From Anaerorhabdus furcosa (lineage in GTDB: Bacteria; Bacillota_I; Bacilli_A; Erysipelotrichales; Erysipelotrichaceae): DNA of 64,000 nucleotides. The translations under genes and the position numbers were made by a program. Shown here piece by piece: positions 1 through 64,000 of the stretch. The notes under the pieces were generated by a model, which saw only the letters and a list, made by a program, of their open reading frames with translations, searched no databases and was not told where the DNA came from. Location of the stretch: the NCBI RefSeq assembly GCF_900167375.1, contig NZ_FUWY01000002.1, positions 1-64,000 of the forward strand, in the 5' to 3' direction. How positions within the stretch are numbered: the first letter of the stretch is position 1; each line of letters opens with the position of its first letter.

Positions 1-19
1 AGCGAACGATCTTTGAAAA

Positions 20-1685
<1,666 letters not shown>

Positions 1686-1716
1686 TTTTGAGAGATCGGT
1701 GATTTCTCAGAAGTTC

Positions 1717-4866
<3,150 letters not shown>

Positions 4867-4882
4867 GAATTTCTCTCACAAA

Positions 4883-4998
4883 TCTGGTAATGATGGCGAA
4901 ATGGTCACACCTGTTCCCATACCGAACACAGAAGTTAAGCATTTCAGCGGCGATTATAGCTATGCACGCCATAGTGAAACTAGCTCGTTGCCAGGTAA
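4883..4998 (+). rRNA. rrf: 5S ribosomal RNA
   Basis: About 116 bases carrying the 5S core CACACCTGTTCCCATACCGAACACAGAAGTTAAG, with a 5' TCTGGTAATGATGGCGAA arm and a 3' CTCGTTGCCAGGTAAC arm. It lies about 90 bases after 23S and closes the rrn operon just before a terminator. Confidence 0.95.
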
Positions 4999-5002
4999 CC
5001 TT

Positions 5003-5029
5003 GGATATCCCTTGCGGATATCCTTTTTT
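5003..5029 (+). terminator. rrn operon terminator
   Basis: GGATATCC, loop CTTGC, GGATATCC, then six T. A perfect 8-bp stem with a T-tract directly after 5S. Confidence 0.92.
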
Positions 5030-5063
5030 CTTGCGTTTTTATGCATAAATAAAGTAAAATTTA

Positions 5064-5072
5064 TGTTAGAAT
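5064..5072 (+). promoter_or_regulatory. extended -10 promoter, possibly leaderless
   Basis: TG-T-TAGAAT lies only 6 bases upstream of the ATG at 5079. No convincing Shine-Dalgarno sequence lies between, so the transcript may begin at or next to the start codon. No good -35 is visible; an extended -10 can compensate. Confidence 0.45.
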
Positions 5073-5078
5073 AATTCT

Positions 5079-5660
5079 ATGAATAAAATAGATGATATAA
5101 AAAATTATGCACATGAAAATCATGTTCCTATCATGTTAGATGGAGGAATTGAATTTCTTTGCGAATATATAAAAAAAGAGAAGATTAAAACAATTTTGGA
5201 GTGTGGAACTGCAATTGGATATTCTTCCATCCAAATGGCAAACTGCAATCCAGATATCCTAATTGATACATGCGAAATAAAAAAAGAGTTAGTAGAAATA
5301 GCACGAAAAAATATTGAAGTAGCCTCGTTAACAAATCGCATTAAAGTTCATGAATGTGATGCTTCAACATTCCAAACCGACAAGAAATATGATTTAATAT
5401 TTATAGATGCTGCTAAAGCACAGTATAAGAAATATATGGATCATTTCCTCGGAAATGTAAATAAGAATGGAGTCTTTGTATTTGATAACTTATGTTTTCA
5501 TGGATTGGTTGATAATCCAAGTGAGGCAAAAAGTAGAAATACAAAACAGTTAGTTAGAAAGATTAAACTATTTAGAGATTGGATTTGTAATGATCCAGGA
5601 CTCGATACACAATTTTATCCTATGATTGGTGATGGCGTTGCGATTGTAAAAGTGAAGTAA
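5079..5660 (+). CDS. trmR: O-methyltransferase, TrmR/YrrM-like
   Basis: A 193-residue class I SAM-dependent methyltransferase of the O-methyltransferase-3 (caffeoyl-CoA type) family. The SAM-binding glycine motif ECGTAIGYSS lies near residues 41-50. The metal/substrate Asp is in FIDAAK near 108-113, followed by VFDNL near 128-133. In Firmicutes the close relative YrrM (TrmR) methylates 5-hydroxyuridine at the tRNA wobble position, and that is the likely role, though the family also acts on small catechols. Length is slightly short of the usual 210-220. The start is chosen at the first ATG; it has no clear ribosome-binding site and an extended -10 sits immediately upstream. Confidence 0.8.
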   Translation: MNKIDDIKNYAHENHVPIMLDGGIEFLCEYIKKEKIKTILECGTAIGYSSIQMANCNPDILIDTCEIKKELVEIARKNIEVASLTNRIKVHECDASTFQTDKKYDLIFIDAAKAQYKKYMDHFLGNVNKNGVFVFDNLCFHGLVDNPSEAKSRNTKQLVRKIKLFRDWICNDPGLDTQFYPMIGDGVAIVKVK

Positions 5661-5722
5661 ATACGAAAGCATTTCGTATTAAAAGATATTTTATGATAAA
5701 ATATAGAAGCGGGGTATATACT

Positions 5723-7633
5723 ATGAAAAAAGGTTTACTAACAACTTTATTATTAGCATCAGGGGCAGCTTTAGCTGTTTATCTTTTAAGTGAAGAGCAA
5801 AACAAAAGAGTTGAAACAGAAGATGAAGTAAGAATGATTAAACTTCGTTCAGATGAAGAAGATAAGGAACTTGTAAAGACAATACAAGAAATTGAAAACT
5901 TACCACTTAAAAATATTCAAGATGTTGAGCAACAGGGAGCTCATCAACATGAAGAAGAACAAGAAGAGTCAAGTTTCATTGAGTTAGATGACCTGTCTGA
6001 TATGGATATTCCATCTTTTCGTGAAATGGCGCCAATTGCAGCTGAGATAATAAAACCAGCAGTAAAAGCAACAGAGGAGATTTTAGAAGATTTAAGAACA
6101 CCTTTATTTCATGAAGAAATTGAAGAAGAACCTCAAGTAATTAGTAATTTTGAAGATATCAAAATCGCTAATGAGAATGAAGACTTACAAAAACTTATTC
6201 AAGATATTGAAGCATCAACAGATAACTTGGAACAGCTTTCTAATAATTTTAATGAAGATGAAGAATTAGAAGATTTATTAGAAGACTTGGTCGTACCAAC
6301 ATTTGTCGAAAGAGTAAAACCTACAGGTGATATTAAACTAGAAACGTTGATGCATCCTTTTGGATCACCTGTGATTGAACCTGAAGAAATAATCCCTTCA
6401 GTTGATACAAGTGTTTCAATTGAAGAAGAGCCTGAACTGGATGAATTTGATACATTTGAAATACCTGCGATGGTTCAATCTATTAAACCTGACTATGCAG
6501 AAGAGGATTTAAGTAGAACAGCAATTTTTGACTTGCCTAAATTTGCACAAACTGAAGAGCCAACAATCAAACAATCACAAGAAATGACGTTAAGAAATCC
6601 ATTTGGAGATGATGATTTAGAGGAGTTAGATTTAGCGAGTTTATTTGAAGATTTAAACCCAATTGAACAACAAGTATCCTCACCAAGATTCAATATGCCA
6701 ATGGAAGAAACAAGTGAATTAAAACTTGTTGATTTGGATGAAGAGGAAATACAAAAATTATTTGCGACAGATGAACAAGATTTAGAAGAAATATCAATAG
6801 AAGCATCTCTTAGCGAAGCTCCACAACTCAAGAAAGAATTAACTGAAGATGAATTTGAAGAATTCAAAAAGCGATTAATTCATGTTGGGGAGGATGATAT
6901 TGATTTAATTAATTTAAATGATGCAAATCCATTTGAAACAGTTGAGCCGCAACATAGTGAAGAGGTTGATATAATCAATTTTGGTAACATTGTGGAGGAA
7001 CCAACAGTAGCGCTTGAAGATTTGGTTTTAGCAAGACCAATAGAAACAATAAAAGAAGTAGAAGAAGAAATAGACTTACCTTCATTAGGTGAAATTGAAG
7101 AGGAAGAAGAAATAAACTTATCTTCATTAGATGAAATTCAAGATGAAGAAGAAGTTGATATAGCTCCATTTGCAATGATGGAAGATACAGCACAATTTGA
7201 TATCCCTACTTTGAATCCTTTTGATGAAGAAGATGAACTAGAAGAAATATCAATTCCTTCATTCAGTGATTCACCAAGAGAGTATCCAGATGCAGTATAT
7301 GATATCAGTACACTTTATCCTTTCTTAAATCTTAAATTTATCAATGCAATTTTCAATAATTTTGAAGCATTTAATGAAGAGTTTGAAGTTGGAAGTCGTT
7401 GTAGAATAACACATAAAGTACAATTCCCAGATTCTCAAAACCTAATTTCTTTCATTGAAATAATGAAAGAGTATGGCTATGAAATCAATGGAACAGATGA
7501 AAACCATAACATTTTAGTTTATTTAGATTTCGATAATCAAGAGAGTAAAATTTTAAGTGAAATCTATAATATTTCTAACCAAGTTAATTGTTTAGATGGG
7601 CTTTATAAAGGATATGAATTAGAACATATTTAA
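5723..7633 (+). CDS. membrane-anchored acidic protein with RraB-like C-terminus
   Basis: I do not recognise this protein as a whole. The ATG at 5723 is preferred over one 30 bases upstream because GGGG at 5711-5714 is correctly spaced. It gives 636 residues: a short basic N-terminus and one hydrophobic segment (about residues 4-22), then about 500 residues extremely rich in Glu/Asp. That tract contains loosely repeated blocks such as NPF, IPSF, PTFVE and EEVD, probably a disordered linker. The last 80-100 residues look folded. Their pattern (strand, helix with EIMKEYGYE, strand, helix, then DGLYKGYE) resembles the RraB family, whose members end in a D-x-x-YDGW-like motif. The topology recalls ZipA: anchor, charged linker, binding domain. 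Function is unknown. Confidence 0.75.
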   Translation: MKKGLLTTLLLASGAALAVYLLSEEQNKRVETEDEVRMIKLRSDEEDKELVKTIQEIENLPLKNIQDVEQQGAHQHEEEQEESSFIELDDLSDMDIPSFREMAPIAAEIIKPAVKATEEILEDLRTPLFHEEIEEEPQVISNFEDIKIANENEDLQKLIQDIEASTDNLEQLSNNFNEDEELEDLLEDLVVPTFVERVKPTGDIKLETLMHPFGSPVIEPEEIIPSVDTSVSIEEEPELDEFDTFEIPAMVQSIKPDYAEEDLSRTAIFDLPKFAQTEEPTIKQSQEMTLRNPFGDDDLEELDLASLFEDLNPIEQQVSSPRFNMPMEETSELKLVDLDEEEIQKLFATDEQDLEEISIEASLSEAPQLKKELTEDEFEEFKKRLIHVGEDDIDLINLNDANPFETVEPQHSEEVDIINFGNIVEEPTVALEDLVLARPIETIKEVEEEIDLPSLGEIEEEEEINLSSLDEIQDEEEVDIAPFAMMEDTAQFDIPTLNPFDEEDELEEISIPSFSDSPREYPDAVYDISTLYPFLNLKFINAIFNNFEAFNEEFEVGSRCRITHKVQFPDSQNLISFIEIMKEYGYEINGTDENHNILVYLDFDNQESKILSEIYNISNQVNCLDGLYKGYELEHI

Positions 7634-7644
7634 GATAAATTAAT

Positions 7645-7670
7645 GAAAGCGACCTAGGTCGCTTTTCTTT
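7645..7670 (+). terminator. intrinsic terminator
   Basis: AAAGCGACC-TA-GGTCGCTTT, a 9-bp perfect stem followed by T-rich sequence. It ends the transcript of the acidic protein. Confidence 0.85.
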
Positions 7671-7697
7671 GTGTTCTAGTACTAAATGGTATATAAT
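7669..7697 (+). promoter_or_regulatory. promoter of the ecf operon
   Basis: TTGTGT at 7669-7674, a 17-base spacer, then a perfect TATAAT at 7692-7697. The ecfA1 start codon follows at 7720. Confidence 0.6.
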
Positions 7698-7719
7698 AAA
7701 AAGGCTTTGAGGTGATGAA

Positions 7720-8550
7720 ATGAATCATGTTATTGAAGTAAAAAATCTAAGCTTTTCATATGATAATGAAAACATGGCAGTTGATGGTGTGTCTTTTTCC
7801 ATTGAAAAAGGATCCTACACAACAATCGTTGGACATAATGGAAGTGGTAAGAGTACCATCGCTAAATTACTTATGGGTTTGTTAGAAAAGAAGAGTGGTG
7901 ACATTGTCATTGCTGGTTTAGAATTAACTCAAGAAAATTTGCAAAAAATTAGAAGTCAAATAGGTATTGTGTTCCAAAATCCAGATAACCAATTTATTGG
8001 TTCAACAGTACGCGATGACATTGCGTTTGGGTTAGAAAATCACTGTGTTGAACAAGATAAAATGGATAACATTATCAATGAATTTGCAAGTAAAGTAAAG
8101 ATGACAGATTACTTAAATAGTGAACCGACAAAATTATCAGGTGGTCAAAAACAACGAGTTGCGATTGCAGGAGTTTTAGCAATGAAACCATCCATACTCA
8201 TCTTTGATGAAGCAACAAGTATGTTGGATCCACAAGGTAAAGATGAAATAAAAAAATTGATTAGAGAATTGCATCAGGATGAAACAATCACAATCATTTC
8301 AATTACACATGACATTGAAGAAGTATCAAAAAGTGATGATGTTATTGTAATGGATCAAGGACATATTGTTATGTCAGGGAAACCTCAAGAAATATTAGTT
8401 AGAGAAAAAGAATTAGTATCTATTAAACTAGATATTCCTTTTAGTTTGAAAATGCAAAAAGCTTTGAAGAAACAAGGAGTCAATATTAAAGAAACAGTAA
8501 CAATGGAAGGATTGGTGGAAGAATTATGTCAATACAATTTGAAAAAGTAA
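7720..8550 (+). CDS. ecfA1: ECF transporter ATPase EcfA1
   Basis: A 276-residue ABC ATPase of the energy-coupling-factor transporters that take up vitamins and trace metals. Walker A GHNGSGKST is at residues 38-46, followed by a Q-loop with VFQNPDNQF, the signature LSGGQKQR, Walker B ILIFDEAT and the switch His in ITHD. A GAGGTGAT ribosome-binding site precedes the ATG. It begins the order ecfA1-ecfA2-ecfT-truA-rplM-rpsI that is standard in Firmicutes. It overlaps ecfA2 by 25 bases, so translation is likely coupled. EcfA1 and EcfA2 form a heterodimer on the cytoplasmic face of EcfT. Confidence 0.95.
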   Translation: MNHVIEVKNLSFSYDNENMAVDGVSFSIEKGSYTTIVGHNGSGKSTIAKLLMGLLEKKSGDIVIAGLELTQENLQKIRSQIGIVFQNPDNQFIGSTVRDDIAFGLENHCVEQDKMDNIINEFASKVKMTDYLNSEPTKLSGGQKQRVAIAGVLAMKPSILIFDEATSMLDPQGKDEIKKLIRELHQDETITIISITHDIEEVSKSDDVIVMDQGHIVMSGKPQEILVREKELVSIKLDIPFSLKMQKALKKQGVNIKETVTMEGLVEELCQYNLKK

Positions 8551-9386
8551 GTCATACGTATTCACCAGATACCCCATTTTCATATGCAGCATTAAAAAAT
8601 GTAGATTTAGAAATCACAGAAGGAAAAATGACCGCAATTATTGGAGCTACAGGTTCTGGTAAAACAACATTAGTGCAACATTTAAATGCACTCTTATTAC
8701 CTACTGCTGGTAAGCTTACAATTCTTGATCGTGTAATCCAAGCGGACGAGCATCCAAAGAAATTGAAATCACTTCGTAAAGATGTAGGTTTAGTTTTCCA
8801 ATTTCCAGAATACCAATTATTTGAAGAAACGATTTTAAAAGATATTATCTTTGGACCAAAGAATTTTGGTGTAAGTGAAGAAGATGCAATTAAGAAAGCA
8901 AAGGAAGTTTTGAAGTTAGTTGATTTGGATGAAAGTTATATGGACAAATCACCACTTGATTTATCAGGTGGGCAAAAAAGAAGAGTAGCAATTGCGGGTA
9001 TTTTAGCAATGGATCCAAAAGTACTTGTCTTAGATGAACCAACGGCTGGATTAGATCCACAAGGTTCACTACAAATGATGAGTTTATTTAGAAGATTAAA
9101 CAAAGAGTTAGGAAAAACAGTTTTAATTGTTACTCATGATATGGAACATGTTTTAAATTATTGTGATGATGTTGTAGTGGTTAAAGATGGAGAAATATAC
9201 TGTAAGGAAGATGTGAAATCATTTTTTAAGCGCAATACTTTATGCGAGGAATTAAATATTTTACCTCCTGCCATTATTCAATTAAAGAATGCATGTAACC
9301 AATGTGGAATGCATTTACCTGATGATTGCTTCACTGTTGATGAGTTAGCTAGTGCAATTAGTAAGCAGGTGAAAAGACATGAATAG
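8526..9386 (+). CDS. ecfA2: ECF transporter ATPase EcfA2
   Basis: A 286-residue ABC ATPase, partner of EcfA1. Walker A GATGSGKTT is at residues 40-48, with Q-loop VFQFPEYQLFEET, signature LSGGQKRR, Walker B VLVLDEPT and the D-loop GLDPQG. The FQFPEYQLF sequence is characteristic of the EcfA2 subunit. The gene starts inside the 3' end of ecfA1 and its own end overlaps ecfT (ATGAATAG), so the three subunits are probably made in fixed ratio. Confidence 0.95.
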   Translation: MSIQFEKVSHTYSPDTPFSYAALKNVDLEITEGKMTAIIGATGSGKTTLVQHLNALLLPTAGKLTILDRVIQADEHPKKLKSLRKDVGLVFQFPEYQLFEETILKDIIFGPKNFGVSEEDAIKKAKEVLKLVDLDESYMDKSPLDLSGGQKRRVAIAGILAMDPKVLVLDEPTAGLDPQGSLQMMSLFRRLNKELGKTVLIVTHDMEHVLNYCDDVVVVKDGEIYCKEDVKSFFKRNTLCEELNILPPAIIQLKNACNQCGMHLPDDCFTVDELASAISKQVKRHE

Positions 9387-10179
9387 TTTTGTGTTGGGGA
9401 AATATATACCGCTTGATTCTTGTATTCACCGTATGGATCCACGTGCAAAAATCATGGCTATGTTAATCGTTTTAATTAGTATATTCTTTCCAGTTGGTTG
9501 GATTGGATATGGTGTATTAGCGGTTTGTATTATCGGTGTCGTTTTATTATCAAAATTAAGATTTGATTTTATATGGAAGGCATTAAAACCGATGTTGTTT
9601 ATGTTGGTATTTTTGCTTGTGCTCAATGTATTTGTTTTAAAAACAGGAACGTTGCTATTTACAATTTTTGGTTTATCGGTTTATTCAGATGCTATTTTTC
9701 AAACCTTGTTTATTGCTGTTCGTTTAATATTGATGATTATGATTACGACGGTTTTAACTGCAACGACAAAGCCATTGGATTTGACTTTAGGTATTGAAGA
9801 CTTATTACAACCTTTTCAAAAAATAGGTGTACCTTCTCATGAAATAGCAATGTTGATTTCAATTGCATTACGGTTCATACCAGATTTAATTGAAGAAACA
9901 CAAAAAATTATGCGTGCTCAAGCTTCACGTGGTGTTGATTTAAAAGAAGGTACTATGAAAGAAAAAATAGTCGCTATTCTTTCTTTGATCGTTCCGTTAT
10001 TTGTTTCTGCATTCCAACGTGCTGAAGATTTAGCAAATGCTATGGAATCTAGAGGGTATGCACCAGGACAAGAAAGAACTCGCTATAAAATATTAAAGAT
10101 AAAAGGAAGAGACATCATACTACTAATTGGAGCTAGTTGTCTTTCAATTGGAATGATCGTTATTGCGTTTGCTGTATGA
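9379..10179 (+). CDS. ecfT: ECF transporter transmembrane subunit EcfT
   Basis: A 266-residue integral membrane protein that couples the EcfA1/EcfA2 ATPases to interchangeable substrate-binding S components. Several hydrophobic segments lie in the first half, for example residues 29-60 and 72-120. The two family coupling motifs are visible: A-S-R-G in the region AQASRGVDL and E-S-R-G in AMESRGYAPG. No S component lies in this operon, which fits a group II (shared) ECF module; one candidate S component is at 31.4 kb. Confidence 0.95.
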   Translation: MNSFVLGKYIPLDSCIHRMDPRAKIMAMLIVLISIFFPVGWIGYGVLAVCIIGVVLLSKLRFDFIWKALKPMLFMLVFLLVLNVFVLKTGTLLFTIFGLSVYSDAIFQTLFIAVRLILMIMITTVLTATTKPLDLTLGIEDLLQPFQKIGVPSHEIAMLISIALRFIPDLIEETQKIMRAQASRGVDLKEGTMKEKIVAILSLIVPLFVSAFQRAEDLANAMESRGYAPGQERTRYKILKIKGRDIILLIGASCLSIGMIVIAFAV

Positions 10180-10952
10180 GAAGATTTAAGTGTGTTGTAA
10201 GTTATGATGGTACTGCCTATATTGGATGGCAATCACAATGTAAAAATAATTCAATTCAAGAAAAAATAGAAGCTGTATTACACCGAATATCCAATGAAGA
10301 AATAAAAGCAGTAGCTGCAGGGAGAACTGATGCGAAAGTTCATGCATATGGTCAGGTGTTTCACTTTGATACTGATTTTTATTTAGATGCACCACGATGG
10401 CAGTGGGCTATTAATGGATACTTACCAAAAGATATTCGTATTCAATCACTTGAAGAAGTGGGTGAAGAATTTCATGCGAGGTTTAGTGTTAAACGTAAAC
10501 AATATGATTATCGAATTAATTTAGGCGAATACGATGTTTGCATGATTCATTATGCCTATCAATGTCGCCACGTTCTTAATGTTGAAGAAATGGAAAAGGC
10601 TTCTAAAATATTTATAGGTAAACATGATTTCTCATCTTTTTGTGCAAATTCATTAGAACAATTTCCTAATCAAGTAAGAGAAATTGAAGATATTGTTTTT
10701 TCAAGAGATAAAGATATACTGACCATTAGTTATCGAGGTAAGGGCTTTTTAAGGTATATGGTGAGGATGTTGACAGCTACACTAATCGAGGTAGGCAGAG
10801 GAAGATTAACCCTCGAGGATGTATCGAAAATGCTTGATGCAAGAGATAAAGACAGTTGCAAACACAATGCTGAGCCACAAGGTTTGTATTTAATGAAAAT
10901 TGAGTATTATCAAAACAATGAAAATCCTTTAGAAATCGAAGAAAATGATTGA
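10176..10952 (+). CDS. truA: tRNA pseudouridine(38-40) synthase TruA
   Basis: A 258-residue protein converting uridines 38-40 of the tRNA anticodon arm to pseudouridine. The catalytic Asp is in GRTDAKVHA, and the FHARF and RGKGFLRYMVRM blocks of TruA are present. The ATG at 10176 overlaps the ecfT stop (ATGA) and begins the standard MRRFKCVVSYDGT N-terminus. An earlier in-frame ATG at 10137 would run back into ecfT and is unlikely. Co-transcribed with the ecf genes. Confidence 0.93.
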   Translation: MRRFKCVVSYDGTAYIGWQSQCKNNSIQEKIEAVLHRISNEEIKAVAAGRTDAKVHAYGQVFHFDTDFYLDAPRWQWAINGYLPKDIRIQSLEEVGEEFHARFSVKRKQYDYRINLGEYDVCMIHYAYQCRHVLNVEEMEKASKIFIGKHDFSSFCANSLEQFPNQVREIEDIVFSRDKDILTISYRGKGFLRYMVRMLTATLIEVGRGRLTLEDVSKMLDARDKDSCKHNAEPQGLYLMKIEYYQNNENPLEIEEND

Positions 10953-10978
10953 CTAATAGGGATAAATGAAGATATAAT
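10949..10978 (+). promoter_or_regulatory. promoter of rplM-rpsI
   Basis: TTGACT at 10949-10954, an 18-base spacer and TATAAT at 10973-10978. The -35 box overlaps the truA stop codon. Confidence 0.8.
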
Positions 10979-10984
10979 GATAAT

Positions 10985-11025
10985 CGGCAACTTATGCCAA
11001 ATGTAGCCCCGGAAACTACATTGGT
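10985..11025 (+). ncRNA. candidate L13 leader (r-protein autoregulatory RNA)
   Basis: Between the promoter and the rplM ribosome-binding site are two hairpins. The first is GGCA-ACTTA-TGCC at 10986-10998. The second pairs CCAAATGTAG with CTACATTGG at about 10998-11024 and has one bulged A. The second ends just before TAGGAGG. An L13-binding leader RNA at this position is known in Bacillales. I assign it from position and fold only; a covariance-model search would decide. Confidence 0.55.
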
Positions 11026-11041
11026 TTAGGAGGAAATGAAT

Positions 11042-11479
11042 ATGCGCCAAACAACTATGGCAAAACCAAGCACAGTTGTTCGTCAATGGTTCGTCGTTGA
11101 TGGAACAGGATGTACTTTAGGACGTCTTGCTACTGAGGTAGCAACAGTATTAAGAGGTAAACATAAACCTACTTATACACCTAATGTTGATTGCGGAGAT
11201 TATGTAATTATTATCAATGCTGATAAAATTGAAATCACTGGTGATCAAGTGAATAAAAAGAACTACTACAATCACTCTCAATATAAGGGTGGATTACGTA
11301 CACGTTCAACAGGTATTATGAGAAATCAATATACAGTTGAATGGGTAGAAAGAGCAGTACACGGTATGCTTCCTCATACAAAATTAGGAAACGTTATGCG
11401 TGGACACTTATTTGTGTACAAAGGATCTGAACATCCACACACAGCTCAACAACCAGTTGAGTTAAAGATTAAAGGGTAA
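11042..11479 (+). CDS. rplM: 50S ribosomal protein L13
   Basis: A 145-residue L13 protein of the large ribosomal subunit. Recognised by [16 protein letters not shown] at the N-terminus, [20 protein letters not shown], and the C-terminal region [15 protein letters not shown]. The start is set at 11042 and not the ATG at 11036, because AGGAGG at 11028-11033 is 8 bases from the former and only 2 from the latter. In an operon with rpsI, 14 bases downstream. Confidence 0.97.
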
Positions 11480-11493
11480 GGAGGAGAAAGACA

Positions 11494-11901
11494 ATGCCAG
11501 CAAAGAAAAAAACAAATGTAACTTACATCGGCACAGGCCGTCGTAAATCATCAGTTGCTCGTGTCTTTATGACTCCAGGAACAGGTGTTATCACAGTTAA
11601 TGGAAAAACTCTTGAAGAGTACTTACCATTAGAAACATTAAGAATGAATGTTCGTTTACCACTTGATTTGACTGAAACATTAAATCAATTTGATGTAAAG
11701 ATTAATGTTTGCGGTGGTGGATATTCTGGACAATCAGGAGCTATGAGACATGGTATCGCTCGTGCTTTACTTGAAGCATCAGTAGACTATCGTCCAGCAC
11801 TTAAGGCTGCAGGATTCTTAACACGTGACTCACGTGCTAAAGAACGTAAGAAATATGGTCTTAAAGGCGCTCGTCGTGCACCTCAATTCTCAAAACGTTA
11901 A
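11494..11901 (+). CDS. rpsI: 30S ribosomal protein S9
   Basis: A 135-residue S9 protein of the small subunit. The family features [12 protein letters not shown], the GGG-containing [19 protein letters not shown] and the basic tail [14 protein letters not shown] are complete; the C-terminal Arg reaches the P-site tRNA in known ribosome structures. A strong ribosome-binding site AAGGAGG precedes it. Last gene of the rplM operon. Confidence 0.97.
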
Positions 11902-11933
11902 TCGAATTACTTCGTTTATCAAAGAGAAAATCA

Positions 11934-11965
11934 AATCTCAATCCTTGTGGTTGGGATTTTTTTTA
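11934..11965 (+). terminator. rplM-rpsI terminator
   Basis: AATCTCAATCC and GGTTGGGATT pair with G-T wobbles around a TTGT loop, followed by seven or more T. Confidence 0.85.
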
Positions 11966-12023
11966 TAGTAAAATAGAAACAATAAATTGAATAAAATATT
12001 TTTAAATTAATTTAAAAAAGAGG

Positions 12024-12052
12024 TTGACTTAGCATACTAGAGATGGTAATAT
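12024..12052 (+). promoter_or_regulatory. promoter of the tRNA pair
   Basis: TTGACT at 12024-12029, a 17-base spacer and TAATAT at 12047-12052, about 25 bases before tRNA-Ile. Confidence 0.7.
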
Positions 12053-12076
12053 TATAAAGCATTCGATGAAGCGATC

Positions 12077-12153
<77 letters not shown>

Positions 12154-12172
12154 TCGAATTGAAATATACCCT

Positions 12173-12248
12173 GGGGTTTTAGCTCAGCTGGGAGAGCGCC
12201 TGCCTTGCACGCAGGAGGTCAGGAGTTCGATCCTCCTAAGCTCCACCA
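12173..12248 (+). tRNA. tRNA-Ala (TGC)
   Basis: A 76-base cloverleaf. Acceptor GGGGTTT pairs AAGCTCC with G-T wobbles, the anticodon loop is CTTGCAC (anticodon TGC), the T arm is GAGTTCGATCC, and CCA is encoded. Ends just before a strong terminator. Confidence 0.97.
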
Positions 12249-12260
12249 TATTTCAAATGA

Positions 12261-12291
12261 ATACGATATCATTAGATATCGTATTTTTTTA
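12261..12291 (+). terminator. tRNA operon terminator
   Basis: ATACGATATC-ATTA-GATATCGTAT, a perfect 10-bp stem followed by seven T. Confidence 0.92.
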
Positions 12292-12352
12292 TTTATTTTG
12301 GTAATTTGTGATTTGATTTTATATGATATACTTTTGATTGTGAGGTATTGAT

Positions 12353-13192
12353 ATGTTAAAAGCACCTGTTAATAAAATTATTCCATTTTCAAATGTTGAT
12401 GGTCCAGGGAATAGAACTTCTATTTTCTTACAATCATGTCCATTTCGTTGTTATTATTGCCATAATCCTGAAACAATTAATATGTGCAATCATTGTGGTG
12501 ATTGTGTTGATTTGTGTCCAGTTCATGCATTATCAATTAAAAAAGGAAAGGTTGTTTGGGATTCAACAATTTGTGTTGATTGTGATACTTGTATTAAAAC
12601 ATGCAAGTATATGTCATCGCCTAAAATAAAAGAAATGACAGTCAAAGAATTATTGGTTGAAATAAGCAAGCAGAAGGGCTTTATACGTGGAATTACTGTA
12701 AGTGGAGGAGAATGTATGAATCATGCAGAATTCCTCTTAGAACTATTTAAAAAGGCTAAAAAAGAAGGGTACAGTTGTTTAATTGATTCAAATGGTATTC
12801 ATGATTTTTCAAAGTATGAAGAATTACTAGATTTGAGTGATGGTGTTATGCTAGATGTTAAAGCGTATGATGATCAATTTCATGAATATTTAACAGGAGC
12901 TTCAAATAAACAGGTACAAAAAAATCTAAACTATTTACTAAAGAAAAATAAACTAGTAGAAGTTAGAACTGTGTTATTACCAAATAGTCCAAAACAAAAC
13001 GAAATTACAGTAACAGAAGTGAGTAAAATCATTCAAGATAAAACGCTTTACAAACTATTGCGATATCGCCCATTTGGTGTAAGAGAAGAAGGCATAAAAG
13101 AAATAGGTAACACAATTACAACAGAGAAAGAAGCAAATAAATTAGCAAAGAAGGCAATCCAACTAGGGGCAAAAAACACTGTTGTTGTATAA
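12353..13192 (+). CDS. yjjW: YjjW-type glycyl-radical enzyme activase
   Basis: A 279-residue radical-SAM protein. The SAM-cleaving cluster is C29-x3-C33-x2-C36. Two ferredoxin-like clusters follow: C45/C48/C51/C55 and C74/C77/C80/C84. The glycine-rich SGGE motif lies near residue 120, inside TVSGGECMNH. Order and spacing match E. coli YjjW (KIIPFSxVDGPG, HNPxT, GKVVW, CDTC, ITVSGGE), which installs the glycyl radical on its partner YjjI. The partner enzyme is not in this window. Start: ATG with GAGGT 6 bases upstream. Confidence is high for an activase, moderate for the YjjW subgroup. Confidence 0.85.
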   Translation: MLKAPVNKIIPFSNVDGPGNRTSIFLQSCPFRCYYCHNPETINMCNHCGDCVDLCPVHALSIKKGKVVWDSTICVDCDTCIKTCKYMSSPKIKEMTVKELLVEISKQKGFIRGITVSGGECMNHAEFLLELFKKAKKEGYSCLIDSNGIHDFSKYEELLDLSDGVMLDVKAYDDQFHEYLTGASNKQVQKNLNYLLKKNKLVEVRTVLLPNSPKQNEITVTEVSKIIQDKTLYKLLRYRPFGVREEGIKEIGNTITTEKEANKLAKKAIQLGAKNTVVV

Positions 13193-13254
13193 ACTGTAAA
13201 ATTGATATATAAATTCGATATATCAATAATTTATCAATGGAGGAAATAATAAGT

Positions 13255-13288
13255 AAAAATTGGAATCATTCTATTCCAATTTTTTCTT
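13255..13288 (+). terminator. terminator after the activase
   Basis: AAAAATTGGAAT and ATTCCAATTTTT form a 12-bp perfect stem around CATTCT. Just upstream, 13201-13227 holds another inverted repeat (ATTGATATA / TATATCAAT). Confidence 0.8.
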
Positions 13289-13997
13289 TTCATCTAATGA
13301 GCACAGTAAAACTATTATCTAATTGCATATCATGTCTAAATCATAGACTGAGGGTATTATGTAAATATTACTACAACATTATTGCGAGCGATTAGTTAAA
13401 AAAGAAAGAAGATAAAACACAATAAAGAAATATCAAATTCTTGCCTAAAGAAAATTGAGAATTCACTAAATCGAATGTTATTCAATTTAAAAATATTTTA
13501 TTGAAGTTTATACACAAAGAAGAGAAAGTGTTGTGTAAAATATATAAATTACAAAAGTAAACATACATTAAAAAAGAGTTGAGTATTAAACTATCTGATT
13601 ATAAATAGTTGGTAAAGCATTTGTATTGTAGAAAAATAATCACGCTATATAATTAGTTCATGCTTTATAGCGATTGAAATATGAGTAAGTGAGTTACTTA
13701 GCATAATAGCAGATGCATTTGGAAGTAGTTAAGATGTAATAAACAAGATTATGTTATTTGTATATTTGTAGCATAGAAAAAGATAAAACCAGAAGTTTGA
13801 AAATATGGGGAAATGAAAAAAATATTTATAGTAAAACAATTAAGTTTTGATAGTCAAAACTTAAAATTTGTACATCTCTGTTTTGTTTGTATTAGTCAAT
13901 ATTAGATGATAGAATAAAGAAAAATGAGAATGTATAAGTGAAAATACAACATTATGTAGATCATGTTGTAAATGATTGAAGGTTGTGAGAAAAACAA
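13289..13997. other. gene-poor AT-rich stretch
   Basis: About 700 bases with no open frame I can support, no tRNA, no clear repeat and no recognised RNA fold. Stops are dense in all frames. It lies between the activase terminator and an orphan hypothetical gene, and may be decayed DNA. Confidence 0.6.
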
Positions 13998-14471
13998 ATG
14001 GAAACAATGAAGATAAAAATTAATTCGCGAATGAGATCCTATGATAATATAAAATATTTCAAGTATAGGATACTTAAACTAATAAGATTAAATAAACTGG
14101 GACGTGTCCAGTCATTTAAAACCGAAGTAGATGTGAATGACAATGTGATAGGCTATTTTGTAGATATATATTTGAGTTATACACAAGATAATTATATTGA
14201 GAGTTTTATTAACCAATTAAAAATGTTGGAACTACCACTGCAATCCTTAATTACTTACAAAGATAAAAAGATAGAATTAGGAACTCTTGAAGAAGTTATG
14301 TTTACCTCAAAAGATTTACCCGAAAATATGAACATAAAAGTAATAAAAAATGAGTTAAATGATGATTTGAAGTATTTTGGGATTTGTAAGACAGATTCAT
14401 GTATTCTTTACTATTTGTATGGTAATGAAATAAAAAGTAAGATAAAGAAGTTGATACAAAATAAAACCTAA
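13998..14471 (+). CDS. hypothetical protein
   Basis: I do not recognise this 157-residue protein. It has no signal peptide or membrane segment and is rich in Lys, Ile and Asn. There is an alternating hydrophobic pattern in the middle (GYFVDIYLSY, MLELPLQSLITYKDKKIEL) and a short Cys pair in GICKTDSC near the C-terminus. The ribosome-binding site is poor: GAAGG lies about 17 bases upstream, and a second ATG at 14007 is no better. Its isolation in a gene-poor region suggests a recently acquired or decaying gene. Confidence 0.45.
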   Translation: METMKIKINSRMRSYDNIKYFKYRILKLIRLNKLGRVQSFKTEVDVNDNVIGYFVDIYLSYTQDNYIESFINQLKMLELPLQSLITYKDKKIELGTLEEVMFTSKDLPENMNIKVIKNELNDDLKYFGICKTDSCILYYLYGNEIKSKIKKLIQNKT

Positions 14472-14713
14472 ATGAAATCGAATGCTATTTGGATAAGCAT
14501 TTGGACTTTATCAAAAAATAAGGGGATTTTTAATAATTAATAAAATTTATAATTTACATCATAAATACGGATAGTATTTTTTTCATATTGGAAAGACAGA
14601 TTCGCTTATTTAAAACGATATAATATGAACTAATTATAAATATATAACCAAGTTATAACTTATGAATAATATAGTAAATGCATAAATATAAGGAATTACT
14701 TGGGGGGTTGGGT

Positions 14714-16999
14714 ATGAAGTATAATGTTAAAAGTTTATTAAAAATCGTTATTGCAATGATGTTGAGTGTAAGTATCATAAAACCATCATTTGTAAGGGCA
14801 GAAGATCAAATCGGCACAACTGTAAATAAGAGTAAAATTGAAAATACGGTAGTTTTTGATGAGAATGAAGAATCTGTACAACCAAGTGAGTCAATTCTTC
14901 CTGAAAATTCTGAAGAACCACTTGTGACAGAGCAACCAGTATCTACAGAGACTCCTAAAGAGCAACTGCCAGAACCAACTGATATACCTTTAGATGAACA
15001 ACCAATGGCTATGAATCTACAATCGAACTCAATTGTTAGTGAGAACAACAATGTTCTTATTAAAGTGAACATAGACAATGTAAAAGCATCTATTACTGAA
15101 AACAACGATACTAAAGATTTGGAAGTAAAGGATAATAGAATAACTGCATTATGCAAGACAACTTGCCAAATTACTGTAGATGGCACTGATGCTACTGTGA
15201 AAAGTGCAAGTTTAAATGATAATGAAATTTATAATGTTGATGTAAATAATGATTATAAAAGTGTTCAAATTATTGATGTTGATAATTCAAATAGACAAAA
15301 TGCAATAGTCAATTTTGGATATAAATTAACAGTAACAACTCACTACATGCCAAACGAGGGTGAGCATGTGGATGGAAATGGTCAAATTAAATGGGGATAT
15401 TCTGTAACAGTTGAAAAGATGAATGAATATCAAATTACTAGTCCAACATCGTATACAAAAGTTCTGCTACCTGGAGAAAATCTTGAAGTTTATCCACAAC
15501 CAACAGAAGGATATCCACTACACTTAATGGAATTTAATGGTGTAGTGGCAAGCAAGAATGTATGGAATAGTTATGAAGCTCGTCATGTGCCATTTGGAAC
15601 AATGGCATCTGATTCAACGGATGAATGGTATAAGCAAAGTCAAATGAGTAATTTATCACCAAATACTAGATACGTTGCTCTTACATCAATGCCTGCAAGT
15701 GATGCAACAATTGATTATGCGTATAATTACGGACAAAAAGCTGTTTTTGTAGGGGTTTACTATGAAAATGCAGAAGGTAAATTTATTCCTGAAGAATACA
15801 CAGGCGGAGATGTTTCACATCTAAGAACACTTCATCATAAAGAAATTATTGTGAATGGAAAAGAAATAGAAAGTATAAATCCAAGTAGCTCTATATTTGG
15901 AGAAGCTCCAATTTATCCAGTGGGTACGACTATAGATGATTATTTATATGATAAATACTGGGTTTCTGATGATGGAAAATCTAAAGGATATATTTATTAC
16001 TCTGGTTGGTCAGATTCTGATCAAGCAATAGGCGCAAATTTCATGAAAGCAATGACAGGGTTGGATTTCTTAAACAATGGTAACACAAGCGGAGTGATGA
16101 CTCTTCGCCTTGAAAATAGAAATTATTTCTTTTATCATTATTATCGTTTATATAGAACATTAAATTATAATTCAAATGATGGAACGAATAAAACTGTTAA
16201 TGGTGGCAAAACAATTCTTAATGGTGAGATAACAACAATTGAGAATACGTTTGTAAGAGAGGGGTATACTTTTAAGGGCTGGAATACTGAGCCTGATGGA
16301 AATGGTGTAAATTATACAGAAAAATCTAAATTTGTTATGCCAGCTGTTAAAGAGATTACATTATATGCTCAATGGGAAAGGGATAATACAGTAACTCCAA
16401 TACCAACACCAGAACCAACTGAAACCCCAAATGTTGGTTGCCCTGCCGGAACTGAATGGAATGAAGAAAGACAAGATTGCCTTGCACCAATTGTTCCACA
16501 ACCGCAAAATCCACAAAATCCCCAACCAAATCAACCTGAAGAAAGAATAATTGTTGATGAAATTACTCCTGAACAAGGACCAACAGTTACCCCAACAGCA
16601 ACACCAGATGTTGAAAAAATTGAGGATGATATTACACCAGAAGTTGTTCATAAGGGATCTTGGGCTCTTATTAATTTGATTGCTTCACTTATTGGCATGT
16701 TGGTAACAATAATTTTATTGTTTGCAAAGCATGAAAGAGAAGAAGAGAACGAAGAAAATGAAGAACTTGTAGATGAATTCAAACGTAAACGTATTTATAA
16801 AGTAGTAGGTGTCATTATTACAATCTTATCAATTATTGTCTTTGTTTTAACAGAAAATATGCGATTACCAATGATACTTGTAGATAAATATACGTTGTTG
16901 ATGGTTGTCTTAGCTGCACTTAATCTTGTATGCTTCTATTTTGGTAGAAAATGGCATGAAGTTGAGTTAGAAGAAGCAACAGATCAAACAAAGGAATAA
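14714..16999 (+). CDS. surface protein with InlB-type B repeat and C-terminal membrane domain
   Basis: A 761-residue secreted, membrane-tethered protein. The ATG at 14714 is chosen over one at 14678 because a GGGGGG tract precedes it at good spacing and the signal peptide (MKYNVKSLLKIVIAMML..., cleavage near SFVRA) then starts correctly. A Pro/Glu/Thr linker occupies residues 50-95 and a large extracellular region of unknown fold runs to about 470. One Listeria-Bacteroides B repeat lies at about 480-557 (YNSNDGT, GYTFKGWNTEPDG, LYAQW). After a proline-rich stretch with a CPAGTEWNEERQDC cysteine pair come three hydrophobic segments near residues 652-670, 695-712 and 725-745. No LPxTG sorting signal is present. 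An adhesin-like role is inferred. Confidence 0.75.
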   Translation: MKYNVKSLLKIVIAMMLSVSIIKPSFVRAEDQIGTTVNKSKIENTVVFDENEESVQPSESILPENSEEPLVTEQPVSTETPKEQLPEPTDIPLDEQPMAMNLQSNSIVSENNNVLIKVNIDNVKASITENNDTKDLEVKDNRITALCKTTCQITVDGTDATVKSASLNDNEIYNVDVNNDYKSVQIIDVDNSNRQNAIVNFGYKLTVTTHYMPNEGEHVDGNGQIKWGYSVTVEKMNEYQITSPTSYTKVLLPGENLEVYPQPTEGYPLHLMEFNGVVASKNVWNSYEARHVPFGTMASDSTDEWYKQSQMSNLSPNTRYVALTSMPASDATIDYAYNYGQKAVFVGVYYENAEGKFIPEEYTGGDVSHLRTLHHKEIIVNGKEIESINPSSSIFGEAPIYPVGTTIDDYLYDKYWVSDDGKSKGYIYYSGWSDSDQAIGANFMKAMTGLDFLNNGNTSGVMTLRLENRNYFFYHYYRLYRTLNYNSNDGTNKTVNGGKTILNGEITTIENTFVREGYTFKGWNTEPDGNGVNYTEKSKFVMPAVKEITLYAQWERDNTVTPIPTPEPTETPNVGCPAGTEWNEERQDCLAPIVPQPQNPQNPQPNQPEERIIVDEITPEQGPTVTPTATPDVEKIEDDITPEVVHKGSWALINLIASLIGMLVTIILLFAKHEREEENEENEELVDEFKRKRIYKVVGVIITILSIIVFVLTENMRLPMILVDKYTLLMVVLAALNLVCFYFGRKWHEVELEEATDQTKE

Positions 17000-17030
17000 T
17001 TAACTTGTTCAAACAAGATGAATAAAATAG

Positions 17031-17072
17031 AAAACAGGGTAGCAAAGTAAAACTTGCTACTCTGTTTTTATA
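17031..17072 (+). terminator. terminator after the surface protein
   Basis: AAAACAGGGTAGCA pairs with TGCTACTCTGTTTT (one G-T wobble), followed by T-rich sequence. Confidence 0.85.
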
Positions 17073-17171
17073 TTTATTAGGAATTCTATCAAACCTAGAC
17101 AGGGGATGAAAAATCACTAAACTTGTAAAGTGAGATTAAAGAAATTATCATTTTAGTAGAAAGGTAATTGA

Positions 17172-18494
17172 ATGGGGGACCTATATAACAAGGATAATGA
17201 GATGACAAAGAAGATAGGATTTACAAGTATATTTTTATTAGGAATAAATGGAATAATTGGATCAGGCATATTTTTATTACCAGGAAAAATGTATCAAGAT
17301 ATGGCTGTTTCAAGTTTATTGGTTATATTATTTGCGAGTTTTATGGTATTAATGATTGCTCTTTGCTATGCTGAGTTAGCATCAAGATATAGCGAAGATG
17401 GTGCTGCGTGGTTGTATGTCTATAAAGCATTTGGGAAGTTTTCTGGTTTTGAGGTTGGACTTAGTATTTGGTTTTTGTCGGTAACAATTCTAGCCGCAGA
17501 AACATCAGCTTTCCTAACAACACTGCAAGGTGTAATACCCGCTTTAAAAGATACAATGGTATATAACTTAGTTGGCGTTGGTGTTTTACTTTTATTGTTT
17601 GTAGCAAATTTGTTTGGAACTTTGATTATGAAATTACTGAATAACATTTCTTCAACATCTAAACTAGCGATTATCATTTTGTTTATAGTAGTTGGATTGT
17701 TTTTTATCAAATTCGATAATTTCAGTGTCTTCTTACCAGCAGGGGCACATACCTTCACTTCAATATCGAAGGACTTTGCTAAAGCTTTAAGTGTTATCTT
17801 TTATGCGTTTATTGGATTCTCTTTCCTACCTGTTGCAGCTGCAAAGATGAACAATCCAAAACGCAACATACCATTAGCTCTAATTAGTGTTATTTTAGCT
17901 AGTACAGTTTTATATGGATTAATTACTTTTGTTTGTATTGGAATATTGGGTACAAGTTTATCTGGAGAAATATTACCTGCTGCAATGGCATTTAAACAAA
18001 TATGGGGAAGCCTTGGCTATAATTTAATAATAATTGGAATGTTGGTTTCGATTGGTGGTTTGGCAGTTTCATTTTCGTTTAATGCTCCTGTCATCGCTTC
18101 ATCAATGTCAGAAAAGAAATTGCTCCCTAGCTGTTTTTCAAAAAAGAATAAGTTTGAGTCACCATATATAAGTAGTTTGGTTACATTTGGATTGGCCATG
18201 ATTTTAGTAGTAAGTGGTGACTTTATGTATTTAATTTCATTATCAGTTTTTATTTCATTTTTACACAATGTTCCTAGTATTTTAGCGATGATGAAACTAC
18301 GCAAAAAAGATGAAAATATTGGATTCAAGGTTCCTGGTGGATATACGATTCCAATTCTTGCATTGGCATCAAGTGCATACCTAATTACAGGATTTACTTT
18401 GCAAATAGTTATTACTGGGGTGATTCTAGTATTAATAGGTGTCTTATTGTATTGGATACAAAAAAGGATGACTAAAAAAGAAACAACTTTATAA
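17172..18494 (+). CDS. APC-family amino-acid permease
   Basis: A 440-residue, roughly 12-span membrane transporter of the amino acid-polyamine-organocation superfamily. The first helix has the family signature GINGIIGSGIFLLPG near residues 24-38, with the unwound GSG that binds the amino-acid backbone, and AFIGFSFLPVAAAKMNNPKRNIPLAL occurs in the middle. Substrate cannot be told from sequence. Two starts are plausible: 17172 (after AAAGG) and 17202 (after AAGGAT). Monocistronic, bounded by terminators. Confidence 0.85.
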   Translation: MGDLYNKDNEMTKKIGFTSIFLLGINGIIGSGIFLLPGKMYQDMAVSSLLVILFASFMVLMIALCYAELASRYSEDGAAWLYVYKAFGKFSGFEVGLSIWFLSVTILAAETSAFLTTLQGVIPALKDTMVYNLVGVGVLLLLFVANLFGTLIMKLLNNISSTSKLAIIILFIVVGLFFIKFDNFSVFLPAGAHTFTSISKDFAKALSVIFYAFIGFSFLPVAAAKMNNPKRNIPLALISVILASTVLYGLITFVCIGILGTSLSGEILPAAMAFKQIWGSLGYNLIIIGMLVSIGGLAVSFSFNAPVIASSMSEKKLLPSCFSKKNKFESPYISSLVTFGLAMILVVSGDFMYLISLSVFISFLHNVPSILAMMKLRKKDENIGFKVPGGYTIPILALASSAYLITGFTLQIVITGVILVLIGVLLYWIQKRMTKKETTL

Positions 18495-18517
18495 ATTACT
18501 ATTCACTGTTGATTAAC

Positions 18518-18546
18518 AAAAAAAGCTAGTTTTCTAGCTTTTTTTC
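18518..18546. terminator. bidirectional terminator
   Basis: AAAAGCTAG-TTTT-CTAGCTTTT with A and T runs outside. It serves the convergent permease gene and the minus-strand DUF1801 gene, whose last codons lie in the stem. Confidence 0.85.
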
Positions 18547-18930
18547 TTGATTACGCAAATTGCATTCACTTAATAATTCGATTAGTTTATCTAAATTAAC
18601 AACATCAAAATTGGATATTTTAATACAATACTTTCCAGTTGATACTTTTCCTAACTTATTCCTGTAAGAATGAATGAGGATATCTTCATCGCCACAATTA
18701 AATATGTAAAGGCTAATATAATTTTTTTGAGGTGCTAAACAGAAAAGCGGATAATTTGGATCAATTGTTAATTTACCATATGCAATCATTGTATAATTAT
18801 GATTAGTGTATAACCAGCGTTCGAATGAAGAGTTTACTTTCATCATGATTTTATCGAGCTGAATTAAATCATTTTTCTTATCTGCAGAATTCTTAATTAA
18901 TTCATTAATTGAACTTGCTTCTATTTTCAT
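18526..18930 (-). CDS. DUF1801-like (YdhG-type) protein
   Basis: A 134-residue cytoplasmic protein. The pattern of a helix with FERWLYTNHNYTMIAYG, then PLFCLAPQKNYISLYIFN, then GKYCIKISNFDVVNLDKLIELLSEC matches the DUF1801/YdhG fold (frataxin-like alpha-beta sandwich), which typically reads gkplf.fa..K.hislY and ends in a helix after the last strand. Biochemical role in this family is not established. AGGTGA precedes the ATG. It reads toward the permease gene and shares its terminator. Confidence 0.6.
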   Translation of the reverse strand: MKIEASSINELIKNSADKKNDLIQLDKIMMKVNSSFERWLYTNHNYTMIAYGKLTIDPNYPLFCLAPQKNYISLYIFNCGDEDILIHSYRNKLGKVSTGKYCIKISNFDVVNLDKLIELLSECNLRNQEKKLEN

Positions 18931-19006
18931 AAAGTCACCTACTTGTTATAACTCTATCATAACTAAATTTGCTATAATTGCGAGTATAATGATTCTAAGT
19001 AGAGAA

Positions 19007-20050
19007 TTATAATAATGCGTTATATAAAGAGAAATATAACTCGCGTTCTTCACAATACAATAGTTGAACTTTTTTTGAAATCTTGTCTAATATATTAATA
19101 TCTAAAGTTTCAGATAATTGCCATAAGTCGTTAGCTATATCATTCCACGAATCTGCAACAACAGTAAATTGCTTTCCAATTTCATATACTTTTTTATTTA
19201 CAAGTATAGCAGAAGCTTCAATAAGAAAATTTCCATACATTTTTCTAAAGATTCCACCGCCTGTTCCACCATCTTTGCTAATTTGAAAGTAGTTTGTAAT
19301 TCCAGCATTGCGTAATTTGGAATCACTAAATTTATCCCACTTCAAAACTTCTTTAGAGAATTTATGGATACCTTCTATACCTAGTAGATGAGCAGGTGGA
19401 TTTAGCATAGATTCACAGGTTTCTTGAATAGCTTCTTTTAGTATGTCTGGAGTAGGAGATTGATACGTATTGAAATCAAATGTTAAATATTTATTTTTTG
19501 CAGGAAAGGGTCTAAATGATGAGTTTCTAGCTTTCATGAATTCGTGATAACTAACAAGATGATAATCCATTGCTATATTCCCTTTTGGTGAACGTATTGG
19601 ATAGTCGTGGTTATCCCGATCGCTAATCCATACAGTTTTATTTTCATCATCATATCCATAAATCACAACGGCATGTCCTCCAAAGTGATTGTTTTCATCC
19701 ATGTCTAGATATCTTAAGTAAGCCATATCCACATAAACTAAAATTGGTTGGTCTTGATCAATAATTGATTTAATTTGATTAAATACCTTATCATAATCAT
19801 TTCCTGATTTGCAGCAAATTTTAATATTTAATCGTTGTGCAAGTTTTTCTTCAAATTCAAAAATTTTTATCCTGCCATTAATCATTGGAGATTTTTCTTG
19901 GTTGATATAGAGAAATGATAAACCAGATGCTAAACCAAACATCATTTCTTCTGACAAATGATAGTTATTATAAGAGAAAACTTGTTTTAATGAGTTTGTA
20001 ATACAATGTTGACCTCCCAGAGGGAGAAAATCATTAATTATTTTTTTCAT
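19007..20050 (-). CDS. BtrH-like cysteine acyltransferase/peptidase-fold protein with DUF4872
   Basis: A 347-residue protein. The N-terminal half has the GQHCITNSL motif near residues 12-20 carrying the putative nucleophilic Cys. NHFGGHAVVIYGYDDENKTVWISDRD near 130-155 carries a His and then an Asp: a papain-like arrangement as in BtrH_N, the domain of the butirosin acyltransferase BtrH. The C-terminal half (about 200-347) matches the companion DUF4872 pattern, with HKFSKEVLKWDK and GGTGGGIFRKMYGNFL. The start at 20050 is used because AAAGGA precedes it; a TTG 24 bases upstream overlaps the MerR gene. It lies 10 bases after the MerR gene in the same transcript. Substrate unknown. Confidence 0.7.
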   Translation of the reverse strand: MKKIINDFLPLGGQHCITNSLKQVFSYNNYHLSEEMMFGLASGLSFLYINQEKSPMINGRIKIFEFEEKLAQRLNIKICCKSGNDYDKVFNQIKSIIDQDQPILVYVDMAYLRYLDMDENNHFGGHAVVIYGYDDENKTVWISDRDNHDYPIRSPKGNIAMDYHLVSYHEFMKARNSSFRPFPAKNKYLTFDFNTYQSPTPDILKEAIQETCESMLNPPAHLLGIEGIHKFSKEVLKWDKFSDSKLRNAGITNYFQISKDGGTGGGIFRKMYGNFLIEASAILVNKKVYEIGKQFTVVADSWNDIANDLWQLSETLDINILDKISKKVQLLYCEERELYFSLYNALL

Positions 20051-20060
20051 AATTGTCCTT

Positions 20061-20861
20061 TCAATAAACTTCAAAAGGTAAAAGAATTTCTGTGATATAG
20101 TGATTGGGATTTCCTCTAAAAATCAACCCAGGACTCTTAATATAAATTTCTCTAGATGGAGTTATAGTTTTTATTTGATTCTTATTTGCATAATCAATTA
20201 GTACTTTGTAAGCATACTTCAAAGTATCATAGCTTCCATAGTGAATAGTTTTAAGTGCTTTTATCTTGGGTAATGTTTTCATCTTGATATTTTTATGATT
20301 GATTGTTGTTTTTACAGGTAAGCAAATTTCTATATCAGCATTATCGGAATAATCTTCATCATAATAACAGTTAAAGTGTGGACCTGCTTTTTGGTTTTTA
20401 GCTGCTCCATAAAGTATGGGGATATATTGATCAAGATCAGTATATTTTCCTGTGAAATGAATAGATGCCACAAGTTGTTCACTGACTTCGATAATTTGTA
20501 TAGAGTATTCATTATACAGTTCTCTTTGATTTGTCTCTTTTATGTATGTTCTTATTTTTTTAGATAATTCTTTTTCTTTTGAGATATTTCTTTCGATTAT
20601 TTTAATTTTTTCATGAAGAATATGTGATAAATCTTCTTCCAAATTAACGAGTTCAATTGTTTCTTTAATTTCCTTAATGGAAAAATCAAAAGATCTTAAT
20701 AGTTTGATAAGTTGTGCAGTTTTTAAATCATTATCACTATAATATCGATATTGATTTTCGAAATCTCTAGAAGTTGGTTTTAAAATATCTTCATTGTCAT
20801 AATAGCGTAATGCTTTTATGGTAAGCCCTGATATCTTTGAAAATTGGCTAATTTTATACAT
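20061..20861 (-). CDS. MerR-family regulator with GyrI-like ligand domain (BmrR type)
   Basis: A 266-residue transcription activator. The N-terminal winged HTH begins MYKISQFSKISGLTIKALRYYD, the MerR signature. A long dimerisation helix follows (about 75-115), then a GyrI-like effector-binding domain (about 118-266) with conserved acidic and aromatic residues. That is the architecture of BmrR, which senses lipophilic drugs. Cotranscribed with the BtrH-like gene. AAGGAGG precedes the ATG. The promoter contains a palindrome in a 19-20-base spacer, so autoregulation through DNA distortion is likely. Confidence 0.85.
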   Translation of the reverse strand: MYKISQFSKISGLTIKALRYYDNEDILKPTSRDFENQYRYYSDNDLKTAQLIKLLRSFDFSIKEIKETIELVNLEEDLSHILHEKIKIIERNISKEKELSKKIRTYIKETNQRELYNEYSIQIIEVSEQLVASIHFTGKYTDLDQYIPILYGAAKNQKAGPHFNCYYDEDYSDNADIEICLPVKTTINHKNIKMKTLPKIKALKTIHYGSYDTLKYAYKVLIDYANKNQIKTITPSREIYIKSPGLIFRGNPNHYITEILLPFEVY

Positions 20862-20881
20862 TTGTACCTCCTTGTACTTAG

Positions 20882-20914
20882 TTTAAACTATCCTCTGCAG
20901 GGGAAAGTAAAGAG
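20882..20914 (-). promoter_or_regulatory. MerR-type promoter and operator
   Basis: The imperfect palindrome CTATCCTCTGCAGGGGAAAG (20888-20907, 16 of 20 symmetric) is centred on CTGCAG. Reading the minus strand, TTTACT, a 19-20-base spacer filled by the palindrome and TTAAACT form an overlong-spacer promoter, the arrangement MerR activators act on. It lies just upstream of the MerR gene. Confidence 0.6.
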
Positions 20915-21010
20915 GAAAATTATGCTCATCAATATTATAACATCTACGTTTGATGTAAAAGGTAATGGATAACCATCATGTTTTTAAATCTTTATTGTCT
21001 GATTCTATCA

Positions 21011-22315
21011 TTATTTCTGGTCGCAAGTAATAAGACCCTTATTACGATAGAGCAGTGTAAACGATATAATAAGAACAATTATTTCTGTGACTGTTAAGGT
21101 CATCCAAACTCCATTCAATCCAAATTGTGAAGACAAGATGAATGCTACTGGGATAATAATGATGAACCCTCGTAGCATAGATATGATAGAAGCATATTTT
21201 GGTTTGTCAACTGAACTGAAAAATGCACAAATCAAGATATTAATACCTACGAAAGAAAAAGCAGTAAAATAAATTTGAAGTCCATTGACCGCAATCTTAG
21301 CTAATTCTAAATTTGCTTCACTATTGAAGAAGGATACGATAATTTCTGCGTATAAAATGGAGATTAGGTAAGTTATTATACTGATGATTAGTGTTGTTAT
21401 CGTGCCATATTTTAGTAATTTTTTTAAATGGTGTCGATTGTTTTCTTTGAATGAATTGCTGATTAATGGTTGCATCCCCTGAGATATTCCTGTGAAAATT
21501 GCAAGAACAACAAGTGTGATATTGGCAATTATACCATAGGCAGCTACTCCAATATTTCCTGCTATATTAAGAATTAATATATTGAAAACAATAATAACGA
21601 TACCGGATGATAACTCGGTGATTAAGGCAGAAAAACCAAGACAGCTAATATCGACGATTGATTTAAGGTGAAGCATACATTTTTGTAGTTTGAATGTATT
21701 TTTCTTTTTGAAAAAATGATTCGATAGAATAAGAAGACTAATACAAGGAGAAAGTCCAGTAGCAAATGCTGCACCAAACATTCCTAATCCTAATGGGAAG
21801 ATGAAAATAAAATCTAAAATAATATTCGATAAACTACCAGCGAGCATAGCAATCATAGAAAGCTGGGGATTGTTGTCGTTTCTTACAAAACAAATTAAAA
21901 TATTATTTAAAATGAAAAAAGGAGCAAAACATAAAATGATTTTTAAGTAGGTGGATGTATTTGCCAAAGTTACAGCATCAGCACCTAACATCGTTGACAA
22001 GGGTACAGAAAATGATAGTCCTAACAGTAAAAAAATAACGGACATTATAGAGGCATAGTAAATGGATTGAGTAAAAATAGTATTTGCTTTAGTAAGTGTA
22101 AATCGTATCGCTCCACCCATTCCAATCATTAAACCTGCACCATGAATAAAGCTATATATGGGAATAGCAATATTTAAAGCGGCTAAACCAATTGATCCAA
22201 CACCTTGAGCGATAAAGAATGTATCTGCGAGTATATTACATGAAAGTCCAATCATTCCAATAATATTAAGTGATACATAACGAATATAAATTTTCTTAAT
22301 GTTTTTTGTAGCCAT
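21011..22315 (-). CDS. MATE-family multidrug exporter
   Basis: A 434-residue, 12-span membrane protein of the MATE family, which exports cationic compounds using Na+ or H+ gradients. It opens with NIIGMIGLSCNILADTFFIAQGVGSIGLAALNIAIPIYSF, the typical first-helices pattern of the DinF/MepA branch, and has an internal repeat of six helices. The ATG at 22315 is chosen because TTTGGAGG lies at good spacing; an upstream in-frame ATG falls inside the leader hairpins. The structured leader suggests control by transcription attenuation. Confidence 0.85.
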   Translation of the reverse strand: MATKNIKKIYIRYVSLNIIGMIGLSCNILADTFFIAQGVGSIGLAALNIAIPIYSFIHGAGLMIGMGGAIRFTLTKANTIFTQSIYYASIMSVIFLLLGLSFSVPLSTMLGADAVTLANTSTYLKIILCFAPFFILNNILICFVRNDNNPQLSMIAMLAGSLSNIILDFIFIFPLGLGMFGAAFATGLSPCISLLILSNHFFKKKNTFKLQKCMLHLKSIVDISCLGFSALITELSSGIVIIVFNILILNIAGNIGVAAYGIIANITLVVLAIFTGISQGMQPLISNSFKENNRHHLKKLLKYGTITTLIISIITYLISILYAEIIVSFFNSEANLELAKIAVNGLQIYFTAFSFVGINILICAFFSSVDKPKYASIISMLRGFIIIIPVAFILSSQFGLNGVWMTLTVTEIIVLIISFTLLYRNKGLITCDQK

Positions 22316-22329
22316 AAATTCCTCCAAAT

Positions 22330-22411
22330 AAAAAGCACCCACATCACAATACCTTCATTGGCCTATCGGTAAGTGAACAGAATGCTGCCATTTGATTTTT
22401 ACTCGGCAGCA
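22330..22411 (-). ncRNA. structured leader, candidate guanidine-IV (mepA-type) riboswitch
   Basis: On the minus strand the leader folds into two hairpins. The first, TGCTGCC...GGCAGCA (22383-22411), has a 15-nt loop. The second is long: it pairs 22368-22385 with 22335-22353 (GCATTC...GGGTGC, TCAC/GTGA, TACC/GGTA), encloses a 14-nt loop and runs straight into TTTTT like an intrinsic terminator. The base of the second shares three bases (22383-22385) with the first, so the folds compete. MATE (mepA) genes are known targets of guanidine-IV switches. I assign the class from context only, not from a matched consensus. Confidence 0.45.
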
Positions 22412-22555
22412 AAAACCAAAATATATTTACGTTTCAATAAATGATAACACAGATAAATTGAAAAACAAAACATTTCAAAAAATAATAAAATAAAACTACA
22501 ATAATCAATTACTACTTAAATACAAAGATGATCTCCGTTTAGAATTGATTCAGAA

Positions 22556-22612
22556 AAAAAGACTGAATATCTTGAATAGTTAAAACTATCTTGTCATTAC
22601 AGTCTTTTTAGA
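22556..22612 (-). terminator. terminator of the DUF1579-like gene
   Basis: AAAAAGACTG pairs with CAGTCTTTTT at the base, with an inner ATAGTT/AACTAT stem. It could act on either strand; the minus-strand gene upstream is the obvious user. Confidence 0.65.
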
Positions 22613-22691
22613 TATTTGTTTATTATTGTATTTATATTCCTTTAATAACATTATTTAAAAATACTAAATAATTGAAAAATTACTTCATAGC

Positions 22692-23204
22692 TTAGATAGA
22701 TTTTCTTATTGCTTTGGCTGATACAATGACTTCCCATTGATTGTTTTTATCTAATTGAATATTCTGCCATTGAAAAGAATTCTTTTGAATATTAGAAAAT
22801 ATCCACTTCATTTTGCCATCTGGTATTTCTGTCAGTATAATCTCATTATCTACTTTTTTTGCTTGTAATCTATTTACATCATTACTACAGGCATAAAAGA
22901 TTTCCCAACAATTTGTTTTTTCACAATATACCCTAATAGTCGTACCATACTCACCGTTGCTAATGCCTTTATTTTTTACCTCTTCACGCGATGGACATAT
23001 AAATACATCTTGAATTGCCTTTCCTTCAAGTATCCATGAAAATATCCATTCACCTTTTACACAACGCTCGTTTGAAGTTCCTGGATGAACAACCCATTCT
23101 AACTCCCATTCACCAATAATTGAGCCCCAATAATTTTGCGATTCTGGTATTGAATTATGTTTTTCATTCGCAATTATTGCTTCTATAAATTTATTCATTT
23201 CCAC
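22692..23204 (-). CDS. DUF1579-like protein
   Basis: A 170-residue protein without signal or membrane segment. The pattern WGSIIGEWELEW, GEWIFSWILEGKAIQDVF, GTTIRVY, WEIFYACSN and FQWQNI with regularly spaced Trp/Gly resembles DUF1579, a small beta-barrel (lipocalin/SRPBCC-like) family whose members bind or sense small molecules; function is unassigned. A GTG start at 23204 (4-5 bases after AAGGAG) or the ATG 6 bases further in are both possible. It lies 43 bases after the WYL regulator gene on the same strand, so probably one transcript. Confidence 0.6.
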   Translation of the reverse strand: MEMNKFIEAIIANEKHNSIPESQNYWGSIIGEWELEWVVHPGTSNERCVKGEWIFSWILEGKAIQDVFICPSREEVKNKGISNGEYGTTIRVYCEKTNCWEIFYACSNDVNRLQAKKVDNEIILTEIPDGKMKWIFSNIQKNSFQWQNIQLDKNNQWEVIVSAKAIRKSI

Positions 23205-23247
23205 TATTCTCCTTTTTGTTTAGAGCATAGCAGAACAATTACGACAC

Positions 23248-24171
23248 CTATATGTCATAGTTACTTAAAAAGTTTTTAGCTGTTTCAATTAATTTTTGCT
23301 TATAATATTCTGGACTAATGATTTCAATGTAATTACCCATACTTAATAATAATGCCTGCCATAAGCGTTCTTTTTCAGGTACACGCAAATACATTAAATA
23401 ATTTCCATCCGGCAACTTTTCTTTGTGTTCTTCAGGAAAATACTCTTTTAAAATATGAATACCTTCTTTTTTGCACTTTACGATGATACATTCATATGTA
23501 CTACGGTAATGACTATCATTTTTTTCTAATAACTGTTCAATTCTATCACTAGTATAGGGCACATAATTAACATCTGTTTCTATTACATTATCTATACGAG
23601 AAACCTTATAAGTTCGATACTGATCCTTTTCTAAATCATAGGCAAATAAATACCATGCGTACCATTGAAAACGAAGAATAACAGGAATAACATTTTTAGA
23701 TGAATAGAAGTTTTCGATATTGTAATAATCAAAAGAGATTTGATGATGATTAAAAATAGCGACCTCAATCTGTTGATTAAGTGCTTGTACTTTTTTATCC
23801 TCTTTTACAACGCTATAATCCAAAGAAATATTAGCATGAGATTCTTTATCAACAATAGATTCGTAGGTATCTAATATTTTTTCTAATTGTGTATTATTGT
23901 AACCTGTTATTAAACTTTTAAGTGCAGTAATAATTAATGTTAAATCTTCTTTTTTAACAAATTGATTTTGCAATTTAAAAGAATCTGAGATAGAGTAGCC
24001 TCCATTTATACCTACTGTAGATTCAACAGGAACTCCTATAATTAATAAAGTTTCCATATCTCTTTGGATAGTACGAACAGAACATTCAAATTTCATCGCT
24101 AATTGTTTTGCGGTTACAAACTTATTATTCAATAAGTATATAATAATTTCTAAAAGTCTATAAATTTTCAT
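23248..24171 (-). CDS. WYL-domain transcription regulator (YafY family)
   Basis: A 307-residue regulator. The N-terminal DeoR-like HTH spans about residues 1-60 (LNNKFVTAKQLAMKFECSVRTIQRDMETL), followed by GINGGY. The WYL domain lies in the centre: FQWYAWYLFAYDLEKDQYRTYKVSRI carries the W-Y-L and downstream R residues that bind the effector in this family. A C-terminal extension follows (about 225-305). GGTGAT precedes the ATG. It probably controls its own operon with the DUF1579-like gene. Confidence 0.88.
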   Translation of the reverse strand: MKIYRLLEIIIYLLNNKFVTAKQLAMKFECSVRTIQRDMETLLIIGVPVESTVGINGGYSISDSFKLQNQFVKKEDLTLIITALKSLITGYNNTQLEKILDTYESIVDKESHANISLDYSVVKEDKKVQALNQQIEVAIFNHHQISFDYYNIENFYSSKNVIPVILRFQWYAWYLFAYDLEKDQYRTYKVSRIDNVIETDVNYVPYTSDRIEQLLEKNDSHYRSTYECIIVKCKKEGIHILKEYFPEEHKEKLPDGNYLMYLRVPEKERLWQALLLSMGNYIEIISPEYYKQKLIETAKNFLSNYDI

Positions 24172-24334
24172 TTGATTATCACCAAGGATAGTATAGCAAA
24201 TAAATAGTAAGTTTGAGAATAAACAAAAAAAGGTTCTAGAATTTTGAATACCTTTAATGAATAATTAATCAAAAATGAGATATTCCTTTTTTATAGAGGT
24301 GATGATTTGAAATTCAACTTTTCTAAAAAAAAAA

Positions 24335-24377
24335 ACAGTATTTTGAATTGCCTATAATTTAGGATTCAAAATACTGT
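24335..24377 (-). terminator. tmRNA terminator
   Basis: ACAGTATTTTGAAT and ATTCAAAATACTGT form a 14-bp perfect stem. On the minus strand it is followed by ten T. Confidence 0.92.
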
Positions 24378-24389
24378 CAGTAGTTAAAT

Positions 24390-24737
24390 TGGTGGAGCTG
24401 AGGGGAGTCGAACCCCTGTCCAAGAATAGTCCCACATTTGAACGTCTACAGTTTATCTCGCTATTGGTAAGACAATCAAATGGAGCGAGCCAACAAAGAT
24501 TGAATTTGCTTGTAAGAATTGTCAGGATCCATCACCAAGCTAGACTTCACCTTATTCATTATGAATACACTAAATTAAAACTAATGACAATTTTAAGATA
24601 GGATGCTGCGACCAGTATTTAGGCGATTAAGCAGCAAATGATAATCTGTTATTTCCAGTTATTTTTGTTTGGTGATTAGGTCACCACTCCACTGCAGTTC
24701 AAATCAAACTTAAACCTGTCGAAACCATGACAACCCC
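24390..24737 (-). ncRNA. ssrA: tmRNA (SsrA)
   Basis: A 348-base tmRNA for trans-translation rescue of stalled ribosomes. The 5' end GGGGTTGTCATGGTTTCGACAG and 3' end TTCGACTCCCCTCAGCTCCACCA form the Ala-tRNA-like domain; acceptor GGGGTTG pairs CAGCTCC with wobbles, and CCA is encoded. The tag frame ends GNNRLSFAA and stops with TAA at 24627-24629 (minus strand). The resume codon is not certain: the open stretch upstream reads QTKIT before GNN. The tag ends in FAA and not the common LAA. A small open frame on the opposite strand is only a shadow. Confidence 0.96.
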
Positions 24738-24756
24738 GTTGTTTTGAAGCAAATAT

Positions 24757-24785
24757 ACTATATCTCATATCATCTGCATAGTCAA
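24757..24785 (-). promoter_or_regulatory. ssrA promoter
   Basis: Reading the minus strand: TTGACT (24785-24780), a 17-base spacer and TATAGT (24762-24757), about 20 bases before the mature tmRNA 5' end. Confidence 0.8.
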
Positions 24786-24839
24786 TGAAGATAACTAGAG
24801 ATAGGTAAAGTAAGATTTAGTATTATTACGATTGCGATG

Positions 24840-24848
24840 TGGTATAAT
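24840..24848 (+). promoter_or_regulatory. extended -10 promoter of lemA
   Basis: TG-G-TATAAT, 24 bases before the lemA ATG. No strong -35 box is visible. Confidence 0.6.
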
Positions 24849-24872
24849 GAATCAATAAAAGGAGAAAAATTT

Positions 24873-25424
24873 ATGGTGTGGATTATTGTTATTGTTATAC
24901 TTGCGGTCTTAGTGATTTGGGCTATATCTTCATATAACTCTTTCATTACATGGAAAAATAAAGTCGAAGAAGCTTTCTCTACAATGGATGTATATCTTAA
25001 GAAGAGATATGATATGATTCCAAATTTAGTTGAAACTGTTAAAGGTTATGCTAAACACGAAAGTGAAACTTTAGAAGCGGTAATTAATGCAAGAAATGCA
25101 GCAGCATCTGCTACTACAATGGAAGGCAAAATTGAAGCTGAAAAAGGATTATCAGGAGTATTGGGTCGTTTATTTGCACTTACTGAAAGTTATCCGGATT
25201 TAAAAGCAAATCAAAATTTTATTGAATTACAAACTCAAATTAAACAAATGGAAGAGGAAATTGCGAACTCTAGAAAATATTACAATGGTGTTGTTAAAGA
25301 ATACAATACACGTTGTGAAATGTTTCCAAGCAGTATTATTGCTTCAATTTTCAATTTTAAGAAACAACCTATGTTTGTAGTGAGTGATGAAACACAACGC
25401 GAAAATGTAAAAGTTCAATTCTAA
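24873..25424 (+). CDS. lemA: LemA family protein
   Basis: A 183-residue protein with one N-terminal membrane segment (about residues 2-20) and a helical-bundle domain. The LemA pattern is clear: YNSFITWKNKVEEAFSTMDVYLKKRYDMIPNLVETVKGYAKHE, then RNAAASA, ENFIELQ-like NQNFIELQTQI and EIANSRKYYNGVVKEYN, ending near FPSSIIA. The ATG at 24873 follows AAAAGGAG. It heads a two-gene unit with the DUF2207 protein, a common pairing whose role at the envelope is not settled. Confidence 0.9.
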   Translation: MVWIIVIVILAVLVIWAISSYNSFITWKNKVEEAFSTMDVYLKKRYDMIPNLVETVKGYAKHESETLEAVINARNAAASATTMEGKIEAEKGLSGVLGRLFALTESYPDLKANQNFIELQTQIKQMEEEIANSRKYYNGVVKEYNTRCEMFPSSIIASIFNFKKQPMFVVSDETQRENVKVQF

Positions 25425-25446
25425 AATATCGCGAAAGCGATATTTT
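25423..25446 (+). terminator. intergenic hairpin with GAAA tetraloop
   Basis: AAAATATCGC-GAAA-GCGATATTTT, a perfect 10-bp stem overlapping the lemA stop codon and followed by ATTTTAGGAGG. It may be a partial terminator that lowers expression of the downstream gene, or a stabilising 3' end. Confidence 0.55.
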
Positions 25447-25461
25447 ATTTTAGGAGGTTCT

Positions 25462-27375
25462 ATGAGAAAGATTAAAAAAATTCTTATCTGCATATGCTCA
25501 CTTTTCTTCATAGGTATACTTGTATTACCTGTATCAGCAAAAGAGGGATTTGAAATCAATGACTATCATGTTGATATAGAAATTGAGGAAGATGGGACAT
25601 ATAATATTACAGAAACACTGAATGTTCAATTTGATAGACGCCTTCATGGGATTTATCTTACAATGCATACTTTTTATGATGATGTGACTTGGAATATTAA
25701 TGGCGAAACAGTAGTTAGAGACTATAACTTTCCAATTGATCAAGTGAAAGTATTATCGGGTCAAGATTATGAAATAGATTCAAATAATTATGGTGTTCAA
25801 TTGAGAATTGGAGATGCTGATTCTTATGCAAATGAATTCGAAACATATGTAGTTTCACACCGTGTTCATTCGAAAGATTTGAAGTTAGATGGAATTCAAA
25901 CATTCTATTACAACATCATTGCGAATGATTGGGACACAAATATTAATCATGCAAGTTTTAAGATTACAATGCCAAAAGAATTTGATGAAAGTAAACTCTA
26001 TTTTTACACAGATGAAGCAGGGGTAAGTGATGCACTGAGTTATCAAGTTAATGGAAATGTAATTGAAGGGACGTTTAACGATGTAATTTCCAATGGAAGA
26101 GGAATTACAATCAAATTGGATTTACCTGAAAATTATTTTATTTATCCAACATTTACAATGCCAATCTATCTCATTTTTGGATTTAGTGTAGTTTTGCTTT
26201 TACTTGTGATTTTCTTATTCTTGAAATATGGTAAAGATAGTCAAGTTGTAAAGACAGTTGAATTCACTGCTCCTAAAGGAGTATCAAGTGCAGGGGTAGG
26301 ATATATAATTGATGGTTCAGTAGACAATCAAGATATTGTTTCATTGATATTTGATTGGGCTAACAAAGGTTACATAACGATGAAAGAAGTTGGAGATGAT
26401 TTAGAATTCACGAAACTAAAAGATTTAGATGATGAAAGCCATTTTTATGAAAAATCATTCTTCTCAGGAATATTTAAAGGAAGAGATGTCGTTACTACAA
26501 ATCAGTTATCCACTGATATTTATCAAGATTTTGTAAATGCTAAAAGTTCTGTGAAAGATTACTTTACGACAAAAAAGAATAGAATTTATACTTCGAATTC
26601 ATTTGCCTTAAGGTCTTTTGTGGGGCTAGTTGCAGGACTACCAATTGCTTTATATATTGCTTTAGCAATCTATGCATCAATGTATAATGTGGTGGTAGCT
26701 TTAATCGCAATTGTTATAGTACTTTTGTTTACAACAGTAGGTTGCTTGATGCAAAATATAGGTGTACAAAAGTGGGCTGCTCCTGGAGTAAGTAAATATG
26801 GATTAGTTGCAGGAGGATTTGTATTAATTTGTATGACAGCACTTGTATCCTTCGGTATTTACGCAATGCTAGGATTAGGACATACAATGCTATTCTTAAT
26901 TAGCATATTAATCACAGTTATCATTTGTATTATTTCAAATTTCATGCTAAAAAGAACACCATTAGGTTTAAAACTTTATGGTCAAGTATTAGGACTTAAG
27001 GAGTTTATCCAAGTTGCTGAAAAAGATCGACTTGATATGCTTGTAAGACAAGATCCACAATATTTTTATAACATTTTACCTTACGCTTATGCATTGGGAT
27101 TAAGTGATGTATGGAGTGAACATTTCAAAGATTTAGAAATACCAGCGCCAACATGGTATGTTGGAACTACATATTATCCATATATGCAGTACAGGATGAT
27201 TCATGCAATGTCTTCACATATGAGTAGCATACAGAATCCAATTCCTCCAGTTACTGCTGGAACAGGTCGAGGCGGCGGTTTTGGCGGCGGATTCGGTGGC
27301 GGTTCAGGTGGCGGATTCGGTGGAGGTGGCTTCACTGGAGGAGGCTTTGGCGGATCATCAGGCGGTGGTTGGTAG
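25462..27375 (+). CDS. DUF2207 membrane protein with Gly-rich tail
   Basis: A 637-residue protein. Signal peptide at residues 1-27 (ending LPVSAKE); an extracellular DUF2207 domain of about 30-225 containing DYHVDIEIEEDGTYNITETLNVQF; a membrane segment near 231-252; a cytoplasmic stretch; three further hydrophobic segments at about 390-500; and a C-terminal Gly/Phe tail (about 600-637) made of GGGFGG and GGS units ending SSGGGW. LemA plus DUF2207 is a recurrent pair; the tail is typical of the family. AGGAGG precedes the ATG. Molecular role unknown. Confidence 0.85.
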   Translation: MRKIKKILICICSLFFIGILVLPVSAKEGFEINDYHVDIEIEEDGTYNITETLNVQFDRRLHGIYLTMHTFYDDVTWNINGETVVRDYNFPIDQVKVLSGQDYEIDSNNYGVQLRIGDADSYANEFETYVVSHRVHSKDLKLDGIQTFYYNIIANDWDTNINHASFKITMPKEFDESKLYFYTDEAGVSDALSYQVNGNVIEGTFNDVISNGRGITIKLDLPENYFIYPTFTMPIYLIFGFSVVLLLLVIFLFLKYGKDSQVVKTVEFTAPKGVSSAGVGYIIDGSVDNQDIVSLIFDWANKGYITMKEVGDDLEFTKLKDLDDESHFYEKSFFSGIFKGRDVVTTNQLSTDIYQDFVNAKSSVKDYFTTKKNRIYTSNSFALRSFVGLVAGLPIALYIALAIYASMYNVVVALIAIVIVLLFTTVGCLMQNIGVQKWAAPGVSKYGLVAGGFVLICMTALVSFGIYAMLGLGHTMLFLISILITVIICIISNFMLKRTPLGLKLYGQVLGLKEFIQVAEKDRLDMLVRQDPQYFYNILPYAYALGLSDVWSEHFKDLEIPAPTWYVGTTYYPYMQYRMIHAMSSHMSSIQNPIPPVTAGTGRGGGFGGGFGGGSGGGFGGGGFTGGGFGGSSGGGW

Positions 27376-27414
27376 TATACCCGATTAAATACAGAAAGAA
27401 ATAAAGAGAAATAT

Positions 27415-29694
27415 ATGACCAGTTACAAACTAAAATCAAAGAAGCCATATTTGTTGACAATAATTATTGTAATATTTTTATCTATGTTTTTAGTTGCGAT
27501 TTCATCAATGTATTTTGCATACTTAAGAAAAACAGTTGAAAAAGATAATCAATATTATATGAATGAATTGGTATCACAAATGAGTAACAATGTAAAAGAT
27601 ACAGTGACTAATAAATTCACATTTTTGGAGACGGTTGAAATCTTACTGAAGAATGATTATTTAAAATCATATGATAGGTTAAAGGATATCATAGAAGACC
27701 AAAGACAAAATTGGAATTTCAAGTCACTTTTTTTAATTGATAGTAAAGGTAATTTAATTAATGAAAACAATGAGGTAGTAGATAATGTTCAAAATCTAAA
27801 ACTTTATAACAATATGAAACATCGCTACAGTAGCATAAGCATTAGTACAAATTCTTCAGTAGGAGAAGGAATCATGTTTACAATGCCTATAAGAAATGTA
27901 ACAATTGACGGAACTAATTATTTAGGAATATGTGCAGTTTATGACTTAGATGTTTTTAAATCAATTTTAAGCGTTGATGTTTTTAATGCGAAAAGTACTT
28001 CAACAGTATTTAATGCAGAGGGAGAAATAATTTTTACAACGAATCCCAATATAAGTAACTTGGACATAAATTATTTTAATTACTTAATCTCTAATTCACA
28101 AAAAAATGAAATAGAAGTAGAGAAATTAAAAACTCTTGCACAAAATTATCAACCAGGTGAAATACAAATAATCGAAAATGGTGAGAAAAATTATATATCA
28201 TTTGATCCTTTAAAATTTGAAAATTTATATTTTTCTATCTCAGTGCCTTATCATGTTGCAAATGCACAATTCAATTTATTTATGGACAGTACAATTGCCT
28301 TCTTGATGTTTGTAACATTAGGTGGAGTAGCACTTTCAATTTACATTGGCTATCGCCATCATATAACTAAAAAAGAACTTGAGAGAATTGCGTTCATTGA
28401 TTCTTTAACAGGAACGAATTCATTGCAATACTTTAAATTAAATTTACAAAACTATTTTGAAGAAAATGATTCATATCAATATGCAATTGTTTATACAAAT
28501 GTTCATCAGTTTAGATTAATTAATGAAGAACAAGGAAGAGAATATGGGGATTATATTCTCCGTCTAATCAAAAATGTAGTTACAGATAATTTATCAAATG
28601 GTGAGATGTTGGGGCGTATTGATAGTGATCATTTCATTATCTTAGTTCATTATATTGATGAAATTGAATTGGCTGAGCGATTTAAGATTTGGGCAAGTGA
28701 AATTAGTGAACGAATGAGAGAAGAAGCGATACATTTCTCACCACCAACACTTGATTTTGGTGTTTATATTATTAATGAGGAAGATAAGAATTTAATTGAC
28801 TACCAAGTTTTAATTGATCGTTCAAAATTTGTAATGAACACAAAGATGAAAAAATGTGGACCAAGAGCGATGTATAGTATTTATAATTTACGAAGAGATC
28901 AAAGTATGGTTAGAGAGAAATACTTAGAAGATGTAATGGAAGATGCGATAAAAGGATCAGAGTTTAAAGTATACTTACAACCTAAAGTTGATGTACATAC
29001 AAATCAAATTGTAGGTGCTGAAGCATTGGTGAGATGGATCACTATGAAAAATGAAATTATATCACCAGTGGAATTCATTCCATTATTCGAAAAGAATGGT
29101 TTCATAATAGAACTAGATTTATTTGTTTTTGAAGAAGTTTGTAAAATGATTAGAAAATGGATTGATGAAGATAAAAAAATTGTGAAGATATCAATCAATT
29201 TATCTGCACATCATTTTGAAAATACAAACTTTATAAAAGATTATGAAAACATAATTCAAAAATATAATGTCCCAAGTAAATATTTGGAATTTGAATTTAC
29301 TGAAAGTGCAATTAATGAACATGTTGAATTAATAAGTGGTATCGTAAAACAAATTCATGACATTGGTATGACATGTTCAGTGGATGATTTTGGAAGTGGT
29401 TATTCTTCACTAAATAGGATAAAAGATATTCAAGTAGATACATTAAAAATAGATAGAGTATTCTTGCTAATGAATGAGGAGAACAAACAACGGGGACAAT
29501 CTGTTATTAAGAGTATTATTGAGTTAGCAAGAAATTTAGAGATGACAACAGTTGTAGAAGGTGTTGAAAATGAAGAACAATTAAATATGTTAAAAGAGTT
29601 AAATTGTGATTTTATTCAAGGATATTATTTCTATAAACCATTAGCGCAAGAACAATTTGAAGAAGCGGTAAATAAAAAAAGTTGTAACCAATAA
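27415..29694 (+). CDS. c-di-GMP phosphodiesterase with degenerate GGDEF
   Basis: A 759-residue membrane signalling protein. One membrane segment is near residues 14-34, an extracellular Cache-like sensor at about 40-285, and a second membrane segment near 291-313. A GGDEF domain follows (about 325-480) whose active loop reads RIDSDHF and not GGDEF, so cyclase activity is probably lost. The EAL domain (about 510-755) keeps EALVRW, INLSAHHF, EFTES, DDFGSGYSSL, TLKIDR, VVEGVE and QGYYFYKP, so it should be an active phosphodiesterase. It is the only c-di-GMP protein in the window. The ribosome-binding site is weak (AAAGAGA). Confidence 0.88.
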   Translation: MTSYKLKSKKPYLLTIIIVIFLSMFLVAISSMYFAYLRKTVEKDNQYYMNELVSQMSNNVKDTVTNKFTFLETVEILLKNDYLKSYDRLKDIIEDQRQNWNFKSLFLIDSKGNLINENNEVVDNVQNLKLYNNMKHRYSSISISTNSSVGEGIMFTMPIRNVTIDGTNYLGICAVYDLDVFKSILSVDVFNAKSTSTVFNAEGEIIFTTNPNISNLDINYFNYLISNSQKNEIEVEKLKTLAQNYQPGEIQIIENGEKNYISFDPLKFENLYFSISVPYHVANAQFNLFMDSTIAFLMFVTLGGVALSIYIGYRHHITKKELERIAFIDSLTGTNSLQYFKLNLQNYFEENDSYQYAIVYTNVHQFRLINEEQGREYGDYILRLIKNVVTDNLSNGEMLGRIDSDHFIILVHYIDEIELAERFKIWASEISERMREEAIHFSPPTLDFGVYIINEEDKNLIDYQVLIDRSKFVMNTKMKKCGPRAMYSIYNLRRDQSMVREKYLEDVMEDAIKGSEFKVYLQPKVDVHTNQIVGAEALVRWITMKNEIISPVEFIPLFEKNGFIIELDLFVFEEVCKMIRKWIDEDKKIVKISINLSAHHFENTNFIKDYENIIQKYNVPSKYLEFEFTESAINEHVELISGIVKQIHDIGMTCSVDDFGSGYSSLNRIKDIQVDTLKIDRVFLLMNEENKQRGQSVIKSIIELARNLEMTTVVEGVENEEQLNMLKELNCDFIQGYYFYKPLAQEQFEEAVNKKSCNQ

Positions 29695-29707
29695 GTTACA
29701 ACTTTTT
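29676..29707. terminator. bidirectional terminator
   Basis: AAAAAGTTGTAAC and GTTACAACTTTTT form a 13-bp perfect stem around CAATAA, between convergent EAL and HU genes. Confidence 0.88.
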
Positions 29708-29713
29708 CATAAA

Positions 29714-29998
29714 CTATTTGACGATATCTTTAAGTGTTTTAGATGCTTTAAATGCAGGAACTTTAGTCGCTTTAATTTTGATTTTTTCTTTAGTTAAAGG
29801 ATTGATTCCTGTACGAGCTGCTCTTTTCTTAACAGTGAATTTACCAAAACCGTTAATATCCACAGTTCCACCTTTTTTCAATGTTTTAGTCATTTGTGCG
29901 AAAAGGAAGTTTACTGCTTCAGTAGCGTCTTTCTTAGTGAGATTCATTTCCCCTGCAAGTTCTTCAGCTAATACTTTTTTTGTTTTTACATCTGCCAT
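29714..29998 (-). CDS. hup: DNA-binding protein HU
   Basis: A 94-residue histone-like protein that bends and compacts DNA as a dimer. The N-terminal helices carry ELAGEMNLTKKDATEAVNFLF, then GGTVDINGFGKFTVKKRAARTGINPLTKEKIKI, with the conserved GFGKF and the DNA-minor-groove RNPxT-like arm (here GINPLT), and a C-terminal KASKTLKD. Full length for the family. GGAGG lies about 12 bases before ATG, a little far. Confidence 0.95.
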   Translation of the reverse strand: MADVKTKKVLAEELAGEMNLTKKDATEAVNFLFAQMTKTLKKGGTVDINGFGKFTVKKRAARTGINPLTKEKIKIKATKVPAFKASKTLKDIVK

Positions 29999-30122
29999 AA
30001 TTTAATATATCCTCCATATAATAATTTTATCACAAAACTGAGAATGTAAAGCAATAAAATGCGTAAAATCACGAATTTTAGTGCAAATTCATATAAATCT
30101 TTAGTTTACTAGAATATAGTTA

Positions 30123-30143
30123 AAGTAGTTTTTAAAACTACTT
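30123..30143. promoter_or_regulatory. perfect 21-base palindrome upstream of hflX
   Basis: AAGTAGTTTT-T-AAAACTACTT is perfectly symmetric (10-1-10). It lies 35 bases before the hflX start, next to a TATACT at about 30150 that could be a -10. It may be an operator or a short transcription-attenuating hairpin. Confidence 0.4.
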
Positions 30144-30178
30144 CGTAGTATACTAAAAAATTGAATAGGAGAAGCATT

Positions 30179-31420
30179 ATGAATAGAGTAATATTGGTAG
30201 GAGTAAATACCTTAAAATACCAAGAAACATTTCAAGAAGAACTCGATGAATGTGTTGGATTATGTGAAGCTTGTAATTACGAAGTAATTCAAACCATAAC
30301 CCAAAATATGGATTTTACCGATCGACATACTTGTGTTGGAAGTGGAAAATTAATTGAAATAAGTGAATTATGCCATCAAGAAGAAATAGAAAAACTCGTA
30401 TTTTTAAATAGGTTATCTGCATCTCAAATTATGCATATTGCAGAAGCTTGTGAAGTTGATGTAATTGATCGTACAGGAATAATTCTTGAGATATTTGCCA
30501 AACGTGCAAGAACTAAAGAAGCACAAATTCAAGTAGAAATGGCTACACTTCAATATGAACTACCACACCTTATCGTGAATGATACCTCCTCTGATCAACA
30601 ACGTGGAGGATCAGGTGTTAAGAATAAAGGTAAGGGTGAAACCAAGTTAGAATTAAATAAAAGAGATATTGAACGACGAATTAGTCAATTGAAGAAGGAA
30701 TTAAAATCATTGGAAGTCCAAGTGCAAATTCAAAAGCAACAACGTCTGAAATCTCATTTGAATATGGTAGCGTTAGTTGGTTATACAAATGCAGGAAAAT
30801 CTTCATTAATGAATCGTATTCTCAAACTGAATGATATTGATGACCAAAAACAAGTGTTAGAGAAGGATATGTTATTTGCAACATTAGATACTAGTGTGCG
30901 CAAGGTGAATTTTGATAGTGATCGATCGTTCTTATTATTTGATACTGTTGGTTTTGTGTCACATTTACCTACAGAATTAATTGAAGCATTTAAAAGCACA
31001 TTATCTGCTGCAAAAGAAGCATCTTTGTTATTACATGTAATTGATTGTTCAAATGAACGCTATGAGTCATTTGAAAAGGCAACTGAAGAAACATTGAAAA
31101 GAATCGAAGCAAATCAAATCCCGATCATTAAAGTCTACAACAAAGTAGATAATGCAATTGCACAGGATAAAACAGATGGTATTTATATATCGTGTAAAAC
31201 AGGAGAAGGTATTGAAGAGTTAATGAAACTGATTGAAAATACCTTGTATCCAAATGAAGTGACATGTGATTGTTTAATTCCATATGATCAACTTTCAATG
31301 ATTCAAAGTTTAAAACAAAAAGCAAAAATTGAATTTCTTAGTGATGAAGAAAATGGTAAAATGATTCGTGTGACTTGTTCAAATGAAGTGGCACAAGAAA
31401 TTAAAAAATATTGTTTATAG
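30179..31420 (+). CDS. hflX: GTPase HflX
   Basis: A 413-residue ribosome-associated GTPase that splits stalled or 100S ribosomes. The N-terminal HflX domain (about 1-180) includes TCVGSGKL, DRTGIILEIFAKRARTKEAQIQVE and a Gly-rich GGSGVKNKGKGETKLE. The G domain follows, with G1 GYTNAGKSS, G2 FATLDTS, G3 DTVGF and G4 NKVD. The start at 30179 has AGGAG 8 bases upstream and gives the normal N-terminus MNRVILVGVN. Confidence 0.95.
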   Translation: MNRVILVGVNTLKYQETFQEELDECVGLCEACNYEVIQTITQNMDFTDRHTCVGSGKLIEISELCHQEEIEKLVFLNRLSASQIMHIAEACEVDVIDRTGIILEIFAKRARTKEAQIQVEMATLQYELPHLIVNDTSSDQQRGGSGVKNKGKGETKLELNKRDIERRISQLKKELKSLEVQVQIQKQQRLKSHLNMVALVGYTNAGKSSLMNRILKLNDIDDQKQVLEKDMLFATLDTSVRKVNFDSDRSFLLFDTVGFVSHLPTELIEAFKSTLSAAKEASLLLHVIDCSNERYESFEKATEETLKRIEANQIPIIKVYNKVDNAIAQDKTDGIYISCKTGEGIEELMKLIENTLYPNEVTCDCLIPYDQLSMIQSLKQKAKIEFLSDEENGKMIRVTCSNEVAQEIKKYCL

Positions 31421-31430
31421 GGGAGAAAAA

Positions 31431-31925
31431 ATGAATAAAAATATAAAGGAAATAACGTTAACAGGATTAGCAACAGCACTTGTTTTTGTAACAACAATGT
31501 ATATTAAAGTTCCAAATAGTTTAGGTGGATACTTCAACTTAGGAGATTCCATGTTAATGCTCTTTAGTGCAATATTAAATCCATTCTACGCTTTTGTAGT
31601 AGGGGGAATTGGAAGTGCACTTGCAGATGTCATTGGTGGCTATGCACAATATGCAATTCCAACACTTATTATTAAAGGAACTGAGGCAGTTTTTGTTTCC
31701 TACTTATTTATGAAGTTTGGTAATAAAGCTAAATGGGTTGCCTATGCAGGAGCGATAGTTATCATGGTGTCAGGCTATTTCCTTATTGAGTGGGGTATGT
31801 ATGGGGATGCGTTGGTATCATTGACTGCAGTGCCTGCAAATATTGTTCAAGGAGTTGCTGGAGCTGTGATTGCATTCGTATTGTTGAATAAAGTTACTCA
31901 ACTTACAGAAAATTACAGAAAGTAA
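31431..31925 (+). CDS. ECF transporter S component
   Basis: A 164-residue membrane protein with about five or six hydrophobic segments. GLATALVFVTTMYIKVP is followed by GGYFNLGDSMLMLFSAILNP and GGIGSALADVIGGYAQYAIPTLIIKGTEA, the pattern of the ECF-type riboflavin/hydroxymethylpyrimidine S-component family. The early ALVFVTT helix is the region that contacts EcfT. Ligand unknown. It should use the EcfA1-EcfA2-EcfT module at 7.7-10.2 kb. The ATG at 31431 follows GGGGAG; the gene begins 10 bases after hflX. Confidence 0.85.
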   Translation: MNKNIKEITLTGLATALVFVTTMYIKVPNSLGGYFNLGDSMLMLFSAILNPFYAFVVGGIGSALADVIGGYAQYAIPTLIIKGTEAVFVSYLFMKFGNKAKWVAYAGAIVIMVSGYFLIEWGMYGDALVSLTAVPANIVQGVAGAVIAFVLLNKVTQLTENYRK

Positions 31926-31962
31926 GTCATTTCAAATTTGTAAGATAGTACTAGAGTGATTA

Positions 31963-31971
31963 TGTTATAAT
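31963..31971 (+). promoter_or_regulatory. extended -10 promoter of uppP
   Basis: TG-T-TATAAT, 25 bases before the uppP ATG; no clear -35. Confidence 0.5.
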
Positions 31972-31995
31972 ATTCAAGTATGAAGAGGTGGATGT

Positions 31996-32835
31996 ATGTT
32001 CTTATTTGAGATTATTAAAGCAATTATTTTAGGAATTGTGCAAGGGATTACTGAATGGTTACCAATTAGTAGTACAGGGCATATGATATTAGTTAATGAT
32101 TTTTTACCATTAACAGTTTATGTAGATAAAGTTATCAACAAAGAATTTGTTGATATGTTTATGGTTGTAATTCAATTTGGGAGTATATTAGCTGTTTTAC
32201 TTTTATACTTCTCTAAATTAAATCCATTTAGTAAAAATAAAAAAAATCCAAATCATTTCAATGACACAATGAATCTTTGGATTAAAGTAGCGATTGCAGC
32301 AGTACCCGCTGCAATTATTGGACTTTTATTTGATGATTTGATTGATTCTTATCTTTATAATTCAATTACAGTTGCAATTACATTAATTGTTTATGGTTTT
32401 GCATTCTTATGGATTGAGTCAAGAAAAAAACAAGGTAAGATTACTACACTTGGTCAACTTGATTATAAAACTGCAGCAATCATTGGTGTTTTTCAAGTTC
32501 TAGCACTTATTCCAGGTACATCTCGTAGTGGGGCTACAATACTAGGAGCAGTATTATTAGGTTGTGCTCGTCCAGTTGCAGCAGAATTTTCATTTTTCTT
32601 AGCCATACCAATGATGTTTGGTGCAAGTATATTGAAATTAATTAAACTTAAAATGGCATTGGATTTTTCAGGCATTATTATCCTGTTAGTGGGTATGGTT
32701 ACTGCATTTGTTGTATCAATTATAGCGATTAAAACATTTATGTCTTATATTCGCAAACATGACTTTAAAGTGTTTGGCTACTATAGAATCATTTTAGGTG
32801 TTATTGTATTATTGTATTTTGCCTTTTTAAGATAG
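31996..32835 (+). CDS. uppP: undecaprenyl-diphosphatase UppP (BacA)
   Basis: A 279-residue multi-span membrane enzyme that recycles the undecaprenyl-pyrophosphate carrier of peptidoglycan synthesis; extra copies confer bacitracin tolerance. Both active-site motifs are present: GITEWLPISSTGHMIL near residues 17-32 and PGTSRSGATI near 173-182. AAGAGGTGGATG precedes the ATG. Followed 18 bases later by the CcdA-thioredoxin gene. Confidence 0.96.
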   Translation: MFLFEIIKAIILGIVQGITEWLPISSTGHMILVNDFLPLTVYVDKVINKEFVDMFMVVIQFGSILAVLLLYFSKLNPFSKNKKNPNHFNDTMNLWIKVAIAAVPAAIIGLLFDDLIDSYLYNSITVAITLIVYGFAFLWIESRKKQGKITTLGQLDYKTAAIIGVFQVLALIPGTSRSGATILGAVLLGCARPVAAEFSFFLAIPMMFGASILKLIKLKMALDFSGIIILLVGMVTAFVVSIIAIKTFMSYIRKHDFKVFGYYRIILGVIVLLYFAFLR

Positions 32836-32853
32836 TAGTTAGGAGCGTGAAAA

Positions 32854-34059
32854 ATGGGTTCGTCAGTAACGATTTCCGCAATGTTTGTTGAAGGTGTCTT
32901 ATCATTCTTCTCACCTTGTGTATTACCGTTAATCCCACTTTATATTGGGTATTTAACATCAGAAGCAAAGAGCGTTGATGAGAACGGAAATGTAGTTTAT
33001 AAAAAATCAAAGGTATTCTTTACTACACTTTTCTTTGTTCTAGGTGTCTCGACAGTATTTTTTATCGCAGGAATATCAATTTCTGCATTCAAAGATTTTT
33101 TCCTTGAATATCAACTTGTATTATCAATGATTGGCGGCATGATTCTAATTGTGTTTGGCTGTATTCATTTGAACATCTTGTCATTTCCTTTATTAAAAGG
33201 TGAGTATCGCTTACCAATTAAGTTGGATTTGAAATCGATGACTTATGTAAAAGCATTTCTTTTAGGATTCTTCTTTAGTTTTGCATGGACACCATGTATT
33301 GGACCAATGTTGTCATCGGCACTTATTTTGGCAGCTAGCGCGTCAAGCACATTTGTTGGGAATTTATATATTCTTGCCTATGCATTTGGATTTATTGTAA
33401 CATTCTTAATATTAGGAATGTTTACTGAGGAAGTCTTAAATTTATTAAAGAAACATCAAAATGTAATCAAGTATACTGTAAAAGTAGGTGGTGCAATTAT
33501 TCTAATCATGGGATTATGGATGGTTACAACATCATCGAAAGAAATTGTTGATTTACAAAAAGTGGGTGCTAAGCCTAATGCACCTGAAGTTAATGATCAA
33601 AATGAAACAGGTACAGGAAAAGAAATTGATGCTTATGGCTTTACACTTAAAGATCAAAATGGTGTAGAGCATTCTCTAAAAGATTATGAAGGCGATTCAA
33701 TTTTTGTAACATTCTTTGCAACATGGTGTACCTATTGCAAACAAGAATTACCGATACTACAAAAACTTCAAAATGAAAATGAAGGGATGAAAGTATTAGT
33801 TATTACTCGTCCAGGTTATGGACAAGAACAAAATGAAGCTAGTATTAAGAAATTCATTGCTGATAATGGATTCGAAGATATGACATTCTTGTTTGATGAA
33901 ACAGGAGAAATATCAACACTGTATGGTGTTAATTCTTATCCAACATCATTTGTATATCGAACTGATGGAACGCTACTTGGTTATTTACCAGGTGCTGCAG
34001 GAGAAGATATCTTAATCGATATTCTAAATCAATCGAAAGAAACAGGAGAATCTAAGTAA
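32854..34059 (+). CDS. CcdA-like thiol transporter fused to TlpA-type thioredoxin
   Basis: A 401-residue fusion. The N-terminal six-span CcdA/DsbD-beta domain carries the redox pair C22 (SPCVLP) and C148 (TPCIGP) and moves reducing equivalents across the membrane. After residue 230 a linker leads to an external thioredoxin-fold domain with W291-C292-T-Y-C295, RPGYGQEQ and the cis-Pro SYPTSF. Fusing both parts in one chain lets the carrier reduce its own external partner. Likely targets are surface methionine sulfoxide reductases or cytochrome-type thiols, none of them in this window. AGGAG precedes the ATG. Confidence 0.9.
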   Translation: MGSSVTISAMFVEGVLSFFSPCVLPLIPLYIGYLTSEAKSVDENGNVVYKKSKVFFTTLFFVLGVSTVFFIAGISISAFKDFFLEYQLVLSMIGGMILIVFGCIHLNILSFPLLKGEYRLPIKLDLKSMTYVKAFLLGFFFSFAWTPCIGPMLSSALILAASASSTFVGNLYILAYAFGFIVTFLILGMFTEEVLNLLKKHQNVIKYTVKVGGAIILIMGLWMVTTSSKEIVDLQKVGAKPNAPEVNDQNETGTGKEIDAYGFTLKDQNGVEHSLKDYEGDSIFVTFFATWCTYCKQELPILQKLQNENEGMKVLVITRPGYGQEQNEASIKKFIADNGFEDMTFLFDETGEISTLYGVNSYPTSFVYRTDGTLLGYLPGAAGEDILIDILNQSKETGESK

Positions 34060-34074
34060 GATCTCCTGTTTTTA
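34040..34074. terminator. bidirectional terminator
   Basis: AAACAGGAGA and TCTCCTGTTT form a perfect 10-bp stem that overlaps the ends of both convergent genes. Confidence 0.85.
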
Positions 34075-34891
34075 TGTTATTTAATAATGAATTGTATTTA
34101 TCAGTAGCGATTGTTTTGTATATATCTTCCTGTAATAAGTTATACATCATATTTGCCCATGTACACCATAATAAATTGTGAAATGCTTCATATATCATTA
34201 ATTCATTTCTTATTTTATCCGTCAATGGCTCACTAAAGTATGCTGTGTAGAATTGTTCGCGTTGAGTTTTGTCAGTGATATTATTTTCAGTAATAAAACT
34301 CATGATATCAAATAAGGGATCATTGTCTTTTGCGTATTCATAATCAATAAGATAATCTTTGTCATTAGTGAATAGAAGATTTCCACTGACTAAATCATTA
34401 TGGCAAAGATGATGAGGATTATCAATCGCTTGTAGTTTTGTTGTTAAGTAAAAATAATCATCAATTGGATGCAATAGGTGAGTAATCTTATCTCTATATT
34501 CATGCAACAAAGAAACAGGATTGAATTCGTTGCGAGTAACTATATTTGAATCATGTAATTTTCTAATTAATTTTGCACTTCTAATAATTTTATCATCAAA
34601 GGAACAATCTTTAAATTCAACACTATTATCAATCCATTGAGTTATGCGAATTCGAGTAGAGGGGTCATAATATAATTCTTTAGCATCAAGATTTAAATCT
34701 TTTATTAATGGGAGAACAAGATGCTCATTATCAAAAGTGCTTAAGTCTTTAGTTTCATCTTTTGGCACTCTTATTGCGACATGTACGCCATGATACATTG
34801 CTTTGTAAATATCATTGGTAAGACCTAGATTTGTAGGGGTTCCTTCAATAATTTCATCACTGATTATCAATTGTATATTTTCTTTTGTCAT
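34052..34891 (-). CDS. choline/ethanolamine kinase-like phosphotransferase
   Basis: A 279-residue kinase of the aminoglycoside phosphotransferase/choline kinase fold. The catalytic loop is HNDLVSGNLL (H-N-D-L...N) and the metal-binding motif is DYLIDYEYAKDNDPLFD, where Y-E-Y-A is typical of LicA/choline kinases. The N-terminal Lys loop is less clear (HVAIRVPKDETK). Substrate could be choline, ethanolamine or another small alcohol; no lic or cholinephosphotransferase genes are nearby. The start at 34891 is chosen for the GGTGGTGAT site; an ATG 15 bases upstream lacks one. Confidence 0.78.
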   Translation of the reverse strand: MTKENIQLIISDEIIEGTPTNLGLTNDIYKAMYHGVHVAIRVPKDETKDLSTFDNEHLVLPLIKDLNLDAKELYYDPSTRIRITQWIDNSVEFKDCSFDDKIIRSAKLIRKLHDSNIVTRNEFNPVSLLHEYRDKITHLLHPIDDYFYLTTKLQAIDNPHHLCHNDLVSGNLLFTNDKDYLIDYEYAKDNDPLFDIMSFITENNITDKTQREQFYTAYFSEPLTDKIRNELMIYEAFHNLLWCTWANMMYNLLQEDIYKTIATDKYNSLLNNIKTGDLT

Positions 34892-34988
34892 TTTTATCAC
34901 CACCATTATTTTATCCTACTTGTTAGGATTTGTCAGTTGTTTGTATAAATAACCAGAAAGTGATAAAATACACAAACGAGGTGCATTT

Positions 34989-35660
34989 ATGAATAAATAT
35001 AAGCGATTAATCACACTTCCTTTATTTCTAATTTTCATTGCTACAAACTTTTACTGGTTTAAAAGACATGATGATTTAAGCATGTATAAACAAATGTTAA
35101 TTGTTTGTGCAAGTGTGGCAATATTTATGGCAGCTGCATTAATAGAAGTATTCTATGCAAAAAACAATCGTATACGTATAAGATTGTTTAAAATATTTGT
35201 AACACTCTTATTGCTATATTATTTAGGGTTTTTATGTGCTGTCTTATTTTTAGATGGATTCTTTTTTACAAGATCAGCAACCCACTATGTCAATCTTGTA
35301 CCATTTAAAACAATAAAAGAATTTTTTGCAACGATGAGAGATGAAAATAATTTAAGAGCTTTTGGTAATTTAGTGGGAAATGCAATTCTGTTTGCTCCTA
35401 TGGGATTATTACTTCCATTGTGGAGTAAAAAATTCCATAATATTTTCTTATTTACATTTACTATCTTTGTAATGGTAAGTGGTGTTGAGATTTTTCAACA
35501 CTATAGTAATATGGGAACTGCGGATGTAGATGATATTATCCTTAATGTTGCTGGTGCACTTATGGTATTCTTTGTATTCAAATTTATTTTTTTTATGGTA
35601 AAAGATAAAATTGAAATGTACTTCAAAGATGATGATTCAAATTATCAAATAAAATTGTAA
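34989..35660 (+). CDS. VanZ-like membrane protein
   Basis: A 223-residue protein with about five membrane segments. The VanZ pattern is complete: VNLVPFKTI, NLVGNAILFAPMGLLLPL, then SGVEIFQHYSNMGTADVDDIILNVAGALMVFF. VanZ raises teicoplanin resistance in enterococci by an unknown mechanism; most family members in anaerobic Firmicutes are of unknown function and not part of van clusters. No van genes are nearby. ACGAGGTG precedes the ATG. Confidence 0.88.
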   Translation: MNKYKRLITLPLFLIFIATNFYWFKRHDDLSMYKQMLIVCASVAIFMAAALIEVFYAKNNRIRIRLFKIFVTLLLLYYLGFLCAVLFLDGFFFTRSATHYVNLVPFKTIKEFFATMRDENNLRAFGNLVGNAILFAPMGLLLPLWSKKFHNIFLFTFTIFVMVSGVEIFQHYSNMGTADVDDIILNVAGALMVFFVFKFIFFMVKDKIEMYFKDDDSNYQIKL

Positions 35661-35709
35661 AAAAATCTTTCTCTTTTCTCTTTTTTACTATATTATAAAT
35701 AAGTAATGT

Positions 35710-35785
35710 CTACCACGTATAAGCTTTTCGATAGGGGAGAAGCGTATCTACAAGAAGACCTTAAATCTTCTAGCTACGATGGAAT
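35710..35785 (+). ncRNA. purine (guanine-type) riboswitch
   Basis: Laid out like the xpt aptamer. P1 CCACG, J1/2 TATAA, P2 GCTTTTC / GAGAAGC with loop GATAGGG, J2/3 GTATCTACA, P3 AGAAGA / TCTTCT with loop CCTTAAA, then J3/1 CTACG and the P1 return CG-A-TGG. The loop bases TAGGG and CCTTAAA fit the known kissing interaction. The ligand-specifying base is C (in CTA), so guanine or hypoxanthine is expected, not adenine. P1 has a bulged A. It precedes a purine permease and a terminator. Confidence 0.85.
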
Positions 35786-35793
35786 ACTTTTTT

Positions 35794-35821
35794 AAGTGTT
35801 CTTGTCGGAAGACTTTTTTAT
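35794..35821 (+). terminator. riboswitch expression-platform terminator
   Basis: AAGTGTTC and GAAGACTT pair with one mismatch around TTGTCG, followed by TTTTTTATTTT. It should stop transcription when purine is bound. Confidence 0.75.
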
Positions 35822-35850
35822 TTTGGTGGGGATTTAGAAAAGGGGATAAC

Positions 35851-37179
35851 ATGTTAGAAAAATTATTTAAGCTTCAAGAAAAGAAAACAAATGTTAAAAC
35901 AGAAATTATTGCGGGGACAACAACATTTTTAGCTATGGCTTATATTTTGTTTGTTAATCCAGATATATTATCTGCAACTGGAATGTCATTTCAATCGGTA
36001 TTCTTAGCAACTGCAATTTCTGCAGGGATTGCATCAATTATCATGGGCATTGTTGCAAACTATCCAGTAGCACTTGCTCCAGGTATGGGGGTTAATGCAT
36101 TGTTTGCATTTACAGTTTGTGGACCGATTGGTGTAATGGGATTATCATGGCAAGCTGGATTGGCTGCTGTATTTGTATCAGGAATTATCTTCTTACTTAT
36201 ATCAGTAACAGGGATTCGAAAAGTAATTATCAATTCTATTCCTAAAAATATGAAACTTGCAATTGGTGCAGGTATTGGATTTTTCATTGCGTTTATTGGA
36301 TTTAAAAATGCAGGAATTATTGTGGCAAGTGAAGCAACATTTGTAGCTTTGGGTAATTTAAAAGAACCAACAGTATTGTTAGCTGTATTCGGATTATTAC
36401 TTACTATTTTATTGTTAACTAAGAAAGTGAATGCTGCTGTTTTCTGGGGATTATTAGGAACTGCAATTGTAGGAGTAGTAATGAGTCTATGTGGATTAGG
36501 TGTAGGATTACCAACACTTCCAACATCAGTTATCTCATTTGATTTTGAAATGCCAACCTTCATGGCTTTTACATCAGGATTTAAGGAATTATTCTCAAGT
36601 CCTGCTGCAATCGTAATCATCTTCTCATTTTTATTTGTTGACTTCTTTGATACTGCTGGGACTCTAGTTGCAGTAGGGAATGATATTGGCTTAGTTAATG
36701 AAGAAGGAGAAATGGAAAATATCGAAAAAGCATTATTATCTGATTCTGTTGGAACAATTGTAGGTTCTATGATGGGAACATCTACTGTTACATCATTTGT
36801 TGAATCAGGGTCGGGTGTTGCTGCAGGTGGAAGAACAGGTTTAACTGCATGTGTTACAGGATTGCTTTTCTTTTTATCAGTGTTCTTCTCGCCATTACTA
36901 TCGGTTGTCACAAGTGCGGTTACTGCTCCAGCATTAATTACAGTAGGGATACTCATGGTTCAACAAGTACGTGACATTGAATGGAGCGATGTAAGTGTAG
37001 CTGCTTCAGCGTTTGTTACGATTATTATGATGTTATTGTGTTATTCAATCTCTGATGGTATAGCATTTGGATTCATTGTTTACACCCTTGCTAATATTGG
37101 GGCTGGAAAAACGAAAGATATCAAAACTATTGTGTGGATATTGGATATCATCTTTATTATTTATTTCATCTCTAAATAA
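35851..37179 (+). CDS. pbuG: hypoxanthine/guanine permease (AzgA/PbuG type)
   Basis: A 442-residue, about 12-span transporter of the AzgA-like branch of the NCS2 family. Diagnostic stretches are AGTTTFLAMAYILFVNP, APGMGVNALFAFTVC, LFVDFFDTAGTLVAVG and GTSTVTSFVESGSGVAAGGRTGL, with the substrate-contacting acidic and polar residues. It imports hypoxanthine, guanine or adenine with protons. The start at 35851 has AAAGGGG upstream; the longer frame runs into the riboswitch terminator. Control by the guanine-type riboswitch fits a salvage role. Confidence 0.93.
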   Translation: MLEKLFKLQEKKTNVKTEIIAGTTTFLAMAYILFVNPDILSATGMSFQSVFLATAISAGIASIIMGIVANYPVALAPGMGVNALFAFTVCGPIGVMGLSWQAGLAAVFVSGIIFLLISVTGIRKVIINSIPKNMKLAIGAGIGFFIAFIGFKNAGIIVASEATFVALGNLKEPTVLLAVFGLLLTILLLTKKVNAAVFWGLLGTAIVGVVMSLCGLGVGLPTLPTSVISFDFEMPTFMAFTSGFKELFSSPAAIVIIFSFLFVDFFDTAGTLVAVGNDIGLVNEEGEMENIEKALLSDSVGTIVGSMMGTSTVTSFVESGSGVAAGGRTGLTACVTGLLFFLSVFFSPLLSVVTSAVTAPALITVGILMVQQVRDIEWSDVSVAASAFVTIIMMLLCYSISDGIAFGFIVYTLANIGAGKTKDIKTIVWILDIIFIIYFISK

Positions 37180-37191
37180 AAATCAAGACAT

Positions 37192-37227
37192 AAAATGTTA
37201 TTTGATAATTTCAAGTAACATTTTTTT
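37192..37227 (+). terminator. pbuG terminator
   Basis: AAAATGTTA and TAACATTTT form a 9-bp stem followed by T-rich sequence. Confidence 0.75.
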
Positions 37228-37239
37228 ATATTCAAAAAG

Positions 37240-37268
37240 TTGTGTTAAGAAGTTGAATTTCGTATAAT
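37240..37268 (+). promoter_or_regulatory. promoter of the HAD hydrolase gene
   Basis: TTGTGT at 37240-37245, a 17-base spacer and TATAAT at 37263-37268; the start codon is at 37292. Confidence 0.6.
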
Positions 37269-37291
37269 GTTAGACATAAAGGTAGGTAAGT

Positions 37292-38107
37292 ATGAAACAT
37301 ATATTTTTAGATATAGATGGAACTTTCTTAAATCCCAAAAATAATGAGGTACCTCAGTCAACATTAACTGCGATTGAAGCAGCAACTAAAAAAGGTCATC
37401 GTGTTTATTTGTGTACAGGAAGACCTACGAGTTCGTTGAAGCGTTTTATGGATTATCCAATGTCAGGAATTATTTGTGCTGGAGGATCGCATATATGTAT
37501 CAATAATAAGGTAATCTTTGAGAAAACATTAACACCAACACAAATTAAATTTGTTGAAAAAATTTGTACAAATAATCATTGTGGTTATTTGTTGGAAGGA
37601 AAGAATTTCAACTATGCTTCAAAACTAGGTGCAGAGCAATTTATGGAAACAATTAAAGATAGTTCGTTTGGATCGACGTGGGAAGAAGTTGCTGAGGAAT
37701 TGGGTATATTGAATTTAGAAGATTTAATGGATGATCAAATTTTTAAAATTTCTTTTTATACTAAAGATAAGAATATAATTGAACAAGTTCGTAAAGACTT
37801 GGGTTCAGAGTTTAGTATTGCTTATACAAGTAAAGAACCAGGCAAGATAATTGAAACTGAAATATTTAGTGCTGGTTGCAATAAGGCAGATGGAATAAAG
37901 CGAGTTGTTGAATATTATGGGCAAACTTTAGATGACGCAATTGGTATAGGTGATAGCATGAATGATTTCGAGATGATTCAAGAATGCAATCCAGGAATTG
38001 CAATGGGAAATGCTTGCCAAGAAATCAAAGATATTGCAGACTTCATAACGAAGGATGTTGATCAAGATGGAATTTACTTTGCGTTTGAATATTTTGATCT
38101 AATTTAG
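37292..38107 (+). CDS. Cof-type HAD phosphatase
   Basis: A 271-residue haloacid-dehalogenase-superfamily hydrolase. Motif I is DIDGTFLNPKN (Asp nucleophile D8), motif II is the Thr/Ser after LCTGRP, and motif IV is GIGDSMNDFEMIQ. A C2B cap domain occupies about 85-190. Family members remove phosphate from sugars, nucleotides or cofactors; substrate cannot be predicted. AGGTAGGT precedes the ATG. Monocistronic. Confidence 0.88.
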   Translation: MKHIFLDIDGTFLNPKNNEVPQSTLTAIEAATKKGHRVYLCTGRPTSSLKRFMDYPMSGIICAGGSHICINNKVIFEKTLTPTQIKFVEKICTNNHCGYLLEGKNFNYASKLGAEQFMETIKDSSFGSTWEEVAEELGILNLEDLMDDQIFKISFYTKDKNIIEQVRKDLGSEFSIAYTSKEPGKIIETEIFSAGCNKADGIKRVVEYYGQTLDDAIGIGDSMNDFEMIQECNPGIAMGNACQEIKDIADFITKDVDQDGIYFAFEYFDLI

Positions 38108-38127
38108 CTGATGAAAATCAGCTTTTA
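38106..38127 (+). terminator. terminator
   Basis: AGCTGAT-GAAA-ATCAGCT followed by TTTATT; the stem includes the HAD gene stop region. Confidence 0.8.
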
Positions 38128-38132
38128 TTATG

Positions 38133-38184
38133 TTGACTTACATAAGGGTAATTGTATAATTATCATATGACCGACTGGTCGGTC
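38133..38184 (+). promoter_or_regulatory. RND-tetR promoter and TetR operator
   Basis: TTGACT at 38133-38138, a 16-base spacer and TATAAT at 38155-38160. Then GACCGACTGGTCGGTC at 38169-38184, a 16-base palindrome of the GACCGAC/GTCGGTC class that TetR-family repressors often bind. It covers the expected transcription start, so binding would block initiation. The TetR gene is the second in the operon, giving feedback control. Confidence 0.8.
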
Positions 38185-38204
38185 GGGTGAAGGTGGAATA
38201 GAAT

Positions 38205-41200
38205 ATGTTTTCAAAATATAGCGTAAAGAAGCCATATACAGTAATTGTTGGCGTTGTGATGGTTTTATTATTAGGTGTTATCTCGTTTATGAATTCAACA
38301 ACAGATTTATTGCCAGAAATGGAATTGCCATATGTTGTTGTTTATACAAGTTATCCAGGTGCTAGTGCTGAGAAAGTTGAAAATAGTTTGACTAAGGTAT
38401 TAGAATCTTCAATTGGTACAACTGAGAATCTATCCAATATGAGTTCTGTATCAAGTGATAATTTATCCTTGATAATTTTACAATTTGCTGATGATACAAA
38501 TATGGATACAGCAATGATTGATTTGAATGCTAAGATTGATCTTGTAAAAGGATACCTGGATTCAACAGTATCAACACCTACACTTTTAGCAATTAATCCA
38601 AACATGTTACCTATCATGATGGCAACAGTTGACTATGAAGAAAAAGATTTAAAATCATTAAGTGAGTTTGTTGAAAATAAAGTAATTCCCGAGTTAGAAA
38701 AAACAAAAGGAGTTGCATCTGTTGAGCCAACAGGTTTATTGGAAGAAACAGTGCAAATTGTTTTAGATCAAAATAAGATTGATGAAATCAATAATAAAGT
38801 CTTAGCAAGTGTTAATAGTGAACTTGCAAAAGCTGAAAGAGAATTAAGAGACAGCTTGAAGCAAGTTAATGAAGGATTAGATAAAATAAAAGAGGGAGAA
38901 TCTGAATTAGGAACAGCAAAAAAGGAAACTACTGAAGAATTAGCAAAAGCAACAGTTCAACTTCAACAGGCTGCAACGAATTTGATTGCAATGGATTCTC
39001 AAGTTACTCAATTAAAGGCAGAGAAAGCTGCTTTTGAAATGATTGTGAGTTCTGTTGATCAAGCAAAACCAATGTTGGGGTTACCTGCAGATGCTACTGG
39101 GGAACAAATAGTTCAAGAATTAAATAAAAAGATTAGTGGAATAAACGCTATCAATGGAATCAATAATTCGATACAAACAATGAATGATGGAGATGCGATT
39201 CCTGCAGAAATACAAACACAATTAACAACTTTAGGTATAACAGCATCAACTATTGGAGAACTAAAAACAATACTAGCACCGATGGTTGAAGCAGGAAATG
39301 CATCACTTCCTAGTTTACAAGGATTACTGGAGGTTGCTTCAAAGTATGATGACGCTAAAGTTAAATTGAACAATGTGGATATCGAAATTGCCACAGCAGA
39401 AGGAGTGAAGCAAGCAGCTTCTGCGATGCTTACAAAAGCAGGAATTGATGTCAGTGATCTTAGTAAACTTCAAACACAATTAGAAGCCGGCAAAATAACA
39501 GCTGGTGGTGAATTTGCAAAAGGAGAAATTACAATTGCAAATACAAAAGCGTCCTTGGAATCAGCGAAGACTCAAATTGAAGATGGTTTAAAGAAAATAG
39601 AAGAATCAAGAGATGAAGCGTTAGAACAGGCAGATATTTCAGGTATTATTACTTCGGATATGATTTCAAATATCTTGATGGCTGAGAATTTTTCAATGCC
39701 AGCTGGATATATTATTTCTGATGATTCTTCCATCTTAATCAAAGTTGGAGATGAGTTTAAGTCGATTGCTGAATTAGAAGATTTAGTTTTATTATCAATG
39801 GATATTGATGGATTAGAAAAAATTAGGTTAAGTGATTTAGCTGAAATAAATGTAGTAGATAATTCAAGTGAAATTTATACAAAAGTAAATGGTAATGATG
39901 GAGTAATCATTTCATTTCAAAAAACCTCCACAGCCTCAACCACTGATGTATGTAAGAATATAGAGAAAAGATTTGATAAGTTAGAGAATGAAAATGCTGG
40001 ATTGCACTTTGCAACATTATTTGACCAAGGTGTATACATTAACACAATAGTAGATTCAGTATTAGAAAACTTCTTATATGGAGCTATTCTTGCGATTATT
40101 ATCTTGATTATTTTCTTAAAAGATTTAAAACCGACATTAGTTATTGCGCTAAGTATTCCTATTAGTTTGATGTTTTCTTTAGTTCTTATGTATTTTAGCG
40201 GTGTTACATTGAATATTATTTCTTTGTCTGGATTAGCTCTTGGAGTAGGGATGTTAGTTGATAATTCGGTTGTAGTTGTTGAAAATATATATCGACTAAG
40301 AGGTGAAGGAGTAGGATTAATTAAAGCGTCAATTGAGGGTGCTAAGCAAGTTGCTGGTGCAATTATTGCTTCTACATTAACCACAGTCTGTGTTTTCTTA
40401 CCAATCGTTTTTGCGACTGGTATAGCAAAACAATTGTTTGTGGATATGGGATTAACAATCGCATATAGTTTAATTTCTTCATTGATTGTTGCATTAACTT
40501 TAGTGCCAATGTTATCAAGTAAATTACTTAAAAAAGAAAATACAAAGAAACAAAAATGGTATGAAGGTTTAGTATTCATTTATGATAAATCATTGAAATG
40601 GTCATTAAAACATAAATTAATTGTCATGGTAGGTGTAATTGCGTTATTGCTTTTTAGTGGTTATTCAGTAACAAAAATGGGTATGACACTCATACCGGAA
40701 ATGGAATCAGGACAAGTTTCGTTAAATGTTACTTTACTCGATGATGATGCAACAGATGAGGATGCATATGTAATTTATGATGAAGTTATGTCACGAGTAA
40801 AAGATTTGGATGGAATAGAAACACTTGGGGTAACTGCAGGTGGTGGTGATATGATGGCATCCATGATGGGAGGTTCATCTGGTGGACAAACTACAACCTT
40901 CTATATCATTACAACTGAAGATGCTAAAATAAGTAAATTGTCAGATCAAATACTAGAGTCAATTCAAGATTTACCAATCACTAGTTCAATTTCAACAAGC
41001 AATATGGAATTAGGTGCTTTGGGTGCAAGTGGTATTGGAATTACACTTTATGGAGATGATTTAGATGAGTTGAAAGACGTTGCAAGCAATATTTCTTCAC
41101 AATTAAAAGAAATAGAAGGTATTGATGAAGTAAGTGATGGTAATGAAAAGCCAACTGAGGAATTAAGAGTTACTGTCAATAAAAACAAAGCAATGGAATT

Positions 41201-42140
41201 AGGATTAACGGTTGCACAAGTTTATCAAACTATTGCATCAGGAGTAAAAGAAGAGACAACAAGTACAACACTTACGATTGAAAATAAAGATTATCCTGTG
41301 GTTATTGTAAAAGATAAAGAAGCATTAATTACAACTGATACATTATCTTCAACAGTTCTTGAAGGTAAAGAAGGCACAGAATCAAAAGATGTGATGTTAA
41401 GTGAAATAGCATCGATTGAAAACGGCACAGGTATGAGCAGTATTTATCGGGATAATAGTCGTAGATACATAACAGTTTCTGCAACAATTAAAGATGGTTA
41501 TAATGTTGCACTAGTATCACGAGAAGTAGAGAAAGGTTTAAATCTATCATCTCTTCCAAATGGTGTCGAGCTTGAATTCAATGGTGAAAATGAATCAATT
41601 AATGAAACGATGATTGTGCTAGTTCAAATGATTTTACTTGCAATAGCATTCATTTATATGATCATGGTGGCTCAATTCCAAAGTTTATTATCCCCATTTA
41701 TCGTTATGTTTACCATACCACTTGCCTTTACTGGAGGTTTGTTGGCATTGCTTATAACTGGCTTTGAATTATCAATTGTTGCAATGTTAGGTTTCTTGGT
41801 ACTATGTGGTGTAGTCGTTAATAATGGGATTGTATTTATCGATTATGCTAACCAATTAAGAGCACAGGGATACAAAGTTAGAGAAGCACTTATTGAAACA
41901 GGTCGAGCTCGTTTACGTCCTATATTAATGACAGCCTTAACCACAATCCTTGCAATGACGACCATGGCTTTAGGAATAGGTACGGGCTCAGAGATGATGC
42001 AAGGGATGGCGATTGTTACAATTGGTGGATTAACCTATGCCACACTTTTAACATTATTTGTTGTTCCAATCATGTATGAGTTATTTAATAAAAATAGAAA
42101 ATACAAAGTAATCGATGAAAACGAGGAGGATTTAGTATGA
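38205..42140 (+). CDS. RND-family efflux permease with coiled-coil insertion
   Basis: A 1311-residue resistance-nodulation-division exporter, about 260 residues longer than AcrB. The N-terminal helix (KKPYTVIVGVVMVLLLGVISF) is followed by DLLPEMELPYVVVYTSYPGAS. Residues about 199-480 are an insertion of heptad-like helices rich in Ala, Glu, Lys and Leu (DSLKQVNEGLDKIKEGESEL and similar). Then come the porter domains and helices 2-6 with GMLVDNSVVVVEN near 675-690, where the proton-relay Asp lies but the AcrB second Asp is Asn. A second half ends in ALTTILAMTTMALG. No adaptor gene is adjacent. Its last codons overlap the TetR start by 4 bases. Confidence 0.88.
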   Translation: MFSKYSVKKPYTVIVGVVMVLLLGVISFMNSTTDLLPEMELPYVVVYTSYPGASAEKVENSLTKVLESSIGTTENLSNMSSVSSDNLSLIILQFADDTNMDTAMIDLNAKIDLVKGYLDSTVSTPTLLAINPNMLPIMMATVDYEEKDLKSLSEFVENKVIPELEKTKGVASVEPTGLLEETVQIVLDQNKIDEINNKVLASVNSELAKAERELRDSLKQVNEGLDKIKEGESELGTAKKETTEELAKATVQLQQAATNLIAMDSQVTQLKAEKAAFEMIVSSVDQAKPMLGLPADATGEQIVQELNKKISGINAINGINNSIQTMNDGDAIPAEIQTQLTTLGITASTIGELKTILAPMVEAGNASLPSLQGLLEVASKYDDAKVKLNNVDIEIATAEGVKQAASAMLTKAGIDVSDLSKLQTQLEAGKITAGGEFAKGEITIANTKASLESAKTQIEDGLKKIEESRDEALEQADISGIITSDMISNILMAENFSMPAGYIISDDSSILIKVGDEFKSIAELEDLVLLSMDIDGLEKIRLSDLAEINVVDNSSEIYTKVNGNDGVIISFQKTSTASTTDVCKNIEKRFDKLENENAGLHFATLFDQGVYINTIVDSVLENFLYGAILAIIILIIFLKDLKPTLVIALSIPISLMFSLVLMYFSGVTLNIISLSGLALGVGMLVDNSVVVVENIYRLRGEGVGLIKASIEGAKQVAGAIIASTLTTVCVFLPIVFATGIAKQLFVDMGLTIAYSLISSLIVALTLVPMLSSKLLKKENTKKQKWYEGLVFIYDKSLKWSLKHKLIVMVGVIALLLFSGYSVTKMGMTLIPEMESGQVSLNVTLLDDDATDEDAYVIYDEVMSRVKDLDGIETLGVTAGGGDMMASMMGGSSGGQTTTFYIITTEDAKISKLSDQILESIQDLPITSSISTSNMELGALGASGIGITLYGDDLDELKDVASNISSQLKEIEGIDEVSDGNEKPTEELRVTVNKNKAMELGLTVAQVYQTIASGVKEETTSTTLTIENKDYPVVIVKDKEALITTDTLSSTVLEGKEGTESKDVMLSEIASIENGTGMSSIYRDNSRRYITVSATIKDGYNVALVSREVEKGLNLSSLPNGVELEFNGENESINETMIVLVQMILLAIAFIYMIMVAQFQSLLSPFIVMFTIPLAFTGGLLALLITGFELSIVAMLGFLVLCGVVVNNGIVFIDYANQLRAQGYKVREALIETGRARLRPILMTALTTILAMTTMALGIGTGSEMMQGMAIVTIGGLTYATLLTLFVVPIMYELFNKNRKYKVIDENEEDLV

Positions 42141-42730
42141 CGGTAAGTGAAAAGGAAATACAAGTTTATACAGCAGTCTTTCAACTCGCTAAAGATGGAA
42201 AAGATTTGAAGTCATTACGTGTACAAGATATTGCGGATGCTTGCGACATGGGTAAAGGAACACTTTATGAGTATTTCAGTAGCAAAGATGAAATCATAGA
42301 AAAAACAGTAGAATATTTCTTCTCTGTCGAGGTAGAAGCAATTAATGCAATGATTTTGGTTGAAGAACCATTTGAACAAAAACTTAGAAAATTTATGCTT
42401 GCGTTTGTTCATCGTACTCAAAAGTATTCATCATTGGAAGTATTAGTAGCGCATTCTGAAAATTTAAAAATCCCATGTGCTTTTGAAAACAATCGAGAGA
42501 AAATAGTTGCGTATGTACCACTAGTCGTTAACTTACTGGATGATTTAATTAAGGTTGGAATTGCACAAGATGTTTTAGATAAAAATGAAAGTAAAGAGTA
42601 TCTTAGATTTTTGCTACTAAGTTCTCTTTCGGGTTTTGTAATGTGTATTAAAGTGTCGAATGATCCACTACATGATACAAAAGTATTAAGTGCAATGGAA
42701 AGTGCAATTCGTATAATTACCACAAAATAA
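42137..42730 (+). CDS. TetR/AcrR-family repressor
   Basis: A 197-residue regulator. The N-terminal HTH is VQDIADACDMGKGTLYEYFSSKDEI (about 27-52), the TetR signature with the recognition helix GTLYEYF. The C-terminal two-thirds are helical, for ligand binding and dimerisation. It overlaps the RND gene by ATGA, so it is translated with it and probably represses the operon through the GACCGAC palindrome at 38169. Confidence 0.92.
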   Translation: MTVSEKEIQVYTAVFQLAKDGKDLKSLRVQDIADACDMGKGTLYEYFSSKDEIIEKTVEYFFSVEVEAINAMILVEEPFEQKLRKFMLAFVHRTQKYSSLEVLVAHSENLKIPCAFENNREKIVAYVPLVVNLLDDLIKVGIAQDVLDKNESKEYLRFLLLSSLSGFVMCIKVSNDPLHDTKVLSAMESAIRIITTK

Positions 42731-42755
42731 GGAACGATTAATATCGTTCCTTTTG
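42729..42755. terminator. bidirectional terminator
   Basis: AAGGAACGAT-TAAT-ATCGTTCCTT followed by TT, between convergent tetR and flavodoxin genes. Confidence 0.8.
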
Positions 42756-43220
42756 TAACTGTACATTCAATTGTTTGATTACTTCATCTCTATTTTGAGT
42801 TAGTGGATCTTTGAATTCCATTGTTTTTATAATGTGGTTATTCTTCAATATCTTTGTTAATCTTTCAAAGGCTTTTTTAGCACCTCCGCCACCATGACAA
42901 GCAAAAAGAACTATTTCTTTTCCTTCTATCTTATTCTCCTGAAAGAATGTAGATAATGGGGGTGCATAACTATTGTTCCAAATTGGAGTTCCAATATAAA
43001 TGCAATCAAAATCATTTACATCAATAATAGGGTACACAATTTTTGGTAATTCATTGAATACAACACTTTTACCTCCCCAAAAGTATTTCATAAAACCTTT
43101 TGTAGGGATTTCCTTTATGGGTTGTATCTTTAATTTTACAGCTTCAATATCATTTGCTATAAGCTGTGCAATGAGTTCAGTATTTCCATCGAGTGAGTAA
43201 TATACAATTAGAGTTTTCAT
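42738..43220 (-). CDS. flavodoxin-like protein
   Basis: A 160-residue flavodoxin fold. The FMN-phosphate loop is SLDGNTELIA (residues 8-17), followed by the GTPIWNNSYAPPLSTFF flavin-contact loop and LFACHGGGGAKKAFERL. It may act as an electron carrier or a quinone/thiol reductase. The start at 43220 is selected by GAGGTGATAAAA; the frame extends 27 codons further upstream but without a ribosome-binding site. It lies 61 bases downstream of the LysR gene on the same strand, so it may be cotranscribed with or controlled by it. Confidence 0.85.
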   Translation of the reverse strand: MKTLIVYYSLDGNTELIAQLIANDIEAVKLKIQPIKEIPTKGFMKYFWGGKSVVFNELPKIVYPIIDVNDFDCIYIGTPIWNNSYAPPLSTFFQENKIEGKEIVLFACHGGGGAKKAFERLTKILKNNHIIKTMEFKDPLTQNRDEVIKQLNVQLQKERY

Positions 43221-43281
43221 TTTTATCACCTCTATATTTATCATAGCATTATTGATAAAAAAGTATGTGAATATCATCTGA

Positions 43282-44148
43282 CTATTGCTTAATGAGTTCA
43301 ATGAATTTTATTGATGGTGCGGATAAAGATTTACGAGTTAAGTAAGCATATCCAATGCTACGTGTAGGAAGGGGTGGCTGAACATTGAGTTCGAAGACTT
43401 CTGTATTTAAATAACGAGAAGAAAATTCTTTGATTACACATGCAACCCCTAGTCTTTCTTTAACACATTCTAAAAGTAAGCTATGGGCTCCTAATTCCAT
43501 TTGAGGATTTAATTTGATTCCGTTCTTGGCAAATTGTTTATTCAAAAAATTACGACTATTAGAAGACTCTTCCAAAAGGATAAGAGGTAATTTTGATAGT
43601 TCTTTATATGTGTAAATTTTATCAGTGGGATTTTTACCGACAAAGATATCATGAATTAAGAAACATTCATTAAATGATAAAGAATCATCATGGATGGGTA
43701 AATTGACAAAACCTAAGTCGACCTGTCCATTTTTTAATAATTCGTAAATTTCTATACTTGTACGGTTTACTACTTTAATCGTTACATTTGGGTATAAATC
43801 ATGGAATTTAGATAAATAAGGAGTTAAGAAGAATTCACTAACACTATCACCTGCTGCCAAAACTAACTCACCTTCTTGGAGTTCACTCAAGTTTGATAAT
43901 TGGTTTTCAGCATTTGTAATGAGATTTAATGCTTGATTAATATTTTGATAAAGTAATTCGCCTTCTTTGGTTAAAGTTACCCCTTTTCTCATTCGAACAA
44001 AGAGTTGTGTTTGGAGTTCTTTTTCGAGAAGACTAATTGCTTGTGATACCGCAGATTGTGTAATAAAAAGGTTTCTGGCGGCTTCTGAAAAGGATAATGT
44101 AGTGGCTGCTTCATTAAAAATCTTGTATTGTTCTAACTTAATGTTCAT
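43282..44148 (-). CDS. LysR-family regulator
   Basis: A 288-residue regulator. The winged HTH (1-60) has TLSFSEAARNLFITQSAVSQAISLLEKEL, a textbook LysR motif. The periplasmic-binding-like effector domain (about 90-285) has GELVLAAGDSVSEFFLTPYL and GVACVIKEF. It is divergent from the CofE-like/GMP synthase pair and upstream of flavodoxin; either could be its target. GGAGAG precedes the ATG. Confidence 0.92.
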   Translation of the reverse strand: MNIKLEQYKIFNEAATTLSFSEAARNLFITQSAVSQAISLLEKELQTQLFVRMRKGVTLTKEGELLYQNINQALNLITNAENQLSNLSELQEGELVLAAGDSVSEFFLTPYLSKFHDLYPNVTIKVVNRTSIEIYELLKNGQVDLGFVNLPIHDDSLSFNECFLIHDIFVGKNPTDKIYTYKELSKLPLILLEESSNSRNFLNKQFAKNGIKLNPQMELGAHSLLLECVKERLGVACVIKEFSSRYLNTEVFELNVQPPLPTRSIGYAYLTRKSLSAPSIKFIELIKQ

Positions 44149-44256
44149 ATATTAGCTCTCCTTATATTAAAACTACTATAGTTTAATTATACTAATGATT
44201 AACTTTAGTTTATAATAAAGTAGCAATGAGTTCAACTCATTAGAAAGGTTTATTAA
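44149..44256. promoter_or_regulatory. divergent promoter region
   Basis: The 108 bases between lysR and the CofE-like gene. TATAAT at 44211-44216 is a likely plus-strand -10 with no strong -35. AT-rich partial symmetry around ATAGTTTAATTATACTA (about 44178-44194) could bind LysR. Confidence 0.45.
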
Positions 44257-45447
44257 ATGGAAAGAAAAGTAGGTACTGTTTCTAGGGGTGTTAGATGCCC
44301 AATTATTCGTGAAAATGATGATTTAGCTAAGATTGTTGTTGACAGTGTTTTAGATGCTGCACAATGTGAAGGATTTGAGTTAAGAGACCGTGATGTTATT
44401 TCAATCACTGAATCAATTGTTGCTCGTTCACAAGGTAATTATGCAAGCATTGATGCAATTGCTGCAGATGTTAAAGCTAAATTAGGGGGAGAAACAATCG
44501 GGGTAATATTTCCAATCTTATCTCGTAACCGTTTTGCAATTTGTTTAAAAGGAATTGCTAAAGGAGCTAAAAAAGTTGTATTGATGCTTAGCTACCCAAG
44601 TGATGAAGTAGGAAATGAATTAGTTTCTTTAGACAAACTTGATGAAGCAGGAGTTAATCCTTATTCAGATGTACTTTCTTTAGAAAAATATAGAGAATTA
44701 TTTGGTGAAAATAAACATGAATTCACTGGTATTGATTATGTTGATTATTATAGCAACATTATCAAAGAAGCAGGAGCAGAGGTAGAAGTTGTATTTGCTA
44801 ATCAAGCAAAAACAATTCTAAATTACACTGACTGTGTCTTAACATGTGATATTCATACACGTGCTCGTACAAAACGTATTCTTAAAGCGGCTGGTGCTAA
44901 AGTTGTTTGTGGTTTAGATGATATCATCACATCAAGTGTTAATGGTGAAGGTTATAATGAAAAATATGGTTTATTAGGTTCTAATAAATCAACTGAAGAT
45001 AAAGTTAAATTATTCCCAAGAGAATGTAAAGATTTAGTCTTGGATATTCAAAAGAGTATTTTAGATAAAACTGGAAAACATGTTGAAGTTATGGTTTATG
45101 GAGATGGTGCATTTAAAGATCCTCAAGGTAAGATTTGGGAACTTGCAGATCCTTGTGTATCACCTGCATTCACAGATGGTTTAATTGGTACTCCAAATGA
45201 GTTGAAGTTAAAGTATCTTGCAGACAATGACTACAAAGATTTAAGTGGCGAAGCATTAAAAGAAGCAATATCAAAAAGTATTCGTGAGAAAGACAATAAC
45301 CTTGTAGGAAACATGGCATCACAAGGAACTACACCTCGTCAATTAACTGACCTTATTGGTTCATTATGTGACTTAACAAGTGGTTCTGGAGATAAAGGAA
45401 CACCAGTCGTTTTAGTTCAAGGGTATTTCGATAACTATACAAACTAA
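44257..45447 (+). CDS. CofE-like gamma-glutamyl ligase
   Basis: A 396-residue protein of the coenzyme F420-0:L-glutamate ligase (CofE) family, which joins glutamate to a substrate using GTP and divalent metal. Seen: DVISITESIVARSQGN near the N-terminus, GVIFPILSRNRFAICLKGIAKGAKKVVLMLSYPSDEVGNELVS, a TCDIHTRARTKRILKAAGAKVVCGLDDIITSS region and VYGDGAFKDPQGKIWELADP. It is longer than archaeal CofE (about 250 residues). No F420 synthesis gene or F420 enzyme is visible, so the real substrate is probably different. GAAAGG precedes the ATG. 21 bases separate it from the GMP synthase. Confidence 0.75.
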   Translation: MERKVGTVSRGVRCPIIRENDDLAKIVVDSVLDAAQCEGFELRDRDVISITESIVARSQGNYASIDAIAADVKAKLGGETIGVIFPILSRNRFAICLKGIAKGAKKVVLMLSYPSDEVGNELVSLDKLDEAGVNPYSDVLSLEKYRELFGENKHEFTGIDYVDYYSNIIKEAGAEVEVVFANQAKTILNYTDCVLTCDIHTRARTKRILKAAGAKVVCGLDDIITSSVNGEGYNEKYGLLGSNKSTEDKVKLFPRECKDLVLDIQKSILDKTGKHVEVMVYGDGAFKDPQGKIWELADPCVSPAFTDGLIGTPNELKLKYLADNDYKDLSGEALKEAISKSIREKDNNLVGNMASQGTTPRQLTDLIGSLCDLTSGSGDKGTPVVLVQGYFDNYTN

Positions 45448-45468
45448 GTTTGTAGGATGGGAGAAGGT

Positions 45469-46770
45469 ATGAAACAAGATAACATTTTAGTACTTGACTT
45501 AGGAAGTCATGATAATACCAAGATAGCACGTCTAATAAGAGATTGTGGTGTATATAGTGAAATCAAACCTCATGATATTACACCAGAAGAAATTGAAGCA
45601 TTAAATGTAAAAGGAATCATTATTAATGGTGGAGAAAATAATGTTGTTGATGGTGAAACAATTGATGTAAATCCTGCCATTTATGAACTAGGAATCCCAG
45701 TGTTGGCTGTAGGACATGAACTTGCAAAAGTAAATAATTCAGATGCATGGGCAAATACAGATGAAGAAATCAAAGAAGGTTTAAAAACATTTATCTTCAA
45801 TGATTGTGGTGCAGAAGCAAACTGGAATATGAAGAATTTTATTAATGATCAAGTTGAACTTATCCGTAATCAAGTAGGAGATAAAAAAGTATTACTTGCA
45901 CTTTCAGGTGGTGTGGATTCATCAGTAGTTGCTGCACTATTAATTAAAGCAATTGGTAAGCAACTTGTTTGTGTGCATGTAAATCATGGACTAATGAGAA
46001 AAGGTGAATCTGAAGACGTAATTGAAGTATTTAGAAATCAACTTGATGCAAATCTTGTCTACGTTGATGCAGTTGATCGTTTCTTAGGTAAACTTGAAGG
46101 TGTTAGTGAACCAGAAGAAAAGAGAAAAATTATTGGAGCTGAATTCATTCGTGTATTTGAAGAGGAAGCTCGTAAATTAGATGGCATTGAATTCTTGGCA
46201 CAAGGAACAATCTATCCAGATATTATTGAAAGTGGTACAAAAACTGCAAAAGTAGTTAAATCTCATCACAATGTTGGAGGACTTCCAGAAGATCTACAAT
46301 TCCAATTAGTAGAACCTCTATATCAATTATTCAAGGATGAAGTACGTGCATGTGGAGAAGAATTAGGATTGCCTCATGACATGGTTTATCGTCAACCTTT
46401 CCCAGGACCAGGACTTGGTGTTCGTTGTTTAGGTGCAATCACTAGAGAACGTTTAACAGCACTTAGAGAAGCTGATGCAATTCTACGTGAAGAATTCGCT
46501 AAGAATGGTCTAGATAAAAAAGTATGGCAATACTTTACAGTTATTCCTGATTTTAAATCAGTAGGTGTAAAGAACAATGCAAGATGTTATGAATACCCAA
46601 TTATCTTACGTGCAGTTAATACAATTGACGCAATGACTGCCAGTATTGAACAAATCGAATGGCCTATTCTGCTTAAGATTACAGATCGTATCTTAAATGA
46701 AGTTCCTAATGTAAACCGTGTATGTTATGATATGACACCAAAACCATGTGGAACCATTGAGTGGGAATAA
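45469..46770 (+). CDS. guaA: GMP synthase with truncated, inactive glutaminase domain
   Basis: A 433-residue GuaA, about 80-90 residues short. The ATP-pyrophosphatase (SGGVDSS at 146-152) and dimerisation domains are complete through QGTIYPDIIESG, KSHHNVGGLP, PFPGPGLGVR and the end KPCGTIEWE. The N-terminal class I glutaminase begins normally (ILVLDLGSHDNTKIARLIRD) but the nucleophile elbow GICYG is replaced by AVGHE (Cys to Gly at about residue 82). The following segment with the catalytic His-Glu is absent, jumping to FNDCGAEANW. Glutamine cannot be hydrolysed by this chain, so XMP amination should use free ammonia or another donor. The ATG at 45469 has GGGAGAAGG upstream. Confidence 0.9.
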   Translation: MKQDNILVLDLGSHDNTKIARLIRDCGVYSEIKPHDITPEEIEALNVKGIIINGGENNVVDGETIDVNPAIYELGIPVLAVGHELAKVNNSDAWANTDEEIKEGLKTFIFNDCGAEANWNMKNFINDQVELIRNQVGDKKVLLALSGGVDSSVVAALLIKAIGKQLVCVHVNHGLMRKGESEDVIEVFRNQLDANLVYVDAVDRFLGKLEGVSEPEEKRKIIGAEFIRVFEEEARKLDGIEFLAQGTIYPDIIESGTKTAKVVKSHHNVGGLPEDLQFQLVEPLYQLFKDEVRACGEELGLPHDMVYRQPFPGPGLGVRCLGAITRERLTALREADAILREEFAKNGLDKKVWQYFTVIPDFKSVGVKNNARCYEYPIILRAVNTIDAMTASIEQIEWPILLKITDRILNEVPNVNRVCYDMTPKPCGTIEWE

Positions 46771-46794
46771 AAAAGCTTTAAAGACTTAATTTGT

Positions 46795-46822
46795 AAGTGT
46801 TAGTGAAAACTAGCACTTTTTA
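46795..46822 (+). terminator. guaA terminator
   Basis: AAGTGTTAGT-GAAA-ACTAGCACTT (one G-T pair) followed by TTTAT. Confidence 0.82.
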
Positions 46823-46957
46823 TTTGTGTTATATAAGTTTAATCACTGAACGTATGCTAATTAAATTATTCTTCTAAAATTACTAGTTTTATTTAGGAAT
46901 TCATGATGTGAAATCAAATAAATAATTGATGGACTATATAGAAGAGGATAATAGAAA

Positions 46958-48034
46958 ATGGAATATGGATTATTAGATAGTATAAGTTATAAGAAGACAG
47001 ATGATATTTTTATAGATACAAAATCTATAATTGAATCCGCAAAAAGTTATGCATATACTACGGTTAATGTTTCTTTAATAAAAAGAAATTGGTTAATAGG
47101 AAAACGAATTTTTGAAGAATGTTTACTTGGTGAAGATAGAGCGGAATATGGTGCAAATGTAATAAAAAAGTTATCGAAGAAGTTAACGGAAGAATATGGC
47201 AAAGGCTTCACAAAATCAAACTTATATAGCTTTTACAATTTTTATAAAATGTATCCAAACATTTTCCAATCAGTGATTGGAAAATTCAGAAACATTGCAC
47301 TTTCGTGGACACATTATTCTGTTCTTATTCAAGTTAATGATCTAGAAGCACGAAATTGGTATGAAAATGAAGCAATAAATGAAACGTGGAGTGTTAGAAC
47401 ACTTCAAAGAAATATTTCTTCCCAATATTATTATCGCTTGTTGAAGACTCAACAAAAAGAATTAGTTATAAATGAAATGAGAAAATTAACAAAATCATGT
47501 CAAAATGATAAGTTCGAGTTTATAAAGAATCCCATGATTGCGGAATTCTTAGGGTTTACTCCAAATAGTACTTTTACTGAGACGGATTTAGAATCGAGTA
47601 TTTTATCAAATATTCAAAAATTCCTGATGGAACTAGGAAAAGGCTATGCTTTTGTTGCAAGGCAACAACATCTTCATACTGAAAAGCAAGATTACTACAT
47701 TGACTTGGTGTTTTATAACTATATTTTGAAATGCTTTGTGTTGATTGATTTAAAAACGAATAAAATATCACACCAAGATATTGGGCAAATGGACATGTAT
47801 ATTCGTATGGTTGATGATTTGAAACGAAATGAAGATGATAATCCAACAATTGGTATAGTGTTATGTTCAGATACAGATGAGGATATAGCGAAATACTCTA
47901 TACTACATGGCAATGAACAGTTATTTGCGACCAAATACAAGCTTTATTTACCTACTGAAAAGGAATTGCGTGCTGAAATTGAAACGCAAAAAGCAATGTT
48001 TTATCTTCAAAAAAGTGAAGTTAGTAAAAAATAA
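46958..48034 (+). CDS. DUF1016/YhcG-type PDDEXK nuclease
   Basis: A 358-residue protein. The N-terminal DUF1016 winged-helix region (about 20-160) has NWLIGKRIFEECLLGEDRAEYGANVIKKLSKKLTEEYGKGFTKSNLY and LSWTHYSVLI. The C-terminal PDDEXK nuclease-like domain has FVARQQHLHTEKQDYYIDLVFYN (conserved Asp near 250) followed by FVLIDLKTNKISHQDIGQMDMYI (D-x-K). Family members often accompany restriction-modification or other defence loci; this one stands alone. AGAGGAT precedes the ATG. The catalytic pattern looks intact. Confidence 0.85.
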   Translation: MEYGLLDSISYKKTDDIFIDTKSIIESAKSYAYTTVNVSLIKRNWLIGKRIFEECLLGEDRAEYGANVIKKLSKKLTEEYGKGFTKSNLYSFYNFYKMYPNIFQSVIGKFRNIALSWTHYSVLIQVNDLEARNWYENEAINETWSVRTLQRNISSQYYYRLLKTQQKELVINEMRKLTKSCQNDKFEFIKNPMIAEFLGFTPNSTFTETDLESSILSNIQKFLMELGKGYAFVARQQHLHTEKQDYYIDLVFYNYILKCFVLIDLKTNKISHQDIGQMDMYIRMVDDLKRNEDDNPTIGIVLCSDTDEDIAKYSILHGNEQLFATKYKLYLPTEKELRAEIETQKAMFYLQKSEVSKK

Positions 48035-48255
48035 ATGGTTGTGCAAACAGTGAATATCATGTTAAATAAATATTTATCACATCTTTTTATCTTTGTGAAA
48101 TTTTCATAGTACAAATGAAGATTTGAAAATAAGAAGATCATTGGCTAGAGTTATAGTACTAAAGACATCTCATCTATAATGATAAAGATAGCAATAATAA
48201 TGAAACTTTAATCATAATAATCCGTATAATAACTTGTTGAAAGGAGGAAGTTGCA

Positions 48256-49116
48256 ATGAAAAAAAACATAATTAATGTAGTTACTGTTTTAGATTATATT
48301 GAAAGTAATTTGACTGAAAAACTAGATTTAGAAACGATAGCAAATGCAGTTCATTACTCTAAATATCATTTACATCGGGTATTTATAGATATAGCTGATA
48401 TGACAATTCATGATTATGTATTACGACGCAAACTAACAGAATCAGCAAAATTGCTTGTATTTTCTAATAAGTCAATCATCGAAATAGCATTGATTGCTGG
48501 ATATGAGAGTCAACAAGCATTTACGACAGTTTTCAAATTTATGTATAAGAAATCACCTATGCAATATAGAAAAGCAGAAGAGTTTTATCCATTGCAACTA
48601 CGATATAATTTGAATAAGCAACCAACTAGAATTACAACAGAAATCGATTGGAGAAGAGATATTTGCTATGCGTCAGATGATGATATAAGTAGGTGGATGG
48701 ATTTAGTTCATCAGGTCATTGATGGTTTTCCAAATTTAAAAGAAAGTGAGTATAGAGAAGTATTAAAACGGTATATTGATTGTAAGCAAGCATTCGTAAT
48801 ATATGATGAAGATACGATCATTGGTGCTCTAGCTTTCAACAAAGAACTAGGAAGCATTGATTTTCTTGGTATCCATCCACAATATAGAAAACATGATATA
48901 GCAAAATCATTTTTAAAGCGTTTATACCATGAGATTTTATCTGAAAGACCTATTTATATCACAACGTTTAGAGAAGGAGATAAAGCGGATACAGGCTATC
49001 GAGATACGTATAAAAAACTTGGTTTTGCAGAAGCTGAGTTACTTACAGAGTATGGATATCCTAGTCAAAAATTTATTTTAGAGAAGTTTAATATGGAGGA
49101 AGATGAGTGTGAATGA
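48256..49116 (+). CDS. AraC-type regulator fused to GNAT domain
   Basis: A 286-residue fusion. The N-terminal AraC double HTH (about 1-110) has LDLETIANAVHYSKYHLHRVF and EIALIAGYESQQAFTTVFKFMYKKSPMQYR. The C-terminal half (about 140-280) is a GNAT acetyltransferase-like domain with DFLGIHPQYRKHDIAKSFLKRLYHEI, the acetyl-CoA loop. The fusion may acetylate or sense a ligand and then act on DNA. AAAGGAGGAAG precedes the ATG. Its end overlaps the MATE gene by 14 bases, which is the probable target. Confidence 0.82.
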   Translation: MKKNIINVVTVLDYIESNLTEKLDLETIANAVHYSKYHLHRVFIDIADMTIHDYVLRRKLTESAKLLVFSNKSIIEIALIAGYESQQAFTTVFKFMYKKSPMQYRKAEEFYPLQLRYNLNKQPTRITTEIDWRRDICYASDDDISRWMDLVHQVIDGFPNLKESEYREVLKRYIDCKQAFVIYDEDTIIGALAFNKELGSIDFLGIHPQYRKHDIAKSFLKRLYHEILSERPIYITTFREGDKADTGYRDTYKKLGFAEAELLTEYGYPSQKFILEKFNMEEDECE

Positions 49117-50461
49117 ATCATTAAATCTTAGTGCGAATAATCCTCTATCACAAAATTTTACAATTATATCGTTATTGAAATTTGCTTTGCCTTCTATGGT
49201 AATGATGATTTTTATGGGACTGTATACAATTGGCGATACAGTGGTAATTTCTCGATTTGTAAATACGGATGCACTATCAGCATTAAATATTGTTACTCCG
49301 GTAATTAATGTTGTAGTGGGACTTGGTGCAATGCTAGCAACAGGTTGTAGTGCAATCGTAGCAAAGGAGATGGGAGAAGGGAATAGTGAGAGAGCATCAA
49401 GAATTTTTACGTTTATCGTTATTTCAGGAGTTGTTTTAGGGTGTTTAGTTACACTGGTCGGTTCTCTATTTATAAATCAAATTATTTATGGATTGGGAGC
49501 GAGTGATCTTTTGTTTCCGTATTGTAGAAAATATCTATTTATACTACTTCTATTTACTCCTGCTAGTATCATGCAAGTACTTTTTCAAAACTTAATTGTT
49601 ACTGCGGGTAAACCAGGATTTGGAATGTTTTTATCAATAGGAGCTGGAGCAATTAACGTACTATTGGATTACATATTCATTGTCCCTATGGGTATGGGAA
49701 TAGCGGGGTCTGCCCTTGGAACAGGAATAGGTTACTTAATTCCTACAATTATTGGCATCATCTTTTTTCTAAAAAATAAAGGTACACTTTATTTCAAAAA
49801 ACCTATATTCAGTTTGAGTATATTATGGAAATGCAATTCAAATGGATTTTCAGAATTTGTAAGTCAAATTGCTGCTGCAATTACAACTTTTCTGTTCAAT
49901 ATCATCATGATGAAGTTATTAGGCGAAAATGGAGTTGCTGCAATTACTATTATTATTTATGCACAATTCTTGCTGACATCATTATATATTGGATTCTCTA
50001 TGGGGGTAGCTCCTATTATTAGTTATAATTTTGGGAGTAAAGACTATACAAAACTGAAAAAGATTTTCAAGATGTGTTTAATCTTTGTTTCTATCGTTTC
50101 ATTTCTTGTTTTTATTATATCGATAATTTTAGGTGAATCTTTAGTTAGCATATTCACTCCAGTAGGAACAGAGGTATATCAAATAGCCAGACAAGGTTTC
50201 TTAATTTTTCCACTTAGTTTCTTGTTTTGTGGACTAAATATTTTTACATCTGCAACATTTACTGCATTATCAAATGGTAGAGTATCGGCAATACTATCAT
50301 CACTTAGAACCTTTATTTTTATTTCGATAGCTTTATTAGTATTACCAACGATTTATGGTGTTTTAGGAGTGTGGTTAGCAGTCCCACTAGCGGAACTTTT
50401 TTCGATATTTATCTCAATTTACTTTATATTAAAGAATAAAAATGAATATCAATACCTTTAA
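49103..50461 (+). CDS. MATE-family exporter
   Basis: A 452-residue, 12-span MATE transporter. LKFALPSMVMMIFMGLYTIGDTVVISRFVNTDALSALNIVTPV begins the first repeat, and AGINVLLDYIFIVPMGMGIAGSALGTGIG is diagnostic of the family. It starts within the AraC-GNAT gene, after ATGGAGGAAG, so the two are translationally coupled: a regulator-pump pair. Distinct in sequence from the MATE protein at 21-22.3 kb. Confidence 0.88.
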   Translation: MSVNESLNLSANNPLSQNFTIISLLKFALPSMVMMIFMGLYTIGDTVVISRFVNTDALSALNIVTPVINVVVGLGAMLATGCSAIVAKEMGEGNSERASRIFTFIVISGVVLGCLVTLVGSLFINQIIYGLGASDLLFPYCRKYLFILLLFTPASIMQVLFQNLIVTAGKPGFGMFLSIGAGAINVLLDYIFIVPMGMGIAGSALGTGIGYLIPTIIGIIFFLKNKGTLYFKKPIFSLSILWKCNSNGFSEFVSQIAAAITTFLFNIIMMKLLGENGVAAITIIIYAQFLLTSLYIGFSMGVAPIISYNFGSKDYTKLKKIFKMCLIFVSIVSFLVFIISIILGESLVSIFTPVGTEVYQIARQGFLIFPLSFLFCGLNIFTSATFTALSNGRVSAILSSLRTFIFISIALLVLPTIYGVLGVWLAVPLAELFSIFISIYFILKNKNEYQYL

Positions 50462-50497
50462 GTTTTCATGCAATAAAACTTAGCTTTATTTATTATG

Positions 50498-50551
50498 TCA
50501 TGTTGCATTTACTAAAAGGTTACATTCATTGACAGTTAAAATGCAACATGA
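50498..50551. repeat. inverted repeat of 13 bases
   Basis: TCATGTTGCATTT and AAATGCAACATGA are perfect complements separated by 28 bases. No T-run follows, so it is not an ordinary terminator. It may be an operator or hairpin in the 230-base gap before the MFS gene. Confidence 0.55.
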
Positions 50552-50691
50552 TAACTTTAAATTACAGGCAGAGATTCTTCTGTATTCGTTAATGAAATAA
50601 AAATATAATTGCAGTACATGGATTGTGAATCATAACTGATTTTTATTGATTTCTTTAGTGCTCGAAATTATATTTTCATTTTAGTAAGGAT

Positions 50692-51921
50692 ATGAAGAGA
50701 TATATGAATAAAAATTGGAAAACAAAATTTTATACAATATGGTTTGGACAAGCCATATCATTGATTACGAGTGCAGTTCTTCAAATGGTAATCATATGGC
50801 ATTTAACTAGTACTACGGGTTCTGCGATGATACTTTCAATAGCGAGTTTGGTGGGTTTTCTTCCACAAGCAATCCTTGGTTCAATGATTGGTGTTTTTGT
50901 AGATAGGTGGAATCGGAAAGTTGTAATGATTGGTGCTGATTTAATCGTTGCAGCATCAGGATTAGCTTTAGTAATTATTTCATTATCCATTGAATTACCT
51001 ATTTGGGTAATTATGGTTATACTTTTTATTCGTAGCGTAGGATCAGCTTTTCACTCACCTGCTTTGGATGCGACTACACCTTTACTGGTACCAGAAGATC
51101 AGTTAGCAAAATGTGCTGGTTATACACAGTCAATTCAATCGGTTAGTTTTATTTTAAGTCCAGTTCTTGCGGCTATTGTGTATGATCAATGGGGTCTTAA
51201 TGTAGCTGTGGCAATGGATGTGGGTGGAGCATTATTCGCAAGTCTTATGGTTGCAATTGTTGCAATACCAAAACAAATGAAACGAGAGAATGTCCAAAAT
51301 AAGTTCTTTGCAGAATTTAAGGAAGGTTATTACGCCGTAAAACGAAATAAACTTTTATTTACCTTGCTTTGTGTAGGAACTGTTTATGCAATCGTATTTA
51401 TGCCTATTAGTGCATTATATCCACTCATGAGTTTGGATTATTTCAATGGAACTACATTCCATGCATCGATTGTAGAAATTACATTTGCTGTAGGTATGCT
51501 ACTTGGTGGATTACTTCTTGGATTTTGGGGAGGCTTCAAAAGAAGGATACTCAACATAGTAGGATCTATTGCATTAATGGGAGTCTCATTATTACTGACG
51601 GGTATGTTACCACCATCAGGATTTATTCCTTTTGTTATACTTTGTGCATTTATGGGATTGTCTGTTCCATTTTATAATGGTGTTCAAGTAGCAATATTCC
51701 AAGAAAAAATTGAACCAGAATATTTGGGAAGAGTTTTTGGTTTGTTAGGTAGTATGATGAGTTTAGCGATGCCAATTGGGCTTATTTTCTCGAGCTTATT
51801 TGCAGACCGAATAGGAATACAAAGGTGGTTTGGTTTATCGGGGATCATCATCTTAATCATTGCGTTTACTTCGCTATTCTTACCGGCATTTAAAAATTCA
51901 AAAGAAACAAAAAATAATTGA
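50692..51921 (+). CDS. MFS exporter, macrolide-efflux (MefA) type
   Basis: A 409-residue major-facilitator protein with 12 helices. FYTIWFGQAISLITSAVLQMVIIWHLT and VFVDRWNRKVVMIGADLIVAASG (motif A-like) place it near the MefA/Mdt group of drug exporters common in Firmicutes. FWGGFKRR lies in the second half. Substrate not predictable. Two starts are possible: 50692 (AAGGA close by) and 50704 (MNKNWK, after GAAGAG). No regulator adjoins. Confidence 0.82.
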   Translation: MKRYMNKNWKTKFYTIWFGQAISLITSAVLQMVIIWHLTSTTGSAMILSIASLVGFLPQAILGSMIGVFVDRWNRKVVMIGADLIVAASGLALVIISLSIELPIWVIMVILFIRSVGSAFHSPALDATTPLLVPEDQLAKCAGYTQSIQSVSFILSPVLAAIVYDQWGLNVAVAMDVGGALFASLMVAIVAIPKQMKRENVQNKFFAEFKEGYYAVKRNKLLFTLLCVGTVYAIVFMPISALYPLMSLDYFNGTTFHASIVEITFAVGMLLGGLLLGFWGGFKRRILNIVGSIALMGVSLLLTGMLPPSGFIPFVILCAFMGLSVPFYNGVQVAIFQEKIEPEYLGRVFGLLGSMMSLAMPIGLIFSSLFADRIGIQRWFGLSGIIILIIAFTSLFLPAFKNSKETKNN

Positions 51922-51946
51922 TTAAATCTATTTAAATTATTTTGTA

Positions 51947-51976
51947 TTGACATTTATTTTACATATGTGCTAATAT
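51947..51976 (+). promoter_or_regulatory. promoter of the beta-glucoside PTS operon
   Basis: A consensus TTGACA at 51947-51952, an 18-base spacer and TG-C-TAATAT ending at 51976. Transcription would begin just before the first antiterminator site. Confidence 0.82.
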
Positions 51977-51988
51977 CGAAATGTAAAT

Positions 51989-52049
51989 AGGATTGTTACT
52001 CCTCGGAGGCTTGACCTGACACTTATGTGGGTTATCTCCGAGGATTTTT
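51989..52049 (+). promoter_or_regulatory. RAT antiterminator site 1 overlapping a terminator
   Basis: AGGATTGTTACT...GGCTTGACCT (51989-52017) fits the ribonucleic antiterminator bound by BglG/LicT proteins. Its 3' part overlaps a terminator, TCCTCGGAG / CTCCGAGGA (52000-52044), followed by TTTTTA. Bound antiterminator would prevent the terminator from forming. Confidence 0.88.
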
Positions 52050-52066
52050 ATATGGAAAGGACGAAC

Positions 52067-52534
52067 ATGTTTACTATATTTGGAAAGAAAAAGATAAAAG
52101 AGTTACATGCACCTGTAATTGGTGAAAGCGTTAATTTGGATAATGTACCTGATCAAGTTTTTGCATCGAGGATGATGGGAGAAGGTATGGCATTTAAATT
52201 CAAGGGTGATACAATTTGTTCGCCTTGTGATGCCGAAGTTATCCTTATTGCTAAAACAAAACATGCGATTGGTTTGAATGCAAATGGAATAGAAATTCTA
52301 ATTCATGTAGGATTAGATACTGTTAATTTGAATGGACAAGGATTCGAGGTTGAGGTTAAAGTAGGAGATAAGGTTAAGCAAGGTGATGTCCTGTTAAAGA
52401 TTGATCGCAGTTATATGGAGTCACAAAATATGAATTTATTAACTCCTATGATAATTACATCAAAAGATATAGAATTAGACATATGCAAACCAAGTAAGGT
52501 TGACTTAGATAGTGTTGTCATATCATTGAAATGA
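52067..52534 (+). CDS. PTS glucose-type EIIA
   Basis: A 155-residue EIIA of the glucose-glucoside PTS family. The phosphorylated His is H80 in ILIHVGLDTVNL; GEGMAFKFKGDTICSPCDAEV and EVEVKVGDKVKQGDVLLKID match the beta-sandwich. It passes phosphate from HPr to EIIB of the downstream permease, which lacks its own EIIA. The start at 52067 follows GAAAGGA; the longer frame begins inside the terminator. Confidence 0.93.
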   Translation: MFTIFGKKKIKELHAPVIGESVNLDNVPDQVFASRMMGEGMAFKFKGDTICSPCDAEVILIAKTKHAIGLNANGIEILIHVGLDTVNLNGQGFEVEVKVGDKVKQGDVLLKIDRSYMESQNMNLLTPMIITSKDIELDICKPSKVDLDSVVISLK

Positions 52535-52549
52535 TAGGGAAGGAGAACT

Positions 52550-53380
52550 GTGAAAATTCTTAAAAGCATTAATAACAATGTAGCTTTATGTATGGACTCT
52601 GCTGGAAATCAGTTAGTTGTTTTTGGCAAGGGCGTTGGATTTCACAAGACTTCAGATGAAGTAGAACTTTCTAAAATAGAAAGAACCTATTATGATGTAG
52701 ATGTTTCTTATATTGCAATGATCAATGAAATTCCAGAGGATATTATTAAAATCTCTGATAAAATAGTTTTATATGCAAGACAACTTCTAGATAGCAACAT
52801 TAGTTCAAACTTAGTATTTACTCTAGCGGATCATATTCATTTCTGTATACAACGCTATAAGAAAAATTTAGTATTAAATCTTCCAATAGCGAATGATATT
52901 GAACAACTTTTTGAAGAAGAAATGAAAATAGGGCGATATGGTGTGGAGTTGATTAAAGAGAAGTATAATATTTTACTTCCAAAAGAAGAAGTTGCATCAA
53001 TCGCAATTCATATCATTAATGCACAAGAAAAAGAAAAAAATAGTGTTAATGTAGAGAGTGATGAATTAATCAATGAAATAACAAAAATTATCGAAGATAG
53101 TTTTCATACTTCAATCAGTAGAGAAGATTTTAATTACTCTAGGTTTGTTTCTCATATGCATTATTTATTAAAACGATTAAAAGAGAAGAGACTTATTAAT
53201 ACGAAGAATAAAAAGATTTATGAAACACTCATCACAAGTTACAAAGAAACATATGAATGTACTGAAAAAATAAGTATATATTTGAAGGATAAAATGAAAA
53301 TAGAATTGAATGATGAAGAAAAATTGTATTTAATGTTACATGTAAATAGATTATGTATACGAGAGGATTGTTACCAGTAG
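52550..53380 (+). CDS. BglG/LicT-family transcription antiterminator
   Basis: A 276-residue RNA-binding regulator. The N-terminal CAT domain (1-55: MKILKSINNNVALCMDSAGNQLVVFGKGVGF) binds RAT RNA. PRD1 (about 65-170) has LADHIHFCIQR and ASIAIHIINAQ; PRD2 (about 172-275) has FVSHMHYLLKR and YLMLHVNRL, with the phosphorylatable His residues. A GTG start follows AAGGAG. It sits between the two RAT sites, so it controls both its own operon and the PTS permease. Confidence 0.94.
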   Translation: MKILKSINNNVALCMDSAGNQLVVFGKGVGFHKTSDEVELSKIERTYYDVDVSYIAMINEIPEDIIKISDKIVLYARQLLDSNISSNLVFTLADHIHFCIQRYKKNLVLNLPIANDIEQLFEEEMKIGRYGVELIKEKYNILLPKEEVASIAIHIINAQEKEKNSVNVESDELINEITKIIEDSFHTSISREDFNYSRFVSHMHYLLKRLKEKRLINTKNKKIYETLITSYKETYECTEKISIYLKDKMKIELNDEEKLYLMLHVNRLCIREDCYQ

Positions 53381-53427
53381 GGCTTGACCTCATACAAATA
53401 AACAGGAGTTTATTGTGTGGGGTTTTA
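53364..53427 (+). promoter_or_regulatory. RAT antiterminator site 2 overlapping a terminator
   Basis: AGGATTGTTACCAGTAGGGCTTGACCT at 53364-53390 is a second RAT-type element beginning inside the end of the antiterminator gene. It overlaps a long imperfect hairpin pairing 53387-53403 with 53408-53423, followed by TTTTATTTTT. It gates the EIIBC and glucosidase genes. Confidence 0.87.
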
Positions 53428-53496
53428 TTTTTGGTCAAATCAGTTTGAGACGTCCAAACTGTTAAGATAAATAATTCAAAATTGGAGGGAGAAGAC

Positions 53497-56297
<2,801 letters not shown>

Positions 56298-56323
56298 CAA
56301 TATCATGAATTGACTGTTTATTT

Positions 56324-56360
56324 AAATAGGAACCTACAAATGAGTAGATTCCTATTTTTA
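56324..56360 (+). terminator. PTS operon terminator
   Basis: AAATAGGAA(C)CTAC and GTAG(A)TTCCTATTT pair closely, followed by TTA. Confidence 0.8.
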
Positions 56361-56514
56361 ATGTGCAACTGTTATGAATTTTTATGGCACTCTAACAAGA
56401 AGTGGGGATAACTCAAACAAAGGTGGGGAGTGTCTATAACAAAATAGGGATGAGAAAGAGCGTAAAATTTGTAAAAACTAAACGCTCTTTTTTTGTGGTC
56501 ATAGCGAAAATTAA

Positions 56515-57162
56515 TTAAGGAGAAAAACTATTTTTGTTCAAAGCGTAAATGATTCTTTTTTTACGGCGTTCACAATTATGGATGCCTTTCGAGTTGTAGA
56601 TAATAAGTTGAATTTTAGCATTTAGACTTTCAGCAATGCCATTTGAAATACGTCGACCATGGACGATCGTAAAAGAATTAATAATTTCTTCTTTCCAGTG
56701 ATAAATAGCTGAAATAAAGTCAGCAAATTCAGGGATATTGGTCTCAACAAAACGAGCATAGAACTCATCCAGAGATTGAGCAGCAGTATCCAAGGAGCCT
56801 GTAGCATTGAAAAGAAGATAGGCCTCTTTTAACTCGTAAGCATTCTGAAGGTCTAGATGAATCGATAACATGGCATTCAGTAAATCGCGATAAGTCATGT
56901 GTCTTCGAAATCTTTTATTGTATTCACCGCGATTATCAAGATTAACAGTAGAACCAAGTAATAGCCATTTCCAATTTTTTATAAGATAATATTCTTGGGT
57001 AGAGGAATCATATTGACGTAGGATCCTCATCCTAATATTAGCAACGCAATCATTGAGTGTTTTAATGACATGAAAACTGTCGACACAAATGATTGCCTTT
57101 TTAAATTTGATTTGAATCACGTCTTTAAAGGGGCGATGCATATCAATGCATACAAACTTCAC
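56515..57162 (-). CDS. ISL3-family transposase, C-terminal part
   Basis: 215 residues. VCIDMHRPFKDVI, then CVDSFHVIKTLNDCVANIRMRI, is the central ISL3/DDE segment, where the second catalytic Asp precedes a FHV motif. GIAESLNAKIQLIIYNSKGIHNCERRKKRIIYA near the end carries the third acidic residue (E in N-G-I-A-E). It is read in a different frame from the N-terminal part; the apparent GTG start is a by-product of the frameshift. Confidence 0.75.
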   Translation of the reverse strand: MKFVCIDMHRPFKDVIQIKFKKAIICVDSFHVIKTLNDCVANIRMRILRQYDSSTQEYYLIKNWKWLLLGSTVNLDNRGEYNKRFRRHMTYRDLLNAMLSIHLDLQNAYELKEAYLLFNATGSLDTAAQSLDEFYARFVETNIPEFADFISAIYHWKEEIINSFTIVHGRRISNGIAESLNAKIQLIIYNSKGIHNCERRKKRIIYALNKNSFSP

Positions 57163-57824
57163 AATGTTGCGCTCCAGCTGAGAGAATAAATCAAGATAGT
57201 TAAGTAATGTTTCTTCCTACAGGGAGTGACATCGATAACAGTTTTCTGAAAAAAATCATAGAAGATGCAATTATATTTTGAATCGTAATCTGAATTTTTG
57301 GTATAGACTTCATCAATGCACAATACTTCAGGAAATGAAAGTGGAGCTAAATGGCAATACTTATCAAATGTTCGAATCACAGTAGGGATGGAGCATCCAA
57401 CTATTTTGACAGTTTGAGTAAATGTCAGGGTATGACTTTTAAGACAATACATGATTTTTTGAATTGTAGCATAAGTAATTTGAGTGTATTGTGGATTTAA
57501 ATAGAAATTTGAAGTAAATGTCTTATGGCATTGAGTACAACGATATCTTGGTTTTTTACAGTAAATAACTGAGGGTTGAAGATAATCCGTTGAATGATTT
57601 ATCTTTGTTTCAATATATCCCTTCGATAATAGTTTAGTAGAACTACAATAGGGACATTCACAGTGACTTGGTTTACTTAATACAAGACGAATAAGTAATA
57701 TGTCATCTTCTGTTTTACAACTATCGATAGATTTGATAGAACTGGGTTTTAGATTAAGTAGGTCTAAAATTAACTTTTCATATTTTTCCAAAATAAAACT
57801 ACCTATTTGTGAATTAGACCACAC
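57159..57824 (-). CDS. ISL3-family transposase, N-terminal part (frameshifted)
   Basis: 221 residues. A zinc-finger-like CECPYCSSTKLLSKG (about 54-68) is followed by RYRCTQCHKTF, an HTH region (TYATIQKIMYCL) and CIDEVYTKNSDYDSKYNC with the first catalytic Asp. After CRKKHYL the frame is lost; the continuation NYLDLFSQLERNIVKFVC is encoded one frame over, consistent with one deleted base near 57205-57215. It is either an inactive element or, less likely, programmed frameshifting: no strong slippery heptamer is seen. Confidence 0.75.
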   Translation of the reverse strand: MWSNSQIGSFILEKYEKLILDLLNLKPSSIKSIDSCKTEDDILLIRLVLSKPSHCECPYCSSTKLLSKGYIETKINHSTDYLQPSVIYCKKPRYRCTQCHKTFTSNFYLNPQYTQITYATIQKIMYCLKSHTLTFTQTVKIVGCSIPTVIRTFDKYCHLAPLSFPEVLCIDEVYTKNSDYDSKYNCIFYDFFQKTVIDVTPCRKKHYLTILIYSLSWSATL

Positions 57825-58017
57825 GAAAGTAGTTTATCATGATAGTTGAATTGTGTTTATTTACAACAACTGGGGATTTTTAATCCCCACTTTTTGTCAT
57901 AGCGTATTCCCATCCCCTGTAAATGGTATATTACTAATAAACCTTGCAGGGAAATATTTTTAATGCAAGGTTTTAGTTTACTAGAAATGTTATATTAAGA
58001 GTAGAGGTGAGTGTGAA

Positions 58018-58950
58018 ATGGAATGGATAAATAAAATGAATGAAGCATTAAAATTTATTGAAAATCATTTGAATTGTAAAATTGATTATTGTGAAGTAGC
58101 TCAAATAGGATGTTGTTCGTTGACAAGATTTCAAAGAATGTTTATTTTCATGGCAGATATAACGATAAGTGAGTATGTTCGATTTAGAAGGATGAGTGAG
58201 GCTGCAAAAGAAGTAGTTGAATCAGACATAAAAATATATGATTTAGCTTTTAAATATGGATATGAATCACCTGAATCATTTACTAGAGCATTTCAAGGAT
58301 TTCATGGTAACTCACCAAGTGGAGTGAGAAAATCAGGACAATATAAAATATTTAAACCTATCGTATTTTCTGCTCATCTTTTTCAAGATTGTATGCTTAT
58401 GGGAGATAAACCAGTTGTGAGAATTGAAGAGATAACAGAAGAAACAGCAATTATCTTTTGTGCAAAGAGTGATACACCTGAAAAAGACGCGTGGAATAAA
58501 ATGCGTAGATGGGCTACAAAAAATTTAAATGATTATTCAGCAAGGAGATATTTTGGATATGCTCCAATGGGACATCATCCCAATAATAGTTCAGATAATG
58601 AACATGAATATATTTCGACAATGTTGCTAACCAATGATGAAAGTCATGACACTTCTATTTTTGATCTCAATACTACAAGTATGCCACGTGGATTATTTTT
58701 GGTAGGGGATGTTGTTCTAAATGAATTTGACGAGGATGGAAACATAGATATAGGAGAATCGATGAAGAGTTCATCTCAAGTAATTTATCAATGTATGCTA
58801 GAACTTAAAGATTATGAATTGGATTTTGATAATCGAACCTATTTGGAAGAACATCTATTTCCAAGAGAGTGGTTTATAGAAGAAAATCATGAATCAATGC
58901 AAATTGAACGTAAATTTTGGTTGCCAATAAGAAAGATCATGAAAACTTAA
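58018..58950 (+). CDS. AraC-type regulator with GyrI-like effector domain
   Basis: A 310-residue protein. The N-terminal AraC HTH (about 5-110) has LTRFQRMFIFMADITISEYVRFRRMSEAAKEV and DLAFKYGYESPESFTRAFQGFHGNSPSGVR. The rest (about 130-308) resembles the GyrI-like/AraC_E_bind small-molecule domain, ending RTYLEEHLFPREWF...IERKFWLPIRK. This is the Rob/SoxS-like layout used in drug-sensing regulators. AGAGGTGA precedes the ATG. The flavoprotein pseudogene just downstream may have been a target. Confidence 0.85.
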   Translation: MEWINKMNEALKFIENHLNCKIDYCEVAQIGCCSLTRFQRMFIFMADITISEYVRFRRMSEAAKEVVESDIKIYDLAFKYGYESPESFTRAFQGFHGNSPSGVRKSGQYKIFKPIVFSAHLFQDCMLMGDKPVVRIEEITEETAIIFCAKSDTPEKDAWNKMRRWATKNLNDYSARRYFGYAPMGHHPNNSSDNEHEYISTMLLTNDESHDTSIFDLNTTSMPRGLFLVGDVVLNEFDEDGNIDIGESMKSSSQVIYQCMLELKDYELDFDNRTYLEEHLFPREWFIEENHESMQIERKFWLPIRKIMKT

Positions 58951-59085
58951 CTCATGTTCTTTTTATTTTAAGCATTTAAAAAAATATAACTATAAAGCGT
59001 TAGACACTGTTCAAACTAGGGATTATTTATTTCTAATAGTTAAGTTTATATTTTAAGAAAGGCAAAGTATCTAAGGAGGATGTGT

Positions 59086-59325
59086 ATGTAAGTAATTGCT
59101 ATTAATGGTAGTGCTAGAATAAAAGGAAATACAAAAATATTGATTAAGAGAATTTTTGATAAGTTACATAAAGAAAATATTAAAACTGAATTAATTCATC
59201 TCTAAAATGAAGAGATAAAGTCATGTAAGGCTTGCTTTATGTGTGGTGGTAAAAAAGAAATGTGTAAGAGAAGATGACAATTTTGTGTAGCATTTAAAAA
59301 AGATAAAGAAAGAATAAGTAACAAT
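59086..59325 (+). pseudogene. decayed NADPH-dependent FMN reductase/flavoprotein
   Basis: A good AGGAGG (59074-59079) precedes ATG at 59086, but codon 2 is TAA. The same frame then reads VIAINGSARIKGNTKILIKRI (cut here), with the FMN-phosphate loop NGSARxxGNT, then ELIHL, TAA at 59203, NEEIKSCKACFMCGGKKEMCKR and TGA at 59275. One frame over the text continues REDDNFV, TAG, HLKKIKKE. This is the N-terminal third of an iron-sulfur-flavoprotein-like reductase with at least three stops, a frameshift and no C-terminal half. Confidence 0.85.
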
Positions 59326-59361
59326 GATATAGTATAGTTAAGATAGAAAAGGATAGTTCTT

Positions 59362-60195
59362 ATGATAAATCAAACATCACTTAAGCAAGCCTTAAAGCAT
59401 AGAGAAGTATTACAATATGAGGAAGACTACGCCTATTTGTATCCATGTGATGAACTAAAACCCTATATATCAAATATCACGATTACTTTTCCAACAATTG
59501 AAATGATATCAAATTCATATACTGTTCTACCTCATGGAAGTGTTACCGTAGTTTTGTTTCATTATAAAAATGAAAGTTATAGTTTTCTTTTTGGACCTTC
59601 TACAAAACCACAATGTGTTGGACAACTTGCGAATCAATGTGATGTTATCTTTATTATAGAATTTCAACCTGCAGGATTTTATTCGTTTAGTAATCTTAGA
59701 CAAAATGAATTGAAAGATAAAATCATTCCTTTTGAATACATTGATTCAACATTAAATAAGAAATTATGTGATATCTTTATCAGTAGTTTAACGGTTAAAG
59801 AGTTACTGAGTAGAATGGAAGAAACACTCAAAAAACATTTGTTGTTTGAATATCCTAATGAATTGAAAGAAGTCATAAAACAAATTATAGAAATGAAAGG
59901 TATGGTAAATGTCGATTATCTTTCACATCATTCATACTACAGCAGTCGGCATTTAAATCGTCTATTCAATCAATACCTAGGCATCAGTATGAAATCCTTC
60001 TCTAGGATTGTTAAAATGAATAAAGCGATACAATTATTAAATGAAAAAGATAATTCATTGTTTACTATTTGCGAACAATTAAATTACTATGATGTTTCTC
60101 ATTTTGTAAGAGAGTTTAAGCTTGTGTGTAAATTATCACCGCAACAATATCGAGAGAACATGTCCGATTTTTACAATGAAATCACCAAATATTAA
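59362..60195 (+). CDS. AraC-family regulator
   Basis: A 277-residue regulator with a C-terminal AraC HTH (about 180-270: YYSSRHLNRLFNQYLGISMKSFSRIVKMNKAIQLL and CEQLNYYDVSHFVREFKLVCKLSPQQYR). The N-terminal domain (about 15-130) has YPCDELKPYISN and LPHGSVTVVLF, resembling the DUF6597 sensor. AAAGGA precedes the ATG. It is 41 bases upstream of the VOC protein gene, its likely target. Confidence 0.88.
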   Translation: MINQTSLKQALKHREVLQYEEDYAYLYPCDELKPYISNITITFPTIEMISNSYTVLPHGSVTVVLFHYKNESYSFLFGPSTKPQCVGQLANQCDVIFIIEFQPAGFYSFSNLRQNELKDKIIPFEYIDSTLNKKLCDIFISSLTVKELLSRMEETLKKHLLFEYPNELKEVIKQIIEMKGMVNVDYLSHHSYYSSRHLNRLFNQYLGISMKSFSRIVKMNKAIQLLNEKDNSLFTICEQLNYYDVSHFVREFKLVCKLSPQQYRENMSDFYNEITKY

Positions 60196-60236
60196 GCATA
60201 TAATATCAATAACTTATTAGAAAGAAGGATGATTAG

Positions 60237-60641
60237 ATGAGATTTCAAGACACTACGATTCGTATTTTAGTTAGAAAGAACTATGGAGAATGCTTTGATT
60301 TTTATTCAGAAAAATTGGGACTTTATCCAATATGGGGTGATAGAAATGGGCCTTATACTTCATTTTCAATAGCACAAGATAGTGCACCTTGTTTTGCAAT
60401 ATTTAGTGGGGACGCAATGGGCATGTTCCAAGGATACACACAACCTCAAACAAATGCTCAACCAGATACAATTGTTGCAGTAATTCCAACGGATGATTTA
60501 GATGGTGATTATGCAAGATTAAAGGATGCGGGTGTCATCTTCTTAGGTGAGCCACAGTTAATTGAAGATTGGGGAATGAGATGCACCTATTTTAGAGATA
60601 CAGAAGGTAACTTATTTGAACTCATGGATTCTACAGTTTAG
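60237..60641 (+). CDS. VOC (glyoxalase/bleomycin-resistance-like) protein
   Basis: A 134-residue vicinal-oxygen-chelate fold protein with two beta-alpha-beta-beta-beta modules: FYSEKLGLYPIWGDRNGPYTSF in the first, and DDLDGDYARLKDAGVIFLGEPQLIEDWGMRCTYFRDTEGNLFELMD in the second, where GNLFEL carries the usual metal-ligand Glu. Members bind drugs or act on small molecules. AAAGGAGGATG precedes the ATG. Likely cotranscribed with the AraC gene. Confidence 0.85.
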   Translation: MRFQDTTIRILVRKNYGECFDFYSEKLGLYPIWGDRNGPYTSFSIAQDSAPCFAIFSGDAMGMFQGYTQPQTNAQPDTIVAVIPTDDLDGDYARLKDAGVIFLGEPQLIEDWGMRCTYFRDTEGNLFELMDSTV

Positions 60642-60875
60642 TAGTTGATAAAATATAAAGTTGTATTAATGGAAAAGTTTAATTATAATACAATTACGAT
60701 AGTTACAAAGCAAAGGGAGATGATGAATCCGGCGCATTTGATGTTACATAATCAGTAACGTGAATGAAACGTGGAAAACATAAGTAATCAAAATTGATGG
60801 TTAACTACCTAGAATCTAGGTGTTATTATCATGTCAAATTGATTATTTATTGAATTTCACATCTAGAGTATAAGC

Positions 60876-60903
60876 AGACTGTGAAATTACACGGTCTTTT
60901 ATT
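60876..60903 (+). terminator. terminator in the gap before the methyltransferase
   Basis: AGACTGTG-AAATTA-CACGGTCT (one G-T pair) followed by TTTTATTTTG. It lies 235 bases after the VOC gene. The gap (60642-60875) holds only a 12-codon frame at 60720 with a fair ribosome-binding site, which I do not call a gene. Confidence 0.75.
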
Positions 60904-60930
60904 TTGTAACTATCGTTAGAAGAGGGAAAT

Positions 60931-61764
60931 ATGGAAAAATTATTTGAACTAATAAAAAATAAACCAGAATTATACAAACAATCAAAAAATATATGGGAGG
61001 ATTCTCATATATCAAAAGGGATGTTAGAAGCACATTTGGATACTGAATTTGAAGGAGCAACTCGCAAATTAGAAATTGTAGAAAAATCTATAGATTGGAT
61101 ATCTTCAATAGCACCAAGTAAGACATATCATAAATTGCTTGATTTAGGGTGTGGACCAGGGATTTATTGTGAGCGATTTAAAAACCAAGGATATGAGGTG
61201 GTAGGTATCGATATTTCGAAGCGTTCTATTGATTATGCGAAAGATTCTGCAATAAAACAAAATCTTAATATCCATTATATTCATGGTGACTATACAAATC
61301 ATGAGTTTGATGAAAAGATGGATCTTGTAACCATGATTTATTGTGATTTTGGAGTCTTAGCACCAGATATAAGAGTAAACTTATTGAAGAAAGTACTTCA
61401 TGTGCTTGATGAAGGTGGTGTATTTATCTTTGATGTATTTACTAAGGAACAGTATACAAATAAACCTGAATTTAAGAAGTGGAGTTTCAATGAAAGTGGG
61501 TTTTGGTGTGAAAAAGATCATTTATTGCTTCATGCTTTTTATCGTTATGAAAAAGAAAGTACATTTTTAAATGAATATATTATTGTACAAGAAGAGAATA
61601 AAAATATTGAATCTTATATGGTTTGGGAGCATGTATTTACTGAAGAAGAAATTAGGAATGATTTATTGAAGGCAGGTTTTAGCTCCTGTACATTCTATAA
61701 TGAACTTTGTGGTGAGTTATATACTGGCAAGGGAAATACTATGGCAATTGTAGCAAGAAAATAG
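60931..61764 (+). CDS. class I SAM-dependent methyltransferase
   Basis: A 277-residue methyltransferase. Motif I is LDLGCGPGIYCERF (about 70-83), followed by VVGIDISKRSIDYAK (acidic ribose-binding Asp), HYIHGDYTN and DLVTMIYCDFGVLAP (motif IV). The N-terminal 60 residues (SKNIWEDSHISKGMLEAHLD) are shared with a Firmicutes methyltransferase group of unknown substrate. AGAGGGA precedes the ATG. Independent transcript. Confidence 0.85.
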   Translation: MEKLFELIKNKPELYKQSKNIWEDSHISKGMLEAHLDTEFEGATRKLEIVEKSIDWISSIAPSKTYHKLLDLGCGPGIYCERFKNQGYEVVGIDISKRSIDYAKDSAIKQNLNIHYIHGDYTNHEFDEKMDLVTMIYCDFGVLAPDIRVNLLKKVLHVLDEGGVFIFDVFTKEQYTNKPEFKKWSFNESGFWCEKDHLLLHAFYRYEKESTFLNEYIIVQEENKNIESYMVWEHVFTEEEIRNDLLKAGFSSCTFYNELCGELYTGKGNTMAIVARK

Positions 61765-61779
61765 TTTGTATTAATCCAA

Positions 61780-61808
61780 TTGATATGTAACGACAAATGC
61801 GTTACAAT
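61780..61808 (+). promoter_or_regulatory. toxin-antitoxin promoter with embedded operator
   Basis: TTGATA at 61780-61785, a 17-base spacer and TACAAT at 61803-61808. The perfect inverted repeat TGTAACG-N7-CGTTACA (61786-61806) fills the spacer and enters the -10, the expected target of an autoregulating antitoxin. Confidence 0.8.
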
Positions 61809-61832
61809 GATGACATGAAAGAAGGTATGATT

Positions 61833-62150
61833 GTGAAAAAAACAGCAACTTTAAATTTAAGAGTAAATCCTATTGTAAAGGAACGGGCGGAAGAAGTTTT
61901 AAACCAATTAGGTATTCCAATGTCAATTGCCATTGATATGTATTTAAATCAAATATCTATGACTGGCGGTATTCCGTTCGCTATTTCACTTCCTAAGCCT
62001 TCTCCTAATATCAACATTGAGGGTATGACAGATGATGAATTACTCAATAAGCTTAAACAAGGATTGAATGATGTTAAGAATGGTAATGTAGAAGATGCCC
62101 AAATAGCATTTGATAAATTTAAAAGAAAAGTAAAGCGTGAAAAAATATAA
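61833..62150 (+). CDS. RelB/DinJ-family antitoxin
   Basis: A 105-residue protein from a GTG at 61833 (GAAGG 7 bases upstream); ATGs at 61827 and earlier are alternatives. TATLNLRVNPIVKERAEEVLNQLGIPMSIAIDMYLNQI is the RelB/DinJ ribbon-helix-helix DNA-binding part. GGIPFAISLPKP is the typical hinge, and the acidic helical C-terminus would wrap the toxin. Overlaps the toxin gene by 14 bases. Confidence 0.9.
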   Translation: MKKTATLNLRVNPIVKERAEEVLNQLGIPMSIAIDMYLNQISMTGGIPFAISLPKPSPNINIEGMTDDELLNKLKQGLNDVKNGNVEDAQIAFDKFKRKVKREKI

Positions 62151-62454
62151 AATTAAAATAACAGAAAATGCTCTTATAGATATGGGAGAAATCTATAACT
62201 ACATTGCTCTTGATTTGTTGGTACCTGAAATAGCGATTAAACAGTATTCTAGAATAACAGATAAAATTATGAGTCTAGTTACATTACCAGAACGATTTGA
62301 GATAATTCAAATGGAAGGACTTAATCAATTAAGAAGAATGAAAATTGATAACTACTTTGTATTTTATTTAATTCAAGATGACGATGTTATTGTAACTAAT
62401 GTGTTATATAGTACGATTGAATTTAACCAATATTTTGATGTGAGTAAAACTTAA
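62137..62454 (+). CDS. RelE/ParE-family toxin
   Basis: A 105-residue toxin fold: KIKITENALIDMGEIYNYIALDLLVPEIAIKQYSRITDKIMSL, then LPERFEI, LRRMKIDNYFVFYLIQDDDVIVTNVLYST. The pattern IxxYIxxxL...A..F, LRRMxVxxYxVxY and V...I.Y matches ParE/RelE toxins; whether it cuts mRNA or inhibits gyrase is not visible. It starts with GTG inside the antitoxin gene, so it is translationally coupled. Confidence 0.88.
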   Translation: MKKYKIKITENALIDMGEIYNYIALDLLVPEIAIKQYSRITDKIMSLVTLPERFEIIQMEGLNQLRRMKIDNYFVFYLIQDDDVIVTNVLYSTIEFNQYFDVSKT

Positions 62455-62470
62455 ATACGAAATAAATAAG

Positions 62471-62509
62471 ACTTTGCCTAGTATCAACTAAGTGCAAAGT
62501 TTTATTATT
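62471..62509 (+). terminator. toxin-antitoxin terminator
   Basis: ACTTTGC and GCAAAGT pair around a 16-base loop, followed by TTTATTATTT. The rest of the gap to 62771 holds no gene I can see. Confidence 0.6.
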
Positions 62510-62771
62510 TATACTAATATAATATAAGAAGAAAATCTGATAAGCAGGATTAGGTGTGAAATTTGATTACTAATTTACAATGAGAATCAATTGTGAATGA
62601 TGCAATTAATCTGGACTTGAATTTTATTGTACTTTTGATAAAAAGCAACCGATTTATCACAAGTTAGATGACCAAAATTTTGGACAAACCTATAAAAATG
62701 ACAATGTAAAAAATATTTGATAGACGAAAAATCATTAAAATGACATGATTTAGTTACTCAAGGAGGATCAT

Positions 62772-63179
62772 ATGGAGATTGGAAAAAAGTTAAAAGAAGC
62801 ACGTGTTAACTCCGGATTAACACAAGAAGATGTTGCGGATAAAGTAAGGGTAACAAGACAAACAATGTCCAATTGGGAAAATGAAAGAAGTTATCCCGAT
62901 ATCATCAACATTATTGAACTTAGTAGTCTCTATGGTGTAACTCTCGATGAGCTATTAAAAGGAGATGAAAAGATGATTGAACATCTAGAAGAATCGACAA
63001 ATATTGTTAAAAGTAATAGACAACTTATTTTGGCGATTGTATTGAACATTTTATTAGTAATTACCTTTATTCTATTCAATGGAATCATTGAAACAAATCA
63101 CTCATTTATATTTGTCGCAATGTTTGTTGGAATACTAAGTACAAGTTTTTTATTTTATCAAATTATTAAAAAAATATAG
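62772..63179 (+). CDS. XRE-family regulator with membrane tail
   Basis: A 135-residue protein. The N-terminal HTH (1-65: IGKKLKEARVNSGLTQEDVADKVRVTRQTMSNWENERSYPDI) is a classic Cro/C1 type. Two hydrophobic segments (about 84-102 and 108-128) anchor it in the membrane, which may couple DNA binding to envelope state. AAGGAGGATC precedes the ATG. Followed 11 bases later by a small membrane protein gene. Confidence 0.88.
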   Translation: MEIGKKLKEARVNSGLTQEDVADKVRVTRQTMSNWENERSYPDIINIIELSSLYGVTLDELLKGDEKMIEHLEESTNIVKSNRQLILAIVLNILLVITFILFNGIIETNHSFIFVAMFVGILSTSFLFYQIIKKI

Positions 63180-63190
63180 GAGGAAAAGTT

Positions 63191-63517
63191 ATGTGGTATA
63201 TCGGAATATTTATATTTGTGATGATGCTGGGTGCAGTCACTTTGGCATATCAAATGTTTAAAATGATTTATTTGGATGCGAAGAGTAGAGATTTGAAACA
63301 TCCAGTATTTTGGGGAATATTTTCAATGGGTGGCAATAATGGTAGTGGTGGATTATTACTTTATTTATTAGGTAGAAATAAATATATCTCAAATATGAGT
63401 GAGACAGATCGGCGAGTTATGGAAAAACGTAAAAAATACGCATTAGTGTCACTATGTTTTATTGTTGTTGGAGCATTAGGTACGATGGCAACGGCTTTAC
63501 TTAATGGTGTATTTTAA
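63191..63517 (+). CDS. small membrane protein
   Basis: A 108-residue protein I do not recognise beyond its context. Hydrophobic segments lie at about 2-25 and 84-105, with a weaker one near 43-62. Between them is a polar loop with LDAKSRDLKHPVFWGIFSMGGNNGSGGLLLYLLGR and a basic stretch EKRKKYA. AGGAGGAAAAG precedes the ATG. It is almost certainly cotranslated with the membrane-tethered XRE regulator and may be its partner. Confidence 0.7.
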   Translation: MWYIGIFIFVMMLGAVTLAYQMFKMIYLDAKSRDLKHPVFWGIFSMGGNNGSGGLLLYLLGRNKYISNMSETDRRVMEKRKKYALVSLCFIVVGALGTMATALLNGVF

Positions 63518-63706
63518 AATAATTCAAAAAGAGATGATCAAGTGAATAGATGATTATAAAAATTTAGACTAAGAATACAATTTATGAACTCAGGCAGGTT
63601 TTATTGGAATCGATCCTCATGATATTAAGTTGAGCACATGTAATGACAACAGGTCATCTTCAAAAAAGGTAGAAAGATATTTGAAAAAATAGTTTAAATC
63701 AAACAT

Positions 63707-63746
63707 AAAAAATGAGATTTTCTAATAAAAGAAATCTCATTTTTAT
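63707..63746 (-). terminator. terminator of the DUF2130 gene
   Basis: AAATGAGATTT and AAATCTCATTT form an 11-bp perfect stem with A and T runs outside. It directly follows the minus-strand gene's stop. The gap 63518-63706 shows no gene. Confidence 0.8.
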
Positions 63747-63750
63747 TTCA

Positions 63751-64000
63751 TTATTTTTTTAATTCTTCAAACTTACTTTTCATTGTAGGATTCTTCCTAA
63801 CAAGTTTCTTAACTGTTAGATCTTCAGCTTTATCATTTGCGATACGTAAGTTATTTTCAGAAGATAGTAAAGCTTCTTTGGTTTTTTGAAGGTGAGTAAT
63901 TGTTTTGTCTATCTCGTCAATTGCAGTTGTGAACTTACGACTTGCAAGTTCAAAGTTTTTAGCGAAACCTGTTTTAAATGCATTGAGGTCATCTTCAAAA
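63751..64000 (-). CDS. DUF2130 protein, C-terminal end (partial)
   Basis: The last 82 residues of a minus-strand gene that continues beyond the window. The visible part reads [20 protein letters not shown], then a helical stretch with [44 protein letters not shown] (shown in parts here) and EELKK before TAA at 63751-63753. The [29 protein letters not shown] ending is that of DUF2130 proteins, large coiled-coil proteins related to nuclease-associated families. Function unknown. Confidence 0.75.

Follow-up and report, generated by a model that had tools for sequence, protein, structure and literature searches.

A single-pass membrane protein family of the Erysipelotrichaceae that ends in a conserved RraB-type head

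In the 64,000-nucleotide stretch of the Anaerorhabdus furcosa genome that was analyzed (the window), positions 5723-7633 of the forward (+) strand encode a membrane-anchored acidic protein with a C-terminal RraB-type head, in a reading frame of 636 residues that runs from an ATG at 5723 to a stop codon at 7631-7633. An in-frame ATG is also present upstream at 5693; the start at 5723 was favored because the M-K/R-hydrophobic pattern that begins there gives the same start in relatives. The 2.4-Mb genome holds one copy of this anchored gene. Its probable operon partner, at 5079-5660 (+), is an O-methyltransferase gene of the Methyltransf_3 family (Pfam, 8.7e-23) that is adjacent in many relatives and whose product is putatively TrmR/YrrM-like by family and synteny. 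A 16S-23S-5S rRNA operon (rRNA by Rfam) precedes the methyltransferase gene and ends in a terminator-like hairpin (5003-5023, +), and another terminator-like hairpin lies directly 3' of the anchored gene, between it and ecfA1 (7645-7666, +). Given these two hairpins, the methyltransferase and anchored genes probably constitute a two-gene unit, separate from the series ecfA1-ecfA2-ecfT-truA-rplM-rpsI downstream of the second hairpin. Among relatives, the slot near and upstream of ecfA1 was retained more often than the methyltransferase partner. Elsewhere in the window, an ORF-poor stretch (~13200-14000) precedes a gene (14678-16999, +) whose 773-residue product is an exported protein bearing both an InlB-repeat-like segment (GYTFKGWNTEPDGNG...TLYAQWE) and membrane segments at its C-terminus.

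The head spans residues 525-636 (7295-7630, +) and was predicted with high confidence by AlphaFold (pLDDT 94.8, pTM 0.87); the model and family alignment A2 both describe these last 112 residues as helices followed by a beta-alpha-beta-beta-alpha-beta arrangement. The original prediction saw in its pattern EIMKEYGYE...DGLYKGYE a resemblance to the RNase E inhibitor RraB, and the motif is indeed present there. A profile search of this C-terminal region placed the syntenic relatives but not the window copy by itself: the window head matched the Pfam RraB family (PF06877) at 13.3 bits (E 0.12), below the curated cut-off of 23.3 bits, whereas five syntenic relatives exceeded it (44.8, 44.0, 41.3, 34.8 and 29.7 bits). 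The window gene and the relatives passing the cut-off have the same chromosomal slot, and 12 of the 14 aligned members matched Pfam RraB at E <=1 (best 9.8e-12). When alignment A1, which comprises 14 heads, was compared with E. coli RraB by hhalign, the probability was 84% (7e-6), versus 0.1-0.3% for three unrelated controls. Foldseek comparison of the window head to the PDB returned generic ferredoxin-like folds, with 1nxi in 16th place (TMq 0.57, 106 columns); 1nxi is Vibrio VC0424, which E. coli RraB matches at 6e-42 (phmmer). For the head of one relative (L118, predicted with pLDDT 91.3), 1nxi was at rank 1 (E 2e-5, TMq 0.82) and was the sole match <1e-3. It was through fold comparison alone that 1nxi was found, a sequence profile search of the PDB having returned partial matches (designed proteins and others) and no RraB. 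The window head also gave weak matches to two other Pfam entries, ribosomal protein S8 and DUF4474; absent in other members, they were dismissed as chance. Residue features common to RraB and the heads of the anchored family are an H in strand 1, a GY(x)V turn and a C-terminal YxGW/Y. That the resemblance is a product of chance, as the low Pfam score of the window head taken alone might suggest, is extremely improbable and is contradicted by the relatives' Pfam matches, the hhalign result with E. coli RraB and the 1nxi fold match. Based on those lines of evidence, together with the AlphaFold models, the anticipated likeness holds at the levels of both family and fold, and we conclude that the anchored family belongs to RraB both in ancestry and in fold and that it includes the window copy as a divergent member.

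With alignment A1 as the query, the anchored gene was identified in 123/196 Erysipelotrichaceae genomes, in one copy each, and the C-terminal domain bearing the RraB-like pattern is therefore conserved in relatives of the window gene. The window head as sole query gave matches in 11/60 relatives and none in a scan of genome contigs, and a plasmid search gave no match; the relatives themselves were recovered by homologue search of genomes and via the neighboring ecfA1 gene. When 395 genomes from across the class were sampled, all 26 matches fell within the Erysipelotrichaceae and the 359 genomes from outside this family gave none; none of 24 sister-family genomes had the anchored gene. A strongly diverged head occupies the same slot in four relatives (L056-L058 and L061). 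Since some family genomes have no recognizable head or keep an anchor stub only, the function of the protein is not strictly required. The headless stubs, of 66-75 residues (L064:6624-6851, L065:6603-6827, L143:7704-7928 and L149:2046-2246), come from Erysipelothrix-like and Faecalicoccus genomes and sit between the methyltransferase gene and ecfA1, the head having been lost and the anchor kept. Two other unusual arrangements were observed. At L114:2648-4186, an aspartate-semialdehyde dehydrogenase and an anchored RraB gene share one uninterrupted frame (512 aa), which is either a fusion, a lost stop or an assembly error, and in Ileibacterium valens (L157:2273-3516) the slot holds a tandem pair of anchored proteins, the first of them with repeats of the type EAEDGAxVYxGVNQIE and no Pfam match.

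Between the anchor and the head of the window protein lies an acidic, probably disordered linker (residues 31-524; 5813-7294, +). As had been proposed, it is a Glu/Asp-rich segment of about 500 residues (for residues 31-530, D+E 30%, K+R 6% and net charge -120) with repeated NPF and IPSF blocks. Such blocks exceed what composition would give. The motif [DE][ILV]Px[FLM] occurs 5 times versus 0.41 expected from shuffled linkers, [ILV]Px[FLM] 7 times versus 1.29, and NPF 3 times versus 0.06, and in none of 2000 shuffles of the linker were the observed counts reached. These blocks are confined to the window species and do not recur in the linkers of other members. A 42-bp in-frame direct repeat (7061-7153, +; 2.2 copies, 90% match) is likely a recent expansion of the linker by duplication. 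Linker length among relatives ranges from almost nothing to >700 residues, and the frames of the 123 matches are mostly from ~150 to 865 residues long (median 274), a few shorter or longer frames being truncated or unusual cases. On an ecfA1-protein tree with 10 long (>300 aa) and 33 short forms, at least 7 changes between long and short are needed; in the quick version of this tree many branches are weakly supported. Linker sequences are unrelated between genera (EEPAEEP repeats in L045 and L132, for example), with acidity kept. An extreme tether was seen at L052:3-3983, where a frame cut by the contig start still runs to at least 1326 residues, with Pro-rich repeats of ~110 residues and a C-terminal RraB-type head (profile E 2.3e-8).

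At the other end of the protein, the N-terminus reads MKKGLLTTLLLASGAALAVYLLS, and residues 4-23 (GLLTTLLLASGAALAVYLLS; 5732-5791, +) form the single transmembrane anchor, as judged by hydropathy and flank charge; no other strongly hydrophobic stretch was found in the 636 residues, in agreement with the N-terminal membrane anchor of the original prediction. A K/R-rich flank of a membrane segment marks its cytoplasmic side (the positive-inside rule), and in the 40 members with a clear anchor the mean number of Lys/Arg rose from 2.05 before the anchor to 3.77 in the 12 residues that follow, with more K/R after than before in 35/40 members and fewer in 1/40. Because of this excess, the head of the anchored family most likely faces the cytoplasm, a placement that is drawn from sequence and that, for the window copy, follows the family pattern, its own flanks being even (2 K/R before and 2 after). 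Those even flanks, and an N-terminus (MKK, a hydrophobic stretch, ALA) that can be read as a signal peptide, would also suit a protein exported from the cell, with its acidic part and head acting at the surface. We regard export as quite unlikely, however, in view of the charge asymmetry across the family, the absence of any cell-wall or surface-repeat motif and the cytoplasmic location of RNase E, the target of RraB in E. coli. Computationally, then, this is a family of single-pass membrane proteins of the Erysipelotrichaceae with a short anchor, a variable acidic linker and a conserved RraB head.

RraB of E. coli inhibits RNase E, to whose scaffold half it binds, and remodels the degradosome (PMC4980113, PMC10126417). 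RNase E/G (PF10150) was identified in 0/60 relatives, the genome of the window included, while six control genomes were positive, so the idea that the anchored protein regulates RNase E itself was not borne out: inhibition of RNase E is inapplicable here, and the conserved head must act on another partner. RNase Y, which is membrane-anchored (PMC7029143; PMC3997798), was detected above cut-off in 36/37 genomes, the remaining genome having given no candidates in any search, and YaaT/RicT (PSP1) was present in 57/60 relatives. The RNase Y helpers YlbF/YmcA (PF06133) were above cut-off in 24/24 sister-family genomes versus 0/36 genomes of the window's family, a count that includes one genome (G016) without candidates in any search and rests on a profile that could miss diverged copies. 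The anchored gene has the opposite distribution, present in the window's family and in none of those 24 genomes. YlbF/YmcA have apparently been lost from the whole Erysipelotrichaceae, which retain YaaT and RNase Y. RicT of B. subtilis requires RicA and RicF to associate with RNase Y (PMC10470536). The contrast in YlbF/YmcA amounts to a single split between families that may be a coincidence of descent, cause and shared ancestry being inseparable in it, and no genomic linkage of the anchored gene to rny was seen.

We tentatively propose, at somewhat less than even probability, that the tethered RraB head modulates the membrane RNA-decay machinery around RNase Y, the partner being a proposed one; an RNA-decay role for the protein is reasonable but unproven. 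Held by the anchor at the inner membrane face, the head would stay mobile on the acidic linker, a flexible spacer that would also repel RNA and acidic surfaces. The head itself could bind some peptide or protein belonging to the RNA-decay machinery at the membrane. As RNase E is absent, the likeliest target would be RNase Y or the RNase Y partner YaaT/RicT, where the protein may modulate decay as RraB does at the RNase E degradosome. A bolder extension, which we consider speculative and on balance unlikely, is that the Erysipelotrichaceae lost YlbF/YmcA and that the membrane-tethered RraB-domain protein instead controls membrane-bound decay, in which case the fold of an RNase E inhibitor would have been redirected to RNase Y, an unrelated system, and linker length would be the feature that evolves.

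Other functions have to be weighed against a role in RNA decay. The head might have been re-used at the membrane for a function that does not involve RNA, such as that of a scaffold or sensor, and this is a possible though doubtful reading: ferredoxin-like folds are common and versatile, the RNase E target is absent, and the family is lineage-restricted and partly degenerate. However, the likeness of the L118 head is specific to RraB and not generic, 1nxi having been its one match below 1e-3, which leans to a retained kind of partner. It is rather improbable that the head acts with the neighboring TrmR-like O-methyltransferase in translation or tRNA modification. The two genes are adjacent, co-oriented and flanked as a pair by terminator-like hairpins, and the pair is retained in many relatives, but in six others (L043, L104, L106, L107, L128 and L133) the methyltransferase gene is kilobases off or elsewhere while the anchored gene is still near ecfA1, and the sister family has the methyltransferase without the head.

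The suggestion of a ZipA-like design fared unevenly, in that the layout of membrane anchor, long flexible linker and C-terminal binding head is that of ZipA, but the linker is Glu-rich and unconserved, the head is unrelated and the phylum is different. No match to the ZipA Pfam family was obtained, and ZipA was not among the best 50 fold hits of the window and L118 heads. A division factor that binds division proteins, with linker blocks that possibly mimic the FtsZ tail, has little support and is very unlikely. The enrichment of [DE][ILV]Px[FLM] in the window linker, which is like the tail of the organism's own FtsZ (NQIPGFFKLR), speaks for such a factor in addition to the gross layout, but the linkers of other members lack the blocks, the head is RraB-type without a ZipA domain, and an FtsA-like gene adjoins ftsZ. 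In the FtsZ in question (L185:9206-10264, -) the acidic linker is very short, and the protein ends in EEEDNQIPGFFKLR.

The anchored protein bears comparison with several known systems. With RraB (PF06877; E. coli YjgD; Vibrio VC0424, 1nxi), the anchored family shares the fold and family of the head, and the E. coli protein is likewise very acidic (34% D+E). The E. coli form is, however, small, soluble and cytoplasmic, which the Pfam domain does not require, whereas the window protein is anchored and 636 aa long, its RraB domain is carried at the end of a long acidic linker that starts from a membrane anchor, and RNase E/G is absent. To the Y-complex of Bacillus (RicA/YmcA, RicF/YlbF and RicT/YaaT, specificity factors of RNase Y) the proposed role as a modulator of RNase Y is alike, but there is no sequence relation to the anchored protein, and of these factors only YaaT is kept here, YlbF and YmcA being missing. 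YtxH-like single-pass proteins (PF12732) also begin with a short anchor and continue into a charged stretch, and two family linkers match PF12732 weakly, below cut-off, but YtxH-like proteins are without an RraB head.

A full-text literature search, of incomplete coverage, returned nothing on membrane-anchored RraB and nothing on RNase Y in Erysipelotrichaceae. The anchored family is a known domain in a new architecture, in a lineage without the known target of that domain. RraB was named after RNase E and, in the literature found, has been studied through RNase E only. That a membrane-anchored RraB family is conserved in bacteria lacking RNase E means that the domain has another partner, and the family provides a defined system in which to find that partner. 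The co-absence of two RNase Y helpers offers a testable link to the organization of membrane mRNA decay in a major gut lineage.

Follow-up and report, generated by a model that had tools for sequence, protein, structure and literature searches.

Gene Pair and Genomic Context

The window analysed here is a stretch of 64,000 nucleotides, positions 1 to 64,000 of contig NZ_FUWY01000002.1 of Anaerorhabdus furcosa. It contains a gene for a CofE-like ligase followed on the same strand by a gene for a GMP synthetase paralogue, designated GuaA2. The features of the locus are as follows:

43282..44148, minus strand: LysR-type regulator, divergent from the ligase gene (context)
44257..45447, plus strand: CofE-like ligase (PF01996) of 396 aa; compared with F420 CofE it contains a large insert
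45469..46770, plus strand: GuaA2, a 433-aa paralogue of GMP synthetase with no functional glutaminase
45469..45717, plus strand: glutaminase stub of GuaA2, the first ~83 residues of the class I glutaminase (GATase) domain, with an AVGHE elbow
45826..46767, plus strand: ATP-pyrophosphatase (ATPPase) and dimerisation domains of GuaA2, intact, with SGGVDSS, QGTIYPDIIES, VKSHHNVGGLP and KPxxTIEWE
46489-46764, plus strand: GMP_synt_C domain of GuaA2 (Pfam match)

The coordinates, lengths and 21-base ligase-GuaA spacing given in the initial annotation are correct. The ATG at 45469 is the more likely start of GuaA2 since relatives share its MKQD start and an AGAAGG ribosome site precedes it. This start yields the 433-aa protein and the 21-base gap to the ligase gene, while the alternative ATG at 45457 would yield 437 aa. 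No Rfam RNA or riboswitch reaches the gathering score ahead of the pair in 13 loci, and a sub-threshold snoRNA match in the window is taken as chance. The pair has no PADLOC match, and a role as a defence system is rejected. No biosynthetic gene cluster is present in the GuaA2 and ligase neighbourhoods inspected. Relatives of the LysR-type regulator (about 38% identity) lie divergently upstream of the ligase gene at two other loci (L208 and L230), although GuaA2 is not adjacent there. Right after the pair is a 358-aa open frame (46958-48034, plus strand) that by eye resembles a DUF1016/PDDEXK-type nuclease.

Domain Content of GuaA2

GMP synthetase, whose product GMP is a building block of RNA and DNA, is both a drug target and a textbook case of a glutamine amidotransferase. 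GuaA2 resembles the two-domain enzyme GuaA (EC 6.3.5.2; E. coli structure 1gpm) in its complete ATPPase and dimerisation domains, its motifs and its fold, and is about 60% identical to the host's own GuaA. The two C-terminal domains, described as complete in the initial annotation, are confirmed by full matches to GMP_synt_C (Pfam PF00958, 129.5 bits versus a cut-off of 27) and guaA_Cterm (NCBIfam TIGR00884, 463 bits versus 338.75). Alignment with 1gpm and with the XMP-bound Methanocaldococcus jannaschii ATPPase subunit (6jp9) shows that SGGVDSS, YPDIIES, KSHHNVGGLP and TIEWE are retained; the GuaA2 lid begins with V where IKSHH has I. GuaA2 has both the model match above the curated cut-off and the motifs expected of a GMP synthetase ATPPase. 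In a structure search, the best matches of its AlphaFold model (pLDDT 82.7) are GMP synthetases, and the ATPPase part superposes on 6jp9 with a TM score of 0.94 by target and 51-52% identity.

The glutaminase domain is a different matter. The stub corresponds by homology to the N-terminal half of the GATase domain in two-domain GuaA and scores 57.5 bits with guaA_Nterm (TIGR00888), versus a cut-off of 172, covering model positions 1-77 of 188. In the pairwise alignment, the elbow ILGICYG of the host's full-length GuaA reads VLAVGHE in GuaA2, and the WMSHGDQ...YHPEVR segment that makes up the His-Glu half is deleted (433 versus 513 aa). About 80 residues are missing, among them the nucleophile Cys and those of the His-Glu segment, so the intact Cys-His-Glu triad of a glutamine-hydrolysing two-domain GuaA is absent; the internal shortening first read from the sequence, with AVGHE in place of GICYG and no His-Glu segment, is upheld by both alignment and HMM scores. 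GuaA2 proteins nevertheless pass the NCBIfam cut-off for "glutamine-hydrolyzing GMP synthase," a name that appears to be wrong for them.

GMP synthetases are described as two-domain proteins in bacteria and eukaryotes and as two-subunit enzymes in archaea (reviewed in 2022, PMC9312489). Like GuaA2, archaeal GuaAb (6jp9, 2dpl) is an ATPPase chain without a working glutaminase, and it is closest in size and architecture to a shorter form of GuaA2 described below. In archaea a separate GuaAa is supplied, whereas none was found in the GuaA2 genomes tested. The two also differ in origin, since GuaA2 derives by loss from a two-domain GuaA. No description of a bacterial GMP synthetase clade lacking the glutaminase was found in the open-access literature searched.

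Distribution and History of the GuaA2 Clade

Among the matches listed in the GuaA and ligase searches, from which the presence table was compiled, GuaA2 occurs in 36 of 146 genomes of the same family. Fourteen of these genomes carry a 430-437 aa stub form and 22 carry a 323-350 aa short form, which has no glutaminase domain at all. Outside the family, the short form extends to further families of the class and to Clostridia, Lachnospiraceae and Oscillospiraceae among them. In trees of the ATPPase part, canonical GuaA and GuaA2 separate with 100/100 support, and all short forms group in one clade that branches among the stub forms; the canonical, stub and short forms need two changes in total. 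The internal deletion is identical in position across all stub-form proteins. The simplest history for these trees and alignments would be a single deletion in a duplicated guaA followed by a single complete loss of the stub.

Mean identity among 20 relatives is 62% in the stub versus 84% in the ATPPase part, and the stub contains near-invariant stretches (QDxIxxLDLG, ARxIR and YSEI). Judged by this conservation, the stub is maintained though it evolves faster than the ATPPase part. The single clade, common deletion and conserved stub bear out the initial view of GuaA2 as a maintained variant and not a product of decay. A 323-aa open frame in another genome (G181:C21:14800-15729) has GMP synthase similarity only at the canonical level (383 bits) and is possibly an independent glutaminase loss.

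The host genome (2.41 Mb in 11 contigs, 95.7% complete) also encodes an intact 513-aa GuaA on the same contig (about 65.23-66.77 kb), some 18 kb downstream of GuaA2. GuaA2 is therefore a paralogue in this host and not the sole enzyme. Cultured members of the group (Beduini, Thomasclavelia, Longibaculum, Breznakia and Amedibacillus) likewise carry canonical GuaA besides GuaA2. The initial annotation had proposed that a second complete guaA, together with absence of this copy from relatives, would argue against a conserved system. The second gene exists, but GuaA2 is widespread in relatives and is often their only GMP synthase.

GuaA2 as the Only GMP Synthase

At least 35 genomes have no GMP synthase other than GuaA2. 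Twelve of them are at least 90% complete by listed values, and most of these sole-GuaA2 genomes are probably metagenome assemblies. Each of G056, G010, G065 and G097 has one GMP_synt_C gene, which encodes GuaA2, and GuaA searches identify GuaA2 as the sole enzyme in G002, G014, G026, G068, G119, G121, G138, G586, G189, G305 and G372. The same holds for 24 of the 50 genomes reached through ligase loci.

A separate GuaAa subunit, which the initial annotation proposed to look for, was not found. None of 35 sole-GuaA2 genomes contains a GuaA-type glutaminase above the TIGR00888 cut-off, versus all 14 control genomes, and 14 of the 35 have no TIGR00888 match at 1e-8; the search rested on this one HMM, which a non-homologous or diverged trans-acting glutaminase could escape. 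A separate GuaA-type glutaminase was also not found in four further genomes. The archaeal two-subunit arrangement, with GuaAa encoded elsewhere in the genome, is thus absent from the sole-GuaA2 genomes tested. No glutaminase gene is conserved beside GuaA2 in the neighbourhoods compared.

Genes for IMP dehydrogenase lie just upstream of guaA2 in nine loci (L033, L034, L038, L044, L048, L049, L060, L064 and L065). The five tested all belong to NCBIfam PRK07107 (918-975 bits) and fall below the cut-off for the ordinary IMP_dehydrog model. In G121 and G026, where GuaA2 is the sole enzyme, a PRK07107 IMP dehydrogenase (918-935 bits) is encoded at most three genes upstream, and the gene order in G107 is guaB-cofE-guaA2. 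This suggests that the PRK07107 type is a distinct GuaB that travels with GuaA2. Four genomes of 97-99% completeness (G016, G052, G055 and G066) have no GMP_synt_C gene and presumably depend on guanine salvage; G052 and G066 retain the CofE-like ligase.

The CofE-Like Ligase

The ligase belongs to the PF01996 superfamily (194 bits versus a gathering score of 25, model positions 1-218 of 218), which includes F420-0:gamma-glutamyl ligase CofE and the N-terminal domain of FbiB (2phn, 7uld). It differs from F420 CofE in length (396 versus ~250 aa), in its large insert and in scoring far below the equivalog cut-offs (39.9 versus 180.65 bits for TIGR01916 and 44.6 versus 274 for NF009809). About 190 of its 396 positions are invariant among 48 homologues, with a mean column identity of 87%. 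No solved relative was found by sequence, even with a profile of the 48 sequences, and the fold search alone reached CofE: the first Foldseek match of the model (pLDDT 74, with a weak C-terminal third) is Archaeoglobus fulgidus CofE (2phn), with a probability of 1.00 and an E value of 4e-4 but a TM score of only 0.30/0.44.

The genomes also contain a second PF01996 family of short paralogues, about 230-260 aa (L252, at G000:C6:6486-6944, and L240-L251), with strongly conserved GMPETM, IDGP, DINDLGGNILG and KDNPLGQ motifs. In a comparison aimed at catalytic residues, alignment of the ligase with the small (~240 aa) paralogues is limited to the N-terminal 51-57 residues.

Chlamydia FolC2 (CT611, COG1478) is a CofE-family ligase of bacteria without F420 that replaces folylglutamate synthase (PMC1971073). 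A normal folC gene is present above cut-off in 14 of 14 genomes here, so a role as FolC substitute is ruled out and the Chlamydia precedent does not explain the ligase. No folate genes are prominent in its neighbourhood.

Association of the Ligase with GuaA2

The association between cofE and guaA2 is real, recurrent and non-obligate. The ligase gene is directly upstream of guaA2 on the same strand at 25 of the 69 loci fetched that extend far enough downstream; the loci are the closest 80 of at least 575, and the rate holds for near relatives. No Pfam family occurs more than three times among the 113 other neighbours, which occasionally include purA (two loci) and purC (read by eye). Adjacency is seen with both GuaA2 forms, and in Erysipelotrichaceae, Coprobacillaceae, Lachnospiraceae, Oscillospiraceae and others; recurrent pairing, which the initial annotation proposed to score across genomes, is supported. 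On the ligase tree it is scattered, with 14 changes by parsimony, only two of them forced by well-supported branches.

The two genes also tend to occur together at the level of the genome. GuaA2 is clearly present in 41 of 50 genomes with close ligase homologues and probably in two more. Within the home family and with kinship ignored, the ligase is found in 28 of 36 genomes with GuaA2 versus 30 of 110 without it (Fisher p 1e-7), and in good genomes in 21 of 26 versus 20 of 75. Eight of the 36 family genomes with GuaA2 have no ligase (G015, G022, G050, G068, G071, G078, G104 and G126; four rechecked), and the ligase-bearing G052 and G066 have no GMP synthase of any kind. Because each gene occurs without the other, the pair is not an obligate two-subunit enzyme. 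The idea that a sole GuaA2 needs the ligase was not sustained, as the comparison (14 of 15 versus 25 of 34, p 0.15) shows a trend only.

Proposed Function and Alternative Explanations

The reading that we consider probable is that GuaA2 is an ammonia-dependent GMP synthetase and that its CofE-like neighbour is a separate ligase and not a subunit of it. That GuaA2 would be a working GMP synthetase is supported by its motifs and fold, by its being often the only candidate in the genome and by its IMP dehydrogenase neighbours. Dependence on ammonia is suggested by the lack of a GuaA-type glutaminase together with published work on glutaminase-deficient enzymes. The C89A mutant of Plasmodium falciparum GMP synthetase no longer has glutamine activity but still forms GMP from NH4Cl, and the ATPPase domain on its own is active on ammonia with a 5.9-fold lower kcat (PMC4673825).

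GuaA2 is thus predicted to form GMP from XMP, ATP and NH3. The ATPPase domain would adenylate XMP using ATP, and free NH3, in place of channelled glutamine-derived NH3, would then displace AMP. Probably the conserved stub serves to stabilise or cap the ATPPase domain, since in a two-domain enzyme that domain on its own remains active but is slower. Most likely, the ligase is an enzyme in its own right, a gamma-glutamyl ligase using GTP or ATP within the purine or folate metabolic neighbourhood, and is presumably co-expressed with GuaA2 where the genes adjoin. Where canonical GuaA coexists, GuaA2 might act on a different substrate or only under certain conditions. The ammonia-rich gut may be the reason for the loss of the glutaminase. 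Carbamoyl phosphate synthetase I and NH3-dependent NAD synthetase, although different enzymes from GuaA2, are precedents for ammonia dependence in which the glutaminase is dead or absent. A large group of gut bacteria depending on a glutaminase-less GMP synthetase would alter the view of guanine nitrogen supply.

An ammonia-only GuaA2 leaves the adjacency of the ligase without explanation. The two proteins might instead form one unit in which the ligase or its gamma-glutamyl product supplies or meters nitrogen, or gates GuaA2 by GTP level. The same-strand adjacency in several families, the co-occurrence of the genes and the guaB-cofE-guaA2 cluster of G107 all favour such a unit, but the occurrence of either gene alone and the non-significant link between sole GuaA2 and ligase presence argue against it, and we regard it as unlikely. 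In CofE enzymes, glutamate is attached to a phosphorylated carboxylate with no release of ammonia (PMC10861534), so nitrogen delivery by the ligase would require new chemistry; no evidence was found for the initially proposed supply of nitrogen by the ligase or its product. The companion proposal, that the stub is a docking domain for the ligase, is also unlikely since the stub-less short form adjoins the same ligase; the stub may have a regulatory or structural role instead. A broader version, in which GuaA2, the ligase and in some genomes the PRK07107 IMP dehydrogenase constitute an alternative pathway by which gut Bacillota convert IMP to GMP independently of glutamine, with the ligase acting on GuaA2 as nitrogen supplier or GTP-sensing regulator, is speculative and we think it doubtful. 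If true, it would give the CofE ligase family a role not known for it. The recurrent adjacency is a first functional lead, toward purine metabolism, for a very conserved and unexplained ligase family of gut Bacillota.

GuaA2 might still use glutamine through a glutaminase acting in trans, such as a TrpG/PabA-, PurQ- or CarA-like protein, just as archaeal ATPPase-only GMP synthetases work with a separate GuaAa. Class I glutaminases of TrpG/PabA size (95-115 bits) are present in G596, G623 and G636. The empty GuaA-type glutaminase searches and the lack of a conserved glutaminase neighbour make such borrowing improbable. There is similarly little to recommend the idea that the substrate of GuaA2 is a modified or analogue nucleotide, which it would aminate before the ligase acts further along one shared small-molecule pathway. 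GuaA2 forms its own clade, marked by fixed differences (for example CVHVNHGLMRKGE and TPKPxGTIEWE versus CMFIDHGLLRKGE and SKPPATIEWE in canonical GuaA), and often coexists with the canonical enzyme, but the XMP-site and lid motifs are intact, the neighbourhoods contain no biosynthetic gene cluster, many genomes have no other GMP synthase, and in some GuaA2 adjoins IMP dehydrogenase.

Despite the intact canonical gene 18 kb away and one clearly broken copy elsewhere, the notion of a pseudogene or decaying guaA duplicate is rejected for the family by conservation, given the long open frames in about 60 sequences, the conserved ATPPase part and stub and the replacement of the canonical gene in many genomes. 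The broken copy (G102:C83, L047 3737-4587) is interrupted by stop codons and split into two fragments, and its genome has kept canonical guaA.
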